Shown piece by piece: positions 1 through 64,000 of a DNA stretch of 64,000 bases (its first letter is position 1; each line of letters begins with the position of its first letter). Below the pieces are notes generated by a model, which worked only from the letters and a program-made list of their open reading frames with translations, ran no database searches and was not told the origin of the DNA. This DNA is from Dyella choica (GTDB taxonomy: Bacteria > Pseudomonadota > Gammaproteobacteria > Xanthomonadales > Rhodanobacteraceae), in assembly GCF_003977665.1 (NCBI RefSeq), contig NZ_RYYV01000001.1:248001-312000 (forward strand). Direction: 5' to 3'. Made by a program: the position numbers and the translations under genes.

Positions 1-755
1 TCAACCTCATCAAGCACGATGCCGTCACCGAGATCCAGATGACGCGCCCACCGGTCAATGCACTGAATCTGGATCTGCTGCGTAGCTTGCAGCAAGCCTT
101 GGCGGAAGCGGTAGGCGATGGCACACGCGGCGTCGTTTTGTCCGGCACCCAGGGCATGTTCTCGGCCGGCGTGGATGTGCCGGAGCTGCTGACGCGCGAC
201 CGCAGTGGCGTGCATGAATTCTGGCGCGAGTTCTTCGTCACTTGTGCCGCGCTTGCGCACCTGCCGATACCAGTCGTTGCCGCCATCACCGGCCATAGCC
301 CCGCCGGCGGCGCGGTGCTGTCACTGTTCTGCGATTACCGTGTGATGGCGCAAGGCCCTTACCGCATCGGCCTGAACGAAGTGCAGGTGGGCCTGATTGC
401 GCCCGACTGCATCCAGATGGCGTTGCGCCGCGTGGTGGGCGCGTACCGGGCGGAGCGCCTGCTGGTCTCCGGGGCATTGATCGATTCGGAACAGGCGCTG
501 GCGTTCGGCTTTGTCGACGAACTTACGTCCGTGGATGAGGTTTCCACGCGTGCCCTGCACTGGCTCAGCGAAACGCTGGCCCTGCCCGCGCACGCGATGC
601 TGGGAACGCGCCGGATCGCACGGGCGGATCTGATGACCGCTTTTGCCGACGTGGATGCCTTGCCGATCGACACGTTCGTGGATGCAACCTTCCATCCGCA
701 GACGCAAGCCACGCTGCAAGCGTTGGTCGAGAGGCTAAAGAACAAAGCCAAATGA
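1..755 (+). CDS. enoyl-CoA isomerase/hydratase family protein (5' partial)
   Basis: Crotonase-fold acyl-CoA enzyme, cut at its N terminus: the frame is open from base 3 with codons for NLIKHDAVTEIQ before the first ATG at 39, so the true start lies outside the window. The central stretch reads GHSPAGGAVLSLFCDYRVMA followed by GLNEVQVGLIAP. The GLNE block matches the delta3,delta2-enoyl-CoA isomerase (ECI1/DCI) branch better than hydratases, which carry GGGxExxM plus GQPE. The single Glu of GLNE would be the catalytic base. Such enzymes shift double bonds in unsaturated fatty acyl-CoAs so that they can enter beta-oxidation. It converges on sseA. The isomerase call is an inference from motifs; another crotonase activity is possible. 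Confidence 0.8.
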   Translation, partial: NLIKHDAVTEIQMTRPPVNALNLDLLRSLQQALAEAVGDGTRGVVLSGTQGMFSAGVDVPELLTRDRSGVHEFWREFFVTCAALAHLPIPVVAAITGHSPAGGAVLSLFCDYRVMAQGPYRIGLNEVQVGLIAPDCIQMALRRVVGAYRAERLLVSGALIDSEQALAFGFVDELTSVDEVSTRALHWLSETLALPAHAMLGTRRIARADLMTAFADVDALPIDTFVDATFHPQTQATLQALVERLKNKAK

Positions 756-762
756 CAAGGCA

Positions 763-792
763 CTCCCTCCCCTGCTACGGCAGGGGAGGGAG
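763..792. repeat. perfect hairpin CTCCCTCCCCTGC-tacg-GCAGGGGAGGGAG
   Basis: A 13-bp perfect stem with a TACG loop sits between the two convergent genes, 7 bases after the stop at 755 and 4 bases before the end of sseA. It has no T-tract, so it is not a classic intrinsic terminator. The same CCTCCCCTGC/GCAGGGGAGG hairpin is part of the larger repeats at 58107-58229, 60365-60411 and 63597-63723. Confidence 0.75.
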
Positions 793-796
793 AAGA

Positions 797-1645
797 TTAC
801 GCGTCTCCGGTTGCAATCGGGCGCGATTCGTCACTGATCCAGCCGCTCCACGAAGGGGCATACAAGCGCGAGCCGGCAAGCCCTGCGTGCTCCATCGCCA
901 GCAGGTTGTGACAGGCAGTAACGCCGGAGCCGCACATATGCACCACTTGCTCCGTTGCATGATTACCGACCACCGACTGAAATTCCTTGCGCAATTCGGT
1001 CGGCGATTTGAAGCGCCCATCCGCCTGCAGATTGTCGGTGAACGGACGATTCGCCGCGCCCGGCACATGGCCTGCGACGCGATCGATCGGCTCCACCTCA
1101 CCGCGATAACGCGGCGTGGCGCGCGCATCGATCAGCAGTTCATCATGCATGCCTGCGATCACGGCATGATCGAGAATCACCTGGTCATGCTGGAAATGCA
1201 CGCTGACCTGGGTCGGCTGCCGCTGCGGAATCTCCTGCGTTACCGGCAGGTTCGCCGTCTTCCATGCCGCGTAGCCACCATCGAGTACCGCCGCTTCGCG
1301 CACGCCGCACAACCGTAGCAGCCACCAGAAACGCACGGCAGCCAACGCACCAGTGCTGGCGTCGTAGCACACCACCTGTAGTCCCGGGCGCCAGCCCAGG
1401 CGCGAGAGGAACGCCGAAAACGCGGCTTCGGACGGCAGCGGATGTCGCCCCAGGCCAAGCTGCACGCGGCTGAGATCGGACAAATCGTGATCAAGGTCCG
1501 CGAACACCGCACCGGGAATATGTTCGGCGCGGTAGTCACGCTCGCCCTTGGCCGGATCGGTCAGTTCATGCCGGCAATCGACGATCAACACGCCTTGTGG
1601 GGACAGCGCCGCGAGCTGTTCGGCCGCAATCAAGGTGCTTTTCAT
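797..1645 (-). CDS. sseA: 3-mercaptopyruvate sulfurtransferase (tandem rhodanese)
   Basis: 282 aa with two rhodanese domains (about residues 5-135 and 155-278). The second ends in the active loop CGSGVT (Cys238), the form typical of mercaptopyruvate sulfurtransferases rather than thiosulfate rhodaneses (CRxGxR). The enzyme moves sulfur from 3-mercaptopyruvate to thiol acceptors or cyanide in the cytoplasm. The domain-1 landmarks DCRHEL, HIPGA and LDGGYAAW are all present, and the length fits the family. The ATG at 1645 overlaps the stop of nudL upstream by 4 bases, so nudL and sseA, together with the DUF1289 gene, look co-transcribed. Confidence 0.93.
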   Translation of the reverse strand: MKSTLIAAEQLAALSPQGVLIVDCRHELTDPAKGERDYRAEHIPGAVFADLDHDLSDLSRVQLGLGRHPLPSEAAFSAFLSRLGWRPGLQVVCYDASTGALAAVRFWWLLRLCGVREAAVLDGGYAAWKTANLPVTQEIPQRQPTQVSVHFQHDQVILDHAVIAGMHDELLIDARATPRYRGEVEPIDRVAGHVPGAANRPFTDNLQADGRFKSPTELRKEFQSVVGNHATEQVVHMCGSGVTACHNLLAMEHAGLAGSRLYAPSWSGWISDESRPIATGDA

Positions 1646-2226
1646 GGCTGTTCCATCCTTTGCACAAGATTCAGCAAGATCGCCGCGGTGGCGCCCCAGA
1701 TGCGATGGCCTTCGTAGTGGAATTCCACCATCTCGCGCCGATGGCCGCGGTAGTCCATGGTGTAGCGCTTCAGGTTCGCCGGCTTCAGGAAAAACTTGAG
1801 CGGCACCTCGAACACCTCGGCCACTTCGGCCGGCGCCGGCCGAAACCGCGCTTCGCTGGCGATGTGCGCAACCACCGGCGTGATGCAGAAGCCGCTGATG
1901 GTTTCGAAGCAGTCCAGGTAACCCAGCGGCGTCACCCGGGCACGTTCCAGGCCGATTTCCTCTTCGCTTTCACGTAACGCCGTGGTCAGAGCATCGGCGT
2001 CGGTCGGATCGGCACTGCCACCGGGAAACGCTACCTGCCCCGCATGCGAACTCAGATGATCCGTGCGCACCGTGAGCACCAGGCATCCGTCGCGCAACCC
2101 AATCAACACGGCAGCTGGCCTGCGTTCGATCTCGCCGATCAGCTCGGTCATCGCGGCATGATTCCAGCCTGGCGGCGCCGGTGGCTGCGACAGCGGACGC
2201 AAGGCGCGCTGCAGGTCCTCGATCAT
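1642..2226 (-). CDS. nudL: NUDIX hydrolase, CoA pyrophosphatase type
   Basis: 194 aa. The stretch LTVRTDHLSSHAGQVAFPGG (residues 51-70) is the UPF0035 signature of NudL/YeaB and human NUDT7/8 CoA diphosphatases. It runs straight into the Nudix box, whose helix reads RESEEEIGL (residues 85-93) with the metal-binding glutamates intact. The family cleaves CoA and acyl-CoA to 4'-phosphopantetheine and 3',5'-ADP. Both ends overlap neighbours by 4 bases (DUF1289 gene upstream, sseA downstream), so it lies in the middle of a three-gene operon. Activity on CoA is inferred from the UPF0035 motif. Confidence 0.88.
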   Translation of the reverse strand: MIEDLQRALRPLSQPPAPPGWNHAAMTELIGEIERRPAAVLIGLRDGCLVLTVRTDHLSSHAGQVAFPGGSADPTDADALTTALRESEEEIGLERARVTPLGYLDCFETISGFCITPVVAHIASEARFRPAPAEVAEVFEVPLKFFLKPANLKRYTMDYRGHRREMVEFHYEGHRIWGATAAILLNLVQRMEQP

Positions 2227-2414
2227 ACGGACTCGCGCGCGGGCAGCACCACGTCCATGTAGTGTGAACGTTCGGTCTCGCTCATGCTGCGCCAGCGGGC
2301 GATTTCATCACCAGTACGGTAGCAGCCTTCGCAAAGACCACGCGCATCCAGCCGGCAGATGCCAACGCACGGGCTCAGAATGGCTGGGAGGGGAAGCGGA
2401 GAAGGATTCGGCAT
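2223..2414 (-). CDS. DUF1289 family small cysteine protein
   Basis: 63 aa. After a proline-rich start comes SPCVGICRLDARGLCEGCYRT, with four cysteines in the C-x3-C-x7-C-x2-C layout of DUF1289. This is followed by a conserved EIxRWRSMSExER helix. The cysteines may bind a metal or Fe-S centre, but no biochemical role is established. It is the first gene of the DUF1289-nudL-sseA operon, with a 4-base overlap with nudL. Confidence 0.85.
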   Translation of the reverse strand: MPNPSPLPLPAILSPCVGICRLDARGLCEGCYRTGDEIARWRSMSETERSHYMDVVLPARESV

Positions 2415-2449
2415 GAGCTCGCCATGCTAGCGCACCCGTCGTCCCGGCG

Positions 2450-3202
2450 TCAGGGGCCCGGCGCCTGCGGATTCGGCGGCTTGATGTCGAGTAGTTCAAT
2501 GTCGAACACCAGCGCCTGGTTCGGGCCGATGCGCGGCAGCGCGCCCTGCTCGCCGTAGGCCAGTGCGGGAGGAATGACGACCTTCCAGCGGTCGCCCACG
2601 TGCATGTGCGGGATCACGTACTGCCAGCCTCGGATCACCTTGTCCACGGTGAAAGTCACCGGCTTGCCGTGTGCCCAGGTACTATCGAATTCGGTACCGT
2701 CGATCAGCATGCCGCGGTAGTTGACGGTAACCTGGTTGTCGGTACTCGGGCTGACCGTGCCGTCACCCTTCTTGATCACCGAATACTGGATGCCCGACGG
2801 GAGCTGCACCACACCGGACAGCGTTGCGTTGTGCGTCAGGTACTCGGTGCTCTTCTTGGCATTTTCGGTGGCGATCCGATTGAATTCGGCCATGGCCTGC
2901 TCATGCATGCGTTCGCCCAGGCCGACCAGCTGGTTGTACATGTCCTGTTTGGAAACGGCAGGCGGACGTTTGGCGTAGGCGTCCTCGATGGCTTTTTGCA
3001 GCACACCCATGTCGATCGGGAAATCACCATCGGAGAACTGCGTGCCGATACGGTAGCCGATGGCGTAGGACAGCTTGTGCTTATCGAGCTTCACCACCGG
3101 GGGTTTCGGTTGCGAAGCACCGGACGCGTTCGTTCCCTGCGCCTGCGCCGTGCATGCGGCAAGCAACAGTAGAACCGGAAGCAAGCAACGCGCAGGGATC
3201 AT
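2450..3202 (-). CDS. FKBP-type peptidyl-prolyl isomerase (FkpA/Mip type), exported
   Basis: 250 aa. The hydrophobic leader MIPARCLLPVLLLLAACTAQA has an LAAC lipobox-like site, so it may be a lipoprotein or a periplasmic protein. Residues about 38-130 form the helical FKBP_N dimerisation domain (LSYAIGYRIGTQF). Residues about 145-240 form the FKBP catalytic domain with VTVNYRGMLIDGTEFDS, VIRGW and IPPALAYGEQG. The enzyme would catalyse proline isomerisation and assist folding in the envelope, like E. coli FkpA or Legionella Mip. A GGAG at 3209-3212 lies 6 bases before the ATG and supports this start. Confidence 0.92.
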   Translation of the reverse strand: MIPARCLLPVLLLLAACTAQAQGTNASGASQPKPPVVKLDKHKLSYAIGYRIGTQFSDGDFPIDMGVLQKAIEDAYAKRPPAVSKQDMYNQLVGLGERMHEQAMAEFNRIATENAKKSTEYLTHNATLSGVVQLPSGIQYSVIKKGDGTVSPSTDNQVTVNYRGMLIDGTEFDSTWAHGKPVTFTVDKVIRGWQYVIPHMHVGDRWKVVIPPALAYGEQGALPRIGPNQALVFDIELLDIKPPNPQAPGP

Positions 3203-3526
3203 TCTTTTCTCCAGGCTGCAAAACCGCCCAACACCTCCGTGCGGCTGGCATCCTTGAGCGGCCGCCGTAGGGGCAAACAGAACTGATGGGTACGACTTGG
3301 AGACATGGGGCGGGCTCTAAGCATACGGCCAAAGCCATCATCGTAGGCAGTCCTGTGGCTCGATACGGCCTGCCGAACGTTCAGCGCGGCGGGGAGACTG
3401 CTCAACATCCCCAGGCGGGATATAGCGGGCGGCAAGCAGAGATATCGAACTGGCATTGAGAAAGCCGGAACCGGCAAAGGTTCCCACTGCTAAAATCGGT
3501 GCTTTATCTTTGCTTCGGAGTCCAAC
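3203..3526. other. intergenic region between divergent FKBP and enoyl-CoA hydratase genes
   Basis: 324 bases without a convincing gene. It must hold the divergent promoters. A -10-like TAAAAT lies at 3491-3496, 30 bases before the GTG at 3527, but no clear -35 is seen 16-18 bases upstream of it. A 5-bp stem GCCGG-aa-CCGGC occupies 3464-3475. An open frame on the minus strand (3199-3477) has no recognisable domain and overlaps the FKBP ribosome binding site. Confidence 0.5.
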
Positions 3527-4309
3527 GTGGCCTACCGCAACCTTGAGATCGGCAATCGTGGTGCCGTGCGCACCATCACTGTCAACCGCCCGGACAAGCT
3601 CAATGCGCTCAATCGCGAAACCTTGAACGAGCTGACCTTGGCCTTCAACCAGGCCGCACAGGACGATGCCGTACGATCCATCGTCCTGGCAGGAGCCGGC
3701 GACAAGGCGTTCGTGGCCGGGGCGGACATCAGCGAGATGAACGGCTACACGTCGATGCAGGCGCAGAGCTTTTCGCGCACCGGCCAGCGCCTGATGAGCG
3801 GCATCGAGCGGCTCGGCAAGCCGGTGATCGCGCGCATCCAGGGCTTCGCCCTGGGCGGGGGCATGGAACTGGCCATGTGCTGCCACCTGCGCATCGCCAG
3901 CGAGAAAGCCAAGTTCGGCCAGCCCGAGATCAACCTGGGCCTGATTCCCGGATTCGGCGGCACTCAGCGCCTGTTGCGCCTGGCCGGACGCGGCGCGGCA
4001 CTTGAACTATGCCTCACCGGCAGCACCATCACGGCGCAGCGCGCCTACGAACTGGGTGTCGTGAACCGCGTCGTGGCGCCGGAAGCGCTGGATGAAACGG
4101 TCAACACGCTGGCCGACCAGCTGGCGGCGGCTGCACCGGTGGCAGCGGCGAGCATTCTCGATACAGTGTTGCAGGGCGGCGAGACATCATTGGATCAAGG
4201 GCTGGAGTTCGAGACCCAGGCCTTCGCATTGATGTTCGCCACGCAAGACATGAAGGAAGGTACGACTGCGTTCCTTGAAAAGCGCAAGGCCGTGTTCCAG
4301 GGGAAATAA
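3527..4309 (+). CDS. enoyl-CoA hydratase
   Basis: 260 aa crotonase-family protein of the usual full length. The two catalytic glutamates are visible in GGGMELAM (Glu114) and GQPEINLG (Glu134), followed by PGFGGTQRL, which is the classic short-chain enoyl-CoA hydratase pattern. It hydrates trans-2-enoyl-CoA to 3-hydroxyacyl-CoA in beta-oxidation or related acyl-CoA degradation. The start is GTG, supported by a GGAG at 3517-3520. It is monocistronic and followed by a REP-like repeat that separates it from the convergent DUF1684 gene. Confidence 0.93.
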   Translation: MAYRNLEIGNRGAVRTITVNRPDKLNALNRETLNELTLAFNQAAQDDAVRSIVLAGAGDKAFVAGADISEMNGYTSMQAQSFSRTGQRLMSGIERLGKPVIARIQGFALGGGMELAMCCHLRIASEKAKFGQPEINLGLIPGFGGTQRLLRLAGRGAALELCLTGSTITAQRAYELGVVNRVVAPEALDETVNTLADQLAAAAPVAAASILDTVLQGGETSLDQGLEFETQAFALMFATQDMKEGTTAFLEKRKAVFQGK

Positions 4310-4321
4310 AACCGGAACTGC

Positions 4322-4396
4322 GTAGGCTTAGGTTGCCAAACCCAGCATTGCCGTGAATGTAAACCGCGCGATGCTGGGATTGTCATCCCAGCCTAC
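4322..4396. repeat. REP-like palindromic pair, variant left arm
   Basis: Inverted arms GTAGGCTTAGGTTGCCAAACCCAGC and its approximate reverse, ending CTGGGATTGTCATCCCAGCC-TAC, bracket a 25-base spacer. The left arm carries the AACCC variant seen again at 56131. The right end abuts the stop codon of the minus-strand DUF1684 gene. It is one of about fifteen such elements in the window. Confidence 0.85.
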
Positions 4397-5316
4397 TAAT
4401 GCGCGCCGCGGTACTTCTTTTCCCCGGCGGTGATGCGCAGGTCCAGCCGATTCTCCGGCGGAGCCAGCGGACAGGTCGCGAACGGCGTGAACGAGCAAGG
4501 CGGGTTGTAAGCCTGGTTGAAATCCAGCACCACCTTGCCGTTTTGCGGCAGGGCTGCGTAAAGGAACCGTGCTGCACCGTAGGTCTCATGCCCGGAGGTA
4601 CGGTCGGCGAGCACGAAAAACAGCTCGCCACCGGGCTCTTCCTGGTACGGCAGCAGCTCGTAAGTGCGGCCGTCACGAGTAAATACGGCCTTGCCCGGCA
4701 CCTTGACGGTATCGATGGTACCGATCACGGAACCGATCTGGAGGTCATGCGGTGGATCGAACGATACCCAGTCGGCCACGATGTGCCAGGACCGATCGAT
4801 CGGAAAATAGTCGATGCCGAGGAAATGCTTGCGTGTCGCGGCTTCGGCATCCTTCACGCGCAGCGCCTTGCGGCCCTCGCGATCGATCACATAGAAACTC
4901 GCCGTACCGAAGGCCACTTTGGTGGGTGCAGCGTCGCCTTTGACGTGCATGTCATCGATCAGGGCAGCTTCCTGCAGCGGCTTGCCGTCGATTGTCGCGC
5001 CACTGCCCGGAGCGAGCTTAATGCTGGCCTGCCCGCTTGAGTCCAGCGTGATAACGCCCAGATGCGTCGGACCGGCCTGCAGAATGATGTCGTTATCGGC
5101 GGCGCTGCCAAGCTTGTTCGCGCCTTCTTGCAACCATTCCAAGCCGATGAGGCTGAGCCAGCCGTCCGCCGCAGTCAGCCGTGCGACACGTTCGGCGCGC
5201 CATTTTTCTATGCTTTGCTGATACGCGTCAGGCGTTGCAGCTTGTTGGGGGGTGTCAGCATGCACGAGGGCCACTCCAGTGATCAGGACCAATCCGGTCA
5301 GGACGCTACGCCACAT
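4396..5316 (-). CDS. DUF1684 domain protein, exported
   Basis: 306 aa. Residues 1-20 form a signal peptide (MWRSVLTGLVLITGVALVHA). The body matches DUF1684 from its start motif (WRAERVARLTAADGWLSLIGLEWL) to the conserved C-terminal block FNQAYNPPCSFTPFATCPLAPPENR. Within that block, the NPPC and ATCPLxPPEN segments are the most conserved features of the family. The function is unknown; members occur in bacteria and archaea as soluble proteins, and here the leader predicts a periplasmic location. The stop codon TAG shares its G with the first base of the adjoining REP-like repeat. Confidence 0.88.
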   Translation of the reverse strand: MWRSVLTGLVLITGVALVHADTPQQAATPDAYQQSIEKWRAERVARLTAADGWLSLIGLEWLQEGANKLGSAADNDIILQAGPTHLGVITLDSSGQASIKLAPGSGATIDGKPLQEAALIDDMHVKGDAAPTKVAFGTASFYVIDREGRKALRVKDAEAATRKHFLGIDYFPIDRSWHIVADWVSFDPPHDLQIGSVIGTIDTVKVPGKAVFTRDGRTYELLPYQEEPGGELFFVLADRTSGHETYGAARFLYAALPQNGKVVLDFNQAYNPPCSFTPFATCPLAPPENRLDLRITAGEKKYRGAH

Positions 5317-5344
5317 GGGGTTTGCTCCACTGGATGCAAGTAAC

Positions 5345-5410
5345 TAGGCTGGGATGATAATCCCAGCTTTCCATGCGGCGTCCAATGCTGGGATTGGCAT
5401 CCCAGCCTAC
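5345..5410. repeat. REP-like palindromic pair
   Basis: Arms TAGGCTGGGATGATAATCCC-AGC and GCTGGGATTGGCATCCCAGC-CTA flank an 18-base spacer. Each arm can also form its own CTGGGAT-N4-ATCCCAG hairpin. It lies between the DUF1684 gene start and the 3' end of mutL. Confidence 0.9.
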
Positions 5411-5427
5411 ACAAAATCACAAATTCC

Positions 5428-7248
5428 TTAACGGCCACGCAGAAAAAGCTTATCCAGTTCGGTCATACCCAGTTGCACCCAGGTCGGGCGGCCGTGGTTG
5501 CACTGGCCGGAACGTTCGGTGGCCTCCATTTCGCGTAGCAAGGCGTTCATTTCCGGCAGGGTCAGGCGCCGGCCAGCCCGTACCGAACCATGGCAAGCCA
5601 TGCTGGACAACAGTTCGTTTTCCAGCTCCTGCAGCTGGCGCGAACTGCCGTGCTGGGCCAGCTCGCCGAGCACGCTGCGCGTGAGTTCGGCCACGTCCGC
5701 GCCCTCCAACAAGGCGGGAATACGCCGCACCACCACCGTGGAAGGGCCGCTGCGCGAAAGCTCCAGCCCCCAATCGGCCATGGCGTCGGCATGTTCTTCG
5801 GCGGCCGCGGCTTCCTTCGCGCTGACCGGCACCGACAACGGCACCAACAGCATTTGCGAACGAAGATTGCTGCAGGCACGGCCGGCCTTGAGTTTTTCGT
5901 AGGTGATGCGCTCGTGCGCAGCGTGCATGTCGACCAGCACCAGGCCGTGCGCATTCTCGGCCAGGATGTAGATGGTCTTGAGCTGCGCCATGGCGAAGCC
6001 CAGCGGCGGCGTTTCGCTGTCATCAACCGCGGGCAGGGGTTGTGGCGCAACACTCCGCTGCCCGGCCATCGGCTCACCGAGCAGGGTGGCGTATTCGGCC
6101 AGCGGTTCGTCGCGAACACCCAGGTGCAGGCGGCTTTGCGACGCGCTCGCCGGCCAGCTGCTCATGGGTCGGTTCACTTCTTGCACCACGGTCGATGCCA
6201 CACCTGCCGTGGCCGGCCATGCCGGAGCTTCCGCCGCCTGTTGGCCAGCGCGTGTTTCCGCGAGCGCTTCATGCAAGCTGCGGAACAGGAAATCGTGCAC
6301 CAGGCGCTGTTCGCGGAAACGCACTTCGCTCTTGGCCGGATGCACGTTCACATCCACGCCGGCGGGATCCAGCTCCAGGTAGAGCACGAAGGCCGGATGG
6401 CGGCCATGGAACAGCACGTCGGCATACGCCTGGCGCACCGCGTGCGCAACTACACGATCGCGCACCAGGCGCCCGTTGACGTAAAAGTATTGCGCATCGG
6501 CCTGCGACCGCGAAGCCGTCGGCAAGCCCACCCATCCAGATAGGCGCATGCCGGCCGAAGCATGGTCGATGCGCAGGCTCTGCTGCGGAAAGCTTTCGCC
6601 CAGCATTTCCGCCACGCGCATCAACATGGCCTTGTCATCGCGCGCCGCCTTCCACACGCGCACGGACTTGCCGTTGTGGCTCAAGCGAAACTCCACGCCG
6701 CCGCGCGCCAGTGCGAGTGACTTGAGCAGATCGTCGATGTGCGCGAATTCGGTGCGTTCGGCACGCAGGAACTTCCTGCGCGCCGGCACGTTGTAGAACA
6801 GGTCGCGCACTTCCACGCTGGTGCCTTGCGGATGCTGCGCGGGACGTACATCGTGCATGCGGCCGCTGTCGACCTCGATACGGAAAGCATTGTCCGCACC
6901 GCGCAGGCGCGAGGTCATGGCGAAACGCCCCACCGAGGCCATCGACGCCAGCGCTTCGCCACGAAATCCCATGCTTGCCACGTGCTCGAGGTCGTCGAAG
7001 CTGCCGATCTTGCTGGTGGCGTGAGAGGCCACGGCCAACGGCAGATCGTCGGCTGCGATGCCGTCGCCATCGTCGCGCACGCGAATCAGGCGCGCGCCCC
7101 CCAGCTCAATGTCGACTTCAACGCGCCCGGCACCGGCGTCAAGGCTGTTTTCGACCAGTTCCTTCACCACCGAAGACGGCCGTTCGATGACCTCGCCGGC
7201 GGCTATCTGATTGATGAGTTCGGGAGGAAGCGGGCGGATGCGTGACAT
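5428..7248 (-). CDS. mutL: DNA mismatch repair protein MutL
   Basis: 606 aa from the ATG at 7248 ([20 protein letters not shown]); an in-frame ATG at 7281 would add 11 unconserved residues. The N-terminal GHKL ATPase carries [17 protein letters not shown] and GFRGEAL. The C-terminal dimerisation domain carries [12 protein letters not shown] (starting at residue 440), a match to the DQHA(x)2E(x)4E metal site of endonuclease-type MutL, plus [11 protein letters not shown] and CNHGRP. MutL couples MutS mismatch recognition to strand nicking. The motif suggests that this MutL nicks DNA itself, as expected where MutH is missing. In E. coli the order is nnr-tsaE-amiB-mutL; here two permease genes lie between tsaE and the amidase. 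Confidence 0.97.
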
Positions 7249-7324
7249 GGGCGCAAGCTTAACAGCGCGCGGCGGCATCACCTATCCGGATTTCGATGCG
7301 CTTGCGGCTTTCCATGCGGTTTGC

Positions 7325-7353
7325 TGATGCCGGGACTGTCATCCCAGCCTGCC
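7325..7353. repeat. degenerate half REP-like repeat
   Basis: GATGCCGGGACTGTCATCCC-AGCCTG keeps only the right arm of the repeat family. It sits between mutL and the amidase gene. Confidence 0.6.
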
Positions 7354-7356
7354 GCG

Positions 7357-8892
7357 CTAGCTATTGGGAATCACCAGCATCGTGCCGATGCGCACGCTGT
7401 TGCTGCTGATGCCATTGACGTTCTTGAGCGAATCCACGCTCACGCCGTACTGCTTGGCAATGCTGCGCAACGTTTCGCCGTTGCCGACTCGATGCATGTC
7501 ACGCACGTCCGCATCCGCCGCTTCGTCGGCGCTGGCCACGGCATTGGACTTGGCATCGTTCGGCAGCACCCCCTTGCGGCGCGCGGCCTCCATGGCAAAC
7601 CAGGTGCCCGGCGGCGGACTGCTCAGGAAATAGCCTTTCACGCCATCCATGATCGCGGTGGCCAGTTGCTGCTGGTGCGAAGGATCGCGCAACCTGTGCT
7701 CTTCGGTCGGATTGCTGATGAAGGCCGTTTCCACCAGGATCGACGGCACGTCCGGTGAACGCAGCACTACGAAGTTGGCACGCTCCACGTAGCCGCGATG
7801 GGTGGGCCCAAGTGCCGAGAGCGCATTCAGCACGTTCTGCGCCACCGTCTCGCTCGCCTGCACCGCCCAGCCCTGCTGCATGTCCAGCAGCACGGAGGCG
7901 AGACTGTCGTTTTCGGCCGCCAGCGATACGCCGCCGATCAGGTCGGAACTGTTTTCACGATCGGCCAGCATCTGCGCCGCCACCGAACTTTTGCCGCGCG
8001 ACGACAGCACCCACACGGAAGATCCGCGGGCATCGCTGCTGGAGTACGAATCGGCGTGAACGGCGACGAACAGGTCGGCCTGGTTCTGGCGGGCGATCTC
8101 ATAACGCTGCTTCAGCGGGATGAAGTAGTCGCCGTCGCGCGTGAGGATCGCCTTCATGCCCGGCTGGCGGTTGATCAGCGCAGCGAGATTGCGCGCCACG
8201 GCAAGCGTGACGTCCTTCTCCAGCGTGCCGTCAGGGCCGTGGGCCCCCTGGTCTTTGCCGCCGTGGCCAGCATCCACTGCCACGACGACCTGGCGCTGGC
8301 TGTTCAGCAGTACGGCCGCCTGGCGGGTGGTGACACCCTTGCGGGAGGTCAGCTTGCTGCTGGCATTGACCACCACCGGCGCGGGAGTATCGGCCTGGTC
8401 GGCCGGAGCGATGGCCGGCGCCGTCTTGCTGGAGGCTACGGCAGTTTCATCACTTTCATCCGGCACCGAGGATCGGGCCGGCGTAGCCGGTTGCTTGCCG
8501 CTGCCGGGGTACAGGTCCAGCACGAGCCGATAGCCGGCCTGGCCGGAAGGACCGAGCACAAAAGTCTTCGGCTGACTGTTTGGCGCCACGGACGCGGTCA
8601 AGCGCAGTGCATCCCCCTGCGCCGCGCTGACCAGACCCTTGAACAGACCTTGCGCGGCAGGTGCGAGCCGGCCATTGGCGCTGCTGTCAGCCAGCTCGAG
8701 CATGACCTGGTCGCCGACCTGGCTGAGCTTGTACTTGGCTGGACCGGAAAGATCGAACACCACTCGGGTGTAGTCATGGCCGGCCCAGACGCGGGCGTTC
8801 TTCACTTCAGCCGCGTGCAAGGCGAAACCGGGCACCGCAGCAAACATCGCGGTACCGGCCAGGTAACAAATGCGAGTGAGATAGCCCCTCAT
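7357..8892 (-). CDS. amiC: N-acetylmuramoyl-L-alanine amidase with AMIN and LysM domains
   Basis: 511 aa exported cell-wall amidase. A leader of about 27 residues precedes an AMIN domain (about 30-130), which targets the septum in E. coli AmiC. A Ser/Pro/Ala linker leads into an Amidase_3 domain with the zinc motifs VDAGHGGKDQG, LTRDGDYFIPL and VAVHADS, and the catalytic Glu in SILVETAFISNPTE. The C-terminal LysM (HRVGNGETLRSIAKQYGVS, about 465-510) binds glycan. It splits the bond between MurNAc and L-Ala during daughter-cell separation. AmiB/AmiC proteins of Xanthomonadales share this architecture. It lies upstream of mutL in the same orientation. Confidence 0.95.
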   Translation of the reverse strand: MRGYLTRICYLAGTAMFAAVPGFALHAAEVKNARVWAGHDYTRVVFDLSGPAKYKLSQVGDQVMLELADSSANGRLAPAAQGLFKGLVSAAQGDALRLTASVAPNSQPKTFVLGPSGQAGYRLVLDLYPGSGKQPATPARSSVPDESDETAVASSKTAPAIAPADQADTPAPVVVNASSKLTSRKGVTTRQAAVLLNSQRQVVVAVDAGHGGKDQGAHGPDGTLEKDVTLAVARNLAALINRQPGMKAILTRDGDYFIPLKQRYEIARQNQADLFVAVHADSYSSSDARGSSVWVLSSRGKSSVAAQMLADRENSSDLIGGVSLAAENDSLASVLLDMQQGWAVQASETVAQNVLNALSALGPTHRGYVERANFVVLRSPDVPSILVETAFISNPTEEHRLRDPSHQQQLATAIMDGVKGYFLSSPPPGTWFAMEAARRKGVLPNDAKSNAVASADEAADADVRDMHRVGNGETLRSIAKQYGVSVDSLKNVNGISSNSVRIGTMLVIPNS

Positions 8893-9047
8893 GGTGCCGC
8901 ATTGAAGCTCACCCGATTCCTGAATGCAAGAGGTTTTTCTTTAAATTTCCATGACCTGCATGGCATTTGTTAGATTGACTCAAGCAAGCGGCCATAAACC
9001 ACGCATTTTGCGTGCACACCCGCACCGACCGATCCACTCGGTTTTCC

Positions 9048-10298
9048 TCACCCTGCTGCCGCTGCCGCAGGCGAAATGGTCGATGCCCGCAGGGCCGGTA
9101 CCAGCACAGCAAGCTGTCCAGTCGTCCACAGTGCCAGCGCCCCCAGCGGAAAGTAGAACCAGGGCAGCCGCGGCAATTCGTAGTACCGCATCAGCAACAT
9201 GCTCAAGCCGTAGGCCAGCGCCATGCCCAGCACGACCCCCAGGCTGGTGAGCAGGAAATTCTCCAGCATGAAGTAGCGCAGGATATCGGTGCGAGTAGCC
9301 CCTAGGGCTCGGCGTACCCCGATCTGGCGGCGTCGCTGCTGCACCCAATAGCTGCTCAGGCCGACAATGCCCAAGCCGGTGATCAACAGCAAAGTGACGC
9401 ATAGTCCGGCCAGCATCCTGGCCATGGCCAGATCCTTGCCGAGCTGTTCTGCGCGCGCATCGGTAAGCGGCCGCTGCGCGATGATGGCGACGTGCGGATC
9501 GAGCCTGTGCAGCGTATCCACCGCTGCGTGCAAGACCCGCTGGCGCTCGCCGGCTTCAGTGCGGATCAGGTAGTAGGCACCATCGTCCAGCCACATACGC
9601 ACCGGCAGAACGATGCTGAAGTCTTCCTCGCCTTCACCGAACAGCACCGGTCGTGGCAGGTGTTCGACTACCCCGACCACCACCGTCGGAGGTTTGCCGC
9701 CGGTGAAGTAAAACGGCTTGCCCAACGGGTTCTCGCCAGGCCACACGCGCTCGGCCAGCGCCCTGGTGATCAGTGCTTCGGCAGGGGCAGCCTGGCTGCC
9801 TGATTTGAAGACGTCGGCGTAGTCGACGAAGCCGAGCGGGTTCAGCCAGCGGCCGGCCACCAGACGCAGGCCCAAAGTACTGGCCAAGTCCTGGCCGCCA
9901 TAGACTGCAACCAGTACGCCGGACCGACTGGCTGCGTCCTTCTCGTTGAGCGCCACGTATCCGGGAAAGAACGCGCTGTAGTCCAGTGGCACCAGATTGC
10001 TGAGCGCCACATCCTTAACGCTGGGAAGCTGGCGCAAGGCATCGAGCGCTTCGCGGGTGTGACGCTTGGCCTCGTCGCTGCCGGGGATCAGGAGGTTGTC
10101 GGCATCGATTTCAACCAGCTGGCTTTCCTCAAAACCGGCCGGCAAGTGCAGCCGCTTGAGGTGCAGGCTCATCAGGAAGACGCTGTTGCTCACTACGCCG
10201 CAGCTGAGGGCGATCACCAGCACCAGCAGCACAAGCACCACTTTGTGTCGCAACAGGGCGGAGAGAATCGGCTTGAGGTCCAAGGCGGCGGCGCTCAC
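9048..10298 (-). CDS. FtsX/MacB-type ABC transporter permease (second of a pair)
   Basis: 416 aa from a GTG at 10298 that overlaps the upstream stop as GTGA; an ATG further up at 10343 would lie inside the upstream gene. One N-terminal membrane helix (VVLVLLVLVIALSCGVVSNSVFL) is followed by a large periplasmic MacB_PCD-like domain of about 240 residues. Then come three membrane helices with the FtsX signature RRRQIGVRRALGATRTDILRYF and a tail LVPALRASTISPA. These permeases work as mechanotransmission parts of tripartite or lipoprotein-release exporters. No ATPase or membrane-fusion gene is adjacent, so the partner must be encoded elsewhere. The gene pair splits the usual tsaE-amidase adjacency. 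Confidence 0.85.
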   Translation of the reverse strand: MSAAALDLKPILSALLRHKVVLVLLVLVIALSCGVVSNSVFLMSLHLKRLHLPAGFEESQLVEIDADNLLIPGSDEAKRHTREALDALRQLPSVKDVALSNLVPLDYSAFFPGYVALNEKDAASRSGVLVAVYGGQDLASTLGLRLVAGRWLNPLGFVDYADVFKSGSQAAPAEALITRALAERVWPGENPLGKPFYFTGGKPPTVVVGVVEHLPRPVLFGEGEEDFSIVLPVRMWLDDGAYYLIRTEAGERQRVLHAAVDTLHRLDPHVAIIAQRPLTDARAEQLGKDLAMARMLAGLCVTLLLITGLGIVGLSSYWVQQRRRQIGVRRALGATRTDILRYFMLENFLLTSLGVVLGMALAYGLSMLLMRYYELPRLPWFYFPLGALALWTTGQLAVLVPALRASTISPAAAAAG

Positions 10299-11638
10299 TG
10301 GGTCTTCAACTGCAGCGCAGGCGAGACCTGGCAGGCACGCCATGCCGGCAGCAAGCCGACCAGCAGACTGCTACCCAGGGCAATCACGATGCTGACAACC
10401 AGCATGCCGACATCCATATGCACAAGCGCGGTGTAGTCGATGTCCCCGTTTGGCTGCTGCCGCACCAGCCACAGGCCTAGATAGGCCAGCACCAGTCCGA
10501 TCAGGCCGCCCACCGCCCCGATCATGCCGGCTTCGATCAGCAGTTGCGCGAACACTGTTCGCCGCGACGCCCCCATGGCGCGACGCACGCCCAAGGTGCC
10601 GGTGCTGCGCATGAATTTGGCCAGCATCAGCCCGGTGGCATTGATCAGGCAGACCAGCAGAAAGGCGAAGGCCAGCCACACCTGCACACGCGATTCGTCC
10701 GAAACCGCATGAAAGGTCTCCAGCCACTGGCTTACGTTGCGCAGACGTATGTTGGCCGGCCGCTGGAATCGGCCCAGCGTCCTCTGCTGTTCCGAATAGT
10801 GGGTGAGAAAGTCGCGATAGGCCGATACCTTCGCCGCGCTGTCCAATTGCACCCACATCTGCAGCCAGGCGCAGGGCGCGCTTTTCTTCTGCTGGTTGTC
10901 GGTGGGAAAAGACGCTTTTTCGGTCCAGCAGCGCCGGCTGCCTGCCGGGCGCAGCTCGGCATCGATAGCCGCTGCCAAGGGAACGTAGGCCATGTACTCA
11001 TCCGTGAATTCGACGGCCCCATAGGAGCCATAGATGCGTGGCAGGATCCGCCAATGGTTCAGCACGCCTACCACGCGAAACGGCACGTTCCTCAACACGA
11101 CGATACGACCGCTGCTGTCGGCGCCGCCGAACAACATGTCGTTGAGCGTATCGGTAATGACTGCCACTCGCTCGCCGCGCTCGTCATCAGCCTCGCTCCA
11201 GGCGTGGCCATAACGGAATGGAGCGCCGAACATGGGGAAGAAATCGGCGGTCGTGTACAGCCCGAAGGAATGGCTGGGCATGACCTGGCTATCGGGCAGC
11301 TCCACGCGAAAAGAACCGGTCGCCATGACTGCCTGGCGATCCGCGCGATGCGCATGCCACAAAGCCATCGCGTCGATCCAGCTCAGCTGGGTATAGGGCT
11401 CGTCGTCGCCGACACGAAGGCTGGCGTTGCTGCGGTCACTGGATTCGCGCGGGTCCAGCTGCGGCCGATAAAGCTCGCCGCTGCGCCCGGGATAGGGGTC
11501 GTGGGTCAATACGTGGTAAACGGTGAGCGCCGTCGTGCTCGCACCGATGCCGATGGCGATGGTCAACACCATCAACAACGTCAAAGCGATATCGCGCCAA
11601 AGACTCCGTATGGCCAGCGCAGCGTAGTAACCGAACAC
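10295..11638 (-). CDS. FtsX/MacB-type ABC transporter permease (first of a pair)
   Basis: 447 aa from the GTG at 11638, which is preceded by the strong ribosome site GGGAGGGAG; longer frames upstream lack coding character. The N-terminal helix RDIALTLLMVLTIAIGIGAS is followed by a MacB_PCD periplasmic domain containing several cysteines (RRCWTE, APCAW). The C-terminal FtsX core has three helices, with FMRSTGTLGVRRAMGASRRTVF between the first two and LLPAWRACQVSPALQL at the end. It overlaps its partner by 4 bases. Substrate unknown; peptide, lipid or lipoprotein export are all possible for this family. The position upstream of amiC is unusual. Confidence 0.85.
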   Translation of the reverse strand: MFGYYAALAIRSLWRDIALTLLMVLTIAIGIGASTTALTVYHVLTHDPYPGRSGELYRPQLDPRESSDRSNASLRVGDDEPYTQLSWIDAMALWHAHRADRQAVMATGSFRVELPDSQVMPSHSFGLYTTADFFPMFGAPFRYGHAWSEADDERGERVAVITDTLNDMLFGGADSSGRIVVLRNVPFRVVGVLNHWRILPRIYGSYGAVEFTDEYMAYVPLAAAIDAELRPAGSRRCWTEKASFPTDNQQKKSAPCAWLQMWVQLDSAAKVSAYRDFLTHYSEQQRTLGRFQRPANIRLRNVSQWLETFHAVSDESRVQVWLAFAFLLVCLINATGLMLAKFMRSTGTLGVRRAMGASRRTVFAQLLIEAGMIGAVGGLIGLVLAYLGLWLVRQQPNGDIDYTALVHMDVGMLVVSIVIALGSSLLVGLLPAWRACQVSPALQLKTQ

Positions 11639-11955
11639 AAACTCCCTCCCCACTAGCCAATCATTCCTGGTCAACTTGCGCGCTAGCCGCCGGCTTGCCT
11701 TCTTATAACGTCCATGTTCGCTGTCTAAGGAACGTGAAGCCGTGGACCAAACTCGCGTAGAAACTTGTTCGGATGCCTGATTGGCGCCAGGTCTCAACTA
11801 CGCCTGGCCCCCGCAAGCCGAGAAGCTGCGTGTAGGCTGGGATGGCAATCCCGGCATCGGATGCAGCTTGGAAACCGGGTTTATCATCCCAGCGTACGCG
11901 CTGCGAAAGTGCCTACGAGTTTGCGAAAAATCTCAGGAGCCCAGGCGAGGCTCCC
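11639..11955. other. intergenic region between tsaE and the permease pair
   Basis: 317 bases without a gene. They contain a REP-like pair at 11832-11897 and the leader of the first permease gene, whose ribosome site GGGAGGGAG lies just upstream of the GTG at 11638. I see no other supportable element. Longer open frames here continue into the repeat and are not credible proteins. Confidence 0.6.
11832..11897. repeat. REP-like palindromic pair
   Basis: GTAGGCTGGGATGGCAATCC-CGGC on the left and a diverged right arm ACCGGGTTTATCATCCCAGC-GTAC, with an 18-base spacer. The mismatched right arm marks an older copy. Confidence 0.8.
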
Positions 11956-12417
11956 TCAGCCAAGCCGGGCCAGGACCTGCTCGCCGCGCGCGGATTTCGG
12001 TTGCAGGCGCGCGTGGCGGCCTTCACCGCGGTAACACAGCTGCACCTCCATATCCGGCGCAGGCAACGCCCCTAGTCCGCGTTCGGGCCATTCCACCAGC
12101 ACGACGGCTGCGCGATCGGCCAGCGCATCCAGGCCCAGCCATTCCAGCTCGCCGGGATCGGCGATGCGGTAAAGATCCAGATGCCAAGCCGGCCGGCCGT
12201 CCTGGCCCCGATAGCCTTCGACCAGGCTGTAGGTAGGACTTTTGATGCGCTCGCCGACGCCCATGGCGGTCAGCATGGCCCGCGCAAAACTGGTCTTGCC
12301 CGCCCCCAGCTCACCGTACAGGTAAACGACCAGGCCACTGTCCAGTGCTCCGGCGAGCCGGCGGCCCAGCTCGCGCGTGGCGTCTTCGTCGGGCAGTTCC
12401 CAGTGTTGTTCAGTCAT
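11956..12417 (-). CDS. tsaE: tRNA threonylcarbamoyladenosine biosynthesis ATPase TsaE
   Basis: 153 aa P-loop protein. Walker A is GELGAGKT (residues 35-42), followed by the family block IKSPTYSLVEGY and HLDLYRI. The WPERG segment is also conserved. TsaE works with TsaB, TsaC and TsaD in making the t6A modification at position 37 of ANN-decoding tRNAs. Length matches the family. It overlaps the upstream nnr gene by 8 bases, so the two are translationally coupled, as in E. coli nnr-tsaE. Confidence 0.95.
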   Translation of the reverse strand: MTEQHWELPDEDATRELGRRLAGALDSGLVVYLYGELGAGKTSFARAMLTAMGVGERIKSPTYSLVEGYRGQDGRPAWHLDLYRIADPGELEWLGLDALADRAAVVLVEWPERGLGALPAPDMEVQLCYRGEGRHARLQPKSARGEQVLARLG

Positions 12418-13894
12418 GATCGAGTCCGTTGCCCAGCGCGCGCAGCGGATCCAGCAAATCGCTGGCCATCAGGCCTCGCTCACCCTTGCGTGCGGCTACG
12501 TCGCCAGCCCTCGCATGCTGGCCGACGCCGATACGGGCTGCGTCCCAGGCCGAACAGCCTTGCGCCATCAATGCCGCGATCACGCCCGTCAACAGGTCGC
12601 CCATGCCGCCACTGGCCATGCCGGGATTGCCCCAGGTACAGACGTCCAGACGTCCATCCGGATTCGCGATGAGGCTGCCCGAGCCTTTCAATACGACCAC
12701 GGCTCCATAGCGTTGCGCCAGTTCGCGCGCTGCAGCGAATCGATCAGCCTGTACTTCGACATTGGTCCTGGCGAGCAGTCGCGCCGCTTCGCCCGGATGC
12801 GGTGTAAGCACCGCCGGCGCGGCGAAACGGTGCTGTTCGCGCGCTAGCAGGTTCAGGCCGTCAGCATCCAGCACCAGCGGTTTGCCGCTGTCCAATGCGG
12901 TCAACCACAGCGCATGCCCCCACGCGCCCTGCCCCAGACCCGGCCCTACAGCCAGCACGCTGGCTCGGGCGAGCATGGATTGAAGTTCCTGCGGCCCATG
13001 CACACCATGCGCCATCAATTCCGGGCGCGCGCTGTTCAATGCCGTGAGATTTTCGCTGCGGGTAGCGACGCTCACGAGTCCCGCCCCACAACGCAGCGCC
13101 GCTTCGCCACACAGGCGGATGGCACCTGCCGTGCCGTGATCGCCGCCGATCGCCAGCACGTGCCCGCAATCGCCTTTGTGCGCATCGCGTGCGCGCGGTC
13201 CCAGATGCATGGCGTCGAGCAATGTCGCGTCGGCAGGCATGCCTTGCCACAGGATCTCCGGCAGGCCGAGTGTATTGATCTCCAGCGCACCGGTCCGGGT
13301 CGCGGCCTGTCCCGTATACATGCCGCGCTTGGCGGCGATGAAGCTCAACGTCACCGGGGCACGGATCGCCGCACCGGGACAATGACCGGTATCTGCGTTC
13401 AACCCGGATGGAATATCCACCGCCAGCACAGGTATGCCGGAGGCATTGATGCGTTCGATCAAGGCGCTCGCCGCAGCCTCCGGTGCACGATTCAGACCCG
13501 TACCATAAAGCGCATCCACATACACGTCGGCGTGCGGCAGCGAGGCATCCTGATGCCAGCGATGCGTGATGCCGCCGCCGCGTTGCCACACATCGCGCGC
13601 AAGCGCGGCGTCACCGCAAGCGGCATCGCTCAACTCCACCACTTCGGCACCAAGGCCGGCGTCCTGTGCAAGGCCGGCGATCAGATAACCATCCCCACCG
13701 TTGTTGCCCGGGCCGCAAAACACTGCGATGCATCGCGCGTGCGGCCAATGCCGGCGCAGGCAAGCGAAGGCCGCCGTGGCCGCCCGATTCATAAGCTCGA
13801 AGCCGCTGATACCCAGTTCGTCGATGGCGCGCCGGTCGAGGGCGCGCACCTGTTCGACGGTGTAAAGTTCACGAAGGTGCCGGTTTGCGTGCAT
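12410..13894 (-). CDS. nnr: bifunctional NAD(P)H-hydrate epimerase / ADP-dependent NAD(P)H-hydrate dehydratase
   Basis: 494 aa from the ATG at 13894; an ATG at 13921 would add 9 residues. The N-terminal half (YjeF_N, NnrE) carries GPGNNGGDGYLIAGL and YVDALYGTGL and epimerises damaged R-NAD(P)HX. The C-terminal half (ribokinase-like NnrD) carries LTPHPGEAARLL and GNPGMASGGMGDLLTG and dehydrates S-NAD(P)HX with ADP. Together they repair hydrated nicotinamide cofactors. A perfect TATAAT lies 6 bases before the 13894 ATG with no ribosome site between, suggesting a leaderless transcript. It is divergent from queG, as in E. coli, and first in an operon with tsaE. Confidence 0.93.
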   Translation of the reverse strand: MHANRHLRELYTVEQVRALDRRAIDELGISGFELMNRAATAAFACLRRHWPHARCIAVFCGPGNNGGDGYLIAGLAQDAGLGAEVVELSDAACGDAALARDVWQRGGGITHRWHQDASLPHADVYVDALYGTGLNRAPEAAASALIERINASGIPVLAVDIPSGLNADTGHCPGAAIRAPVTLSFIAAKRGMYTGQAATRTGALEINTLGLPEILWQGMPADATLLDAMHLGPRARDAHKGDCGHVLAIGGDHGTAGAIRLCGEAALRCGAGLVSVATRSENLTALNSARPELMAHGVHGPQELQSMLARASVLAVGPGLGQGAWGHALWLTALDSGKPLVLDADGLNLLAREQHRFAAPAVLTPHPGEAARLLARTNVEVQADRFAAARELAQRYGAVVVLKGSGSLIANPDGRLDVCTWGNPGMASGGMGDLLTGVIAALMAQGCSAWDAARIGVGQHARAGDVAARKGERGLMASDLLDPLRALGNGLDHD

Positions 13895-13900
13895 CGGCCG

Positions 13901-13906
13901 ATTATA
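13901..13906 (-). promoter_or_regulatory. -10 box of nnr, placed for a leaderless transcript
   Basis: On the minus strand TATAAT occupies 13906-13901 and is followed by CGGCCG and then ATG at 13894. Transcription starting seven bases after the box would begin on the A of the start codon. No good -35 hexamer is visible 16-18 bases upstream. Confidence 0.5.
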
Positions 13907-14000
13907 TAGAGACTGGCTCATGTCTCCGCGTGGTTCACCATGTGCCTGACCGGCCTTTGGGCCGGGCCGCGCGCAGGCATGAGCCGGGCTCTGCGGGCGT

Positions 14001-14006
14001 TAAACT
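14001..14006 (+). promoter_or_regulatory. -10-like TAAACT upstream of queG
   Basis: TAAACT ends 6 bases before the ATG at 14013. As in the divergent nnr, there is no Shine-Dalgarno sequence ahead of the ATG, so a leaderless or very short leader is possible. The -35 is not evident. Confidence 0.35.
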
Positions 14007-14012
14007 ATGCAC

Positions 14013-15083
14013 ATGTCCACGCAAGTCATTCCCGACTACACCGCGCTTGCCCGCGATATCAAGCACTGGGCGCGCGAGCTCGGTTTCGCCGAAGCCGGCA
14101 TCAGCGGCGTCACGCTGGAGCAGGACGAGCAGCATCTGAATCGCTGGCTGGAAGACGGCTACCACGGCGAGATGGACTACATGGCGCGCCATGGCAGCAA
14201 GCGCAGCCGCCCGGATGAACTGGAGCCAGGCACGCAACGTGTGATCTCGGTACGCATGGATTACCTGCCGCCGGGGACCCAGCACGCCTGGGACGTGCTG
14301 CAGGATGCCGAGGCCGGCTATGTCGCGCGCTACGCGCTGGGCCGGGACTACCACAAGCTGATGCGCAACCGGCTGCAGAAACTGGCCGACCGCATTCGCG
14401 GGGCGATCGGCGATTTCGGCTACCGCGCTTATGTCGATTCCGCCCCGGTGCTGGAAAAAGCGCTCGCGCGCAATGCCGGCCTCGGCTGGATCGGCAAGCA
14501 CACGGTGCTGATCAACCGCCTGGCCGGCTCGTATTTTTTTCTCGGCGAGCTGTACACCAACCTGCCGCTGCCGGTCGACGAAGCGGCAACCGCGCATTGC
14601 GGTAGCTGTCGCAAATGCATCGACATCTGCCCGACTCAGGCCATCGTCGGGCCGTATCGCCTGGATGCGCGCCGCTGCATTTCCTATCTCACGATCGAGC
14701 TGAAAGGCTCGATTCCTGAGGAGCTGCGTGCGCCGATGGGCAACCGCATTTTCGGTTGCGACGATTGCCAGTTGATCTGCCCATGGAACAAGTTCGCGCA
14801 AGATACGAGCGAGCCGGATTTCGCACCGCGGCATAGCCTGGACGGTGCGAAGCTGGTGGAACTGTTCGATTGGAGCGAGGAAGAATTCCTGCGGCGCACG
14901 GAAGGCATGGCGATCCGCCGCACAGGCTACGAGGGCTGGTTGCGCAATATTGCGGTGGCGCTTGGCAATGCGCCCTCGTCAGAGGGAGTGCGCGCGGCAT
15001 TGCTGAAGCGCGCCGAACATTCATCGGCCATCGTACGCGAGCATGTGGCCTGGGCGCTGGAGCGCCATCGCCAAGTTCCTTAA
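14013..15083 (+). CDS. queG: epoxyqueuosine reductase QueG
   Basis: 356 aa from the ATG at 14013 (an ATG two codons upstream is an alternative). The N-terminal cobalamin-binding DUF1730 region carries NPDE-type block SRPDELEPGTQRVI and YARDYHK-like ALGRDYHKLMR. Two 4Fe-4S motifs follow: CGSCRKCIDICPTQAI and the CDDCQLICPWN cluster. A C-terminal HEAT-like tail ends the protein. QueG reduces epoxyqueuosine to queuosine in tRNAs with GUN anticodons, using cobalamin and Fe-S clusters. It is divergent from nnr, matching the E. coli queG/nnr arrangement. Confidence 0.96.
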   Translation: MSTQVIPDYTALARDIKHWARELGFAEAGISGVTLEQDEQHLNRWLEDGYHGEMDYMARHGSKRSRPDELEPGTQRVISVRMDYLPPGTQHAWDVLQDAEAGYVARYALGRDYHKLMRNRLQKLADRIRGAIGDFGYRAYVDSAPVLEKALARNAGLGWIGKHTVLINRLAGSYFFLGELYTNLPLPVDEAATAHCGSCRKCIDICPTQAIVGPYRLDARRCISYLTIELKGSIPEELRAPMGNRIFGCDDCQLICPWNKFAQDTSEPDFAPRHSLDGAKLVELFDWSEEEFLRRTEGMAIRRTGYEGWLRNIAVALGNAPSSEGVRAALLKRAEHSSAIVREHVAWALERHRQVP

Positions 15084-15202
15084 CAGCCGTCATTTCCGCG
15101 CAGGCGGAGGAGCTTTTCAACGGCGAATACCGGTCAATCCATTTTCAAAGATGGATCAGAGCAAGGCAAAATGGTTTCCCGCTTGCGCGGGAATGACGGC
15201 TG
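15084..15202. repeat. long-spaced inverted repeat of the CCGTCATTCC family
   Basis: CAGCCGTCATTTCCGCGCAG-GCGGA at 15084-15107 is the near-perfect inverse of the segment 15178-15202, which contains CCCGCTTGCGCGGGAATGAC-GGCTG. Each arm is itself a small hairpin (GCGC loop). A third hairpin, ATCCATTTTCAAAGATGGAT, lies at 15137-15156. The element sits between queG and panD, which converge. Confidence 0.75.
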
Positions 15203-15209
15203 CACTGCG

Positions 15210-15596
15210 TTACGCGACCGCCATCTGCTTGGGAATCGAGCGATTCGTATGGCTGATGCGGTTGTCCTTGTCCACGTACACCAGGGTGGGCTGGAACTTC
15301 TCCACTTCCGCCTCATTGAGATGCACGAAGGCCGCGATGATGACCAGGTCACCCGGCTGTGCACGGTGCGCGGCGCTGCCGTTCACCGAGATGATGCCGG
15401 AGCCTTCTTCAGCGCGCAGCGCGTAGGTAACGAAGCGCTTGCCGTTATTGATGTTCCAGGCGTGGATTTGCTCGTATTCGCGGATGCCCGAGGCATCGAG
15501 CAGCAGGCCGTCGATGGCGATCGAACCCTCATAGTGCAGCTCCGCATGGGTTACGGTGGCACGATGGATCTTCGCCTTCAGCATGTTCAGTTGCAT
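15210..15596 (-). CDS. panD: aspartate 1-decarboxylase (pyruvoyl enzyme precursor)
   Basis: 128 aa. The self-cleavage site is Gly24-Ser25 in [11 protein letters not shown]; Ser25 becomes the pyruvoyl group. Other conserved elements are [14 protein letters not shown] at the N terminus, NGKRFVTYA and [18 protein letters not shown]. It makes beta-alanine from L-aspartate for pantothenate and CoA synthesis. It is the last gene in the minus-strand order pcnB-folK-panB-panC-panD, with 125 bases between it and panC. Confidence 0.97.
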
Positions 15597-15721
15597 GACT
15601 TCATTCCAGCAGGAACTGCCTGCATAGCTCGCTATTATCCCGCCGCTGCCGGCATCGCCGCAACGGCACCCGCCCCGTAAATGGGGTGGCGCCGGTCAGC
15701 CTTCAATAGCGCAGAAATGTT

Positions 15722-16567
15722 TCAATCAAACAACAGGTTATCGATCAGCCGGGTGGTGCCCAGGCGAGCTGCGATCAGCGCCACGAGGCCTTCCCGCTCG
15801 CCGTCGGCCGGCTCGGCCAGGTCCTCGGCCCGCCGGATGGCGGCGTAATCGGGGGCGAAGCCGGCCCGTTCCAGTTTCGATGCTGCCGCCTGCTCCACCA
15901 CCTTGCGGGCGTGCCCCTTGGCGATCAGCTCGCGCATCTGCTGCAGGGTCTCGTAGATCAGGGGCGCGCTCGCCCGGTCACTCGCCGACAGGTACTGGTT
16001 GCGCGAGCTGAGCGCCAGCCCGTCTTCCGCCCGCTGGGTGGAGCCGCTCATCACCTTCACCGGCAAGGACAGGTCGCGCACCAGGCGCTCGATCACCTTC
16101 AGCTGCTGGAAATCCTTCTGGCCGAAGATCGCGATATCCGGCTGCACCAGGTTGAACAGCTTGCACACCACCGTGGCCACGCCGTCGAAATGGCCGGGAC
16201 GATGCGCGCCCTCCAGGGTCTCGGTCAGTTCCGGCACATGCAAGCTGACGCTCCTTTCCGCACCAAAGGGATACATCACCGCCACGTCTGGCGCGAACAG
16301 CAAGTCGCACCCCGATTCGGCCAGCCCGGCCTGATCCTGCGCAAGCGTGCGCGGATAGCGCTCGAAATCCTCGTTCGGGCCGAACTGGGTAGGATTGACG
16401 AACACGCTGGCCACGACGCGGTCTGTGCGCGTGCGCGCCAGCTTCACCAACGAGTGATGCCCTGCGTGCAGGTTGCCCATGGTCGGCACGAAGCCGATCG
16501 TGTGCCCTTGCCCGCGCCAGCCGCGAATGGTGGCGCGCAAGCTTGCGGCATCTTGAAGGGTTTGCAT
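15722..16567 (-). CDS. panC: pantothenate synthetase (pantoate-beta-alanine ligase)
   Basis: 281 aa nucleotidyltransferase-fold ligase. The ATP-binding HxGH is in MGNLHAGHHSLVKLA, and the second nucleotide motif lies in MSGSTQRAEDGLALSSRNQYL. FVNPTQFGPNEDFERYPRT and FGQKDFQQL are further family signatures. It condenses pantoate with beta-alanine using ATP in the cytoplasm. The start lies 14 bases downstream of the panB stop, so the two are co-transcribed. Confidence 0.97.
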   Translation of the reverse strand: MQTLQDAASLRATIRGWRGQGHTIGFVPTMGNLHAGHHSLVKLARTRTDRVVASVFVNPTQFGPNEDFERYPRTLAQDQAGLAESGCDLLFAPDVAVMYPFGAERSVSLHVPELTETLEGAHRPGHFDGVATVVCKLFNLVQPDIAIFGQKDFQQLKVIERLVRDLSLPVKVMSGSTQRAEDGLALSSRNQYLSASDRASAPLIYETLQQMRELIAKGHARKVVEQAAASKLERAGFAPDYAAIRRAEDLAEPADGEREGLVALIAARLGTTRLIDNLLFD

Positions 16568-16581
16568 GAAAAGTGTCCGTT

Positions 16582-17418
16582 CTAGTTATAACCGTGTTCG
16601 GCGGCAGGAAATGCTCCGCTGCGCACTTCGGCGACGAAGGCGGCAACCGCCTCCTGCACCGAGCCGCGGCCGGCCAGAAAATCCTTGCTGAACTTGGGAC
16701 GCTTGCCGGGAGTAATGCCCAGCATGTCGTAGATCACCAGCACCTGCCCATCGCAGTGGGGGCCAGCGCCGATGCCGATGACGGGGATATCGAGGGCCTT
16801 TGTAACGCGCTCACCCAGTGTCGTGGGCACCCCTTCCAGCACCAGGATATCGGCACCGGCCTGCTGGACCGCCAGCGCTTCATTCACGACGCGCTCGGCC
16901 GCTTCATGTTCGCGGCCCTGCACCTTGTAGCCCCCGAACTTGTGCACCGATTGCGGCGTGAGTCCCAGGTGCGCGCACACCGGAATGGCGCGCCCGGCCA
17001 AGGCATGAATCGACTCCAGGATGTGCGCCCCGGCGCCTTCGATCTTCACCATCGCCGCGCCTGCTTCGCCGACCAGCCGCGCACCGGCTTCCAGCGCATG
17101 GTCGACGTTGCGGTCGGCCATGAAAGGCATGTCGGCGACCAGCAACGTAGCGGACAGACCGCGCGCCACCATGCTGGTGTGATAGACCATCTGATCGAGC
17201 GTGACCGGCAGGGTACTGCGTTGGCCTTGCACCACCATGCCCAATGAATCGCCGACCAGGGCGATGTCGACACCGGCCCATTCCAATTGCGCGGCGAAGC
17301 TCGCGTCGTACGCGGTGAGCATGACGATCTTGCGCCCTTCCGCCTTCATCGCATGCAGGCCCGGTACCGTCACCGGTTTGCGAACGGGAGCGCTGGCGTT
17401 TTCCACGTACACGGCCAT
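16582..17418 (-). CDS. panB: 3-methyl-2-oxobutanoate hydroxymethyltransferase
   Basis: 278 aa from the ATG at 17418 (MAVYVENASAPVRKPVTVP); an in-frame upstream codon at 17469 would add residues that do not look conserved. The TIM-barrel active-site blocks are TAYDASFAAQLEWAGVDIAL-VGDSLGM with the metal-binding Asp, GLSATLLVADMPFM, and GIGAGPHCDGQVLVIYDML near the C terminus. It transfers a hydroxymethyl group from methylene-THF to ketoisovalerate, the first pantothenate step. It precedes panC directly and follows folK, with a REP-like pair between. Confidence 0.96.
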   Translation of the reverse strand: MAVYVENASAPVRKPVTVPGLHAMKAEGRKIVMLTAYDASFAAQLEWAGVDIALVGDSLGMVVQGQRSTLPVTLDQMVYHTSMVARGLSATLLVADMPFMADRNVDHALEAGARLVGEAGAAMVKIEGAGAHILESIHALAGRAIPVCAHLGLTPQSVHKFGGYKVQGREHEAAERVVNEALAVQQAGADILVLEGVPTTLGERVTKALDIPVIGIGAGPHCDGQVLVIYDMLGITPGKRPKFSKDFLAGRGSVQEAVAAFVAEVRSGAFPAAEHGYN

Positions 17419-17503
17419 TCCTTTTATGTTGCGGTGAACAATTATCCGGCGCGCGGCGGCAACGCTCAAGCCAATGGCATACAGCCTTGCGTATCAACGG
17501 CAT

Positions 17504-17570
17504 GTAGGCTGGGATGACAATCCCAGCTCTGCGGCGACATCCGAGTGCTGGGATTGTCATCCCAGCCTAC
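17504..17570. repeat. REP-like palindromic pair supplying the folK stop
   Basis: GTAGGCTGGGATGACAATCC-CAGC and the inverse GCTGGGATTGTCATCCCAGC-CTAC with a 20-base spacer. This is the most canonical copy in the window. On the minus strand the first TAG of the right end is the stop codon of folK (17567-17569). Confidence 0.92.
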
Positions 17571-18046
17571 GTGACGGGCGTGCAACCATGGGTGTCGACG
17601 CCCTGCAGCAGGTTCGCCACCTTACCTTGCCCCGGAATCTCCAGCTCGGGCGCCACGTCGTGCAACGGCAACAGCACGAAGGCGCGATCGGCGATATGCG
17701 GATGGGGCAAGGTCAGGCGCTCGCTGTTCACGGTTCTGCCGGCTACGTGCAGCAAATCCAGATCGAGGGTGCGCGGCCCCCAACGGTCGCCGTTGCGCTG
17801 GCGGCCGGCGGCGCGCTCGATGTTCAGCAAGGCTTCGAGCAAATCGTGCGGCGCCAGCGCCGTTTCAATCGCCACCACCGCATTGAGGAAATCCGGCTGA
17901 TCGAGCACCCCCCACGGTGGCGTGCGATAGAGCCGTGAGCGCGCCAGCACTTCGGTTTGGGGCAGCACAGCCAGCGCTTCGATGGCATCCAGCAGGTGTT
18001 GTCGCGTATCGCCAAGGTTACTGCCCAACGCGATGTAGGCGCGCAT
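17567..18046 (-). CDS. folK: 2-amino-4-hydroxy-6-hydroxymethyldihydropteridine pyrophosphokinase
   Basis: 159 aa HPPK. It begins YIALGSNLGDT and carries SRLYRTPPWGVLDQPDFLNA, then RWGPRTLDLDLL with the catalytic Asp pair that binds magnesium, and LPHPHIADRAFVLLPL. It transfers pyrophosphate from ATP to 6-hydroxymethyl-7,8-dihydropterin in folate synthesis. It overlaps pcnB by one base, the standard gammaproteobacterial pcnB-folK pair. The C-terminal residues HGCTPVT run into a REP-like repeat whose TAG ends the frame. Confidence 0.97.
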   Translation of the reverse strand: MRAYIALGSNLGDTRQHLLDAIEALAVLPQTEVLARSRLYRTPPWGVLDQPDFLNAVVAIETALAPHDLLEALLNIERAAGRQRNGDRWGPRTLDLDLLHVAGRTVNSERLTLPHPHIADRAFVLLPLHDVAPELEIPGQGKVANLLQGVDTHGCTPVT

Positions 18047-19497
18047 CAGACGGTCCCGGACTTACCGGCGGCAGGCTTGCGCCTCCGCTTGCGCTTGCCT
18101 GGCGCGCCGGCGCGCGCCGGCTCGGCTTCGCCGGCGGCGTTGGCCTGGTGTAGCGGCAGCGCGGCAGCCAGCGTTTCATGCGGCAATTGCTGCGCATGCG
18201 ACCACCACTGGCCGAGTTCGCCGATCGCCGGCGATTCGGCCGCGCGCAGCAGCAGGAAATCGAACGCAGCGCGGAACCGCGGATGGGCCAGCAGACGGAA
18301 GACCTTCTTGCGCTGAATCTGCTCGAAGCGCGGCTGCAGCGACCAGATTTCTTCCATCGTGATGGTGAAGCGACGAGGAATCGCCACGCGCTGGCATTGC
18401 TCGGCCACCACGTGCATGGCGGCACGCGCCCATGCCTCGTTGATATCTTTGCCGTGCGTGGCCCAGGTGTGGGCCAGGTCACGTACTTCGCCCCATAGCA
18501 GCACGGCGAACAGGAACGCCGGCGTGACCGACTTGCCCTCGGCCACGCGGGCATCGGTGTTTTCCAAGCCCTGTTCGACCAATGAGCGCAATGCCTTGTC
18601 ACCGCGCTTGAGCGCGCGCGCCGTGGCCGGGAACATGAACTTGAGCAGCCCACATTCCTCGAGCATGCGGAAGCTCTTGCGGCCGTAGCCGGCCAGAAAC
18701 ATTTTCAGTGATTCGTCGAACAATCGCGCCGGCGCGACGCCGCTGAGCAACGGACCGAGTTCCGCGAACGGTGCGGATGCGGAAGCGTCGATGCGGAAAT
18801 CGAGCTTGGCCGCCAAGCGTACGGCGCGCAGCATGCGCACCGGATCTTCACGATAGCGCGTGGATGGATCACCAATCAGATGCAGCACGCGGTCCTCAAG
18901 ATCCTTGATGCCGCCCACGTAGTCGCGCACGGAGAAATCGCTGATGTCGTAATACATCGCGTTGACGCGAAAATCGCGGCGCAGCGCATCTTCCTCGATC
19001 GTACCCCACACGTTGTCGCGCACGATGCGGCCGTCCACGATGTGCCGATCGCCCTCGACGCCTTCTTCTTCGCTGGCGCCGCGGAAGGTTGCCACTTCGA
19101 TGATTTCCGTGCCGTACACCACGTGCGCGAGACGGAAGCGACGGCCGATCAGGCGACAGTTGCGGAACAGCTTCTTCACTTCATCCGGCGTGGCGTTGGT
19201 GGCCACGTCGAAATCCTTGGGATGGCCGCCCAGCAACAGGTCGCGGACGGCGCCGCCGACCAGGTAAGCGTCGTAGCCGGCTTCGTTCAGGCGATAGAGC
19301 ACGCGCAAGGCAGCCTTGCTGATGTTCTTGCGGGAAATCGTGTGCTGCTCGCGCGGAATGATGCGCAGGGCAAGCTTGGCGTCGTTCCTGGCTGTGGGAT
19401 TCAAGCGATCGAAATCCTTGCGGGTATCCAAATCCGGGGGCGTATGGTCGGGCACGCCTGGCGTGCCTCGATACCTTCCGGCACCGGTCGTAAGCAT
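18046..19497 (-). CDS. pcnB: poly(A) polymerase I
   Basis: 483 aa from the ATG at 19497, which has AGGA a few bases upstream; a TTG at 19539 is a less likely start. The nucleotidyltransferase core reads LVGGAVRDLLLGGHPKDFDV-AT with the catalytic Asp pair, then RLIGRRFRLAHVVYG and RRDFRVNAMYYD. An RNA-binding domain (RYREDPVRMLRAVRLAAKL) follows, and a basic tail rich in Arg and Lys (KRKRRRKP) ends the protein. PcnB adds poly(A) tails to RNA 3' ends and speeds decay. The tail basicity is typical of pcnB rather than CCA-adding enzymes. Confidence 0.93.
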   Translation of the reverse strand: MLTTGAGRYRGTPGVPDHTPPDLDTRKDFDRLNPTARNDAKLALRIIPREQHTISRKNISKAALRVLYRLNEAGYDAYLVGGAVRDLLLGGHPKDFDVATNATPDEVKKLFRNCRLIGRRFRLAHVVYGTEIIEVATFRGASEEEGVEGDRHIVDGRIVRDNVWGTIEEDALRRDFRVNAMYYDISDFSVRDYVGGIKDLEDRVLHLIGDPSTRYREDPVRMLRAVRLAAKLDFRIDASASAPFAELGPLLSGVAPARLFDESLKMFLAGYGRKSFRMLEECGLLKFMFPATARALKRGDKALRSLVEQGLENTDARVAEGKSVTPAFLFAVLLWGEVRDLAHTWATHGKDINEAWARAAMHVVAEQCQRVAIPRRFTITMEEIWSLQPRFEQIQRKKVFRLLAHPRFRAAFDFLLLRAAESPAIGELGQWWSHAQQLPHETLAAALPLHQANAAGEAEPARAGAPGKRKRRRKPAAGKSGTV

Positions 19498-19543
19498 TGT
19501 CCTGCAAGCGCTCCCGCTGGTGCGAGGACACTGTCTCAAGGCG

Positions 19544-19571
19544 TTGCCGGACGAGACAATTCAGCTATACT
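19544..19571 (+). promoter_or_regulatory. promoter of tRNA-Glu
   Basis: A -35 TTGCCG (19544-19549), a 16-base spacer and a -10 TATACT (19566-19571) lie 20 bases before the mature tRNA. The discriminator AGCGCGC is GC-rich, as expected for a stable-RNA promoter under stringent control. Confidence 0.7.
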
Positions 19572-19591
19572 AGCGCGCTTCGCGACAAATC

Positions 19592-19667
19592 GCTCCCATC
19601 GTCTAGTGGCCCAGGACACCGCCCTCTCAAGGCGGGAACACGAGTTCGAACCTCGTTGGGAGCGCCA
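19592..19667 (+). tRNA. tRNA-Glu (anticodon CTC)
   Basis: 76-base tRNA. The acceptor stem GCTCCCA (19592-19598) pairs with TGGGAGC (19657-19663), followed by discriminator G and an encoded CCA (19665-19667). The anticodon arm is CCGCC-CTCTCAA-GGCGG with anticodon CTC reading GAG. The T arm is CGAG-TTCGAAC-CTCG. The D region CGTCTAGTGGCCCAGGACAC is characteristic of bacterial tRNA-Glu. Confidence 0.95.
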
Positions 19668-19718
19668 CCGTCCATTCCGTATGATCGGCTCACCGATCCC
19701 TAGCAGGCACATGGCAGC

Positions 19719-20042
19719 ATGACTTTCGTCGTCACCGACAACTGCATCAAGTGCAAATACACCGATTGTGTCGAAGTCTGTCCGGTCGACGCTTTCCACG
19801 AAGGCCCCAATTTCCTGGCGATCAATCCGGACGAGTGCATCGACTGCACCCTGTGCGAGCCGGAATGCCCGATCAACGCGATCTACCCGGAGGACGACGT
19901 TCCCGCCGGCCAGGAGCATTTCACCGCCCTGAACAAAGAGCTCGCCAAGGCTTGGCCGGTGATCACGGTACGCAAGGATGCCCTGCCGGATGCGAAGGAA
20001 TGGGAGAACAAGCCGGAGAAGATCAAGCTGCTCGAACGCTGA
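19719..20042 (+). CDS. fdxA: 7Fe ferredoxin FdxA
   Basis: 107 aa. Near the N terminus [20 protein letters not shown] supplies the 3Fe-4S site and one cysteine of the second cluster. [17 protein letters not shown] supplies the 4Fe-4S site. The C-terminal extension ([20 protein letters not shown]) is the hallmark of FdxA, the seven-iron ferredoxin of pseudomonads and Azotobacter. It is a small cytoplasmic electron carrier. It follows tRNA-Glu and ends at a strong terminator. Confidence 0.95.
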
Positions 20043-20063
20043 GCGCCGCCGGATCCGGTACCT

Positions 20064-20095
20064 AAAAAAAACGCCGCAAAAGCGGCGTTTTTTTT
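20064..20095. terminator. bidirectional intrinsic terminator
   Basis: AACGCCGC-AAAA-GCGGCGTT stem-loop preceded by an A-run and followed by eight T residues. It can stop fdxA transcription from the left and the bamC-like gene from the right. Confidence 0.92.
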
Positions 20096-20124
20096 GTTTG
20101 GCCGGTTCAGGCCGAGCGTAGCGC

Positions 20125-20721
20125 TCAGCCCTTTCCGCCCAGGCGCGACTTCAGGCTGTCGACCACCTTGGCCACGGCTGCCGCATCACCCTGCGCACGC
20201 ACTTCGCTCGAGCCCTGGCCGCTGCTGTTCACAGTGACCACGACCGCCCGCGGCGCCACATTCGGGCCGCTCGAATTGCCACTGCTACCACGGCCGAACA
20301 GGCGGCTGATGAAGCCACCCTTTTCCGCCGGCTGGTCGGACGCCAGCACGTTCAGGCTATAGCTGTGCGCGGCGTCGTCATGACCCTGCAGCGTGCCGAT
20401 TTCGCCATTGCTAAGAGCTTCGCCCACGCGGCGATAGGTGTTGTCCACGCTGTCGGCCAGGATGAAGCCATCGGTAATCGCGCTGGGAGTGTTGCCCACG
20501 CGCGCGGTGGCGCCATTGGCGGTCGGGTGATTGGCACCCTGCGGCGGAATCACCAGCGCGGCGCTGGCGTTGGGGGTGTCCATGCCCGGCGGAATTTCCA
20601 GCGGAGTTTGCTGCTTGGCCGTCTGCCAGGCCTTTTCGGAACGGAAGATGCCGCAGCCCGAAAGGAGCAAGCCAGTCAAAACCAAGGCCGGCAGGGCGAC
20701 GGCGAGGGAAGATTTCTTCAT
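20125..20721 (-). CDS. BamC/NlpB-like lipoprotein
   Basis: 198 aa. The lipobox LLLSGC ends a clear type II signal peptide (MKKSSLAVALPALVLTGLLL-SGC), so the protein is outer-membrane anchored. It then has the unstructured segment PLEIPPGMDTP, matching the NlpB start that binds BamD in E. coli BamC, followed by one small alpha/beta domain (DNTYRRVGEALS, AVAKVVDSLKSRL). E. coli BamC is about 344 aa with two helix-grip domains; this version is shorter with probably one domain. Its place directly after dapA matches E. coli dapA-bamC. The BamC role is inferred from motif and synteny. Confidence 0.75.
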   Translation of the reverse strand: MKKSSLAVALPALVLTGLLLSGCGIFRSEKAWQTAKQQTPLEIPPGMDTPNASAALVIPPQGANHPTANGATARVGNTPSAITDGFILADSVDNTYRRVGEALSNGEIGTLQGHDDAAHSYSLNVLASDQPAEKGGFISRLFGRGSSGNSSGPNVAPRAVVVTVNSSGQGSSEVRAQGDAAAVAKVVDSLKSRLGGKG

Positions 20722-20769
20722 GTAGTGAATTCCGTTGGGTTCCGAAAGGATAATCAGTAGCCGATCAGG

Positions 20770-21663
20770 TTAAGCGGCATCCGCCAAGGATGCCAGAGTC
20801 GCCAAGGCCTTGCTTAGCTGCTCGCGCGCCGGCCCCTGCTCCAGTTCCACCAAGGGCAGGCGAGGCATCGCCGTGCCCAGCCCCAGCTCCGGCAAGCCAG
20901 CCTTCACCGCGATCGGATTGGGCGCGCAGTTGAGCGCCTGCACCAGCGGTTCCAGCACGGCGTTGCAGCGCGCAGTAGCGGCCCGGTCGCCTGCCGTGGC
21001 CGCGTCGCACAACGCACGAAAAGCCTTGGGCGCCAGGTTGGCTACCACCGAGATCACGCCCCCGGCGCCGGCCAGCATGGCTTGCCCCCCGGTGCCGTCG
21101 TCGCCGGACAGATAGACGAAATCCGGTCGCACAAGTTCCGCGCTGCGCTGGATCCGCTCGGCATCGGCACGTGCTTCCTTGATGCCGATGATGGCCGGAT
21201 GATCGCGCAAGACCGCGGTGGTTTCCGGCGCCAGGTCGCAGGCCGTGCGGCTGGGCACGTTGTAGAGAATCACCGGCAGGCCACCGTGATCGGCCACTTC
21301 GAGGAAGTGGCGACGCAGACCTTCCTGCGTCGGGCGCACGTAATACGGCGCCACCACCAAGGCGGCATTCGCCCCAAGCACGCGTGCGCGCTGCGTAAGA
21401 GCCACGGTTTTGGCAGTGCCCGCCTCGCCGGTGCCGGCAATGACCGGAATACGGCCGGCGACACGCTCCACCGCAAAGGCCAGCAGGCGATCGTATTCAT
21501 CGTGTTCGAGCATGTGGGCTTCGCCGGTGGAACCAGCGACGACCACCGCCTGGGTGCCGCCCGCGATCTGGAAGTCGAGCAGACGGCCGAACGCCGTCAG
21601 GTCGAGCGCCCCATCCGAGCCGAATGGAGTGACCAGCGCGCAGACGCTTCCGTGAATCTTCAT
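20770..21663 (-). CDS. dapA: 4-hydroxy-tetrahydrodipicolinate synthase
   Basis: 297 aa TIM-barrel aldolase. The ordered family motifs are ALVTPFGSDGALD, GSTGEAHML, VVAPYYVRPTQEGL (catalytic Tyr), LYNVPSRTACDL and the Schiff-base lysine in IIGIKEARAD, followed by LSGDDGT. It condenses pyruvate with aspartate semialdehyde, the first committed step to diaminopimelate and lysine. It is followed 48 bases later by the BamC-like gene and is divergent from gcvR, the same dapA-bamC / gcvR-bcp neighbourhood as in E. coli. Confidence 0.96.
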   Translation of the reverse strand: MKIHGSVCALVTPFGSDGALDLTAFGRLLDFQIAGGTQAVVVAGSTGEAHMLEHDEYDRLLAFAVERVAGRIPVIAGTGEAGTAKTVALTQRARVLGANAALVVAPYYVRPTQEGLRRHFLEVADHGGLPVILYNVPSRTACDLAPETTAVLRDHPAIIGIKEARADAERIQRSAELVRPDFVYLSGDDGTGGQAMLAGAGGVISVVANLAPKAFRALCDAATAGDRAATARCNAVLEPLVQALNCAPNPIAVKAGLPELGLGTAMPRLPLVELEQGPAREQLSKALATLASLADAA

Positions 21664-21782
21664 GGCGCGATCCGCACAAAAAAACTAAGACATAACATCT
21701 TACTTGCGGGCTCGCGGGACGGGCAAGTAAGCTGGCGTATCGTTCGTCGTCATCCCGCACGACGCGGGGGTCGCCTCCATCC

Positions 21783-22346
21783 ATGTCCACCAACCCTTTT
21801 TCTGCGCGATCCAGCAACGACCATCAATTGCTGATCCAGACGCTGACGCCGGCCACGCGTACCCCGCTGCTCGCACTGGCCCGGCGCATTGCCGATGCCG
21901 GCTGCAATCTTTCCGATGCGCGCGTATCGACCATCGGCGCGGATACCTCCCTTACCCTGCTCGCCAGCGGCGCCTGGGATGCGGTAGCCAAGCTCGAAAC
22001 CGCCTTGACCAAGCTGGCGCGCGAGGAAGAGCTGCGCCTTACGCATTATCGCACCAGCCTGCGCGAACCGAGCGGCCACCTGTTGCCGTACCTGGTGGAA
22101 GTGGTGTCGTCCGATCGTCCCGGCATCCTGGTCAAGATCGTCGATTTTTTCAGCCGCCACGACATCAGCGTGGAACAGCTCAGCTCGATGCGCTACCAGG
22201 CCATGCAGACCGGCGCCGCGATGTTCCAGGCGCAGTTCACGATCGGGGTGCCGGATAAACTGCACATAGCCGCTTTGCGCGACGACTTCCTGGAATTCTG
22301 CGATGGCCTGAATCTGGATGCCATCATGGATCCGGTGAAATTCTAG
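21783..22346 (+). CDS. gcvR: GcvR-type ACT domain regulator
   Basis: 187 aa with two ACT domains. The first (about 15-90) has LLIQTLTPATRTPLLALARR and NLSDARVSTIGADTSLTLL. The second (about 102-180) has YLVEVVSSDRPGILVKIVDF and ISVEQLSSMR. In E. coli GcvR binds glycine and GcvA and represses the glycine cleavage operon. ACT pairs of this kind lack DNA-binding segments and act by protein contact. The neighbours dapA (divergent) and bcp (downstream) match E. coli. No gcvA or gcv operon is in the window. Assignment rests on domain pattern and synteny. Confidence 0.85.
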   Translation: MSTNPFSARSSNDHQLLIQTLTPATRTPLLALARRIADAGCNLSDARVSTIGADTSLTLLASGAWDAVAKLETALTKLAREEELRLTHYRTSLREPSGHLLPYLVEVVSSDRPGILVKIVDFFSRHDISVEQLSSMRYQAMQTGAAMFQAQFTIGVPDKLHIAALRDDFLEFCDGLNLDAIMDPVKF

Positions 22347-22378
22347 CGGCGGCGACGCCTTCTGCCTGTTCGCGTCAC

Positions 22379-22444
22379 GTAGGCCGGGATGACTATCCCA
22401 GCCTGGATGCGGCTTGCGGATGCTGGGATTGTCATCCCAGCCTA
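22379..22444. repeat. REP-like palindromic pair
   Basis: GTAGGCCGGGATGACTATCC-CAGC and GCTGGGATTGTCATCCCAGC-CTAC, with CAC before and GTG after extending the inverted repeat. It lies in the 210-base gap between gcvR and bcp. A second copy of GATGAAATTCTAG-like sequence at 22475-22487 echoes the end of gcvR. Confidence 0.88.
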
Positions 22445-22590
22445 CGTGCGGAATCCGAATTCGATGCCGGACACGATGAAATTCTAGGATGCTCCGCCTT
22501 TAGCCATCTGACAAGGCTGTTTCCGTAACGTTTGCCGCGCTAGTCTGCGCCCCAGCAATGGCATTACCCAAGCAGGCTAGCGGAGAGCCC

Positions 22591-23052
22591 ATGCCCGAAC
22601 TAGGCAAGAAAGTCCCCAAGCTGCACGGCGTCACCGGCGACGGCAGTACGCTGAAACTCGATTCACTGAAAGGCCAATGGGTAGTGCTCTACTTCTACCC
22701 CAAGGACAGTACCCCCGGTTGCACCAGCGAAGCCCAAGACTTCCGCGACCTCTACCCCAAGTTCCAAAAGCGCCATGCCGAAATCATCGGCGTCTCGCGC
22801 GACTCGGTGAAATCCCACGCCAACTTCGCCAGCAAGCAGGAACTGCCGTTCCCGCTGCTGTCCGATGCGGACGAAGCCTGGTGCCAGGCCTTCGACGTGA
22901 TCCACGAAAAAGTGCTGTACGGAAAACGTCATATGGGCGTGGTACGCAGTACCTTCCTGATCGACCCCGACGGCAAGCTCGCCGCCCAGTGGCGGGGCGT
23001 GAAAGTACCCGGCCATGCCCAGGCGGTGCTCGACGCCATTCCTGCACGGTGA
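22591..23052 (+). CDS. bcp: peroxiredoxin of the Bcp/PrxQ family
   Basis: 153 aa from the ATG at 22591, preceded by GGAG at a good distance; an ATG at 22558 is a poorer start. The peroxidatic cysteine is Cys44 in FYPKDSTPGCTSEA. The resolving position used by many PrxQ proteins, five residues later, is Gln49 instead of Cys. A third-position cysteine is Cys98 (DEAWCQAF), aligned with E. coli Bcp Cys99. It reduces hydroperoxides using thioredoxin or a similar donor in the cytoplasm. Downstream of gcvR as in E. coli. Confidence 0.94.
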   Translation: MPELGKKVPKLHGVTGDGSTLKLDSLKGQWVVLYFYPKDSTPGCTSEAQDFRDLYPKFQKRHAEIIGVSRDSVKSHANFASKQELPFPLLSDADEAWCQAFDVIHEKVLYGKRHMGVVRSTFLIDPDGKLAAQWRGVKVPGHAQAVLDAIPAR

Positions 23053-23128
23053 TTTTTACGATCGTCCCTGACGCCCGCGATCACGTGACGCGATCCATCC
23101 ACCTCCCACCTCGTGAGGTTACTTCCGC

Positions 23129-24508
23129 ATGACCGGAAGCAAGCGCATCTACGCCCTCGACACCAACGTGCTGTTGCATGACCCTACGTCGCTGTTCCGT
23201 TTCGAGGAGCACGACGTCTTCATCCCGATGACCGTGCTGGAGGAACTGGACGAAAAGAAGAAAGGCGCCTCGGAAGTTTCGCGCAACGGGCGCCAGGTCA
23301 GCCGCTTCCTCAATGAACTGATCGAGCGCGGCAACGGCCACGGCATCAGCAATGGCCTGGAACTGGAAAATCCCGAAGGCGTCTCGCTCAGGCGCGGCGG
23401 CGCGGTCGGCCGGCTGTATTTCCAGCAGCGCACCACCAACGGCCACGGCAAGGCCGACAACCTGATCCTTTCGGCGGTGATCGAGCTGCGCGAGGAGAAC
23501 CCTGGCCGCTCGGTGATTCTGGTCACCAAGGACATCAACCTGCGCATCAAGGCCAAGATCTATGGCATCGATGCGGAGGACTACGAAAACGACCGCGCGC
23601 TGGACGATTTCGCCCTGCTCTACACCGGCTCGGCCGAACTTGCGGAAGACTTCTGGGACCGTCATCCGGAAGTGCAGTCGTGGAACGAGCGCGGCCGCAC
23701 CTTCTACAAGGTCGATCGCCGCAAGGACGAGGACTGGCATCCCAACCAGTGCCTGTTCCTGCCCGGCGACAACAGCGTGGAATTGCGCGTGCTGCACGTC
23801 GACGATGTGCGTGCCACGTTGGTGCTGCTCGATGATCGCAGCCACACCAATCACAGCGTATGGGGAATCGCCGCACGCAACCGCGAGCAGAATTTCGCGC
23901 TCAACGTGCTGATGGACCCGGATGTGGATTTCGTGACCCTGCTCGGCACCGCCGGCACCGGCAAGACCTTGCTGGCGCTTGCCGCGGGTTTGGCGCAGGT
24001 GATGGACCAGCAGCGCTACCGCGAAATCATTATGACGCGCGCCACGGTCTCGGTCGGCGAGGACATCGGTTTCCTGCCCGGCACCGAGGAAGAGAAGATG
24101 ACGCCGTGGATGGGCGCACTGACCGACAACCTCGAAGTGCTCGCCAACCCGGAAGAAGGCGGCAGCTGGGGACGCCAGGCCACCAATGACCTGCTGGCCT
24201 CGCGCATCAAGATCCGCTCGCTGAACTTCATGCGCGGGCGCACCTTCCTTTCGCGCTATCTGATCATCGACGAGGCGCAGAACCTCACGCCGAAGCAGAT
24301 GAAGACCCTGATCACCCGTGCGGGCCCCGGCACCAAGATCGTGTGCCTGGGCAATGTGGAGCAGATCGACACCCCCTACCTCACCGAAACCACTTCGGGC
24401 CTGACGTACGCGGTCGATCGCTTCAAGCATTGGGCGCATTCGGCGCACATCACGCTTCGACGCGGCGAGCGCTCGCGTTTGGCCGATTTTGCCTCCGAGG
24501 CGTTGTAG
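23129..24508 (+). CDS. PIN domain and PhoH ATPase fusion protein
   Basis: 459 aa. The N-terminal PIN nuclease domain (about 5-150) has the acidic residues of IYALDTNVLLHD, LEELDEKKKG and KADNLIL. The C-terminal PhoH-type P-loop ATPase (about 250-455) has Walker A GTAGTGKTLLALAAG, Walker B YLIIDEAQNLTPKQMKTL and the sensor block CLGNVEQIDTPYLTETTSGL. PIN-PhoH proteins act on RNA as nuclease/helicase pairs in the actinobacterial examples studied; here the cellular role is unknown. It starts 76 bases after bcp and is followed by a REP-like pair. Confidence 0.93.
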   Translation: MTGSKRIYALDTNVLLHDPTSLFRFEEHDVFIPMTVLEELDEKKKGASEVSRNGRQVSRFLNELIERGNGHGISNGLELENPEGVSLRRGGAVGRLYFQQRTTNGHGKADNLILSAVIELREENPGRSVILVTKDINLRIKAKIYGIDAEDYENDRALDDFALLYTGSAELAEDFWDRHPEVQSWNERGRTFYKVDRRKDEDWHPNQCLFLPGDNSVELRVLHVDDVRATLVLLDDRSHTNHSVWGIAARNREQNFALNVLMDPDVDFVTLLGTAGTGKTLLALAAGLAQVMDQQRYREIIMTRATVSVGEDIGFLPGTEEEKMTPWMGALTDNLEVLANPEEGGSWGRQATNDLLASRIKIRSLNFMRGRTFLSRYLIIDEAQNLTPKQMKTLITRAGPGTKIVCLGNVEQIDTPYLTETTSGLTYAVDRFKHWAHSAHITLRRGERSRLADFASEAL

Positions 24509-24525
24509 CCCTAGGCGCAGGCCGC

Positions 24526-24594
24526 GTAGGCTGGGATGGCAATCCCAGCATTCGGGGTACCGGTCGGAAAGCTGGGATTGTCATCCCAGCCTAC
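24526..24594. repeat. REP-like palindromic pair
   Basis: GTAGGCTGGGATGGCAATCC-CAGC and GCTGGGATTGTCATCCCAGC-CTAC with a 21-base spacer between the PIN-PhoH gene and thiD. An open frame crosses it in phase with thiD, so automated starts upstream of 24610 would translate the repeat. Confidence 0.9.
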
Positions 24595-24609
24595 GTGGCT
24601 TGCTTCTGG

Positions 24610-25416
24610 ATGACGAGTAAAAGCAACGTGCCACGGAACCTGCCACCTCCTGTCGCCCTCACCATCGCCGGCTCCGATTCCGGCGGTGGCGCCGGCATCC
24701 AGGCCGACCTGAAAACCTTCCATGCGCATGGCGTGCACGGCCTCTCCGCCATCGCTGCCATTACCTCGCAAAACACGCGTGGCGTCACCGCCGTGCACCC
24801 GGTTCCGCTCACGCATATCCGCAGCCAGCTTGAAGCCGTGTTCGATGACTTCCCCGTCGCCGCGGTGAAAACTGGCATGCTGGGCAATGCGGGCATCGTG
24901 CGGCTGGTGGCGAGGGAGCTGCGCAAGCGCAAGCCGGCCTGGGTGGTGATCGATCCGGTAATGATCTCCACCAGCGGTTCGCGATTGCTGGATGAAGATG
25001 CGATCGAGGCGTTGATCAAAAACCTTATTCCACTGGCTGATGTGCTCACGCCAAACCTGCCCGAGGCCGAAGCGCTGCTAGGTCATCCGCTGCGCACAGC
25101 GAAACAATTTGCGCAGGCCGGCCATGCCTTGCGCGCGCTCGGAGCACGTGCGGTGCTGCTGAAAGGCGGCCACGGACGCGGCAACACCTTGATCGACCGT
25201 TATTTTGATGAACGGGGCCTGATGGAAATCCACCACGCCCGTCTTCCCCGCGAAGGGCACGGCACCGGCTGCACGCTGGCTTCCGCCATCGCCGCCGAAC
25301 TGGCCAAGGGCGCGGCGCCCCGCCAGGCGGTGCGCCGGGCGGTTGCCTACGTCCAACGCGCGCTGAAAAACGGCTATCGGCCGGGCGCTGGCACGGCCTT
25401 CGCCCTGCGTCACTGA
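24610..25416 (+). CDS. thiD: hydroxymethylpyrimidine/phosphomethylpyrimidine kinase
   Basis: 268 aa from the ATG at 24610; longer frames would run through the REP repeat and are rejected. Signature blocks are [20 protein letters not shown] at the N terminus, [42 protein letters not shown] and the C-terminal anion hole [20 protein letters not shown]. It phosphorylates HMP and HMP-P in thiamine synthesis. No other thiamine genes and no TPP riboswitch were seen beside it. Confidence 0.95.
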
Positions 25417-25488
25417 GCGCCATTCATTTGCCGTAAAATTGCCCGGCGGCCATCCGGCCACTCAAGTCAGGCGACAGCCGCTTTCACG

Positions 25489-26436
25489 ATGGATTTCCTC
25501 AGCCCTCGCTTTATCGCTCTCTACCTGCTGCTGGCCTTCGTGCTGTGCGTGCTGCTGGTGCATTTGCGCGGACGGGCGCGGCTGCGCTTCGATCGCCAGC
25601 TGGTGGACCACTCCGCCGTCTTCGCGCCGTACAACCTTCTGATGTATGCCTTTTCGGCGGTGCCGGCACGGCCGATCCTCGATCGCGGCGGCTTTCCGCA
25701 GCTGGACCTGCTGAAGGACAACTGGCAAACGATACGCGACGAAGCGCTGCAGCTGTTCGACGAAGGCCATATCCGCGCCGCCGAACGGCATAACGACGCC
25801 AGCTTCAACAGCTTCTTCAAGCAAGGCTGGAAACGCTTTTACCTGAAGTGGTACGGCGAGCCGCTGGCTTCGGCGGAAACCCTGTGCCCGAAAACCGTAG
25901 CGCTGCTCAAGGCCATTCCCAGCGTGAAAGCGGCGATGTTCGCCACGCTTGCCCCGCAAAGCAAACTCAATCCGCATCGCGATCCCTTTGCCGGCTCGCT
26001 GCGCTACCACCTCGGCCTGATTACGCCAAACTCGCGCCATTGCCGCATCTTCGTCGACGGCGAGGAACACGCCTGGGGCGACGGCAAGGACGTGGTGTTC
26101 GACGAAACCTACGTGCACTGGGTGGAGAACAACACCGACCAGACGCGCGTGATCCTGTTCGCCGACGTCGAGCGCCCGCTGCGCACGCGCCTGATGAGCG
26201 CCATCAATCACCGTGTCGGCGCATTCATGGGCAAGATCACGGCCTCGCCGAACACCGAGTCGCCGGAAGAAAGAACCGGCTTCGTCAACCGCGTATTCGC
26301 GCTCAACCAACGCGGACGCGAGCGCAGCCGCGCCTTCAAGAAGAAGTATCCGAAGCTGTTCCGTGCGGTGAAATACGTGGGCATGCTGATCTTCATCTGG
26401 TTGGTGTTCCTGGCGCCCTGGCCGTTCGTCCGCTAA
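25489..26436 (+). CDS. aspartyl/asparaginyl beta-hydroxylase family protein, LpxO-like
   Basis: 315 aa. Membrane helices lie at each end (FIALYLLLAFVLCVLLVHL near residue 8, YVGMLIFIWLVFLAPWPF at the C terminus). The 2-oxoglutarate/Fe(II) core shows KLNPHRDPFAGSLRYHLGL (first His and Asp ligands) and HWVENNTDQTRVILFADVER (distal His, 2-OG-binding Arg). This matches LpxO, which 2-hydroxylates the secondary acyl chain of lipid A, but a protein hydroxylase is possible. The stop codon TAA is also the left candidate target duplication of the palindromic element that follows. Confidence 0.87.
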   Translation: MDFLSPRFIALYLLLAFVLCVLLVHLRGRARLRFDRQLVDHSAVFAPYNLLMYAFSAVPARPILDRGGFPQLDLLKDNWQTIRDEALQLFDEGHIRAAERHNDASFNSFFKQGWKRFYLKWYGEPLASAETLCPKTVALLKAIPSVKAAMFATLAPQSKLNPHRDPFAGSLRYHLGLITPNSRHCRIFVDGEEHAWGDGKDVVFDETYVHWVENNTDQTRVILFADVERPLRTRLMSAINHRVGAFMGKITASPNTESPEERTGFVNRVFALNQRGRERSRAFKKKYPKLFRAVKYVGMLIFIWLVFLAPWPFVR

Positions 26437-26723
26437 GGACCCTCTGATCTATTCCTACGCACCCGGCATGACGTCCAGAAGGCCCGCAGGGCGTGTCGCG
26501 CGGCACAGGGCAGACTGGGCGTCTGTTCAAGCCGCGGGGCACGGCCTGCAGGCCTTCTGGACGTCACCCCATCATTAAAATTTAAAATGTGGGGGCCGCA
26601 CTGTATGCGCGTCTGGCGGCGTCCCAGTGCCTAGACAGACAGCCAGTCTGCCTTCGCCACTGGGACGCCGCCAGACGCGCATACAATGCGGTGACGGGTA
26701 CGTAGGAATAGATCAGAGGGTCC
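26437..26723. mobile_element. 287-bp palindromic MITE-like element with a four-stem cloverleaf layout
   Basis: Terminal inverted repeats GGACCCTCTGATCTATTCCT... (26437-26465) and their inverse (26695-26723) match at 28 of 29 positions and are flanked by TAA on both sides (26434-26436, 26724-26726), a candidate 3-bp target duplication. Inside are three back-to-back hairpins. Arms 26469-26495/26540-26566 match at 25 of 27. CCCCA-t-CATT/AATG-TGGGG spans 26567-26594. Arms 26596-26631/26656-26691 match at 34 of 36. Both large hairpins carry an apical CAGAC-N5-GTCTG. It has no open reading frame of note. It could be a non-autonomous transposon, a structured RNA gene, or both. Confidence 0.8.
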
Positions 26724-26730
26724 TAAGGCC

Positions 26731-26756
26731 GTCACGTTTTTGCTTGCTGGCGCGTC
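26731..26756 (+). promoter_or_regulatory. ECF41-type promoter of the sigma factor gene
   Basis: GTCACG (26731) and CGTCC (26753) are separated so that GTCAC-N17-CGTC is kept exactly as in the two CMD promoters downstream. ECF41 sigma factors are known to use TGTCACA/CGTC-type promoters and to regulate themselves. The -35 starts 7 bases after the palindromic element ends. Confidence 0.75.
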
Positions 26757-26784
26757 CTGGCTATAAGCCCTACCGGAGTTGACC

Positions 26785-27684
26785 ATGGACGCGCCTACCG
26801 AACTGTTCCAGCAACACCGCCCACGCCTGCTTGGCCTCGCCTACCGCATGTTGGGCACCCAGGCGGACGCCGAAGACGTACTGCACGACGCCTGGCTGCG
26901 CTGGCATGCGCAGGACCAGGCTGGTCTGGATGACGCCGAAGCCTGGCTGGTGACCGTCACCACCCGTCTCGCACTGGATCGCCTGCGCCACGCCAAGGTG
27001 GAGCGCGAACACTACACCGGACCTTGGCTGCCCGAGCCGCTGGTGGAGCCGGAAGCGCAGCCGGACTCGCAAGCCGAACAAGCCCAAACGCTCACCCACT
27101 CTTTTCTGCTGATGCTCGAACGGCTGAGCCCGGAAGAGCGCGCCGCGTTCCTGCTGCGTGAGGTTTTCGACTACAGCCATGCCGAAGCCGCGAGCATCCT
27201 TGGCATCACCGAAGAATCCTGCCGCCAGCGCTCGCATCGCGCCAAACAGCGGCTGCGCGAGGAGCGTGTGCGCTTCAGTGCCAACACGCAAACCCAGCGG
27301 CGCCTGCTGGAGCGGTTCGCCCTGGCCCTGCGGCGCCCTTCCGAAGAAAACCTGCGCGCGCTGCTGTCCGAGGACGCGATACAGGTGGCCGACGGTGGCG
27401 GACTGGTCGCCGCCACACTGCGGCCACTGCTCGGCAGCGAGCGGATCACGCGCCTGTACCTGCAGATCCACAAACATGAGCAAGGGCACGACATCCGCCG
27501 CGATCTGCGCGTGGTGAATGGTGAACCCGCACTGCTGACCTGGGTGGACGGCCAGCTGACCACCGTGGTTTGGATCGAGTGCGACGGCGAGCGCATCACC
27601 GCGCTGCATGCGCTGCGCAATCCACAAAAATTGGCGCGGCTGGCCGCTGTCACGAAATCACCGGCTGGCTCGTCCTTGCATTGA
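26785..27684 (+). CDS. ECF41-family RNA polymerase sigma factor
   Basis: 299 aa from the ATG at 26785 with GGAG six bases upstream. Sigma region 2 spans about 5-75 (RMLGTQADAEDVLHDAWLRW), and region 4 spans about 108-165 (LSPEERAAFLLREVFDYSHA...SCRQRSHRAKQRL). The linker holds WLPEP (81-85), and the SnoaL/NTF2-like C-terminal domain (about 175-290) holds DGGG (203-206). Both are ECF41 hallmarks, and the extension replaces an anti-sigma factor as the control element. The next two genes encode carboxymuconolactone decarboxylase proteins, the usual ECF41 targets. The inducing signal is unknown. Confidence 0.92.
   Translation: MDAPTELFQQHRPRLLGLAYRMLGTQADAEDVLHDAWLRWHAQDQAGLDDAEAWLVTVTTRLALDRLRHAKVEREHYTGPWLPEPLVEPEAQPDSQAEQAQTLTHSFLLMLERLSPEERAAFLLREVFDYSHAEAASILGITEESCRQRSHRAKQRLREERVRFSANTQTQRRLLERFALALRRPSEENLRALLSEDAIQVADGGGLVAATLRPLLGSERITRLYLQIHKHEQGHDIRRDLRVVNGEPALLTWVDGQLTTVVWIECDGERITALHALRNPQKLARLAAVTKSPAGSSLH
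27649..27674 (+). promoter_or_regulatory. ECF41-type promoter of the first CMD gene
   Basis: TGTCACG (from 27648) and CGTCC (27671) with GTCAC-N17-CGTC spacing lie inside the 3' end of the sigma gene, 48 bases before the CMD start. The following CGTCCTTGCATTGAACGGCC is nearly repeated after the third promoter. Confidence 0.75.
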
Positions 27685-27721
27685 ACGGCCGATTCAGGCC
27701 GCTTCCATTCAAGGAGCCCCC

Positions 27722-28180
27722 ATGTCCCGTTTCAATATCCAAAAGCACTTTCAGGCTGTGCAGCCGCTGTTCGCCCTCAGCAAGCACATCAAGTCCGGCA
27801 CGCTGGAGCCGGCACTGATCGAATTGGTACTGATGCGCGTCTCGCAGATCAACGGCTGCGCCTACTGCCTGGACATGCACAGCAAGGACGCGCGCGCTGC
27901 CGGCGAAACCGAGCAGCGTCTATACGTGCTGGCCGGCTGGCGCGAGGCGCCGTTCTACAGCGAGCGCGAACGCGCCGCTTTCGACTGGGCCGAGGCGCTC
28001 ACCCGGCTGGTTCCCGGCAACCCGGTGCCGGATGCCCTCTACGAGGAAGCGAGCCGTCACTTCAACGAAAAAGAGCTGGTCGAGCTCACCCTGCTGGTGG
28101 CCAACATCAACACCTGGAACCGGATCAACCTGGCGGCGCATACCGTGGCGGGCGACTACAAGCCCGGCATGTTCGGCTGA
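27722..28180 (+). CDS. carboxymuconolactone decarboxylase / AhpD-like protein 1
   Basis: 152 aa, all helical by pattern. The redox-type motif CAYCLDMH (Cys46, Cys49, His53) is the AhpD CxxCxxxH centre, which in AhpD relays electrons or acts in alkylhydroperoxidase chemistry. The start at 27722 follows AAGGAG. It is separated from the sigma gene by 37 bases but carries its own ECF41 promoter. It resembles the next gene closely (both contain SQ-NGC-YC-DMHSK-AR, GETEQRLY and YSERERAA), pointing to tandem duplication. The substrate is not known; a role in peroxide or electrophile defence is an inference. Confidence 0.92.
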   Translation: MSRFNIQKHFQAVQPLFALSKHIKSGTLEPALIELVLMRVSQINGCAYCLDMHSKDARAAGETEQRLYVLAGWREAPFYSERERAAFDWAEALTRLVPGNPVPDALYEEASRHFNEKELVELTLLVANINTWNRINLAAHTVAGDYKPGMFG

Positions 28181-28199
28181 GTACACTCGACGGGAGCCA

Positions 28200-28225
28200 G
28201 TCACGAAATGGCCGGCTGCCACGTC
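28200..28225 (+). promoter_or_regulatory. ECF41-type promoter of the second CMD gene
   Basis: GTCACGAAAT (28200) and CGTCC (28222) keep the exact N17 spacing of the other two promoters. The GTCACGAAAT and CGTCCTTG blocks are shared almost letter for letter with the promoter at 27649. Confidence 0.75.
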
Positions 28226-28274
28226 CTTGAATTGAATGGCCCGTCAAGGGCCTCTCCCCAACGAGGATTCGACC

Positions 28275-28736
28275 ATGCAACGCTTTTCCTACGATACCTA
28301 CCCCGAAGCCATGAAACCGTTGTTCGCCATGTGGAAGCATGTCGAACACTCAGGGCTGGAAAAGAACCTGATGCATCTGGTGATGATGCGCGCCTCTCAA
28401 CTCAACGGCTGCACCTATTGCATGGACATGCACAGCAAGGAAGCGCGCGCCGACGGTGAAACCGAGCAGCGCCTGTACCTGCTGCAAGCATGGCGTGAAG
28501 CGCCGGTCTACAGCGAACGCGAGCGTGCTGCGCTCGCCTGGTGCGAAACAGTGACCCGGCTCGACCCGGCGCACGGCGTACCGGATGATATCTACGAACA
28601 AGCGCGCGCCCAGTTCAGCGAAAAAGAGCTGATGGACCTGAACCTGCTGGTGATCATGATCAACAGTTGGAATCGGATCGCGATACCGGCGAAGAAGGCG
28701 CCGAATTACCAGGTGCCGGAGCGCAAGGTGGCCTGA
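28275..28736 (+). CDS. carboxymuconolactone decarboxylase / AhpD-like protein 2
   Basis: 153 aa paralogue of the preceding gene. The CTYCMDMH motif sits at the identical residues (Cys46, Cys49, His53). The C-terminal block FSEKELMDLNLLVIMINSWN parallels FNEKELVELTLLVANINTWN in the first copy. The start ATG at 28275 is the first plausible one after the ECF41 promoter. Having two promoter-linked copies suggests either dose demand or divergent substrates. It ends before a REP-like pair. Confidence 0.92.
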   Translation: MQRFSYDTYPEAMKPLFAMWKHVEHSGLEKNLMHLVMMRASQLNGCTYCMDMHSKEARADGETEQRLYLLQAWREAPVYSERERAALAWCETVTRLDPAHGVPDDIYEQARAQFSEKELMDLNLLVIMINSWNRIAIPAKKAPNYQVPERKVA

Positions 28737-28762
28737 AAGCCCCTGCCATTTCACGAAACAGC

Positions 28763-28829
28763 GTAGGCTGAGATGCCAATCCCAGCATCAGAAAACCGCC
28801 AAATAGCTGGGATTTGCATCCCAGCCTAC
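28763..28829. repeat. REP-like palindromic pair
   Basis: GTAGGCTGAGATGCCAATCC-CAGC and GCTGGGATTTGCATCCCAGC-CTAC with a 19-base spacer, between the second CMD gene and the convergent isocitrate dehydrogenase gene. Confidence 0.88.
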
Positions 28830-28878
28830 GCTCCCCGGATCACATCCGGGGAGCCAGGTGCAACCGAGCGTTTGAACC

Positions 28879-29892
28879 TCAGCCCTTAACGCGTTTGGCA
28901 ATCGCCTCGCCAAAGCTCTGCGTCGAGCCCTTGCCACCCAGGTCCGGCGTGACGTGCTCACGATCGTTCGCCATGGTGTCGCGGATCGCCGCTCGCAGCC
29001 TGGTCCCTTTCTCCACCATGCCGAGGTGATCGAGCATGTCGGCCGCAGCCAGCAGCAGTGCGCAGGGGTTGGCGATACCCTTGCCCGCGATGTCCGGCGC
29101 CGAACCATGCACCGCTTCGAAGATCGCCGCGTGCTCGCCGATGTTATCGCCCGGGGCAAGGCCCAGGCCGCCGACCAGGCCGGCGCACAGGTCGGAAAGA
29201 ATGTCGCCGAACAGATTGGTGGTGACGATCACGTCGAACTGCTCCGGACGCATCACCAACTGCATGCAGGCGTTGTCCACGATCATCTCGTTGAACTCGA
29301 TCTGCGAATAGTCCTTGGCGATTTCGCGCGCCACGTTGAGGAACAGGCCCGAGGCGGTCTTGATGATGTTGGCCTTGTGCACCGCGGTGACCTTCTTGCG
29401 GCCTTTCTTCACCGCCATCTCGAACGCGTAGCGCACGATGCGCGCGCAGCCCTTGCGGGTGACGCGGATCATCGAGGTGGCCAGTTCGCCGTCTTCCGAC
29501 AGGGTCTGGCCTTCGGAAAGATAGGCGCCCTCGGTGTTCTCGCGCACCGTGATGATGTCGATGTTGTCGTAGCGCGCCTTGGTGCCCGGGAAACTGATGG
29601 CCGGACGCACATTGGCGTACAGATCGAAGTGGCGGCGCAGCGTGACGTTGATCGAGGTGAAGCCGCCGCCGACCGGCGTGGTCAGCGGGCCCTTCAGCGC
29701 TACATTGTGCTTGGCGATGGTCTCAAGCGTGGCCTTGGGCAGCAGGTCGCCATGCTTTTCGAGCGCGATCATGCCGGCTTCGACAGTGTCATAGCTGAGG
29801 CCGCAGTCGAGCGCGTCGAGCACGTGCAGCGTGGCGGCCATGATCTCCGGGCCGATGCCATCGCCCGGGATCACCGCAATGGTCTTGCTCAT
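28879..29892 (-). CDS. isocitrate dehydrogenase, NAD-dependent type
   Basis: 337 aa from the ATG at 29892, with AGGAG upstream; the frame extends further but without homologous sequence. It begins [16 protein letters not shown], then has the substrate loop [20 protein letters not shown]. The Ser-x-Asn plus Arg pattern marks isocitrate rather than isopropylmalate specificity. [19 protein letters not shown] and [13 protein letters not shown] provide the catalytic Lys and metal-binding Asp residues. It resembles the mitochondrial IDH3 and xanthomonad NAD-IDH group. It oxidises isocitrate to 2-oxoglutarate in the TCA cycle. NAD preference is inferred, not measured. Confidence 0.9.
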
Positions 29893-30101
29893 GGGGGGAA
29901 CTCCTTGGAATGAAGCGGGGAGGCCGGCGCGCAGGGGCAGGCGCCTGGCTGAAAACCGCTCAATTATCCCCGATGCGCCGGCCGGCGAACAGCCTGGAAG
30001 GGCTGGGAGGCGTTGCAAATGCTCGCATGCAGCGTTGCTTCAATTCGAATGGTGGGCTCTTCGCATTCCCCTCCTCTCCCCGGAGGGAGAGAGGGTGCAC
30101 A

Positions 30102-30494
30102 TTACGCGTGCTCGCCGCAGCCTTCCGCTTGCCCGGCTGCCTCACCCGCTTCCAGTTGATCGAGAAAATCCACCGCCCGGCGCAAATGCGGGATCACGAT
30201 CGAACCGCCTACCACCAGGCCAACGCTGAACACTTCGAAGAACTCATCGCGGCTGACGCCCGCCTCCTTGCATTGCGCGATGTGATAGCTGATGCAATCG
30301 TCGCAACGCAGCACCATCGACGCGACCAGGCCGAGCATTTCCTTAGTTCTCACGTCCAGCGCACCGGACTTGTAAGTCTGCGTATCCAGCGCGAAAAAGC
30401 GTCGCACGACCTGGTTGTCCTCGGCCAGGATGCGCTGGTTCATGCGCTGGCGGAACGCGGTGAATTCGGCGACACGATCCTTTTCTTGACTCAT
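30102..30494 (-). CDS. carboxymuconolactone decarboxylase family protein 3
   Basis: 130 aa from the ATG at 30494, which overlaps the grxC stop as ATGA. It carries the AhpD-type motif CDDCISYH (CxxCxxxH) inside MVLRCDDCISYHIAQCKEAG, then FFEVFSVGLVVGGSIVIPHLRRAV. This is a different CMD subgroup from the two at 27.7-28.7 kb (no GETEQRLY block) and has no ECF41 promoter nearby. The coupling to glutaredoxin suggests a thiol-redox job. The last residues are acidic and glycine-rich. Confidence 0.88.
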   Translation of the reverse strand: MSQEKDRVAEFTAFRQRMNQRILAEDNQVVRRFFALDTQTYKSGALDVRTKEMLGLVASMVLRCDDCISYHIAQCKEAGVSRDEFFEVFSVGLVVGGSIVIPHLRRAVDFLDQLEAGEAAGQAEGCGEHA

Positions 30495-30754
30495 GCGGCC
30501 GCTCCCAGCAACTGGGCGAGCGTGCCGCTGCGGTCGGCGGCGACCAGGTCGTCGTAGCCGCCCACATGCCGGTCGTTGATGAAGATCTGCGGCACGGTGC
30601 GGCGGCCGCCGCTGCGCTCGAGCATGGTGTCGCGCTGGGCCGGATCGGTATCCACCCGCACCTCCTCCCACGCCAGCCCCTTGGCCTTGAGCAGGTTCTT
30701 GGCGGCCACACAGTAGGGGCATCGCTCGGAGGAATAGACTTCGATCTTGGGCAT
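30491..30754 (-). CDS. grxC: glutaredoxin 3
   Basis: 87 aa thioredoxin-fold protein. The dithiol active site is CPYC (Cys12, Cys15), and TVPQIFINDRHVGGYDDL holds the cis-proline and the glutathione-binding GGYDDL. Length and motifs match GrxC. It reduces protein or glutathione mixed disulfides using glutathione. It is translationally coupled to the downstream CMD gene through a 4-base overlap. Confidence 0.95.
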   Translation of the reverse strand: MPKIEVYSSERCPYCVAAKNLLKAKGLAWEEVRVDTDPAQRDTMLERSGGRRTVPQIFINDRHVGGYDDLVAADRSGTLAQLLGAAA

Positions 30755-30868
30755 CGCGAAACTCCGGAATTACTTGCGCCTTAAGTGGCGGTGGCGACTC
30801 TCGAAAGCAAGCGTTCGACGCGGAACCACCATGCCGCCAAACGGTCTCAGTGTTATTGTCGTTCATCT

Positions 30869-32563
30869 ATGATCCCAGCGCATCGACATCTTCATAAACG
30901 CCTGCTGACCGCACTTGCCGCCGCCAGTGTGGCCTTCGCCGCGGGCGCACAGGACAAGCCAGACGACATCCGCCTGCCCGACCTCGGCAGCTCAGCCAAC
31001 GCGCTGATCTCGCCCCAGGAAGCCCAGGACTACGGCGCCATGATGCTGCAGCAGATGCGGGCGCTGGACATGGTGGTGGACGATCCGCTGCTGGACGATT
31101 ACATCAATAACCTAGGCTTCCGCCTGGTCGCGAACTCGGCCAAGCCAAAGGATCACTTCGCGTTCTTCATCGCCAAGGACTCGGTCATCAACGCGTTCTC
31201 GGCTCCTGGCGGCTACATCGGCATCAATTCCGGCCTGATCGACATCACGCGCAGCGAGGACGAGCTGTCCGCGGTGATGGCGCACGAAATTGGCCACATC
31301 ACGCAGAACCATCTGCAACGCGCCTATGAATCGGCGAAGAAAGATACGCCACTGATGGCGCTGGTCGCGCTGGGCGCGATCGCCGCTGGCGGCGCGGCCG
31401 GCGGCCAGGCTGCCGCGGCCACCTTGCTCGGCGGCCAGGGCGTGCTGATGCAAAAGGAAATCAACTTCACCCGCAAGGACGAAGCCGAAGCCGATCGTAC
31501 CGGCATCGAAACCCTGGCCAAGTCCGGCTACGACCCGAACGCGATGGCCGGTTTCTTCCAGCGCATGGAAGACGAAATGAGCGCCGATTCGGGCGGCGTC
31601 AACGTGCCGTCGCTGTTGCTGGACCATCCGGTGACCTCCCAGCGCATCAGCGATGCGAAAGCGCGCGCCGGCTCGTTGATCGCAGCGCGGAAGCTGCAGC
31701 CGATCGGCAACCTGCTCGACAAGGAACGCTGGTCCCAACAAACGGCGCCGATCGCCTATGTGAAAGACGCCACTGCCCTGTTGGCGCCTCGTGCCACCGG
31801 CCAGGACATCAACACTTACCTGCTGATGCGCGAACGCGTGCGGGTGCTGTCCGGCGACGCCTATCGCATGAGCAGCTATTACAGCGGCCTGCTCGGCCGC
31901 GAGGACGGCCGCTACAACACGCCGGAAAATTATTATGGCTATGCCCTGGCGCTCACCCGTAGCGGCCAGGGCGGCAAAGCCATCGGCCAATTGCAGCCGC
32001 TGCTGGACAAGCATCCGGACAACCTCATCGTACGCCTGGCGATGGCCGATGCTCGCTTGCAATCCGGTGAACGCGCCGCCGCTCTGAACATCTACGCCGC
32101 GCTCAACATCGAGTCCCCGCGCAACAAGGCCATTGGCCTGGCCTATGCCAATGCGCTGACCCAGGGTGGCAGCCGCGAACAGGCCGTCCGGGCCGCCGAG
32201 CTGCTGCGCCCGATGCTGGAAGGTACCGAAGAGCCAAGCCTCTACGCCGCCTATGCCCGCGCCAGCGAACGGGCCGGCGAGACAGTACGAGCCGGCGAGG
32301 CCTACGCCCAGGCCAGCTACCTGGCAGGGCGGCCTTTCGACGCCATGGAGCAGCTCAAGACCCTGCTCAAGCGCAATGACCTGGACTACTACGCCCGCGC
32401 CCGCATCCAGGCCCATGTCGCCGAGCTCACCCCACTGGTGATGGAACTGCGCAAGCGCAGGGTATCCACTGAAGACAACCCGGACGGCACCAGCCAGACG
32501 CAGCAGCAGCTCGGCTGCCAAGGGCGGCTTTGCATGGGCTGGGATGCCAATCCCAACCGGTGA
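30869..32563 (+). CDS. bepA: BepA-like M48 metalloprotease with TPR tail
   Basis: 564 aa from the ATG at 30869. Residues 1-27 form a signal peptide (ending AFAAGA). The M48 zinc site is HEIGH (139-143), with the third ligand in [13 protein letters not shown]. The C-terminal half is TPR-like ([38 protein letters not shown]), as in E. coli BepA, which aids LptD assembly and degrades stalled outer-membrane proteins. The last eight or so codons (GWDANPNR) are encoded by a REP-like arm, so the C terminus extends into repeat DNA. Confidence 0.9.
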
Positions 32564-32635
32564 CGCAGGCCGGGGGGCAAACCCCGACATCACGATGGGC
32601 ATACATGGCAATGTCGGGGTTTGCACCCCGACCTG
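32537..32635. repeat. REP-like single arm plus GGGGT-variant palindromic pair
   Basis: An arm GGCTGGGATGCCAATCCC at 32537-32553 overlaps the end of bepA. It is followed at 32566-32635 by CAGGCCGGGGGGCAAACCCC-GACAT and the inverse ATGTCGGGGTTTGCACCCCG-ACCTG. This pair keeps the architecture of the family but with CGGGGT-TTGC-ACCCCG arms. Confidence 0.82.
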
Positions 32636-32673
32636 CACACCCTTTCCGCTTCGCAAGGTACTGTTTTCACGCG

Positions 32674-32691
32674 CTGTCATTGGCGCGTAAC
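32674..32691 (+). promoter_or_regulatory. possible Pho box upstream of phoB
   Basis: CTGTCAT-TGGC-GCGTAAC gives two 7-base half sites with the 4-base gap of the PhoB box; the first half is a full match to the consensus and the second is weak. A CAATAT that could serve as -10 lies at 32704. phoB is autoregulated in other bacteria. Confidence 0.45.
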
Positions 32692-32742
32692 ATTTCGCCG
32701 TTGCAATATTTGCGTCACAGGCCACCCCATTCGGACCTTAGC

Positions 32743-33432
32743 GTGCACAAACGCATCCTGATTGTTGAAGACGAAGCCTCCATCCGCGACATGGTCGCCT
32801 TCGCCCTGCGCAAGGCCGGGATGGATACCTCCCAGGCCGCCGATGCACGCACGGCGCAGATGTCCATAGCTGAACAGGTACCGGACCTGATCCTGCTCGA
32901 CTGGATGCTCCCGGGCACCAGCGGCCTGGACCTGGCCCGCCGCCTGCGCAAGGAAGAGCTCAGCCGCGAGATTCCGATCATCATGCTGACCGCGCGCGGC
33001 GAGGAAATGGACCGCGTGAACGGGCTGGAGGCGGGCGTGGACGACTACGTCGTAAAGCCCTTCTCCACCCGTGAGCTGATCGCCCGTATCAAGGCCGTGC
33101 TGCGCCGTAGCCAGGGCGATGACGGTTCGGGCATGGTCGAGCTGGGCCGCCTGCGCATCGATGGCCCGGCGCACCGCGTGTTCGCGGGCGACGAACCGGT
33201 GCCGATCGGCCCCACCGAATACCGCCTGCTGTACTTCTTCATGACCCATCCGGAACGCGTCTACTCGCGCGCCCAGCTGCTCGACCACGTGTGGGGCGGC
33301 AGCGTGTACGTGGAAGAGCGCACCGTGGACGTACATATCCGTCGCCTGCGCAAAACGCTCGAGCCATGGAAGCTCGAAGACATGGTGCAGACGGTCAGAG
33401 GGGCGGGTTATCGCTTCTCGGCGAGCCCTTGA
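32743..33432 (+). CDS. phoB: phosphate regulon response regulator PhoB
   Basis: 229 aa from the GTG at 32743. The receiver domain (1-120) has the acidic pair in [12 protein letters not shown], the phospho-acceptor Asp53 in [13 protein letters not shown], and Lys in [10 protein letters not shown]. The OmpR-type winged helix (130-227) has [22 protein letters not shown] and [12 protein letters not shown]. The PhoB identity rests on [16 protein letters not shown] and the order phoB-phoR-ppk-ppx. When phosphorylated by PhoR it activates phosphate-starvation genes. phoR begins 13 bases downstream. Confidence 0.95.
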
Positions 33433-33445
33433 GGCAACCTTCCGT

Positions 33446-34747
33446 ATGAAAAACCCGGTCGTAGGCGCCTGGAAACTCCCCCTCGCGCTGGCCGGGGGAC
33501 TGCTTGTGGGCGCCCTCGGCGGCTGGCTGGCCGGAGGACATGTGGCGATCGCTGTGGCGCTAGTGGCCGTAGCAGAGATTGTCTTGTTACTGACGCATTT
33601 GCGTCACATTGTTAAGCCCATCATGAGCTTACCGTCCACGTCCCCCGATGGTACCTCCGATCCCCGGCATGACCGATTCATGATGCGCTCCCGACGCCTA
33701 GCCGCCAACCTGCATGATCTACGCCGCGCCGCAGGCAGCCTGCCGGACGCCATCGTGCTGCTCGACCAGGAGCAGCACGTGCGCTGGTTCAACCATGCTG
33801 CGGAAAGCCTGCTCGGCCTGCGCCGCCCGCAAGATCGCGGCGTGGTGCTGAAGGAACGCCTGCACAATTCCGAACTCGCCGGCTGGCTGGAAGAACCCTC
33901 GCCCGAGCCGCTCAACGACGTTAGCGCACCGGGCGCGCCCAGCCGCCACATCAACGTGACCCTGCTGCCGTTCGGCGCGCGTCAACGCCTGTTGCTGGCG
34001 CGCGACATCAGCCACATGTCGCGGCTGGAGCAGATCCGCCGTGATTTCGTCGCCAACGTCTCGCATGAATTGCGCACCCCGCTGACCGTGATCCACGGCT
34101 ACCTCGAACTGCTCGATCCGGAAGACGTGCCGCACCTGGCACCGGTGCTCAACGAAATGCGCGCACAATCCAAGCGCATGGGCCAGATCGTGGAAGATCT
34201 GCTCACCCTGTCGCGGCTGGAAACGCAGGATCACGTGAGCGAAGAGCGCGTGCAGATGGCGCCGCTGCTGGCCACGCTGCGCAAGGAAGCGGAGGCGCTG
34301 AGCCAGGGCCGGCACAGCATCAGCGTGGAAAACGTGGCGAATATCGATCTGCTCGGCTCGCCGAAGGATCTGCACAGCGCACTGTCCAACCTGGTCAGCA
34401 ACGCGGTGCGTTACACGCCCACCGGCGGACGCATCACCATTCGCTGGGAACGCAGCGCCGAAGGCGCGAACTATTCGGTCACCGACACCGGTTACGGCAT
34501 CCCCGCCGATCACCTGTCCCGCCTTACCGAGCGCTTCTACCGCGTCTCCTCCAGCCGTTCGCGCGATAGCGGCGGTACCGGCTTGGGGCTGTCGATCGTC
34601 AAGCACGTGCTCGGCCTGCACCAGGCGCGCCTGGATATCCGCAGCACGCCCGGCCAGGGCTCCACCTTCACCTGCTGCTTCGGGCGCGAGCGCTTGATGG
34701 CGCCGGAGACGCACGAGTCCCGGTCCTCGGACAGCAACCTCGGCTAG
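33446..34747 (+). CDS. phoR: phosphate regulon sensor kinase PhoR
   Basis: 433 aa. Two N-terminal hydrophobic segments (about 10-50) anchor it in the inner membrane with almost no periplasmic part, as in E. coli PhoR. A PAS-like domain (about 95-185) precedes the HisKA helix RRDFVANVSHELRTPLTVIHGY with phospho-accepting His207. The HATPase core follows with N box LSNLVSNAVRYTP, DTGYGIP, and GGTGLGLSIVKHV. It senses the state of the Pst transporter through PhoU and controls PhoB. No pst or phoU gene is in the window. Confidence 0.95.
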   Translation: MKNPVVGAWKLPLALAGGLLVGALGGWLAGGHVAIAVALVAVAEIVLLLTHLRHIVKPIMSLPSTSPDGTSDPRHDRFMMRSRRLAANLHDLRRAAGSLPDAIVLLDQEQHVRWFNHAAESLLGLRRPQDRGVVLKERLHNSELAGWLEEPSPEPLNDVSAPGAPSRHINVTLLPFGARQRLLLARDISHMSRLEQIRRDFVANVSHELRTPLTVIHGYLELLDPEDVPHLAPVLNEMRAQSKRMGQIVEDLLTLSRLETQDHVSEERVQMAPLLATLRKEAEALSQGRHSISVENVANIDLLGSPKDLHSALSNLVSNAVRYTPTGGRITIRWERSAEGANYSVTDTGYGIPADHLSRLTERFYRVSSSRSRDSGGTGLGLSIVKHVLGLHQARLDIRSTPGQGSTFTCCFGRERLMAPETHESRSSDSNLG

Positions 34748-34750
34748 CGC

Positions 34751-34776
34751 ATAGGCTGGGATGCCAATCCCGGCAT
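34751..34776. repeat. single REP-like arm
   Basis: ATAGGCTGGGATGCCAATCC-CGGCAT directly after phoR, with no partner arm, between phoR and ppk. Confidence 0.75.
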
Positions 34777-34793
34777 CAGGCGGCTGCGTCGTA

Positions 34794-34824
34794 TTACAAA
34801 ACGTTGAACGACTTCTTACAAACG
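34794..34824. promoter_or_regulatory. TTACA repeats 22 bp apart upstream of ppk
   Basis: TTACAAAACG at 34794 and TTACAAACG at 34816 are spaced by 22 bases, two helical turns. On the minus strand these read TTGTAA with CGTTCA midway, an 11-base phasing like tandem PhoB half sites. With phoBR just upstream, PhoB control of ppk is plausible but the match to the consensus is weak. Confidence 0.35.
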
Positions 34825-34844
34825 CATAGGCGCTGCGGTAGCTC

Positions 34845-37013
34845 ATGAGTAAGAATGTGCGGATGCCGCGCCGCCAAGCCATCCAACCCGCCGTTACCGA
34901 AACGCCCCAGCCCGAGCTGTTCCTGAGCCGCGAGCTGGCCACCCTCGAGTTCAATTTCCGGGTCCTGGCGCAAGCGCGCGACACTCGTATCCCGCTGCTG
35001 GAACGCCTGCGCTATCTCAGCATCGTCGCCAACAACCTCGACGAATTCTTCGAGGTGCGCGTAGCGATGCTCAAGCACCACCACCAGTTCGGCTCGGCAG
35101 CGCCCGGCCCTGACGGCATTCCTTCCGGTGAACTGCTGGCCAGCATCCGCGAGCGCGTGCTTGAGCTGGTCAGCGCGCAATACACCACCTGGCAGGACGA
35201 ACTGGGCCCTGCGCTCGCCGCCGAGGATATCCACTTCCTCACGCGCAAGCAGTGGACGCCGCGCCAGCGGCGCTGGCTGCACGGCTACTTCGAAAACGAA
35301 GTGCTGCCAGTGTTGTCGCCGCTGGGGCTGGACCCTGCGCATCCGTTCCCGCGCATCCTCAACAAGACCTTGAACATCGCGGTAGTGCTGCAAGGCCGCG
35401 ACGCATTCGGCCACGAAGGCCACCTGGCGCTGGTGCGCGCGCCGCGTTCGCTGCCCCGGATCATCCGAATTCCCAACGAGGTGTGCGGCCCCGGCGATCA
35501 CTTCGTGTTCCTCGCCGAATTGCTGCAGGCCTTCGTCGACACGATGTTCCCCGGCTTCAAGGTCGCCGGCTCGTACCAGTTCCGCGTCACCCGCAACAGC
35601 GAATTGATCGTCGAAGAGGAAGAAGTCGACAACCTGGCGCGCGCGCTGGCGGAAGAACTGCATGGCCGCGGCTATGCCCGGCCGGTGCGGCTGGAGATCG
35701 GCGCCGATTGCCCGCCGTCGATCGTGGCGATGCTGATCGGCAACTTCGAGCTGGAAGAAACCGACGTCTATCGCTGCAACGGCCCGGTCAACATCATCCG
35801 TGCCGGCATGGTCTACGAGGAGCTCGACCGTCCTGCGCTGAAGTTCCCGCGCTTCAGCTCCGCCCTGCCCGCCGCCCTGGGCAACGGGCGCAAGATCTTC
35901 GACGTGCTCGGCCAACGCGACATCCTGCTGCATCACCCGTACGAATCGTTCAATGCCGTGGTCGATCTGCTGCGCGAAGCCGTGCAGGATCCGGACGTAC
36001 TGGCGATCAAGCAAACGCTGTACCGCGCCGGCAAAGACACGCCGCTGGTGGATCTGCTGGTGGAAGCGGCCCGCAACGGCAAGGATGTCACCGTGGTGAT
36101 CGAATTGCGTGCGCGCTTCGACGAGGAAGCCAACATCCGGTTCGCCACGCGCCTGCAGGAAGCCGGCGTGCAGGTGGTGTATGGCGTAGTGGGCTTCAAG
36201 ACGCACGCCAAGATGATGCTGATCGTGCGGCGCGAGAACGGTCACCTGCGCCGCTACGTGCATCTGTCCACCGGCAACTATCACCAGACCAACAGCCGCC
36301 TGTACACCGACATTGGCCTGATGACGGCCAATCCGGAATTCTCCGAAGACCTGCACAAGATCTTTCAGCAATTGTCCGGATTAGGCCCGGTCATCAACTT
36401 GAAGCGCCTGCTGCATTCACCCTTCACGCTGTACAAGAGCGTGGTGGAGAAGATCGAGCGCGAAGCCACCCATGCGCGCAACGGCAAGCCGGCGAGGATC
36501 GTCGCCAAGCTCAACGCCCTGAACGAATCTCACGTGATCGAGGCACTCTACGCCGCGGCGCGCTCTGGCGTGGAGATCGACCTGATCGTACGCGGTGCGT
36601 GTACGCTGCGTCCGGGTTTACCCGGTATTTCCGAACGCATCCGCGTACGCTCGATCGTGGGCCGCTTCCTCGAACACAGCCGCGTGTACTGGTTCGCCAA
36701 TGACGGCCAGCCGGAAATCTATTGCGCCAGCGCGGACTGGATGGAGCGCAACCTGATGCGCCGCATCGAAGTGGCGTTCCCCATTCTTGATCCGCAGCTG
36801 GCCACGCGTGTGTACGAGGAAACGCTGGCCAACTACCTCGCCGACAACACGCAGGCCTGGCTGCTGGATCGCCATGGGCAATATACGCGCGCCTCGCCGG
36901 GCGAGGACCAGCCGTATTCGGCGCAGGAGACCTTGCTCGCCAAGCTGTGCAGCGCGGGCGCAACAGCAGCCGCTCGCCCGCAACTGCCCACTACACTGCG
37001 CGAAGAGGGCTAG
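34845..37013 (+). CDS. ppk: polyphosphate kinase 1
   Basis: 722 aa, near the usual length. The N domain opens with FLSRELATLEFNFRVLAQAR. The body contains PRILNKTLN, HPYESFNAVVDLLREA, VTVVIELRARFDEEANI and the phospholipase-D-like catalytic blocks VVGFKTHAKMMLIVRRE and STGNYHQTNSRLYTDIGLMT. The C-terminal copy contains RVYWFANDGQPEIYCASADW-MERN. It reversibly makes polyphosphate from ATP at the membrane. With ppx downstream and phoBR upstream it forms a phosphate-storage cluster. The stop TAG falls in a degraded REP arm. Confidence 0.97.
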   Translation: MSKNVRMPRRQAIQPAVTETPQPELFLSRELATLEFNFRVLAQARDTRIPLLERLRYLSIVANNLDEFFEVRVAMLKHHHQFGSAAPGPDGIPSGELLASIRERVLELVSAQYTTWQDELGPALAAEDIHFLTRKQWTPRQRRWLHGYFENEVLPVLSPLGLDPAHPFPRILNKTLNIAVVLQGRDAFGHEGHLALVRAPRSLPRIIRIPNEVCGPGDHFVFLAELLQAFVDTMFPGFKVAGSYQFRVTRNSELIVEEEEVDNLARALAEELHGRGYARPVRLEIGADCPPSIVAMLIGNFELEETDVYRCNGPVNIIRAGMVYEELDRPALKFPRFSSALPAALGNGRKIFDVLGQRDILLHHPYESFNAVVDLLREAVQDPDVLAIKQTLYRAGKDTPLVDLLVEAARNGKDVTVVIELRARFDEEANIRFATRLQEAGVQVVYGVVGFKTHAKMMLIVRRENGHLRRYVHLSTGNYHQTNSRLYTDIGLMTANPEFSEDLHKIFQQLSGLGPVINLKRLLHSPFTLYKSVVEKIEREATHARNGKPARIVAKLNALNESHVIEALYAAARSGVEIDLIVRGACTLRPGLPGISERIRVRSIVGRFLEHSRVYWFANDGQPEIYCASADWMERNLMRRIEVAFPILDPQLATRVYEETLANYLADNTQAWLLDRHGQYTRASPGEDQPYSAQETLLAKLCSAGATAAARPQLPTTLREEG

Positions 37014-37074
37014 GGATGACAATCCCAGCACCTGGATTGCCGCGTGGAAAGCTGCGATTGCCATCCCAGCCTAC
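37012..37074. repeat. degraded REP-like palindromic pair
   Basis: The left arm GCTAGGGATGACAATCCCAG-C has an inserted A relative to GCTGGGATG and carries the ppk stop TAG. The right arm GCTGCGATTGCCATCCCAGC-CTAC is intact apart from one base. Confidence 0.75.
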
Positions 37075-37132
37075 CGGTTGATGCCAGGCCGATACATGCG
37101 AGAATCCCCGGCAGTTCGAACAGGAGTCCCGC

Positions 37133-38650
37133 GTGAGCCTCGGTGACCAGATGCAGATCAAGGACGGCGAACTGATGGCCGCCGTCGACATCGGCTCAAA
37201 CAGTTTCCACATGGTGGTAGCGCGCATGGAGCATGGCGAGCCGCGGGTGATCGACCGCCTGCGTGAAACCGTGCGCATGGCGGCCGGCTTGCGTGCCGAC
37301 GGCACGCTGGACGCCGAGCATCGCGCGCGCGCGCTCAATTGCTTGGCCCGCTTCGGCCAGCGCATCGCCGGCATTCCCACCGCCCGTGTGCGCGCGGTGG
37401 CGACCAACACCGTGCGCCGTCTCGCTTCGCCCCAGGCGTTCCTCACCGCGGCGGAAGCCGGACTCGGGCATCCAGTGGAAGTCGTATCCGGCCGCGAGGA
37501 GGGTCGCCTGATCTTCCTGGGCGTGGCGCATGACCTGCCCACCTCGCGTGAGCCCCGCCTGGTGATCGACATCGGCGGCGGCAGCACCGAATTCATCATC
37601 GGCCGCGGCCTCGCCCCCCTGCACACCGAAAGCGTGCAGGTGGGCTGCATCGCCAGCACGCAGCGCTTCTTCCCCGGCGGCAAGCTCACCCGCAAGCGCT
37701 GGCAGCGGGCCCGTGGCGAAATCGGCGTACTGCTGCAGCAATTCTCCGAAGAGTACCTGGAAGCCGGCTGGACCGATGCCTTCGGCTCATCCGGCAGCGC
37801 CAAGGCGATCGGTGCCGCGGTGCAGGCCATGAAGCTTTCCGATCATGGCGTCACCCCTTCGTCGCTGGCCATGCTGCGCGATGCTCTGCTAGAACAGGGG
37901 CAGATCAGTACGCTGAAGCTACCAGGTCTTTCGGAAGACCGTGCTCCGGTGTTCGCCGGCGCCGTGGTGATCTTCGAGGCGGCGTTCGCCGCGCTTGGCA
38001 TCGAACGCCTGCAAGTGTGCGAGAGCTCGATGCGCGAAGGCCTACTGTGGGACCTGCTCGGCCGCGCCGGCGGCACCGACCCGCGCACGTCCAGCATCGA
38101 TGCGCTGGCCAACCGCTATGGCGTGGATCGCGCGCAGGCACGCCGCGTAGAATCCACCGCACTGATGCTGTTCGACCAGGTTGCCAACAGCTGGAAGCTG
38201 GATGGCGAAGCGCGCGAGTGGCTTTCGTGGGCTGCACGTGTGCATGAGATCGGCCTGGCCATTGCGCACAGCCAGCACCACCAGCACGGCGCCTACATCC
38301 TGCGCAACGCTGACCTGGCCGGCTTCTCCAAGCAGGAGCAACACCTGCTCGCCACCATAGTGCAGGCGCATCGGCGCAAGCCGGACAAGACCGCCTTCTC
38401 CACGCTTCCGCAGCGCTATCGCCAGCTCGCCAAATACATCACTGCCCTGCTGCGCCTGGCGGTGCTGTTCCGTCGCGCGCGCCGCCCTGAGTCTTTGCCT
38501 CCGTTGCGCCTTGCGGCCACCGCCCAGCGCCTGGGACTGCGGCTGCCTGCGGCTTGGCTGGAGCAGCATCCGCTGTCGCAGGCGGATCTGGAGCAGGAAG
38601 TCACGCCGATGGCGGAGCTTGCGCTGGTGCTGTCGATCGGGACGGAGTGA
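37133..38650 (+). CDS. ppx: exopolyphosphatase
   Basis: 505 aa ASKHA-fold phosphatase. The start GTG at 37133 follows CAGGAG. Early blocks are AAVDIGSNSFHMVVARME (phosphate loop 1), VRAVATNTVRRL, EVVSGREEGRLIFLGVAH (catalytic Glu) and LVIDIGGGSTEFIIGRG. The C-terminal HD-like region has HEIGLAIAHSQHHQHGAYIL. Ppx removes phosphate from the ends of polyphosphate chains; related enzymes also hydrolyse pppGpp. It pairs with ppk 120 bases upstream, separated by a REP-like repeat. Confidence 0.96.
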   Translation: MSLGDQMQIKDGELMAAVDIGSNSFHMVVARMEHGEPRVIDRLRETVRMAAGLRADGTLDAEHRARALNCLARFGQRIAGIPTARVRAVATNTVRRLASPQAFLTAAEAGLGHPVEVVSGREEGRLIFLGVAHDLPTSREPRLVIDIGGGSTEFIIGRGLAPLHTESVQVGCIASTQRFFPGGKLTRKRWQRARGEIGVLLQQFSEEYLEAGWTDAFGSSGSAKAIGAAVQAMKLSDHGVTPSSLAMLRDALLEQGQISTLKLPGLSEDRAPVFAGAVVIFEAAFAALGIERLQVCESSMREGLLWDLLGRAGGTDPRTSSIDALANRYGVDRAQARRVESTALMLFDQVANSWKLDGEAREWLSWAARVHEIGLAIAHSQHHQHGAYILRNADLAGFSKQEQHLLATIVQAHRRKPDKTAFSTLPQRYRQLAKYITALLRLAVLFRRARRPESLPPLRLAATAQRLGLRLPAAWLEQHPLSQADLEQEVTPMAELALVLSIGTE

Positions 38651-38738
38651 GCCGATAGAGGTTTGTGCCCCAACCTGCCCCGCGATTGCCTAAGCCCGCG
38701 TATCATGCACGGATGTCTCAGCCGTACCGCCCCCTATC

Positions 38739-39416
38739 ATGTCCAAGTACCTGCTGACCGCCCTCTTCCTGCTTGCCGCTCCACTTGCCGGGGCGCAGAC
38801 ATCCAAACCGGCCGCCACGCCAGCTGTGCCAGCACCGGCAGTCGCCAATCCGCAAGTGATCGTACACACCTCGGCAGGCGACATTACGCTGGAGCTGTAT
38901 ACGGACAAATCGCCCAAAAGCGTAGCGAACTTCCTGCGCTACGTGCATGAAGGTTTTTATGCCGGCACCGTGTTCCATCGCGCGATTCCCGGCTATCTCG
39001 TTCAAGGCGGCCTCTACACCGCCGAGCTGCAGCCACGCCGCACCCATTCGCCGGTGCCCAGTGAAGCGGACAACGGCCTGTCCAACCTGCGCGGCACCGT
39101 CGCGGTTGCACGCGGCGCCGATCCAAACTCGGGCACCGCTCAGTTCTTCGTCAACCTGGTGGATGACCGCCGCCTCGACTACGTCGGCAACCAAAGCGGC
39201 CTCACCTGGGGCTATACGGTGTTCGGCAAAGTGACCAAGGGCATGGAGGTGGTGGACAAGATCGCCGCCCTGCCCACCCACGCGCAGGGGCCATTCGCCG
39301 CCGACGTGCCTACCCCATTGGTGGCGATCGAAAGCGTGGCGGTGATCGGCGAAGCAACGCCCGCCGCGCCCGCATCCATGGAGAAACCCGCCACCCCGCC
39401 GCGCAAGTCGAAATGA
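38739..39416 (+). CDS. cyclophilin-type peptidyl-prolyl isomerase, exported
   Basis: 225 aa. A signal peptide MSKYLLTALFLLAAPLAGA is followed by a Pro/Ala-rich linker. The cyclophilin domain (about 39-205) shows FYAGTVFHRAIPGYLVQGG, NLRGTVAVARGADPNSGTAQFFVNLVD (split here: the QFF core is intact) and WGYTVFGKV. It acts as a periplasmic proline isomerase like PpiA. A C-terminal Ala/Pro tail ending PPRKSK is likely unstructured. The last bases overlap the lpxH start as ATGA. Confidence 0.93.
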   Translation: MSKYLLTALFLLAAPLAGAQTSKPAATPAVPAPAVANPQVIVHTSAGDITLELYTDKSPKSVANFLRYVHEGFYAGTVFHRAIPGYLVQGGLYTAELQPRRTHSPVPSEADNGLSNLRGTVAVARGADPNSGTAQFFVNLVDDRRLDYVGNQSGLTWGYTVFGKVTKGMEVVDKIAALPTHAQGPFAADVPTPLVAIESVAVIGEATPAAPASMEKPATPPRKSK

Positions 39417-40132
39417 GCACGCTGTTCATTTCCGACCTGCACCTGGACGACAGCCGCCCGCACATCACCACGCTGTTCGAACGCTACCTCGCCAGCGACG
39501 AAGTCCGGCGTGCCGACGCGCTGTATATCCTCGGCGACCTGGTCGAGGCATGGGTGGGCGACGACGACGATGCAGAGCTGCCACAACGCATCGCCAGCGC
39601 CACCAATGCGGTACACAACGCCGGCGTTCCCGTGTATTTCATTCGCGGCAACCGCGATTTCCTGGTCGGCGAAGCGTTCGCCGCACGCGCTGGGCTCACC
39701 CTGCTGGAAGACGGTGCCGTGCACGATCTGTATGGCACTCCCACCCTGCTGATGCACGGTGACGTGTTGTGCACCGACGACCTGGCCTACCAGGCATTCC
39801 GCCGCCAGGTGCGGACACCTGCATGGAAGGCGCAGGTACTGGCCATGCCGCTGGATGCGCGCCGCGCCCTTGCCGCCAAAGCGCGCGCGGAAAGCCGCGC
39901 CCATACCAGCACCACCCAGGAAGCCATCATGGACGTCAACGCCGACAGCGTGGCGCAGACCATGCGCGAAGCAGCCGTGACGCATTTGATTCACGGGCAT
40001 ACGCACCGCCCCGCCATTCATCGCTTTGAATTGGATGGGCAGCCGGCCGAACGCGTCGTGCTGGGCGACTGGTACGAGCAGGGATCGGTGTTACGGGTGA
40101 CGCCGGAAGGCCGCGAGCTGCGCGCCGTTTAA
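39413..40132 (+). CDS. lpxH: UDP-2,3-diacylglucosamine diphosphatase
   Basis: 239 aa calcineurin-like metallophosphatase. Metal-binding blocks are FISDLHLDD, LGDLVEAWVGDDD, IRGNRDFLVG, LMHGDVLCTDD and HLIHGHTHRPAIH. The DDLAYQAFRRQVRTPAWKAQ-VLAMPL insert is the LpxH cap signature. It cleaves UDP-diacylglucosamine to lipid X in lipid A synthesis at the inner membrane. It is translationally coupled to the upstream cyclophilin gene, an arrangement common in gammaproteobacteria. Confidence 0.97.
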   Translation: MSTLFISDLHLDDSRPHITTLFERYLASDEVRRADALYILGDLVEAWVGDDDDAELPQRIASATNAVHNAGVPVYFIRGNRDFLVGEAFAARAGLTLLEDGAVHDLYGTPTLLMHGDVLCTDDLAYQAFRRQVRTPAWKAQVLAMPLDARRALAAKARAESRAHTSTTQEAIMDVNADSVAQTMREAAVTHLIHGHTHRPAIHRFELDGQPAERVVLGDWYEQGSVLRVTPEGRELRAV

Positions 40133-40143
40133 CGCAACGTCTT

Positions 40144-40211
40144 GTAGGCTGGGATGCTAATCCCAGCATCAGGAAGCCGCATGGAAAGCTGGGATTGCCA
40201 TCCCAGCCTAC
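40144..40211. repeat. REP-like palindromic pair
   Basis: GTAGGCTGGGATGCTAATCC-CAGC and GCTGGGATTGCCATCCCAGC-CTAC with a 20-base spacer just after lpxH. It is followed by a separate terminator hairpin. Confidence 0.9.
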
Positions 40212-40226
40212 CCACCGCTCAAACGA

Positions 40227-40255
40227 AAACGGCCATCCAAAGTGGATGGCCGTTT
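40227..40255. terminator. hairpin terminator between lpxH and mdh
   Basis: AAACGGCCATCC-aaagt-GGATGGCCGTTT, a perfect 12-bp stem with A and T ends, followed by TGCTTTC. It lies between convergent genes and probably works both ways, although the T-tract is short. Confidence 0.75.
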
Positions 40256-40278
40256 GCTTTCAAACGGAAGAACGCGAC

Positions 40279-41265
40279 TTACTTCTTCGCAAACAGATGC
40301 TCAACGCCCGCGCGTTCTTCACGCAGCTCCTTCTCGGTGGCATCCATGCGCGCACGCGAGAAGTCATTGATTTCCAGGCCCTGCACGATCTCGTACTTGC
40401 CGTTCTTCACCGTCACCGGGTAGCCGTAGATCACGCCCGGCTGAATGCCATAGGAGCCATCGGACGGGATGCCCATCGACACCCAGTCGCCTTCTGCGGT
40501 GCCCAGTGCCCAGGTGCGCATGTGGTCGATCGCGGCGGAAGCCGCCGAAGCGGCCGAGGAAGCACCGCGCGCCTTGATGATCGCCGCGCCGCGCTGCTGC
40601 ACGGTGGGAATGAACTCTTTCTCGTACCATGCCTGGTCGACCAGGCTCAGCGCCGCTTTTCCGCCCACGGTGGCATGGTGCAGATCCGGATACTGGGTGG
40701 AGCTGTGGTTGCCCCAGATGGTGACCTTCTTGACGTCGGTGGTGTGCTTGCCGGTTTTTTCGGCCAGCTGCGACAGCGCGCGGTTGTGATCCAGGCGCAC
40801 CATCGCGGTGAAGCACTTCGGATCCAGGCTCGGCGCATTCTGCTGCGCGATCAGCGCATTGGTGTTGGCCGGGTTGCCCACCACCAGCACCCGCACGTCG
40901 CGCTTGGCGTGGTCGTTCAGCGCCTTGCCCTGCGGCGCAAAGATGGCGCCGTTGGCTTCCAGCAGATCCTTGCGCTCCATGCCCGGGCCGCGCGGACGCG
41001 CGCCGACCAGCAAAGCGTAGTCCACGTCCTTGAAGGCGACGTTCACGTCATCAGTGGCGACAACGCCGGCCAGCAGCGGGAACGCGCAATCGTTGAGTTC
41101 CATCACCACGCCCTGCAGCGCGGGCAGCGCAGGCGTGATTTCGAGCAGATGCAGGATCACCGGCTGATCCGGACCGAGCATGTCGCCGGCGGCGATACGG
41201 AACAACAGGGCATAACCGATCTGGCCGGCGGCGCCGGTCACGGCAACACGAACGGGGGCTTTCAT
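40279..41265 (-). CDS. mdh: malate dehydrogenase
   Basis: 328 aa from the ATG at 41265; the open frame extends upstream but the conserved start is [20 protein letters not shown]. The Rossmann loop is TGAAGQIGY, and [18 protein letters not shown] contains substrate arginines. [10 protein letters not shown] and the catalytic His in [12 protein letters not shown] follow. This is the cytosolic-type bacterial MDH (about 328 aa) of Xanthomonas and pseudomonad relatives rather than the E. coli 312-aa type. It interconverts malate and oxaloacetate with NAD. It lies downstream of the aminotransferase on the same strand. Confidence 0.95.
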
Positions 41266-41333
41266 CGTGGCAACTCCTTCAGGTGCATAAAACGACATTA
41301 GCCCGCATCCAAACAATGCGGGCCGTTGAGAGA

Positions 41334-42533
41334 TCAAGTCAGCTCGGCGAAGAACTCGGCAATGCGCGCCAGACCCGGCTCAAGCTGCGCCGTGGGACAG
41401 GTATAGGAAATGCGCATCGCGCGTGGCTCGCCGAACGCCGAGCCCGGAACGCACGCCACGCCCTTGGCGCCCAGCAGGGCGGCGCAGAAATCGACGTCGG
41501 TTTCGATACGCGTGCCGTTGTGGCTCTTGCCGAACGCCACCGAGATATCCGGGAATGCATAGAACGCACCCTGTGGACGCGGACACACCACACCCGGAAT
41601 CTTCGCCAGCGCCGCCAGCACCACATCGCGCTTGGCGGCAAATTCCTTGCACTTGGCCTGCGGCACATCCTGCGGGCCGCTGAAGGCAGCCACCGCCGCG
41701 GCGGTGATCACTTCCGGCACGCTGGTGATGTGGTTGGAATTGAGCGTGGTGACCGCTTTGGCCACCTGCTCCGGCCCGGCAATCAGCCCTACGCGCCAGC
41801 CCGGCATGCCGTACGTCTTGGAAACCGAATCGACGAAGATCAGCCGATCGCGCAGCTCAGGCCGCGCAATCACGAAGTTGTGGTAACCGATACCATCGAA
41901 CACCATCGAGTTGTAGATGTCGTCGGTGATGATCCAGGTTTCCGGATACTGCACCAGCACGTCGGCCAACGCGGCGATTTCCTCACGCGTGTAGACCATG
42001 CCGGTGGGGTTGGACGGATTGTTGAACAGGAACACCTTCGGCTTGCGCGCCAGGGCGGTTTCCAATTGCTGCGGCGTGAGCTTGTAGTTCTGCTCGGGGC
42101 CGCAATGCAGCACGTTGGTCTTCGCACCCACGATGTCGGCGATGTCGTGATAGGTGGTCCAATACGGCGCGGGGAAGCAGATCTCATCGCCTTCGTTGAG
42201 CAGCGTTTCGGCCAGGTTGTACAGCACCTGCTTGGCGCCGATCCCGACCGACAGGTTCAAGCGCCCGTAGCCGCGGAAGCCCAGCGCCTCGATGTGCTTG
42301 AGGAAGGCGTCCAGCAACGCATCCGAACCGCGGTTGCTGCCGTACTGGCCACTGTCATGCGATAGCGCTTCGCGCGCCGCGGCATACACGTGATCGCCAG
42401 GCAGGAAGTTCGGCACACCGATGGAAAAACTGATGATGTCGCGGCCGGCAGCCTTCAATTGCTTGGCCGTCTCGGCGATGACCATGATCGCGCTGGGTTT
42501 GGCGCGGCCGACGCGCTGGGCGAGCTGGGGCAT
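41334..42533 (-). CDS. pyridoxal-phosphate aminotransferase, class I/II (aspartate aminotransferase type)
   Basis: 399 aa from the ATG at 42533, preceded by AAGAGGAAA. Fold type I motifs are [28 protein letters not shown] (cofactor ring Asn), [11 protein letters not shown] (Asp and Tyr) and the Schiff-base lysine in [16 protein letters not shown], with the carboxylate Arg in [10 protein letters not shown]. This is the AspAT subgroup Ib pattern. It probably moves amino groups between aspartate or aromatic amino acids and 2-oxoglutarate. The neighbour mdh supplies oxaloacetate, which fits aspartate synthesis, but the substrate is not proven. Confidence 0.9.
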
Positions 42534-42721
42534 GGCTTTCCTCTTGGGGGGGCGGGGCAGCAAACCATCGGATTTTAGCATGTGGCGGTGCGTCATCCGG
42601 AGAGGCGCGTGGCCGGCCCGGAAAATTCCTATTGCTCCGGGATGATCCGCTGGCATGATGGCGCGGGGCCGCCGCAAGACCGGGCGGAGGGGTATCACTC
42701 GATCGACCACGACTCAAGGGG

Positions 42722-42982
42722 ATGTCCATGTTCCATATCATCTGGTCCATCATCGTCGGTTTCGTCGTTGGCCTTATCGCACGCTGGATCGTGCCGGGCG
42801 CCGAGCACATGGGGTTCATCATGACCACCGCCGTGGGCGTCGTGGGCTCGGTCGTCGGCGGTTTCATCGGCACGCTGTTCAAGAAGCCCGAACCGGGCCA
42901 GAAATTCCACACCGCAGGCTTTCTAATGTCGATCCTAGGCGCGGTCATCCTGGTGTACCTGCTGCGCTACATCCAAATCTAG
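42722..42982 (+). CDS. GlsB/YeaQ/YmgE family membrane protein
   Basis: 86 aa with three hydrophobic helices: IIWSIIVGFVVGLIARWIVP, FIMTTAVGVVGSVVGGFIGT and FLMSILGAVILVYLLRYI. Between the first and second is the GxEHMGF turn of the transglycosylase-associated family. Members are stress-induced small inner-membrane proteins of unknown mechanism. The start may be the ATG at 42722 or two codons later. It is divergent from the aminotransferase and closed by two hairpins. Confidence 0.88.
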   Translation: MSMFHIIWSIIVGFVVGLIARWIVPGAEHMGFIMTTAVGVVGSVVGGFIGTLFKKPEPGQKFHTAGFLMSILGAVILVYLLRYIQI

Positions 42983-42993
42983 GGATGGCGCGA

Positions 42994-43017
42994 AAACTCT
43001 GAACTTATTCAGAGTTT
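42994..43017 (+). terminator. hairpin after the GlsB-like gene
   Basis: AAACTCTGAA-ctta-TTCAGAGTTT is a perfect 10-bp stem with a CTTA loop, starting 11 bases after the stop codon. It is followed by CCC rather than a T-tract, so termination efficiency is uncertain. Confidence 0.6.
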
Positions 43018-43048
43018 CCCTAAGGCCGGCTTTCCCTGCGCGCATAAA

Positions 43049-43079
43049 AAAACACGGCGGGTAACCCCGCCGTGTTTGC
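43049..43079. terminator. bidirectional terminator between GlsB-like gene and yidB
   Basis: AAAAAACACGGCGGG-taac-CCCGCCGTGTTT with an A-run on the left and TTTGCTTG on the right. It sits 18 bases past the 3' end of the minus-strand yidB. Confidence 0.85.
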
Positions 43080-43096
43080 TTGCCCGTACGTGAAAC

Positions 43097-43528
43097 TCAG
43101 CCCGTCTTGGCCGCGAGCAGCTTCTCGGCCAAGCCTCCCAGCAGCGAGAGGTCAAAACCGCCGGCACCGCCCGCAGGCACTTCGCCGTCTGGCGTGGCAT
43201 GGTCGACTGCATGCGGCAACACCTGCGCCAGCTGGCCGATCAACTGGCCGGGGTCCACGCCAAGTTTGCCGGCCGCGTTATTGACTACCGTGTCCAGGCC
43301 GGTCTTCTGCAGCACCTGGCTGAGTTCGTCTCCGGAGATGGCCTGGTTCGCCCCCGTACCGATCCAGGACTGCACCGCATCGCCCAGACCATGGTGTTGC
43401 AGCTTGTCGACCAAGCCCTGTACGCCCCCGGCCTGCTGGATCAACTGTCCCGCGACCGAAACCAGCGAGCCGGCCCCTTCGCTCTGATTGCCACCTAACA
43501 AACTACCCAAGCTGTCGAGTAACGACAT
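43097..43528 (-). CDS. YidB family protein (DUF937)
   Basis: 143 aa, cytoplasmic by sequence. It starts MSLLDSLGSLLGG and contains the typical repeats AGQLIQQAGGVQGLVDKLQ, HGLGDAVQSWIGTGANQAIS and LSQVLQKTGLDTVV, each a short helix with Gly-Asn-Gln turns. It ends in a Gly/Pro-rich linker and GGLAEKLLAAK. The family (YidB, DUF937) is widespread, compact and without known function. Full length. Confidence 0.9.
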   Translation of the reverse strand: MSLLDSLGSLLGGNQSEGAGSLVSVAGQLIQQAGGVQGLVDKLQHHGLGDAVQSWIGTGANQAISGDELSQVLQKTGLDTVVNNAAGKLGVDPGQLIGQLAQVLPHAVDHATPDGEVPAGGAGGFDLSLLGGLAEKLLAAKTG

Positions 43529-43678
43529 GGCTGCCCTCCGTTGAGAAAGAATCCAAAGCCTGGGGATTCTATGTTGCGGTCGGCTACACCGTGGTAACAG
43601 CGGTGTGAAGCCGGCAGCTTGCCCCCTCCCCCATGCGAGAGGGAGGAGGCCAGCCAGCAGTTGATATCAACGCCCGGC

Positions 43679-44188
43679 TCAGCCGCGCTGATCGAGCACC
43701 GTGTTCCACTCCTTTACGCGGTCGGCCTGCGCGGCCAGCAACGCATCCACGTCGCCCTCCACGATGACCTTCTCGATCTTGTCGCCCTGCGTGATGGCGT
43801 CCACCACCTTCTGGTCTTCGGCGCTGACCACTTCGCCGAACACGCTGTGCTTGCCGTCCAGCCAGGGCGTGGCGCCATGGGTGATGAAGAACTGGCTGCC
43901 GTTGGTGCGCGGGCCGGCATTGGCCATGGAGAGCACGCCCGGCTTGTCATGCCGCAACGAAGCATGGAATTCGTCCTCGAAGCGATAGCCGGGGCCGCCG
44001 CGGCCGCTGCCTTCCGGGCAGCCGCCCTGGATCATGAAATCGGCGATCACGCGATGGAACGACAGGCCATCGTAGTAGCCGCGACGCGCCAGATTGACAA
44101 AGCTCGCCACCGTTACCGGCGTCTTGTCGTCGTGCAGGCGCAGGTGGATCGGGCCGCGGTTAGTGGTGATCGTGATGTTGATGGCCAT
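43679..44188 (-). CDS. ppiB: cyclophilin peptidyl-prolyl isomerase B
   Basis: 169 aa with no signal peptide, so cytoplasmic. Core motifs are [38 protein letters not shown] and [13 protein letters not shown]. The Arg, Phe, Gln and His residues of the cyclosporin-binding active site are all present. It catalyses proline cis-trans isomerisation. A REP-like pair lies upstream of its start, and a degraded CCCCTCCC hairpin lies past its end near 43620. Confidence 0.95.
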
Positions 44189-44274
44189 GGGGAATCCTTA
44201 TGGTATGGAACGGACATGCGTCCTGAAGAGCAGGACGCCGAGCCCGCAAGAATACCCCCAGACTGGCCTCAAAC

Positions 44275-44341
44275 GTAGGCTGGGATGCCAATCCCAGCTC
44301 TTAGGCAGCTTCCAGATGCTGGGATTGGCATCCCAGCCTAC
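44275..44341. repeat. REP-like palindromic pair supplying a stop codon
   Basis: GTAGGCTGGGATGCCAATCC-CAGC and GCTGGGATTGGCATCCCAGC-CTAC with a 19-base spacer. On the minus strand the TAG of the right end is the stop of the 3-hydroxybutyrate oligomer hydrolase gene (44338-44340). Confidence 0.9.
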
Positions 44342-46167
44342 ATACCCAGCATGCCCGCTTGCAGTGGACCGGCACCGCGCGCCGTGCCCGCCGGTGTCGG
44401 CAGTTCAGCAGGCCAGGGCTGCCCCTGAAACAGATGCGCCCACAGCCGATCCAGCGCCGCATACCCATAAGGCAGCAAGGGCAGGTGCCGGTCACCGAAG
44501 CCCGGCAGGGCCAGGAAAGCATCGAAGTGCTGCGCATGCGGCAGCTTCCAGTACAGCGGCTGCCTGCCTTCGGCACGCAGCCATGCCACGTAAGGCTCGG
44601 AAGTGAATGCTGTGGGCAGCAAGCCGTCGTCGGCGCCGTGCAGCACCCACATTGGCAGATCCTTGCGCGGCAGCTTCACTGCGAGCGCCTGCACCGATGC
44701 GTGCAAGCTTTGCGCATCCGCATCGTTACCCGTCCACAGTCTGCGCAGGCAGTTGATACCCGGCAACTGCGGATCTGCGCTTTCATCCGTCCCGCCGAAC
44801 AAACCAATGCCGTTTCCGGGTGGAATGCCCGCCGCATCCGCCCACCAGCTCGCGCGTGTGGCCTCGTCAGCCACGCCGGGCTTGCCGTTGACGAGGCCTG
44901 CATAGTGATAGCCGCACGGCATGTTGTTGTTGGCACGGCGCAAATAGGCCGATGCGTACGCCGCGCTGATAGCGCGCCACAAATCCAGCGCTGTCGACGA
45001 GGCCGCCGTAGTCATCGCCTGATCGCTCCAGCCACCGCTGCGCAAATGCTCATAGGCTTCGGCAGCCTGCTGTTGGAGCGCGGAAGCCTGCAAAAGACCT
45101 TGTGCGTGCAGGCTTGCGCAACGCGCCACCCAAACGGGGTGAGGCGCACCATGTGCGTCACGTGCAAAGGGAGTGGAAGCAAAGCGCGCATCCATCAAGG
45201 CGCACGGCAGCCACATCGCCGCTTCAGTGGAGTAGTCGTACAACGCTCGCCCATGGTCCGGGGTATGCACGTTCGGCTCAAGCGCCACCACGCCGGCCAG
45301 CAGATGCCGCTCATCCTGCCCGGCCGCCTGCAGCACTGCACCGCCGCCGTTGGAAAGGCCGGTTGCAATGATTCTGGTGTTCTCAGGCGTAAATGGCGCC
45401 TGCTCCGGAAACGCACGATCCAGCATCGCCAGGCCAAACCGTGCCGCCTGCAAGACGTGGCTGCCCCAATCGGCCTCCGGATGGTCGCCAGAGTGCGCGT
45501 GCTTGAAGGCGATGCCCTCCCCCTTCGCCGCGGCCGGCTCGAATTCCAGCGTCGCCGTGCCGCGCTTTGCACGCTCGCCATTCAAGGCAACGCCGCTGTC
45601 GTCGGCATAGTCGAAATAACCCGAACCGGTGCCCTTGTCGGTATAGGCCACCGCGCAACCGCGCGGCAAACCCCATGTGCCGGCCAGCGCAATCGCGCCA
45701 TAAATGCCGCGCGAACCGGACGATGCCGTGACCACCAGGCAGCGATGCGCCTGGTCGAAGTGATCAGGTACCTGCACCAGCACGCGGTGCGGCTGATGCG
45801 CCCCGGGAATTTTCGCGAAGGCCTGGTATTCGCGCCCCGGCACCTGGGGTACCGCCCCATAGACGCTGCCATAGCCACCCAGCGGGCCAAGGTCGGCGAT
45901 GCCCTTCCAACTCGTCTGGATCGCGCGCCGGCGCAATTCCTGCACGGTGGGTTGCGTCGGATTGGCGAACGGTGCAAGCGTCCCCTTGAGGCCTTCAAGT
46001 CCCAGGCCCGCGCTGAGCAGGTCGTCGTGCTCGCGATGCGTGGTGACGCTCACTTCCCCGGGCACGAAATCGATTCCTTGCATCGAGGGCTCCGTTGCAA
46101 ACACCTGCGCCGAACAGGCAAAAAGGATCGCCGCAGCGATGCCTGCCAAAGAGGTTCGAGTCGTCAT
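44338..46167 (-). CDS. D-(-)-3-hydroxybutyrate oligomer hydrolase
   Basis: 609 aa from the ATG at 46167, with a signal peptide (MTTRTSLAGIAAAILFACSAQVFA). The serine hydrolase nucleophile is Ser272 in ATGLSNGGGAVLQAAG. Family blocks include SSGSRGIYGAIALAGTWGLP-RG, AYTDKGTGSGYFDY and WVLHGADDGLLPTAFTSEPYV. This is the PF10605 family, which splits 3HB dimers and short oligomers released from polyhydroxybutyrate. No PHB synthase or depolymerase is in the window. The C terminus is closed by a TAG supplied by the REP-like repeat. Confidence 0.9.
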   Translation of the reverse strand: MTTRTSLAGIAAAILFACSAQVFATEPSMQGIDFVPGEVSVTTHREHDDLLSAGLGLEGLKGTLAPFANPTQPTVQELRRRAIQTSWKGIADLGPLGGYGSVYGAVPQVPGREYQAFAKIPGAHQPHRVLVQVPDHFDQAHRCLVVTASSGSRGIYGAIALAGTWGLPRGCAVAYTDKGTGSGYFDYADDSGVALNGERAKRGTATLEFEPAAAKGEGIAFKHAHSGDHPEADWGSHVLQAARFGLAMLDRAFPEQAPFTPENTRIIATGLSNGGGAVLQAAGQDERHLLAGVVALEPNVHTPDHGRALYDYSTEAAMWLPCALMDARFASTPFARDAHGAPHPVWVARCASLHAQGLLQASALQQQAAEAYEHLRSGGWSDQAMTTAASSTALDLWRAISAAYASAYLRRANNNMPCGYHYAGLVNGKPGVADEATRASWWADAAGIPPGNGIGLFGGTDESADPQLPGINCLRRLWTGNDADAQSLHASVQALAVKLPRKDLPMWVLHGADDGLLPTAFTSEPYVAWLRAEGRQPLYWKLPHAQHFDAFLALPGFGDRHLPLLPYGYAALDRLWAHLFQGQPWPAELPTPAGTARGAGPLQAGMLGM

Positions 46168-46329
46168 CCGCTCACCCTTGCAAGCCGGCGCGGCCCGACC
46201 ATCGTACGAAAGTACTACATCCGTTGCTGTCGGTATTTGCGCATGACGAACCTGCGGTAGCACGGCGCGTGCTCGATCACGGCGCGGCGGGCTTCATACC
46301 CAAGCTTATAGCCCTGCCGGGCTCACGGA

Positions 46330-46707
46330 TCATCGGGAACGGACGCGCAACCAGTTGACGAACACCCCCTGCTCGCGATCGCCCGCGCGATGGCCTTCAC
46401 GTTCCTGGACCACCACGCCCCAGCGCACACCCGTCTGCTTGGTCACCTGCACTTCCTCGCCGTGCGGAAGAGGGAATCGGGTGGTCAGCACCAAGGTTTC
46501 ATCCAGTTCGGACATCAGCACCGCCGGCTTGCTGACGGGGCTGGCATTCCACCCTCCGGTGAGTCGAACCTCGACGTCCTGTCCTGACACCTGGCTGCGC
46601 TGCTCGATGTTCCAGCTGTCGACCTTGTGCAGCAGATCATTCAACCGCGGATCGCTCCAGTCCACCGTTCCGACGGAAACGCTCGAACGTGATTTGTCGT
46701 GTCCCAT
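46330..46707 (-). CDS. hypothetical protein
   Basis: 125 aa from the ATG at 46707, preceded by GAGGGGG. No family is recognised with confidence. It is soluble and mostly beta by pattern: LTGGWNASPVSKPAVLMSEL, LVLTTRFPLPHGEEVQVTK, RWGVVVQEREGHR and GVFVNWLRVRSR. The layout of a short variable N terminus and a barrel-like domain with RxxxR-type basic ends faintly recalls PilZ domains, but the RxxxR and D/NxSxxG residues are not clearly present. It lies alone between the oligomer hydrolase and the NamZ operon. An overlapping plus-strand frame is considered a shadow. Confidence 0.6.
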   Translation of the reverse strand: MGHDKSRSSVSVGTVDWSDPRLNDLLHKVDSWNIEQRSQVSGQDVEVRLTGGWNASPVSKPAVLMSELDETLVLTTRFPLPHGEEVQVTKQTGVRWGVVVQEREGHRAGDREQGVFVNWLRVRSR

Positions 46708-46935
46708 GCCGGCCCCCTCGTACTGGTCAAAGCAGACGCAACCCGGGCGATCCATGCTAGTCATCCGACAGGCTCGCTTGAGCTTAAGAAAAAGGCCGCA
46801 AGCAAGCGCTCTCGGCATCCACGTTAGCACTACCGCAAACCAGGCGCACGTGAAGAAAAAGCGCACTTAGGAGCAGCCAAAAAGCCGCCGAATGGGACTG
46901 ACTCGTCTTGGCACGAATTAAGCAAGGAAGACGGT

Positions 46936-49326
46936 TTAGTAACGCAAATATCGCCCGCGTAGCGCAGTAAAACCAGCGTTCTGCCCGGAATCAATCGCCT
47001 CAAGCGAGTCGAGCGTCACGCCCTTCTGGATGGCCTGCCACAGCGCCGCGGAACCGAGCGAATCACGGGTTGCGCTGAGCTGGAAAGTGTCCGGATAAAG
47101 CGCGTGCAACGTCGACAGCAACGCCAACCCCAAGCGCGCGACGGGACGGTTGGCCGGTACAGCATCGGGCTTGATGCTTACGCCGTGGCAAAGCCGGCCA
47201 CGCCAGGTGGATTCGGTAGGGACGAAATCGACAGGCTCAAAATGCACCCCGAGCTTCAGCGCATTCAGTGCGCCGGCGAGTTTCGTCGCATCGACCCATG
47301 GCGCGCCGATCCATTCGAACGGATGCGGCGTGCCACGCCCCACGCTTAAATTGGCCCCTTCGAGCAAGGCGACATCCGGATACAGGTCGAGCTGGGCCGG
47401 CGTGCGCAAATTGGGCGAGAGCGGTACCCAGCCCAGTCCGGTGTCCGTATAGCGCATGGAGCGTTGATAGCCTTGCATCGCAATCACGCGCAGGTCCGCG
47501 CCGATGTGCCGCTCCCGGTTGAGCAGATCCGCCAGCTCAGCAACCGTCATGCCTGGCTGCAGCGGCAAGGGAAAATAGCCAGTGAAGGATGGATGGCCGC
47601 TATCCAGCACGGGACCGCCCGGCCGATCCGCACCGAGCGGATCCGGCCGATCCAGCACGAACAGCGGAATATGCTGCGCGGCGGCGGCCTCGAGTGCGTA
47701 GCCGAGCGTGGTCTCATAGGTGAAGAAGCGGACACCGGCATCCTGGATATCGAAAACCAGCGCATCCAGCCCGTTCAACGAGCCGGCGGGAAAATGCTGA
47801 TTGGCGCCGTACAAGCTGTGCACAGTGAGGCCTGTTGCGACATCGACCGTATCACCGAGAGGGGCGTCGACGTCGGTGTTCAGTCCGTGCTCGGGGGAGA
47901 ACAGCGCCGCAAGCCTGACCTCTGGCGCGTGCGCGAGAACATCGACCGTCCGCTTGCCTTGCGCATCGAAGCCGCTGCGATTCGTGACCAGCCCAACACG
48001 CATGCCGGCTAGAGGCGCAAACTGCTGCGCTTCGAGTACATCGAGGCCGGTCCGCACGGGGCCTGCCGAGATCGGCAAGCGTGCGGCTGCCTGGATCGCC
48101 GGCAGCATCCAAGACGGCAGGTGCGCAGCTTCGGCGGCGGTCATCAAGCCCATGCGGCTTGCGAGCAGGGCAAGCACCTGCTCACGCAGCGGCCGTGCGT
48201 CGCCGGTGTCGTTCGGGTGCACGCGGTTGGTGAGGATGACCACGAACTGCCGCGTCACCAGATCGATCCACAGGCCGGTGCCGGTGTAGCCGGTATGGTC
48301 GATCATGCCGACCGGCGGGAGGCGGTCATGGTTGGCCACCAAAGGTGCAGCCAGGTCCCAGCCCAGGCCGCGCCAAGGCGGAGTCGCAAGCGGAGATGCC
48401 GCGCTCGCCATCGCGGTGATCGTTGATGCTTGCAGAATGCGTTTTCCACCTGCTCGTCCGTTGTTGATCAGCATCTGCGCGTAGCGGGCCAGATCGTCGG
48501 CAGTGGAGAAGAGGCCTGCGTTGCCGGATACGCCACCCATCCAGCTTGCGGTGGGATCGTGCACCCGTCCGCGACGCATGCCGGCGGGGTCCGCGGTGGT
48601 GGGGGCGCTACGCAATGCCAGCTCCGTATCGGGCAGGAAGGTCGTGTCGCGCATGCCGAGCGGCGCAAAGATGTGGGTGCGGCAATAGGCGTCCAGCGAG
48701 CGGTGGGTGATGCGCTGAACCAGTTCGCCGAGCACAATGAAATTGAGGTCGCTGTAAACCACCCGCTCGCCCGGTGCGCCGCGCAGCGGCTCCATGGCGA
48801 TCGCGTGCAACACCGCTGCACGCCCCCGTTCATGCGGAAGCGCCGGCAAATCGGGCCGCAGCCCCGAAGTATGCGCAAGCAGTTGACGCACCCTGACCGA
48901 CTGCTTGCCATTCGTGGCGAAGGCCGGCCAATAGCGTGCGACAGGTGCATCCGGGTCGATGTGCCCGGCCTCGACCAGTTGCATGATCGCAGTGTTCGTC
49001 GCAATCACCTTGGTCAGGGAGGCAAGATCGAACTCGGTGTCCAGCGTCATCGCCTGCGGCTGCGGCTGCATGGCACGTTGGCCGAACGCCTGGCGGTAAA
49101 AGACGTGCTTGGCATCTCCCATCAGAATGACGGCGCCCGGAATGCGTCCGGCCGCGATCTGTCCGTTGACGATCAGTTCAAGCTGCTGTTGCGCGGCGGC
49201 GTCCAGATCGACGGCTTGCGCCAGCTGCGCCGCAGCGATGAGCCCCAACAGAGCGATCCAGCGCAGCCCTCGGCCGATCAATGGCTGGGTAGATCGCCGG
49301 CGGTGTACAGGTTGTGCGGATTCCAT
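46936..49326 (-). CDS. serine hydrolase (beta-lactamase fold, AmiE-like) fused to NamZ-type exo-N-acetylmuramidase (DUF1343)
   Basis: 796 aa from the ATG at 49326, which overlaps the upstream gene by 49 bases; a TTG at 49281, overlapping the upstream stop, is a plausible alternative. A signal sequence (WIALLGLIAAAQLAQA) is followed by a class C beta-lactamase-like domain (about 45-405) with SLTK (Ser103-Lys106), YSD (191-193) and an HTG block. A DUF1343 domain (about 435-796) follows with GLVTNRSGFDAQGKRT, LFSPEHGLN, DALVFDIQDAGVRFFTYETT and ANLSVGRGTPHPFEWIGAPW. NamZ releases terminal MurNAc; AmiE-type proteins remove stem peptides. Both in one exported protein suggests muropeptide breakdown in the periplasm. 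Confidence 0.9.
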   Translation of the reverse strand: MESAQPVHRRRSTQPLIGRGLRWIALLGLIAAAQLAQAVDLDAAAQQQLELIVNGQIAAGRIPGAVILMGDAKHVFYRQAFGQRAMQPQPQAMTLDTEFDLASLTKVIATNTAIMQLVEAGHIDPDAPVARYWPAFATNGKQSVRVRQLLAHTSGLRPDLPALPHERGRAAVLHAIAMEPLRGAPGERVVYSDLNFIVLGELVQRITHRSLDAYCRTHIFAPLGMRDTTFLPDTELALRSAPTTADPAGMRRGRVHDPTASWMGGVSGNAGLFSTADDLARYAQMLINNGRAGGKRILQASTITAMASAASPLATPPWRGLGWDLAAPLVANHDRLPPVGMIDHTGYTGTGLWIDLVTRQFVVILTNRVHPNDTGDARPLREQVLALLASRMGLMTAAEAAHLPSWMLPAIQAAARLPISAGPVRTGLDVLEAQQFAPLAGMRVGLVTNRSGFDAQGKRTVDVLAHAPEVRLAALFSPEHGLNTDVDAPLGDTVDVATGLTVHSLYGANQHFPAGSLNGLDALVFDIQDAGVRFFTYETTLGYALEAAAAQHIPLFVLDRPDPLGADRPGGPVLDSGHPSFTGYFPLPLQPGMTVAELADLLNRERHIGADLRVIAMQGYQRSMRYTDTGLGWVPLSPNLRTPAQLDLYPDVALLEGANLSVGRGTPHPFEWIGAPWVDATKLAGALNALKLGVHFEPVDFVPTESTWRGRLCHGVSIKPDAVPANRPVARLGLALLSTLHALYPDTFQLSATRDSLGSAALWQAIQKGVTLDSLEAIDSGQNAGFTALRGRYLRY

Positions 49327-50549
49327 AGCATCCACCCATCGGTACCGTTGGTGTCGGCGGCATGCGTTTGCGCCTGGATCGCCGCCGCGTCGAAGTTGCG
49401 ATGGTCGAACGCGTAGTCGCGAAACGCCTGCAGCCAGGGACGAAAGCGTACTCCCGGCAGCCGGGTTCGCAGTAAGGCCTGGGTCAGCGTGCGGCCGACG
49501 ATTTGACCGGGCGCCGTGACCGGATCGCTCAAGCCGGGCACTCCCCACGTGAACCCGGATGGATAGAGCATCGGCGAAATATAGTCGAGCGGGGCACCGA
49601 GCGTTTCGATCTCCTGACCGATCCCCGTATCGTTCTGATTCCAGCAGACGTAGCCAAAAATGTCGGCTGCGACGAAGACGTTGTAGGGTGCAAGCCGGCC
49701 GCGGGCGGCCTGCAGAAAGGCGACGATCGCCGCGGTGCGGTTGGCCTGGTTGTTCGGTGATGCAAAGCGCAGACCGCGCCGATCAGGAAAACGCACATAA
49801 TCGAACTGGATCTCGTCAAAGCCCATGCGAGCCGCTTCCTCGGCGATATCCAGATTGTGATCCCAAACCTTGTGCGAGAACGGATCCATCCACTGCAAGC
49901 CCTCACGATCGCGCCACGGCTTGCCTTGGGCATCGCGCACACTCCATTCCGGATGCGCTTCGGCAAGCGGGTCGTCCTTGAACACCACGATACGTGCGAT
50001 CAGATACAGGTGCATGGCGTGCAGACTCGCGAGCAGGGCCGGAAAGTCCGCTATCGGCGGCAGCCGCTGGCTCAGCCTGGCGGTTGCGCCGATCGCATCA
50101 CGCGCCTGGCTGCGATAAGGCGTGATGCCCCGGTCGCCTTTCACATCGATCACCAAGGCATTGATCGCGGTGTGTTGCGCCAGGTCGACGGCCTCGTTGC
50201 GCAAGCTTTCGCTATGGATGCCGTACACCGATAGATAAACCGCCTTGGGCCGAAACGGCGTCAAGGCCAAGGTTACTGGATCGTCGCCGGACAGCTTTAC
50301 CTCGGCACGCAGATAGCCCGGTGCACGCACAGCGATGCCGGTCACTGCTTGCGCAATGTCGAAACGCCCATCATCGTCGGTACGGATGACGCCAGCGGAG
50401 GTCGTGACGAGTGCACCGGCGATGGGTTTGAGCGTGTCCTGGTCGATTACGACGCCGCTTACTGCGAGGACGGCCTGGCTGATCAGTTGCGCCATGACAG
50501 CAAGCGCCGCCAGCAGAGTGCGCCGCATCAACAAGCGTGTCATGTTCAT
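49278..50549 (-). CDS. DUF4015 glycoside hydrolase-like protein, exported
   Basis: 423 aa. A signal peptide (LLAALAVMAQLISQAVLA) is followed by a small carboxypeptidase-regulatory-like beta domain (about 31-95: SGVVIDQDTLKPIAGALVTT, APGYLRAEVKL). The DUF4015 TIM-barrel domain (PF13200) follows, with INALVIDVKGDRGITPY, LIARIVVFKDDPLA, GFDEIQFDYVRFPD (likely catalytic Asp) and VAADIFGYVCWNQND. DUF4015 proteins are predicted glycosidases with unproved substrates. It overlaps the deacetylase gene upstream by 4 bases and the NamZ fusion downstream, so it is the middle gene of an operon. Confidence 0.88.
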   Translation of the reverse strand: MNMTRLLMRRTLLAALAVMAQLISQAVLAVSGVVIDQDTLKPIAGALVTTSAGVIRTDDDGRFDIAQAVTGIAVRAPGYLRAEVKLSGDDPVTLALTPFRPKAVYLSVYGIHSESLRNEAVDLAQHTAINALVIDVKGDRGITPYRSQARDAIGATARLSQRLPPIADFPALLASLHAMHLYLIARIVVFKDDPLAEAHPEWSVRDAQGKPWRDREGLQWMDPFSHKVWDHNLDIAEEAARMGFDEIQFDYVRFPDRRGLRFASPNNQANRTAAIVAFLQAARGRLAPYNVFVAADIFGYVCWNQNDTGIGQEIETLGAPLDYISPMLYPSGFTWGVPGLSDPVTAPGQIVGRTLTQALLRTRLPGVRFRPWLQAFRDYAFDHRNFDAAAIQAQTHAADTNGTDGWMLWNPHNLYTAGDLPSH

Positions 50550-51409
50550 TGAGCCTCCTTTGCCACGAAGGTGGGCTGCGCGGCGGATTCGCCCAGCATG
50601 TGGGCCAACGCAGCCGGCCCATAGGCATCCATCATCAGGAAGCGTGGCAGCGCCAGGGGCCGCGCATGGCGGTCGGCCTTGCGTGCTTCCAGCGTGAAAG
50701 CCGCGACGTAGCCCTCGTCGGCAGCGAGCGCCATCAAGTCGTCGTCATGAATGCCGAACGGCCAGGCCAGCATGTCCACCTGGGCACCGGTTTCAGACTC
50801 CAGGCGCTGGCGCGAACGCTGCAGCTGCCAGTGCACGAATTGCCGAAACTCCGCCGGGGCCTGCTGCCTGCGTTCGACTTTGAAGTTGGGGTGCCAGTAA
50901 GTGTGCGACTGGATATCGAACAAGCCGGTCTGCTTGAGGCTGCGCAATTGATCCCAGGTAAGCGCATACGAAGCGTTGGAAATCGCCGAGGGGTAGATGA
51001 ACAGGGTTACCGGAATGCGTTCACGCAATACGATCGGCAGCAGTCGCTCGTACACCGAACGATGGCCATCATCGACGGTGATGACCACGGGTTGCGGCGG
51101 CAATGGGGCGGAGGGATCGCGCAGCCATGCGACCGCCTCGCGCAGCGGCACGATGTGATAGCCGTGTTCTTTCAGAAAGCGTAGCTGGGCCTCGAACGTG
51201 CTTACGCGCACGGTCATCGTATCGGCCACCGTATCGCCAAAGCGGTGATACACAAGGATGGCGACGCCGGATTCGCCGGCGTGTGCGTAAGCCATGGCCG
51301 GCCACCCCGCTAGACTGCCCAGGCAGACCAGCACTGCGCAAAGCATTTGCCGCATCAGGCCGCGCATAAAAGCGCCGCAACCAGCACTTGAACGAGTTGT
51401 TTTCATCAT
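50546..51409 (-). CDS. polysaccharide deacetylase family protein, exported
   Basis: 287 aa from the ATG at 51409 (ATGs at 51424 and 51367 are alternatives). A leader (MLCAVLVCLGSLAGWPAMAY-A) is followed by a NodB-homology domain: ILVYHRFGD, motif 1 VVITVDDGHRSVYE with the metal Asp pair, FIYPSAI, motif 2 SHTYWHPNF (His-x3-His) and LAWPFGIHDDD. These enzymes deacetylate GlcNAc or MurNAc in polymers. The WPFG and TYWHP pattern resembles PgaB/IcaB-type deacetylases. It is first in a three-gene operon with DUF4015 and the NamZ fusion, ending in a 4-base overlap. Confidence 0.9.
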   Translation of the reverse strand: MMKTTRSSAGCGAFMRGLMRQMLCAVLVCLGSLAGWPAMAYAHAGESGVAILVYHRFGDTVADTMTVRVSTFEAQLRFLKEHGYHIVPLREAVAWLRDPSAPLPPQPVVITVDDGHRSVYERLLPIVLRERIPVTLFIYPSAISNASYALTWDQLRSLKQTGLFDIQSHTYWHPNFKVERRQQAPAEFRQFVHWQLQRSRQRLESETGAQVDMLAWPFGIHDDDLMALAADEGYVAAFTLEARKADRHARPLALPRFLMMDAYGPAALAHMLGESAAQPTFVAKEAQ

Positions 51410-51424
51410 ACGCTGACCGCGCAT

Positions 51425-51563
51425 GAGCGATGTGATGCCAATTCATCCGGGATGACCGAAGCAGCGTGATGTGCTCCTTCCCCTGCTTGCAGGGGTGGGC
51501 GCAGACGGCGATAACCTCGGAGCAACCCTGCTTATTACATGATGGCTTTGCCCGTCCGCCGGG
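51425..51563. other. intergenic region with a degraded CCCCTGC hairpin
   Basis: 139 bases between the deacetylase operon start and the convergent end of the acetyltransferase gene. It contains TTCCCCTGC-ttgc-AGGGGTGGG near 51479, a damaged copy of the hairpin found at 763-792 and in the CAZyme locus. The promoter of the operon must lie here but no clear hexamers stand out. Confidence 0.5.
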
Positions 51564-52082
51564 TCACCCAGCTCGAGTATGGCGCCGAATACTGTATACA
51601 ACAGCGTTGTACTTGGGCGTTACCCGCCTATCCACGATGACACCACCGAGTGACTCAGCGATGCGGCGGCTGGAATGATTATCCTCGGCGACGGGGTAGA
51701 TGAAATTCGCGCAACCAAGATTTGCGCTTGCCCAAACAAAGACACTGGCAACCGCTTCGCGCCCAAATCCGTTGCCGTGGCGCTCCTCACGTATCCATAT
51801 CCCGAGTTCCGGGGACGGCTCTTGCGCGCCATGCAGCCCGACCAGCCCAAGGAAGCCGCGGTCCTGCTTCTCTCGAATCGCAAATACGAATTCGGTCTTG
51901 TCAGCATACGCCTGTATCCATTGCTGCCAGACGTCCGCAAATTCGCGCGGACTTGCAGGTGGTTCCCACGACATGTAACGAGTGAGCGAAGGCGTGATGG
52001 ATCGGTACGCTGATTCCGCATCGGTAGAAGAAAAAGGCCGAAGAAACAAGCGTGTGGATTCAATCACGTCGCTCATCGACAA
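51564..52082 (-). CDS. GNAT family N-acetyltransferase (RimJ/RimL type)
   Basis: 172 aa. It starts STRLFLRPFSSTDAESAYRS, followed by FVFAIREKQDRGFLGLVGLH and the acetyl-CoA pyrophosphate loop RHGNGFGREAV (Q/RxxGxG/A). NHSSRRIAESLG is the usual C-terminal helix of RimJ/L-like acetyltransferases. The substrate is unknown; relatives act on ribosomal proteins, amino sugars or antibiotics. Codon use seems less GC-biased here than in the neighbours (for example AAATACGAATTCGG on the plus strand), which might reflect transfer, though this is only an impression. Confidence 0.88.
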   Translation of the reverse strand: MSMSDVIESTRLFLRPFSSTDAESAYRSITPSLTRYMSWEPPASPREFADVWQQWIQAYADKTEFVFAIREKQDRGFLGLVGLHGAQEPSPELGIWIREERHGNGFGREAVASVFVWASANLGCANFIYPVAEDNHSSRRIAESLGGVIVDRRVTPKYNAVVYSIRRHTRAG

Positions 52083-52316
52083 CGCATCCTGAAGGCAAAG
52101 AGCTTAGGATTTTGCATAAATCAAAGAGGAGCGTCCAACGCCTGCTGCGCTCCGCCATGTCCATCCGAATTCGGGCCAGTGCCCCATCGCAGTGCTGACA
52201 AAATGACCAAATCGATCTCGACGAATCAGCAACCTATCGGGCGTATCCCATCCACGCGCTTGCGATCGTCATGAACGCCGGTCAAGCTTGCGCGCCTTTC
52301 AACCCGCGGAGCCGCC

Positions 52317-52595
52317 ATGTCCAAGCCAACCAACATCCTGCAGATCCTCCCCGCCACCGGCTGGGTCGCCGTCTATGACGAAAGCGGCGAGGAAAGCGCT
52401 GCCGCCCTGGTCTGTTTCGCCCTGGTGGAAACCCTCGACAACGGCAGCAAGACCCAGGCAGTGCGCCCGATGTGCGCCGACGGCAAGCGCATCGCCTTTG
52501 CCGACGAAGCCGCCAACTTCGTGCGCGTCGAGGAACTGGCCCAGTTCGAGGAAGACGAAGAGGACGAGGAAGAAGAGGAAGACACCGAGGCCTGA
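52317..52595 (+). CDS. small acidic hypothetical protein
   Basis: 92 aa. The first two thirds form a possible beta-rich domain (ILQILPATGWVAVYDESGEE, ALVCFALVETLDNGS, RPMCADGKRIAFADEAANFV). The C terminus is a run of glutamate and aspartate (about 20 acidic residues from position 72). I recognise no family; similar short proteins with acidic tails are common conserved hypotheticals in Xanthomonadales. GCGGAGCCGCC precedes the ATG. It stands alone, upstream of typA, with a REP-like pair between. Confidence 0.72.
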   Translation: MSKPTNILQILPATGWVAVYDESGEESAAALVCFALVETLDNGSKTQAVRPMCADGKRIAFADEAANFVRVEELAQFEEDEEDEEEEEDTEA

Positions 52596-52608
52596 ACCGC
52601 CAAGAGGC

Positions 52609-52674
52609 GTAGGCTGGGGTACCAATCCCAGCCTTACCACGGCTTCCGGCGCCGGGATTGCCATCCCGGCCTAC
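52609..52674. repeat. REP-like palindromic pair
   Basis: GTAGGCTGGGGTACCAATCC-CAGC and GCCGGGATTGCCATCCCGGC-CTAC with an 18-base spacer. In the right arm both CTGGGAT and its partner have changed to CCGGGAT/ATCCCGG, a paired change that keeps the hairpin. Confidence 0.85.
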
Positions 52675-52822
52675 CGGCCTCGATGCACAGGGGCCCGGAG
52701 GGCGTGGGAAGCGGGGTTAAAGCCCCCGGCAAGCAACCTGTCACATAACCCCGTATAATCCACAGGTTAACCCTGACCCAACCTATCGCGGCGGCCCCAT
52801 GGCCCGCCCAAGTCCGGCACTC

Positions 52823-54652
<1,830 letters not shown>

Positions 54653-54656
54653 ATGA

Positions 54657-54682
54657 AGGGCCGCCGCAAGGCGGCCTTTTTA
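54657..54682 (+). terminator. intrinsic terminator of typA
   Basis: GGCCGCC-gcaa-GGCGGCC followed by TTTTTATTTC, a few bases after the typA stop codon. Confidence 0.92.
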
Positions 54683-54707
54683 TTTCACGGATCTACCTAC
54701 GCCTTTA

Positions 54708-54747
54708 CCTCACCGTCATTCCGGCCTGCGCCGGCATGACGGTGAGG
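54708..54747. repeat. CCGTCATTCC-family hairpin
   Basis: CCTCACCGTCATTCCGG-cctgcg-CCGGCATGACGGTGAGG, a 17-bp stem with one mismatch. The same CCGTCATTCC core recurs at 15084-15202 and 60301-60341, forming a second repeat family next to the CTGGGAT family. Confidence 0.8.
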
Positions 54748-54770
54748 CGGGCTCAACCTATCATTGACCC

Positions 54771-56114
54771 ATGAGCGCAACGTTGATTCGTCGCCGCAAG
54801 ATCGTGTCCTGCCTGCTGCTCGCTGCCTTGCCGCTGGCCGCGCACGCTGACGACGCGCCGCTGTTCATCCCCCAATGGCTGGGCGCGCAATACACCTTCG
54901 TCGACCAGCACCAGTCACGCGTGCATTCGCCCTACTCCGGGCCGCTCAGTCTGAAGGCAGAGGGCTCGACCGCACGTTCGCACACTTTCGGCGCCTACTT
55001 CGGCATCGCCCTGCCCTGGCATCTTGAGTACTACTGGGACGTGGAGATGTTCAAGGGCGAAGGGGTGAGCAATGCCACCGGGCTGGGTGGGCTCACCAAT
55101 GGCGACATCATTCGCTCCGGCGTGGCCAGCCTGGGCAAGCGGCCGTATGTGGCGCGCGATTACCTGCGCTGGGTGCTGCCGCTGGGCGATGAAACCGCCG
55201 AGGTGGTCCGCGGCCAAGACCAGTTGCCCGGCCATCAAGCGATTCGGCACATCGAAGTAAAGATAGGCTTGATGGCTGTCAACGACGACTTCGACAAGAA
55301 CCGCTACGCCAATTCAACGCGTACGCAGTTCATGAACTGGTCGCTATGGAACAACACGGCTTGGGACTTTGCGGCCGACACGCGCGGCTACACCGACGGC
55401 GTCATGATCGGCTGGATGATGCCGGGTTGGGCATTACGCTACGGTATCTACCGCATGCCGGCGGAAGCGAACGGACAGGCGCTGGTGAAATCGCTGGGCG
55501 TTGCCAGCGGGCAGCAGCTTGAGTTGACGTTACAGCCTCATCCTGACGGCTGGGCATTGCGCTTCCTTGGCTACTACAACAAAGGCAGCCTCGGGATCTA
55601 TCAGCAGGCGATCCAGATCGCGCAGCTGACCGGCCAGTCGCCGGACGTGCATGCGGAGGATGCTCGCGGCCGGCACAAGTTTGGTTTCGGCATCAACGGC
55701 GAACTGCCGGTGGCGGACAACGGCGACACCGGCTTTTTCATGCGCGCCGGCTGGAATGACGGACACACCGAGTCTTTCAATTTCACCGAGGTCGACCGTC
55801 TGCTGAGCGGCGGCTTCCAGCTATCCGGCGCGCACTGGCATCGTTCCGACGATCGGCTTGGCGTGGGCATCGCCGTCGAAGGACTTTCGCGCGTGCATGC
55901 GCAGTATCTGCAGATAGGGGGCGATGGTTTCCTGCTAGGCGACGGCACTCTGCGCTACGGTCCGGAGCAGATCGCCGAGGTGTACTACAACATCGCGGTG
56001 TTCGATCAACTCACCCTCAGCCCGGATTTGCAGTTCATTCGCAACCCCGGCTACAACCGGGACCGCGGCCCGGCACGGTTCGCCGGATTGCGCGCGCATC
56101 TCCAGTTTCCGTAG
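54771..56114 (+). CDS. OprB-like carbohydrate porin
   Basis: 447 aa. A signal peptide (IVSCLLLAALPLAAHA) precedes a beta-barrel-like protein ending in aromatic FP after alternating strands. AQYTFVDQHQSRVHSPYSGP at the N terminus and YYNIAVFDQLTLSPDLQFIRNPGYNRDRG at the C terminus match the OprB family, where the block DLQYIRNPGGN is the most conserved part. It would be an outer-membrane channel for sugars. It converges on a beta-galactosidase and a TonB receptor locus, so uptake of galactosides is a reasonable guess. Its TAG stop is the first TAG of the REP-like repeat that follows. Confidence 0.8.
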   Translation: MSATLIRRRKIVSCLLLAALPLAAHADDAPLFIPQWLGAQYTFVDQHQSRVHSPYSGPLSLKAEGSTARSHTFGAYFGIALPWHLEYYWDVEMFKGEGVSNATGLGGLTNGDIIRSGVASLGKRPYVARDYLRWVLPLGDETAEVVRGQDQLPGHQAIRHIEVKIGLMAVNDDFDKNRYANSTRTQFMNWSLWNNTAWDFAADTRGYTDGVMIGWMMPGWALRYGIYRMPAEANGQALVKSLGVASGQQLELTLQPHPDGWALRFLGYYNKGSLGIYQQAIQIAQLTGQSPDVHAEDARGRHKFGFGINGELPVADNGDTGFFMRAGWNDGHTESFNFTEVDRLLSGGFQLSGAHWHRSDDRLGVGIAVEGLSRVHAQYLQIGGDGFLLGDGTLRYGPEQIAEVYYNIAVFDQLTLSPDLQFIRNPGYNRDRGPARFAGLRAHLQFP

Positions 56115-56205
56115 GCTGGGATGACAATCGTAGGCTGGGTTGCTAAACCCAGCATTGCCATGCATGCAAGTCGCGCGATGCTGGGATTGTCATCCCAGCC
56201 TACGC
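56111..56205. repeat. composite REP-like element with stop codons for both flanking genes
   Basis: A truncated arm GTAGGCTGGGATGACAAT (56111-56128) is followed by a full pair, CGTAGGCTGGGTTGCTAAACC-CAGC and ATGCTGGGATTGTCATCCCA-GCCTAC. The TAG at 56112-56114 ends the porin gene, and the TAG on the other strand at 56200-56202 ends the GH35 gene. The left arm CTGGGTT-GCTA-AACCCAG is a paired variant. Confidence 0.88.
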
Positions 56206-58074
56206 CAACCGATCCGTGCACCGGATCGCCGTCGGCATCACCCGGTGCATATCGAATACCAATAGTTCATTGCGTCCGCGCCACAGCCAGGGCCCCGGAC
56301 AAAACAGGCGCTGTTGCGGCCCGATGCGCCAATAGCGCCCCAGCAGATGGCCATTGACCCACAGATAGCCTTTGTCCCATTCGCTCATGTCGATGTAGCA
56401 ATCGCCCACTTTATCGAGCGTAACGACGGCCTTGAAGAACAGGCCGGGCCGCAACCGCGAAGGTGAATTCGCGTCCATCGGCGGCAAGCCCGCAATATAG
56501 GCCTCGTCCAGCGGCAGGCTGTGCGCCTGCCAGCCATGCAGTTCCTCGCCGTCCAGCGTTACCGCGCCCACGATGCCTTTGAAGTCGTACATCGCCTGGC
56601 CGTAGCCCACATGGCCGAAGCTGTCCACCAGGACATCCACCGTCGTGCCCGTACCGTTCGCCGGCGGCGGAATATCGACATAGTTCTTCACGTGCAGGCC
56701 GGGTTTGTTGACCCGCGACACGTAGTCCAGGTACTTGCCATCGGCGAATACGGTGCCGTAGTCGCGCAAGCCCTCCATGTTGAGCATGCCGCCGCTCAGC
56801 AACGTCTTGCGGTACACCACCATGCCCTGGTTCTGCGCAAACAGGATCTCGTTCGGATCGGGCTTCTTCACCAGCCGCGACGGCAGGGGAAGGTTGTCCC
56901 AGAGAGAGGCAAACGGGCGCGCCATCACCTCGGCGAAATGCGCAATAGGCGGCGGAGGCGGCGGTTCCGGGATGGCATGCTTCAGATGCGCCGCAATAGC
57001 AATGCGAAAAGCGTGGTAATCCGGTGTGACCTCGCCACGTTCGTTGATCGGCGCGCCGTAGTCGTAACTGGTGATCACCGGCTCGAAATTGGCGTAATCG
57101 TTGCGTGCATTGGCGCCCGCGGTAAAGCCGAAATTGGTGCCGCCATGCACGACATACAGATTGAAAGAGCGGCCTTCATCCATCAGCTTGCGCAAGGTCG
57201 GCAGGTAGGTGCCACGCTGGAAAGCCGGGTCGCCCCAATGCGTGAGCCAGCCGGGATAGCCTTCGCTCATCCACACCGGCGCCTCGCCGGCCAGCGCCTG
57301 GGCAGCGGCGAAATCGGTGTCGCCATCCAAGCCCAATGCCGTGCCCGGCACGTAGGTGCCTGCCTTCTGCAACTGGCCGAGGCCATCGGCGATGGAGAAC
57401 GGGCCTTCGATGCCCTGCGCCTGCCACATCGTCTTCAGGCGCTGCAGGTAGGCCAGATCGTGTCCGAACGAGGCGTACTCGTTCTCGATCTGCGCCATCA
57501 GGATCGGCCCGCCCTGATTCGCCATCAGCGGCGCGATCTTCGGGCCGACCGCATCCATGTAGCGTTGTACGGCCTGCATGTAGCGCGCATCGTCCTTGCT
57601 GCGCACGCGGATGGAAGGGTCGCGCAGCAGATAGGGCGGCAGGCCGCCCAGGTCCCACTCCGCGCAAACGTAAGGACCAGGGCGCAGATACACCCACATG
57701 CCATCCTGCTGGCACATCTTGATGAAGCGCACGAAATCGCGCCGCTCGGTGGTGAAATCGAACACGCCCGGCTCGCTTTCGTAGTAGTTCCACATCAGGT
57801 AGACCGCGATGGTATTGAGGCCCATCGCCTTGGCCATGCGAATGCGGTGCTGCCAGTATTCGGCCGGGATGCGCGAGGGGTGCATCTCGCCGCTGCGGAT
57901 CTGGAACGGGGCGCCGTCGAGCAGGAATTGCTTGCGGCCGAGTTCAAAGCGGTGGGGTTTGCCGTCGGGTGAGGGCTCAACGGAAGGCTTGGCTCTGGTC
58001 TCAGCTTCGGCCATCGGCACGCTTGCCGCCAGCGGCGTCAGCACGGCGAATCGAAGAAAATCGCGTCGTTGCAT
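56200..58074 (-). CDS. GH35 beta-galactosidase, Tat-type leader
   Basis: 624 aa. The leader MQRRDFLRFAVLTPLAASVP fits a twin-arginine signal. The GH35 domain starts around 46 (LLDGAPFQIRSGEMHPSRIP) and shows IAVYLMWNYYESEPGVFDF, RPGPYVCAEWDLGGLPPYLL and the acid/base in GGPILMAQIENEY (Glu199). The nucleophile is in WMSEGYPGWLTHWG (Glu271). C-terminal jelly-roll domains end with a galactose-binding-like fold (WDKGYLWVNGHLLGRYW). It would release galactose from non-reducing ends of plant or bacterial glycans. It is downstream of the alpha-galactosidase-like gene on the same strand. Confidence 0.93.
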   Translation of the reverse strand: MQRRDFLRFAVLTPLAASVPMAEAETRAKPSVEPSPDGKPHRFELGRKQFLLDGAPFQIRSGEMHPSRIPAEYWQHRIRMAKAMGLNTIAVYLMWNYYESEPGVFDFTTERRDFVRFIKMCQQDGMWVYLRPGPYVCAEWDLGGLPPYLLRDPSIRVRSKDDARYMQAVQRYMDAVGPKIAPLMANQGGPILMAQIENEYASFGHDLAYLQRLKTMWQAQGIEGPFSIADGLGQLQKAGTYVPGTALGLDGDTDFAAAQALAGEAPVWMSEGYPGWLTHWGDPAFQRGTYLPTLRKLMDEGRSFNLYVVHGGTNFGFTAGANARNDYANFEPVITSYDYGAPINERGEVTPDYHAFRIAIAAHLKHAIPEPPPPPPIAHFAEVMARPFASLWDNLPLPSRLVKKPDPNEILFAQNQGMVVYRKTLLSGGMLNMEGLRDYGTVFADGKYLDYVSRVNKPGLHVKNYVDIPPPANGTGTTVDVLVDSFGHVGYGQAMYDFKGIVGAVTLDGEELHGWQAHSLPLDEAYIAGLPPMDANSPSRLRPGLFFKAVVTLDKVGDCYIDMSEWDKGYLWVNGHLLGRYWRIGPQQRLFCPGPWLWRGRNELLVFDMHRVMPTAIRCTDRLA

Positions 58075-58106
58075 GAATCCCTTGTCCTCGGATTAACCTG
58101 CTTGCG

Positions 58107-58229
58107 CCCTCCCCTGCTTGCAGGGGAGGGTCGGGGTGGGGTTGCACGAGCTTGCCTCGCAATAAAAATTCACCGCGAGGTTGCTTCACCCCACCCCAGC
58201 CCTCCCCTACTACACGTAGGGGAGGGAGC
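58107..58229. repeat. 123-bp composite repeat, copy 1 of the CAZyme locus
   Basis: It begins with CCCTCCCCTGCTTGCAGGGG-AGGG, continues with TCGGGGTGGGGTTGCACGAG-CTTGCC, then CACCGCGAGGTTGCTTCACC-CCACCCC. It closes with CCCTCCCCTACTACACGTAG-GGGAGGG. GGGGTGGGG and CCCCACCCC form an inner inverted pair. It sits between the GH35 gene and the alpha-galactosidase-like gene. A close second full copy is at 63597-63723. Confidence 0.85.
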
Positions 58230-58261
58230 CAATGCGCAAACACAGAGCGCCCGAGCGTACC

Positions 58262-60268
58262 TCAAGGCGTCAATTCAAGGGTCAATACTTCAAACGGAGC
58301 CAGCGTGACGGTACTCACATGATCGGCATCGAGCTGCCCGGGCACATCACGGCCACTCTTCCACACATCGCGCACGGTGAATCGGCGCGCCGCGCCTTGC
58401 GGCAATTCGAGTTGGCGCTGCAGGTCGATCACCATTATTTGCGGATGCGCATCCGGATTACGCAGGGTGACGATGGCCTTGCCCGGCGACCATGCCGCCC
58501 AGCCATACACATCGAGCCGCCCGGGATCGCCGCCGATCCAATGCGAATCCCGCAACACGTCCGCATTCGCGCGCGACCACTTCGCCGCCTCGGCCAGTAC
58601 ATCCCAGTCGTTGCTGCTCAGCAGCGACGGGGTGATGTACATCTCCTGCAATTGCGTGCCGGTAGCGAAGTACGAACGCACTTCGTTGGCGAAATCATGC
58701 CCAGGGTCGGTATTGAGCCGCTTGTTCATCTGCGCGTAGATGATGCCGTGGAGCATCAGCGAGTTCAGTGAATACAGTGGCCCCTGGATCACGACGTTCT
58801 CGTAAGTCTGCTGGTCGCGATAGGTGATCCACTGCTCACGCTCCGTGCCCACGCCCGTATGCCAGTCGTCCTCGCCGCCGCGCCAGATCGAATCGGCGTA
58901 GCGCAGCCAGAACGGCGAGGCCCAGGTGCCGGTGGTGAGGTTGATGAAGGTATCGGGCTTGGCGCTGCGGATATCGCCGATCAGCTCGATCGCCGCGGCG
59001 AAATCGCTGTCGAAGCGGCTGCCGGGGAATACGCTGTCCGCATTGCCGGTGCCGTCGAACTTGAACTGGTTGATGCCGTCGTTGCCAAGCAGCCCAAGCA
59101 CCACGTCATGAAAGCGCTGGTAATACTTCGGCCCCGACAGCGCCAGGCCATCGTTGACGATCTCGTAACCGGCCGCCTTGCCGTTCCTTACCCGCTCTTC
59201 CTTAGGCTTGCTGTAGCCGCCCCACGGCGACAGCCACATGCCGGGCGCAGCGCCGTATTTGGCGGCTGCTTCACGCAATGGCACGAAGTCATGCGGGAAA
59301 TCCTTGCTGAAATGCCAACTGCCGGAACGGTCATCCCAGCCGTCGTCGAACAGGAAGGAATCCTGCTTCACTCCGCGCTTCACGCCCAGTTCCTCGCCGA
59401 AGGCATGGATGCGATCCAGCGCCTCGGCCTCGTTGTAGGGCGTGAAGTAGCCGATGTCGTACCAGGAGTTGTAGTGCAGGAACGGCCGATACGGATGCGC
59501 CCGCTCGCGCTCCGAGTAGGCGGCGAAATCGCGGCGAAGCTGACCGTCGCGCACCACGCCTGCCACGGCCGAGTAAGTGATTGCCTGCCCTTTGCGCAGC
59601 GGCAGGCTGCGCGCCATCGACAAGCTCACATGCTTGCCCCGCACTTCGCTATCGGACAGCGGATTTTCCAGCCCCAGGTACATGTTGCCCGCCACTACCG
59701 GCGAGCCTTTCACCACACCATCCACCTCCGCATGGTCGGCGCTGGACGGCAGCAGGGAAACGCTGGTCAACGGTTCGTCCTGCTTCAGCGCCGTGATCGT
59801 TACGATCTCGCGCAGATAAGGAGAACCTTGGCGCTGCACGAGTTGCCATTCGACGCGAAAGCGGCCGTCGGCGTCGCCGAAGGTGGCGCTGATAGCCTTG
59901 CCGGGGAGACGATCGGCGAGCCTGGAAGCCTTTGCATCACTGGATAGTGCGTGTTCCGTTGGCGGCGCCAGCAGATGCATGTCGCCGGCCTTGATGGATT
60001 GCTTATTGGGCAACAGCAGGGCGAAGAGGTCATCCACCTTCAGCACCTGCCCGTTGTCGCGATCAGTGATCGTGATGTCGGCAAGCTTCCCGCCGGCCAC
60101 GTTCCAATGCGCCTCGATGGCGGCGTTGCCGAAGCCTGCCTGGTCTCCCGTGGCGGCGTAGGCAGGTGCGCCTGCGTTGAGGATGAGGGCGTCATTGGCA
60201 TGCGCCAGCCCCATCCATGCGCACAGCAGGCCCGCAGCGAGCGCTTTCTTGTAGTGTGTTCGATACAT
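58262..60268 (-). CDS. clan GH-D alpha-galactosidase-like glycoside hydrolase
   Basis: 668 aa from the ATG at 60268 with AAGAGG upstream. A signal peptide (ALAAGLLCAWMGLAHA) leads to a beta-sandwich N domain (about 30-245). A TIM barrel follows (FLHYNSWYDIGYFTPYNE, SFLFDDGWDD, PGMWLSPWGGY) with the probable nucleophile Asp405 in INQFKFDGTGN. The FxDGW and KxDG blocks are typical of GH27/GH36-type enzymes. Homologues in Xanthomonadales are often labelled alpha-galactosidase or enterotoxin. It would act in the periplasm on alpha-linked galactose or GalNAc. The exact substrate is not fixed by sequence. Confidence 0.8.
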   Translation of the reverse strand: MYRTHYKKALAAGLLCAWMGLAHANDALILNAGAPAYAATGDQAGFGNAAIEAHWNVAGGKLADITITDRDNGQVLKVDDLFALLLPNKQSIKAGDMHLLAPPTEHALSSDAKASRLADRLPGKAISATFGDADGRFRVEWQLVQRQGSPYLREIVTITALKQDEPLTSVSLLPSSADHAEVDGVVKGSPVVAGNMYLGLENPLSDSEVRGKHVSLSMARSLPLRKGQAITYSAVAGVVRDGQLRRDFAAYSERERAHPYRPFLHYNSWYDIGYFTPYNEAEALDRIHAFGEELGVKRGVKQDSFLFDDGWDDRSGSWHFSKDFPHDFVPLREAAAKYGAAPGMWLSPWGGYSKPKEERVRNGKAAGYEIVNDGLALSGPKYYQRFHDVVLGLLGNDGINQFKFDGTGNADSVFPGSRFDSDFAAAIELIGDIRSAKPDTFINLTTGTWASPFWLRYADSIWRGGEDDWHTGVGTEREQWITYRDQQTYENVVIQGPLYSLNSLMLHGIIYAQMNKRLNTDPGHDFANEVRSYFATGTQLQEMYITPSLLSSNDWDVLAEAAKWSRANADVLRDSHWIGGDPGRLDVYGWAAWSPGKAIVTLRNPDAHPQIMVIDLQRQLELPQGAARRFTVRDVWKSGRDVPGQLDADHVSTVTLAPFEVLTLELTP

Positions 60269-60300
60269 GCAAAGCCTCTTTTCCAAGCTCATCGATTCAG

Positions 60301-60341
60301 GCCTTACCGTCATTCCGGCAAAGCAGGAATGACGGTAAGGC
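60301..60341. repeat. CCGTCATTCC-family hairpin
   Basis: GCCTTACCGTCATTCC and GGAATGACGGTAAGGC form a perfect 16-bp stem with a 9-base loop, just upstream of the alpha-galactosidase-like gene. Confidence 0.82.
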
Positions 60342-60364
60342 GATAACAAACATTGCCGCAAGAT

Positions 60365-60411
60365 GGCTTCACCCCACCCCAGCCCTCCCCTACTACACGT
60401 AGGGGAGGGAG
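60365..60411. repeat. right half of the composite repeat, copy 2 of the CAZyme locus
   Basis: GGCTTCACCCCACCCCAGCC-CTCCCC then TACTACACGTAGGGGAGGGA. It matches the right part of the repeats at 58107 and 63597 almost base for base, without the left part. It lies directly after the TonB receptor gene. Confidence 0.82.
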
Positions 60412-60419
60412 CGACATCC

Positions 60420-63400
60420 TTAGAACCGCTGCTGATACCGCATATACACGAATCTCCCCAGGTCATACGACGAGTTGAAGTCGAACGGCGTATCGCCGCT
60501 GGCGTAACCGCCATAGACGTTCGGGCTCACGCGATTGAAGATATCGTTCGCCCCCAGCGAGATGGTCGCATTCCACGGCGCATTCCAGTACACCTGCACA
60601 TCGTTGAAGGTCACCGACGGAACCTGCGTCTGCGGCATCACGCCCACGCCCGGCGCGTAGTAGTTCGGCAGCGTACAAGGAAATGCCGTAACCCCGAGCG
60701 AAGGATCGAACGCGCAGTTCGATTTGTAGGGTGAGAAGTAGCGCGCGGTCCAGCTGGCGCCGAAATCGTGCCAGCTCCAGTTCAAGGTCACATTGCCACG
60801 CAGGCGCCATGCGGTGTAGCCGTTCTGCGTATTGCCGTCCATGTACACGATATTGGAGCCGACCGTCGGCAGCATGTTGAAAGCCGTAATGTACGTGCCG
60901 TTCATGCTGATCTTAAAATCGCCGAAGCGCGTCTTCGGGAAGCGGTAATTGAAGGCGAAATCGTAGCCGCGCTCCTTCATCCAGCCGGCGTTGGTTTCCA
61001 GGTTCAGCAGATTGACGATCTGCCCGGTGGCCGGATCGCGCTGAAACTGGCCACAGGTGGATGTAAGGCTGTACTGGTAGCAATCGGCGATCAGCTGGTC
61101 ATTGCTGATGCCGGTGATCAGATTGCGGATGTTGTACGTCCACCAGTCGACGGTGGCATCGAAGCCGGGCAACCATGACGGACTGTAGACCAGGCCGACG
61201 TCGCCGTTATACGAAGTCTCCGGCCGCAGTTTGGGGTTGCCGCCGGTCCAGTTGGTGCTGGGCATATAGCCCGATCCACTGGGCCCGGTGATCGGAGCCC
61301 CATTGTTGTCGGTCTGGCGGAAGTTGGCCGGCACCCCCGGAATACCGCCGTAGCCGGTAAGACAGCGCTGCGCTACCAAGGTGTTTTGCCCGTAAGCCGA
61401 TGGACCGTACACGACATCGCATGGATCGGTGAAGGTGCCGGCGGGATAGCGTCCCTGGTACAGATCGTTGACCGTCGGCGCACGGAAACCCGTGCCATAG
61501 CTGGCGCGCACCAGCACGTCGTTGAACGGCTTCCAGGTCAGCTTGAACGAGCTGTTGGTGGTACTGCCGAAGTTGCTGTAGTGCGAATAGCGCGTGGCCA
61601 CGTCCAGGCTCAGGCTTTGTGCGCCCGGCAGGTCCTTCAACAGCGGCGCGTTGATTTCCGCATAAGCCTCGTTGAGGTTGTAGGCACCGCTGTTGGGGCC
61701 CACACCACCATCGGTGGAATAGCCGGCATAAGCGAATGAGTCAGGGCTGTCGTAACCGGATTCATCCCGGTGCTGAATGCCGGTAGAGAAGGTCAGCTCG
61801 CCTCCCGGCAGCTGGAGCAGGTCGCCACCGAAGTCCGCCGCCCACGCGCGCTCCTCGCTGCCATAACGTTCCACGCTGTTGATGCCGATGTAGCTGAGCA
61901 TCTGCGGCGTAAGCGTGGCTAGCGGATTGATCGGCACGCAACCGGCAATCACATTGCCCGGCGTACCGCACACCACCGTGCCGTTTTGCAGGAAAGACGG
62001 CCCCAGTGCGTTGGCGACATTGATCAGGTTGAAGTAACCCGTGCGCACATTCACGCCACTGATCTTGCTGTCATACATGTACACGTCCCAGTTGAACTCG
62101 TGCGAGCCCAGGCTGAACAAGCCATCCACGCCGAAGCCATAGCGACGATTCTTGGGATTGTTGTAGCTGCGATAGCTGTCTTCGGTGATGCGCTGGGCAA
62201 TCTTGAGATCCTTCACGCCGTACACAGGGTTGTAATAGCTGTACTGGGAAAGCAGCGAAGGGAAATTGCTGTTGGCGCCCATGCCCGAATAGAACAGCGG
62301 AGAGCCGGATTTGGCGTACTCGTAGTCCGCGTTGTAGCCGTAGTTGAACTTGAAGGTGATGTTGTCGGTGATTTTGTAATGCGTATCCAGGTACAGGTTC
62401 TTGGTCCTGTCGGCGGTCAGCACCATGCTGCGGCGGTCGGCGTTATTGTTGTAGTTCTGATCGCGAGGATCGACCACGTCGCCATTGGGTCCATGCGTGG
62501 AGAGTGAAAACGGATGGTAATCGGCCGGATTCATCGGATCGCCGCCCGGATTGAGCACCAGCCGGCCACCACCCGCGAACGAGGCCGGAGCGTTGCGGAT
62601 CTGCGGCTGCGGACCATATGAGTTGAGCCCGTAGTAGGGATGCTGCGCGGTATACGGATAGGCGGAGAACGGTCGGTCATTCGCCCATACCGGGCTCTGG
62701 TTCTGGTACGACAGGCTGAGCACGACACCAAACTTGTCGGTGCTCTTGCCCAGGGTGACGCTGCTTTGCGTCTGGCGGCCGTCACTGTGCGGCATGTATT
62801 CGCCGTTATACGTGTCCAGCTGGATGCCGTTGAAGTTCTTCTTGGTGATGATGTTCACCACGCCGGCGATCGCATCCGAGCCATAGACCGCCGAGGCGCC
62901 GGTGGCGAGAATATCGATGTGATCGACGACGGAGGCGGGAATCACGTTGATGTTGGTGTAGCCGCCATGCGCTGCGCCAATGCGCTGCCCATCGACCAGC
63001 ACCAGGGTACGCATCGCTCCCAGGCCGCGCAGGTCGATGAAGGAGCCGCCCTGGTTCGGACCGAGGTCGCCCGGCGCGGATCGGCTAAGGTCCGGCGGCG
63101 ACATCGACGATACGTTCTGCAACAATTGGCCAACGGTGGCGAAGCCTTGCTTCTGGATGTCCTGCGAGCTGATCGTCACGACCGGCTGGGCGTTTTCCAC
63201 ATCCACGCTGCGGATGTTGGAACCGGTTACCGTTACCGCTTGCAGGTTGACCGGCTTCTTGGGGGTGGTCTGGTCGGTGTCGCTGTTGGGCGTGCTGCTG
63301 GAAGCCGATGTGCTTTGTGCGTTGGCGCATCCGATGAAAGACAGCCCGGCCAGCACCAATGTGACTTGCCACGCCAGGTATTTTTTCCGGCAAGCCGGAC

Positions 63401-63452
63401 CCGTTGTGCCGCGCGTTGCTTCGCGGCATCCCATGTTGTTCGCAAACATCAA
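60420..63452 (-). CDS. TonB-dependent outer-membrane receptor
   Basis: 1010 aa. A long leader ends near ANAQS (about 46). The TonB box region is in NLQAVTVTGSNIRSVDVENA, followed by the plug domain (about 80-215): VTISSQDIQKQGFATVGQLL, GGSFIDLRGLGAMRTLVLVD-GQR and VVDHIDILATGASAVYGSDA-IAGVVN. A 22-strand barrel completes the protein, ending in FVYMRYQQRF with the required terminal Phe. The GSNIR subclass is common in Xanthomonadales and Sphingomonads for carbohydrate uptake. The gene lies with galactosidases in one orientation, suggesting import of galacto-oligosaccharides by TonB/ExbBD energy. No FecIR-type regulator is adjacent. Confidence 0.93.
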   Translation of the reverse strand: MMFANNMGCREATRGTTGPACRKKYLAWQVTLVLAGLSFIGCANAQSTSASSSTPNSDTDQTTPKKPVNLQAVTVTGSNIRSVDVENAQPVVTISSQDIQKQGFATVGQLLQNVSSMSPPDLSRSAPGDLGPNQGGSFIDLRGLGAMRTLVLVDGQRIGAAHGGYTNINVIPASVVDHIDILATGASAVYGSDAIAGVVNIITKKNFNGIQLDTYNGEYMPHSDGRQTQSSVTLGKSTDKFGVVLSLSYQNQSPVWANDRPFSAYPYTAQHPYYGLNSYGPQPQIRNAPASFAGGGRLVLNPGGDPMNPADYHPFSLSTHGPNGDVVDPRDQNYNNNADRRSMVLTADRTKNLYLDTHYKITDNITFKFNYGYNADYEYAKSGSPLFYSGMGANSNFPSLLSQYSYYNPVYGVKDLKIAQRITEDSYRSYNNPKNRRYGFGVDGLFSLGSHEFNWDVYMYDSKISGVNVRTGYFNLINVANALGPSFLQNGTVVCGTPGNVIAGCVPINPLATLTPQMLSYIGINSVERYGSEERAWAADFGGDLLQLPGGELTFSTGIQHRDESGYDSPDSFAYAGYSTDGGVGPNSGAYNLNEAYAEINAPLLKDLPGAQSLSLDVATRYSHYSNFGSTTNSSFKLTWKPFNDVLVRASYGTGFRAPTVNDLYQGRYPAGTFTDPCDVVYGPSAYGQNTLVAQRCLTGYGGIPGVPANFRQTDNNGAPITGPSGSGYMPSTNWTGGNPKLRPETSYNGDVGLVYSPSWLPGFDATVDWWTYNIRNLITGISNDQLIADCYQYSLTSTCGQFQRDPATGQIVNLLNLETNAGWMKERGYDFAFNYRFPKTRFGDFKISMNGTYITAFNMLPTVGSNIVYMDGNTQNGYTAWRLRGNVTLNWSWHDFGASWTARYFSPYKSNCAFDPSLGVTAFPCTLPNYYAPGVGVMPQTQVPSVTFNDVQVYWNAPWNATISLGANDIFNRVSPNVYGGYASGDTPFDFNSSYDLGRFVYMRYQQRF

Positions 63453-63789
63453 AACTACCCTCCCGTGTTGTGATGCCGCATCGCGCGGAGTAGGGCCGTG
63501 CGTGCGCGCGTTGATGTCCGGGCGAAAGCTCCCCTTGCGCGGCGGACTTTGTGGTCGGTACTTCAGGCTCCTGTTTGATCAGTGCGGTTTTTTTGCTCCC
63601 TCCCCTGCGCAGGCAGGGGAGGGCTGGGATGGGGTTGCACGAGCTTGCCGCGCAGCCTGATTTCACCGCGAGGTTGCTTCACCCCACCCCAACCCTCCCC
63701 TACTACACGCAGGGGAGGGAGCCGATCTTCGCTGGTTTAAATTCAACGTCGATCAAATCCACCACGAATGCATTTCGTCTGCGCACCAG
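63453..63789. other. leader region of the TonB receptor gene
   Basis: 337 bases without a gene, between the sugar kinase and the receptor. It holds the composite repeat at 63597-63723. The bases nearest the receptor start (63453-63596) are repeat-free and probably carry its promoter, but no hexamers are convincing. No operator palindrome of LacI type was seen. Confidence 0.5.
63597..63723. repeat. 127-bp composite repeat, copy 3 of the CAZyme locus
   Basis: CCCTCCCCTGCGCAGGCAGG-GGAGGG, then GGGATGGGGTTGCACGAGCT-TGCC, CACCGCGAGGTTGCTTCACC-CCACCCC and CCCTCCCCTACTACACGCAG-GGGAGGGAG. Segment order and inner sequence match the copy at 58107-58229. Confidence 0.85.
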
Positions 63790-64000
63790 CTAAAGCCGGC
63801 GCACAATCACATTGGGCAGCAGCGCGTCCACGCTGCCACGCCCTGCAAAACCGGTTTCTTCGGATTCCGCGTTCGCCACGCCACAGGCCACGGCCAGGCG
63901 CAGCGCCTGCTCCAGCGGCAGATCGCGTTTGATCGCCACCGCCAGGCCGGCGAGAAAGCAATCGCCGGAGCCCACAGCATTGCGCAGCCGCGTGGGCGCA
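63790..64000 (-). CDS. PfkB-family sugar kinase (C-terminal part, cut by the window edge)
   Basis: About 70 C-terminal residues are visible, with the start outside the window. NAVGSGDCFLAGLAVAIKRD contains the PfkB signature 2 with catalytic Asp (GSGD). The remainder (LEQALRLAVACGVANAESEE-TGFAGRGSVDALLP) fits the 1-phosphofructokinase/tagatose-6-phosphate kinase branch, whose C termini carry the ANAxxxxxG element. It could phosphorylate a sugar released by the neighbouring galactosidases. It is on the same strand and upstream of the TonB receptor. The substrate cannot be decided from this fragment. Confidence 0.8.
   Translation of the reverse strand, partial: APTRLRNAVGSGDCFLAGLAVAIKRDLPLEQALRLAVACGVANAESEETGFAGRGSVDALLPNVIVRRL

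Follow-up and report, generated by a model that had tools for sequence, protein, structure and literature searches.

Is the near-perfect four-way cloverleaf of 287 bases at positions 26437-26723 of the window (the whole stretch of 64,000 nucleotides of Dyella choica DNA analysed here) a mobile element, a functional structure or a palindromic accident? Folded as RNA, the segment 26431-26729 reaches -235.7 kcal/mol, as against -116.8 (sd 5.8) for 200 dinucleotide shuffles, none of which (0/200) did as well (z = -20.5). From left to right, the target-site flank CTAA (26433-26436), delimited by empty sites in relatives and containing in its TAA the stop codon of the gene at 25489-26436, precedes the forward-strand parts of the element: the left terminal inverted repeat, or 5' arm of the outer stem (26437-26465); the left junction GCA (26466-26468); hairpin A (26469-26566), with the tip CAGAC-TGGGC-GTCTG at 26511-26525; a middle AT-rich hairpin of the form CCCC...GGGG (26567-26595); hairpin B (26596-26691), with the tip CAGAC-AGCCA-GTCTG at 26636-26650; the right junction TGA (26692-26694); and the right terminal inverted repeat, or 3' arm of the outer stem (26695-26723). 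The right flank TAA (26724-26726) consists of duplicated target bases, as read directly and from the empty-site comparison. The two arms of the outer stem, which covaries among copies, and hairpins A and B, the former present in all three subfamilies described below, were seen both by direct reading and in the fold; the middle hairpin was seen in the fold, and the two junctions were read directly and recur in the family consensus, GCA again after the outer stem. The sequence-only reading of this locus had claimed terminal inverted repeats, three hairpins, the GCA and TGA junctions and a TAA on both sides, and on re-reading all of these are as claimed, the termini being complementary at 28 of 29 positions. 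The common apical design that it noted, CAGAC-N5-GTCTG, is also present at both tips, with the refinement that they are oppositely oriented: loop bases excepted, tip B reads as tip A in reverse complement. The element is thus a pseudo-dyad whose parts, from end through hairpin, middle and hairpin to end, are arranged with approximate two-fold symmetry. It contains no open reading frame of 80 aa or more, the cut-off that we have employed.

The site of the window copy is empty in all 15 of the other Dyella genomes examined. The hydroxylase gene on the left of the element was located in all 15; in 14 of them the sigma-factor gene on its right was located as well, at a distance of at most about 70 bp and with no element between the two; in G002 the left flank continues into unrelated sequence and the element is absent. 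The sequence that follows the hydroxylase gene in other Dyella genomes resembles CGCTAAGGCCGTCACG, examples being CACTGAGGCCGTCACA (L223) and GCGCTAAGCCTGTCACG (L228). The empty site predicted by deleting the element together with one TAA therefore has homologous forms in the relatives, but the exact predicted 16-mer was not seen in the 15 Dyella genomes. Since the site is empty in these genomes, the window copy was gained by insertion within the lineage that carries it. The duplicated bases would preserve the TAA stop of the hydroxylase gene (25489-26436), and the insertion would leave in place the region in front of the gene for the ECF sigma factor (26785-27684); with both intact, it was probably nearly neutral, and what we see of the window copy suggests nothing beyond a tolerated insertion between a stop codon and this region. 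The region itself contains, at 26731-26756, the boxes GTCACG and CGTC separated by 16 bp, and GTCAC is conserved, by eye, in the rows of the empty-site comparison. With the CMD-family gene (27608-28180) behind the sigma-factor gene, this has the look of what we take to be an autoregulated promoter of the ECF41 type.

The host genome (5.49 Mb in 68 contigs) contains 78 matches to the element, 11 of them near-full copies, including that in the window, and many of them fragments. The end motif CTCTGATCTATTCC, allowing at most two mismatches, occurs there at 95 sites, as against 2 when it was reversed as a control. Matches were found in 22 of 61 genomes, and 14 of the 15 other Dyella genomes hold relatives of the element; with a subfamily-3 copy as query, 72 of 197 genomes of the family Rhodanobacteraceae, in 15 of its 26 genera, gave matches. 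Further copies, for which the sequence-only reading had proposed to search the host and related genomes, are thus present in both. The exact 20-base common end recurs in 43 stretches of named records, all from Dyella or Rhodanobacter, and the plasmid and phage collections gave no match to the element. The end of the window copy, GGACCCTCTGATC, differs from the common end at two bases.

We have extracted 149 elements from the fetched loci; they are the copies best listed by the searches rather than a random draw, and the majority are from the genus Dyella. Their lengths are 285-289 bp (69 elements), 280-284 bp (11), 265-269 bp (29) or scattered (40), so that two narrow classes, 280-289 and 265-269 bp, take in 109 of the 149. 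Stem B defines the subfamilies: subfamily 1 (n = 65, window copy included) has GCACTGTATGCGCG; CTGTCTGTCCGCA marks the other two (n = 77 in all), subfamily 2 with elements of about 287 bp and subfamily 3 with elements of about 267 bp; and 7 of the 149 elements lie outside all three. Subfamily 3 carries CCC-TTCG-GGG in place of the middle hairpin, with TCCG in three copies. The ends are without mismatch over 19 bases in 69 of 98 elements, in a search that itself demanded similar ends. Four copies (L010, L011, L130 and L136) are longer, at 325-333 bp, with extra sequence in the hairpin regions. The host genome also harbors another short palindromic repeat, GGAAGCTCTGATTTATTCAGAGCTTCC (L088-L094), some copies of which run on into sequence like GTCTGAAAAAATCCAGGACGGATTTTTTCAGACCATCC and are possibly a second MITE family. 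Sites with CTCTGATTTATTCA in the same genome were considered as the ends of an autonomous element and rejected, being another short palindromic repeat. Among the papers listed on Dyella, Rhodanobacter and Xanthomonadaceae repeats and on IS5-linked MITEs we saw no description of this family: to judge from titles and abstracts, those on Dyella deal with other subjects, and that on IS5-linked MITEs concerns Pseudomonas syringae. We regard it as a new MITE family of the IS5 type, whose cloverleaf interior is unusual and confined to a narrow range of sizes.

Dispersed copies and empty sites together make the element a MITE. Besides the window site, four more (L158, L081, L151 and L008) are empty in a relative, and three others that were tried (L060, L154 and L004) gave no clean junction. 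Judged from sequence comparison, the window element is most probably, at a probability of roughly 0.8, a member of a non-autonomous transposable-element family that is present in Dyella and other Rhodanobacteraceae and mobilised by an IS5-type transposase. The mobilisation by an IS5-family enzyme proposed at the outset is supported by the copies, the empty sites and IS5-type insertion sequences with matching ends. One such candidate partner, L127 of Rhodanobacter, is a broken insertion sequence whose transposase, in two frames, matches Pfam DUF772 and DDE_Tnp_1 (it is the one among L127, L191 and the IS5-type elements of G039 on which Pfam domains were tested), and its 20-base ends, TAGGGATGCTCTGATCTATT, are equal to each other and to the common end of the family. 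L191, in the Dyella genome G002, has a transposase ORF of 287 aa with 70% identity to that of L127, and its right end, GGGATGCTCTGATTTATTCC as against GGGATGCTCTGATCTATTCC, equals the common end at 19 of 20 bases. The MITE resembles L127, L191 and the elements of G039 in its ends and YTAR-like targets, but differs from them in lacking an ORF of at least 80 aa and in having an interior of its own. A search of the host genome with the L127 transposase gave no match; the element may be stranded there, or may use another IS5 member. At the opposite extreme, we give practically no credence to a one-off palindromic accident, which is refuted by the copies, the empty sites and the paired changes described below, and for which we found no supporting point.

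An IS5-family transposase made elsewhere would recognise ends of the GGATGCTCTGATC type and move the element into YTAR or TA sites, which in the GC-rich Dyella genomes would often be stop codons. A preference for YTAR targets is linked to IS5, and the family displays it: among 79 copies of at least 255 bp, CTAG stands on both sides of 18, and TTAA on both sides of 6. Identical 4-mers flank 26 of the 79, 24 of them the self-complementary CTAG or TTAA and two not; two more (L008 and L151) have the inverted flanks TTAG...CTAA, which fit a 2-bp TA duplication better. Since CTAG and TTAA are self-complementary, the copies that they flank fit a 4-bp (YTAR) as well as a 2-bp (TA) duplication. The flanks of both L127 and L191 form the imperfect repeat TTAG...CTAG, and for a more distant relative of these insertion sequences, in G039, all 9 copies read are flanked by direct repeats of 4 bp, 8 of them YTAR. 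The more specific suggestion of an IS1031-like subgroup that targets TNA is not supported: the window copy alone is compatible with a TAA duplication, but the 18 of 79 copies with CTAG on both sides have no 3-bp TNA direct repeat, the distant relative has 4-bp repeats, and L010 and L011 have TAA/TTA. The stop codon TAA or TAG itself forms the flank at 27 of 110 neighbouring gene 3' ends, just as it does in the window. A predicted ORF spanning the element was found in none of 146 cases, though some genes may still be cut, since the element holds stops; 15 of the 110 gene 3' ends and four starts were predicted inside an element.

One observation runs counter to a simple IS5-type MITE: in other genera, elements of the same length (L406, L407 and L409-L413, at 283-288 bp) have a wholly different outer stem, of the GGGCAACGCTGATCAAGTATCGCC type. 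Possibly these elements have swapped their ends for ones from another insertion sequence. REPINs and BIMEs, which are paired inverted hairpins in many copies, invite a different comparison, namely with a single-stranded DNA element of the REP/RAYT or IS200/IS605 kind that is recognised as a hairpin. Two inverted hairpins with a common tip do resemble paired inverted REPs, and a REP-like GTAGGCTGGGATGGCAATCCCAGC lies within the hairpins of L016 and L019 and, in variant form, of L014 and L029. Nevertheless, we consider such a mechanism very unlikely: the Dyella ends match the IS5 type and the flanks look like duplicated YTAR or TA, both of the DDE-transposon kind rather than that of REPINs or BIMEs; the REP-like pieces are confined to a few copies; and single-contig genomes display no strand pattern, by eye, among the matches listed.

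Several known repeat families offer parallels; for ERIC, Correia and RUP the comparison is one of described properties. The ERIC (or IRU) sequences of enterobacteria are intergenic mobile repeats of 127 bp with terminal inverted repeats and TA ends, whose transcripts are highly folded and which in Yersinia affect neighbouring transcripts in an orientation-dependent manner (PMC2229807). On that description they share with the Dyella element a small size, intergenic position, mobility, terminal inverted repeats and terminal TA, but the Dyella family differs in its size (mostly 280-289 or 265-269 bp), its four-way cloverleaf and its IS5-like ends. To our knowledge the ERIC sequence is also different from that of the Dyella element. 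The Correia (NEMIS) elements of Neisseria are MITEs of 105-155 bp with 24-bp inverted repeats, TA ends and stem-loops in their transcripts, for which an IHF site, divergent promoters and RNase III processing have been proposed (PMC2229807); on this description the Dyella element shares with them its nature as a MITE, its long inverted repeats and TA at its ends. Finally, the non-autonomous RUP of Streptococcus pneumoniae is thought to be mobilised by IS630-Spn1 via matching ends, with TA as the target (PMC2229807). The Dyella element is likewise non-autonomous, with ends that match an insertion sequence and a TA target, but its partner is of the IS5 type, and the passages on RUP mention no three-hairpin interior (PMC2229807).

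In a cloverleaf held at a near-fixed size, a change in one arm would be matched in the other, and the arms would stay complementary. The 34 copies of subfamily 2 have 98.2% of their cells paired, as against 90.5% when shuffled and 33-39% when the partners were slid, and both sides have changed in 58 of 106 pairs versus 22.5 in the shuffles, a control that was applied to subfamily 2 only (34 of its 35 copies of 286-288 bp). Compensatory changes between copies, which had been named as something to look for, are therefore present. The 34 copies analysed from subfamily 1 have both sides changed in 54 of 113 pairs. Such paired changes could result either from arm-to-arm copying at the DNA level or from selection on the fold. 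In the outer stem and hairpin B of subfamily 2 there are 217 doubly changed cells, 67 of them transversions, and the one-sided or broken cells are few (27 G-U, 25 A-C and 11 other); the column pair 167/255 occurs in the states CG, UA, GC and AU, with no intermediate. Between the two copies at each of two orthologous sites, L174/L182 beside the 5-formyltetrahydrofolate cyclo-ligase gene and L179/L186 beside aat, there are 7 and 10 Watson-Crick double changes, respectively, and 8 one-sided changes at either site; if each site goes back to a single insertion, pairing has been re-established where the element sits, with no transposition. In the outer stem and hairpin B, we think, the paired changes more likely come from the copying of one arm onto the other at the DNA level.

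That palindrome self-correction during replication, acting alone, keeps the arms complementary, the fold being without use, is an explanation to which we would give somewhat less than even odds. It accommodates the double changes just described, with their transversions, few intermediates and occurrence at orthologous sites, as well as the excess of A-C (67) over G-U (46) among mismatch states found in a single copy, all regions and subfamilies summed. The narrow length classes (80 of 149 elements at 280-289 bp and 29 at 265-269 bp) speak against it, palindrome tips being expected to lose sequence; so does hairpin A, where G-U pairs are retained uncorrected. On the A-left strand the mismatch cells of that hairpin are G-U rather than A-C by 163:6, 159:7 and 112:6 in subfamilies 1, 2 and 3, and the states found in at least two copies by 14:0, 15:2 and 8:1; those found in one copy only are balanced (3:6, 5:3 and 7:4). 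Hairpin B, with 36:27, 13:22 and 7:19, leans in two subfamilies in the direction opposite to A; in the outer stem the two states are nearly even (17:11, 20:14 and 16:14). Over the whole strand the A-left fold has the lower energy in 56 of 79 copies, by a mean difference of 3.7 kcal/mol, to which the relatedness of the copies gives little weight; on trees, Watson-Crick pairs changed to G-U 103 times versus 64 times to A-C, with no significant difference between internal and terminal branches (p 0.21). The hairpin A pattern fits selection on the A-left strand as RNA and also fits a sequence constraint on the right arm; perhaps selection on a folded strand is acting there. As for the early suggestion of a structured RNA or a DNA cruciform, the fold is conserved through double changes, but the G-U/A-C test is mixed.

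Self-correction would also leave unexplained the orientation of the element relative to its neighbouring genes. Genes were called with a home-made codon-score finder trained on eight genes of the window, so that the start codons are approximate; 146 of the 149 elements entered the counts, 140 with a gene on both sides. Among the 74 copies of subfamilies 2 and 3 with both neighbours, 25 have a sense start codon no more than 16 bp from the right end, and one has its left end before an antisense start; three of the 25 starts are predicted inside the element end, and L174 and L182 are one orthologous site. Between tandem genes the element is sense in 34 cases and antisense in 7, and between divergent genes it is nearer the right-hand gene in 23 cases versus 6. 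Subfamily 1, to which the window copy belongs (n = 60), has no such bias (3 vs 3 starts within 16 bp; 21 vs 23 in tandem). According to Pfam, the genes within 16 bp of an element include thyA, dnaX, rapZ, folK, folB, aat and clpS, with mutL at 28 bp. When the flanks of the 149 elements were compared, five pairs were listed, three of them apparently one site each; the start-proximal copies are thus mostly independent insertions. For eight start-proximal genes, other Dyella genomes have short, element-free leaders, and in 26 of the 27 rows compared a start codon occupies the corresponding position.

The effect was not repeated in 33 further elements, mostly from other genera, where the tandem count was 14 vs 7 and starts within 16 bp were 3 vs 1, these three being predicted 21-32 bp inside the element and one of them lying in a chance repeat; the set retains chance-like inverted repeats (L402_2635, L407_2379 and L408_2088), and the boundaries of a few members, such as L400 and L414, are probably too short. 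So far, then, the start-codon effect belongs to one genus and to its best-listed copies. We also considered whether the folded element bridges a Shine-Dalgarno sequence on its left side to the start codon, and rejected it: over 26 cases, drawn from both orientations and all subfamilies, in which the start lies at 1-12 bp, the joined flanks had a mean score of -3.0, and a shuffled left flank one of -4.0. The sense bias of subfamilies 2 and 3 is nonetheless the counter-point to neutral insertion, and neither the joined-flank Shine-Dalgarno test nor the promoter matrix to which we now turn explains it.

If the right end contained a promoter directed outward, and this took over from the native promoter once the element had landed in a leader, with the opposite orientation lost by selection, the bias of subfamilies 2 and 3 would be accounted for; we rate this explanation as rather unlikely. 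The best pair of boxes in the right end (CAGACA and a TAGAAT-like box, spaced by 18 bp) is in the same place in 47 of 76 copies, and at clpS, sdaA, dnaX, rph and thyA the element sits, by eye, between a promoter-like sequence and the start codon. However, a simple sigma-70 matrix scored right versus left outward ends of subfamilies 2 and 3 at 5.70 vs 5.93 (p 0.62) and preferred the right end in the unbiased subfamily 1 (4.10 vs 3.26).

Alternatively, the A-left strand may be transcribed and fold as a cloverleaf RNA that serves, at least in the Dyella subfamilies 2 and 3, as a 5' leader of the gene behind it, the transposon ends only spreading it. The sense bias of these subfamilies, the housekeeping genes behind the element with their conserved starts, the recurrent G-U states of hairpin A and the TTCG or TCCG loop of subfamily 3 all point this way. 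Read on the other strand, these loops are presumably DNA triloops of the GNA type, and so are not decisive for RNA. The unbiased subfamily 1, the further elements with their three starts inside the element, and hairpin B without a steady G-U excess argue against it, and no Rfam 15 family matched at its gathering score (there were sub-threshold hairpin matches only). We regard a structured RNA in this sense as unlikely. The broader idea that a Dyella transposable element has turned into a transferable 5' leader, placed by subfamilies 2 and 3, as a self-correcting cloverleaf of nearly fixed size, in the sense orientation directly before the start codons of housekeeping genes, where its RNA or some signal in its right half would let or tune expression, is more tentative still. 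It includes the proposition that the short leaders of the genes served mostly have no strong Shine-Dalgarno sequence, and we have lowered its probability because the further elements hold no clean case of a sense start codon.

The IS5-type MITE family provides a natural set of more than 100 near-perfect, non-identical palindromes of one design, and the persistence of perfect long inverted repeats thereby becomes directly testable. If the leader interpretation were true, a transposable element would be supplying the leaders of essential genes.
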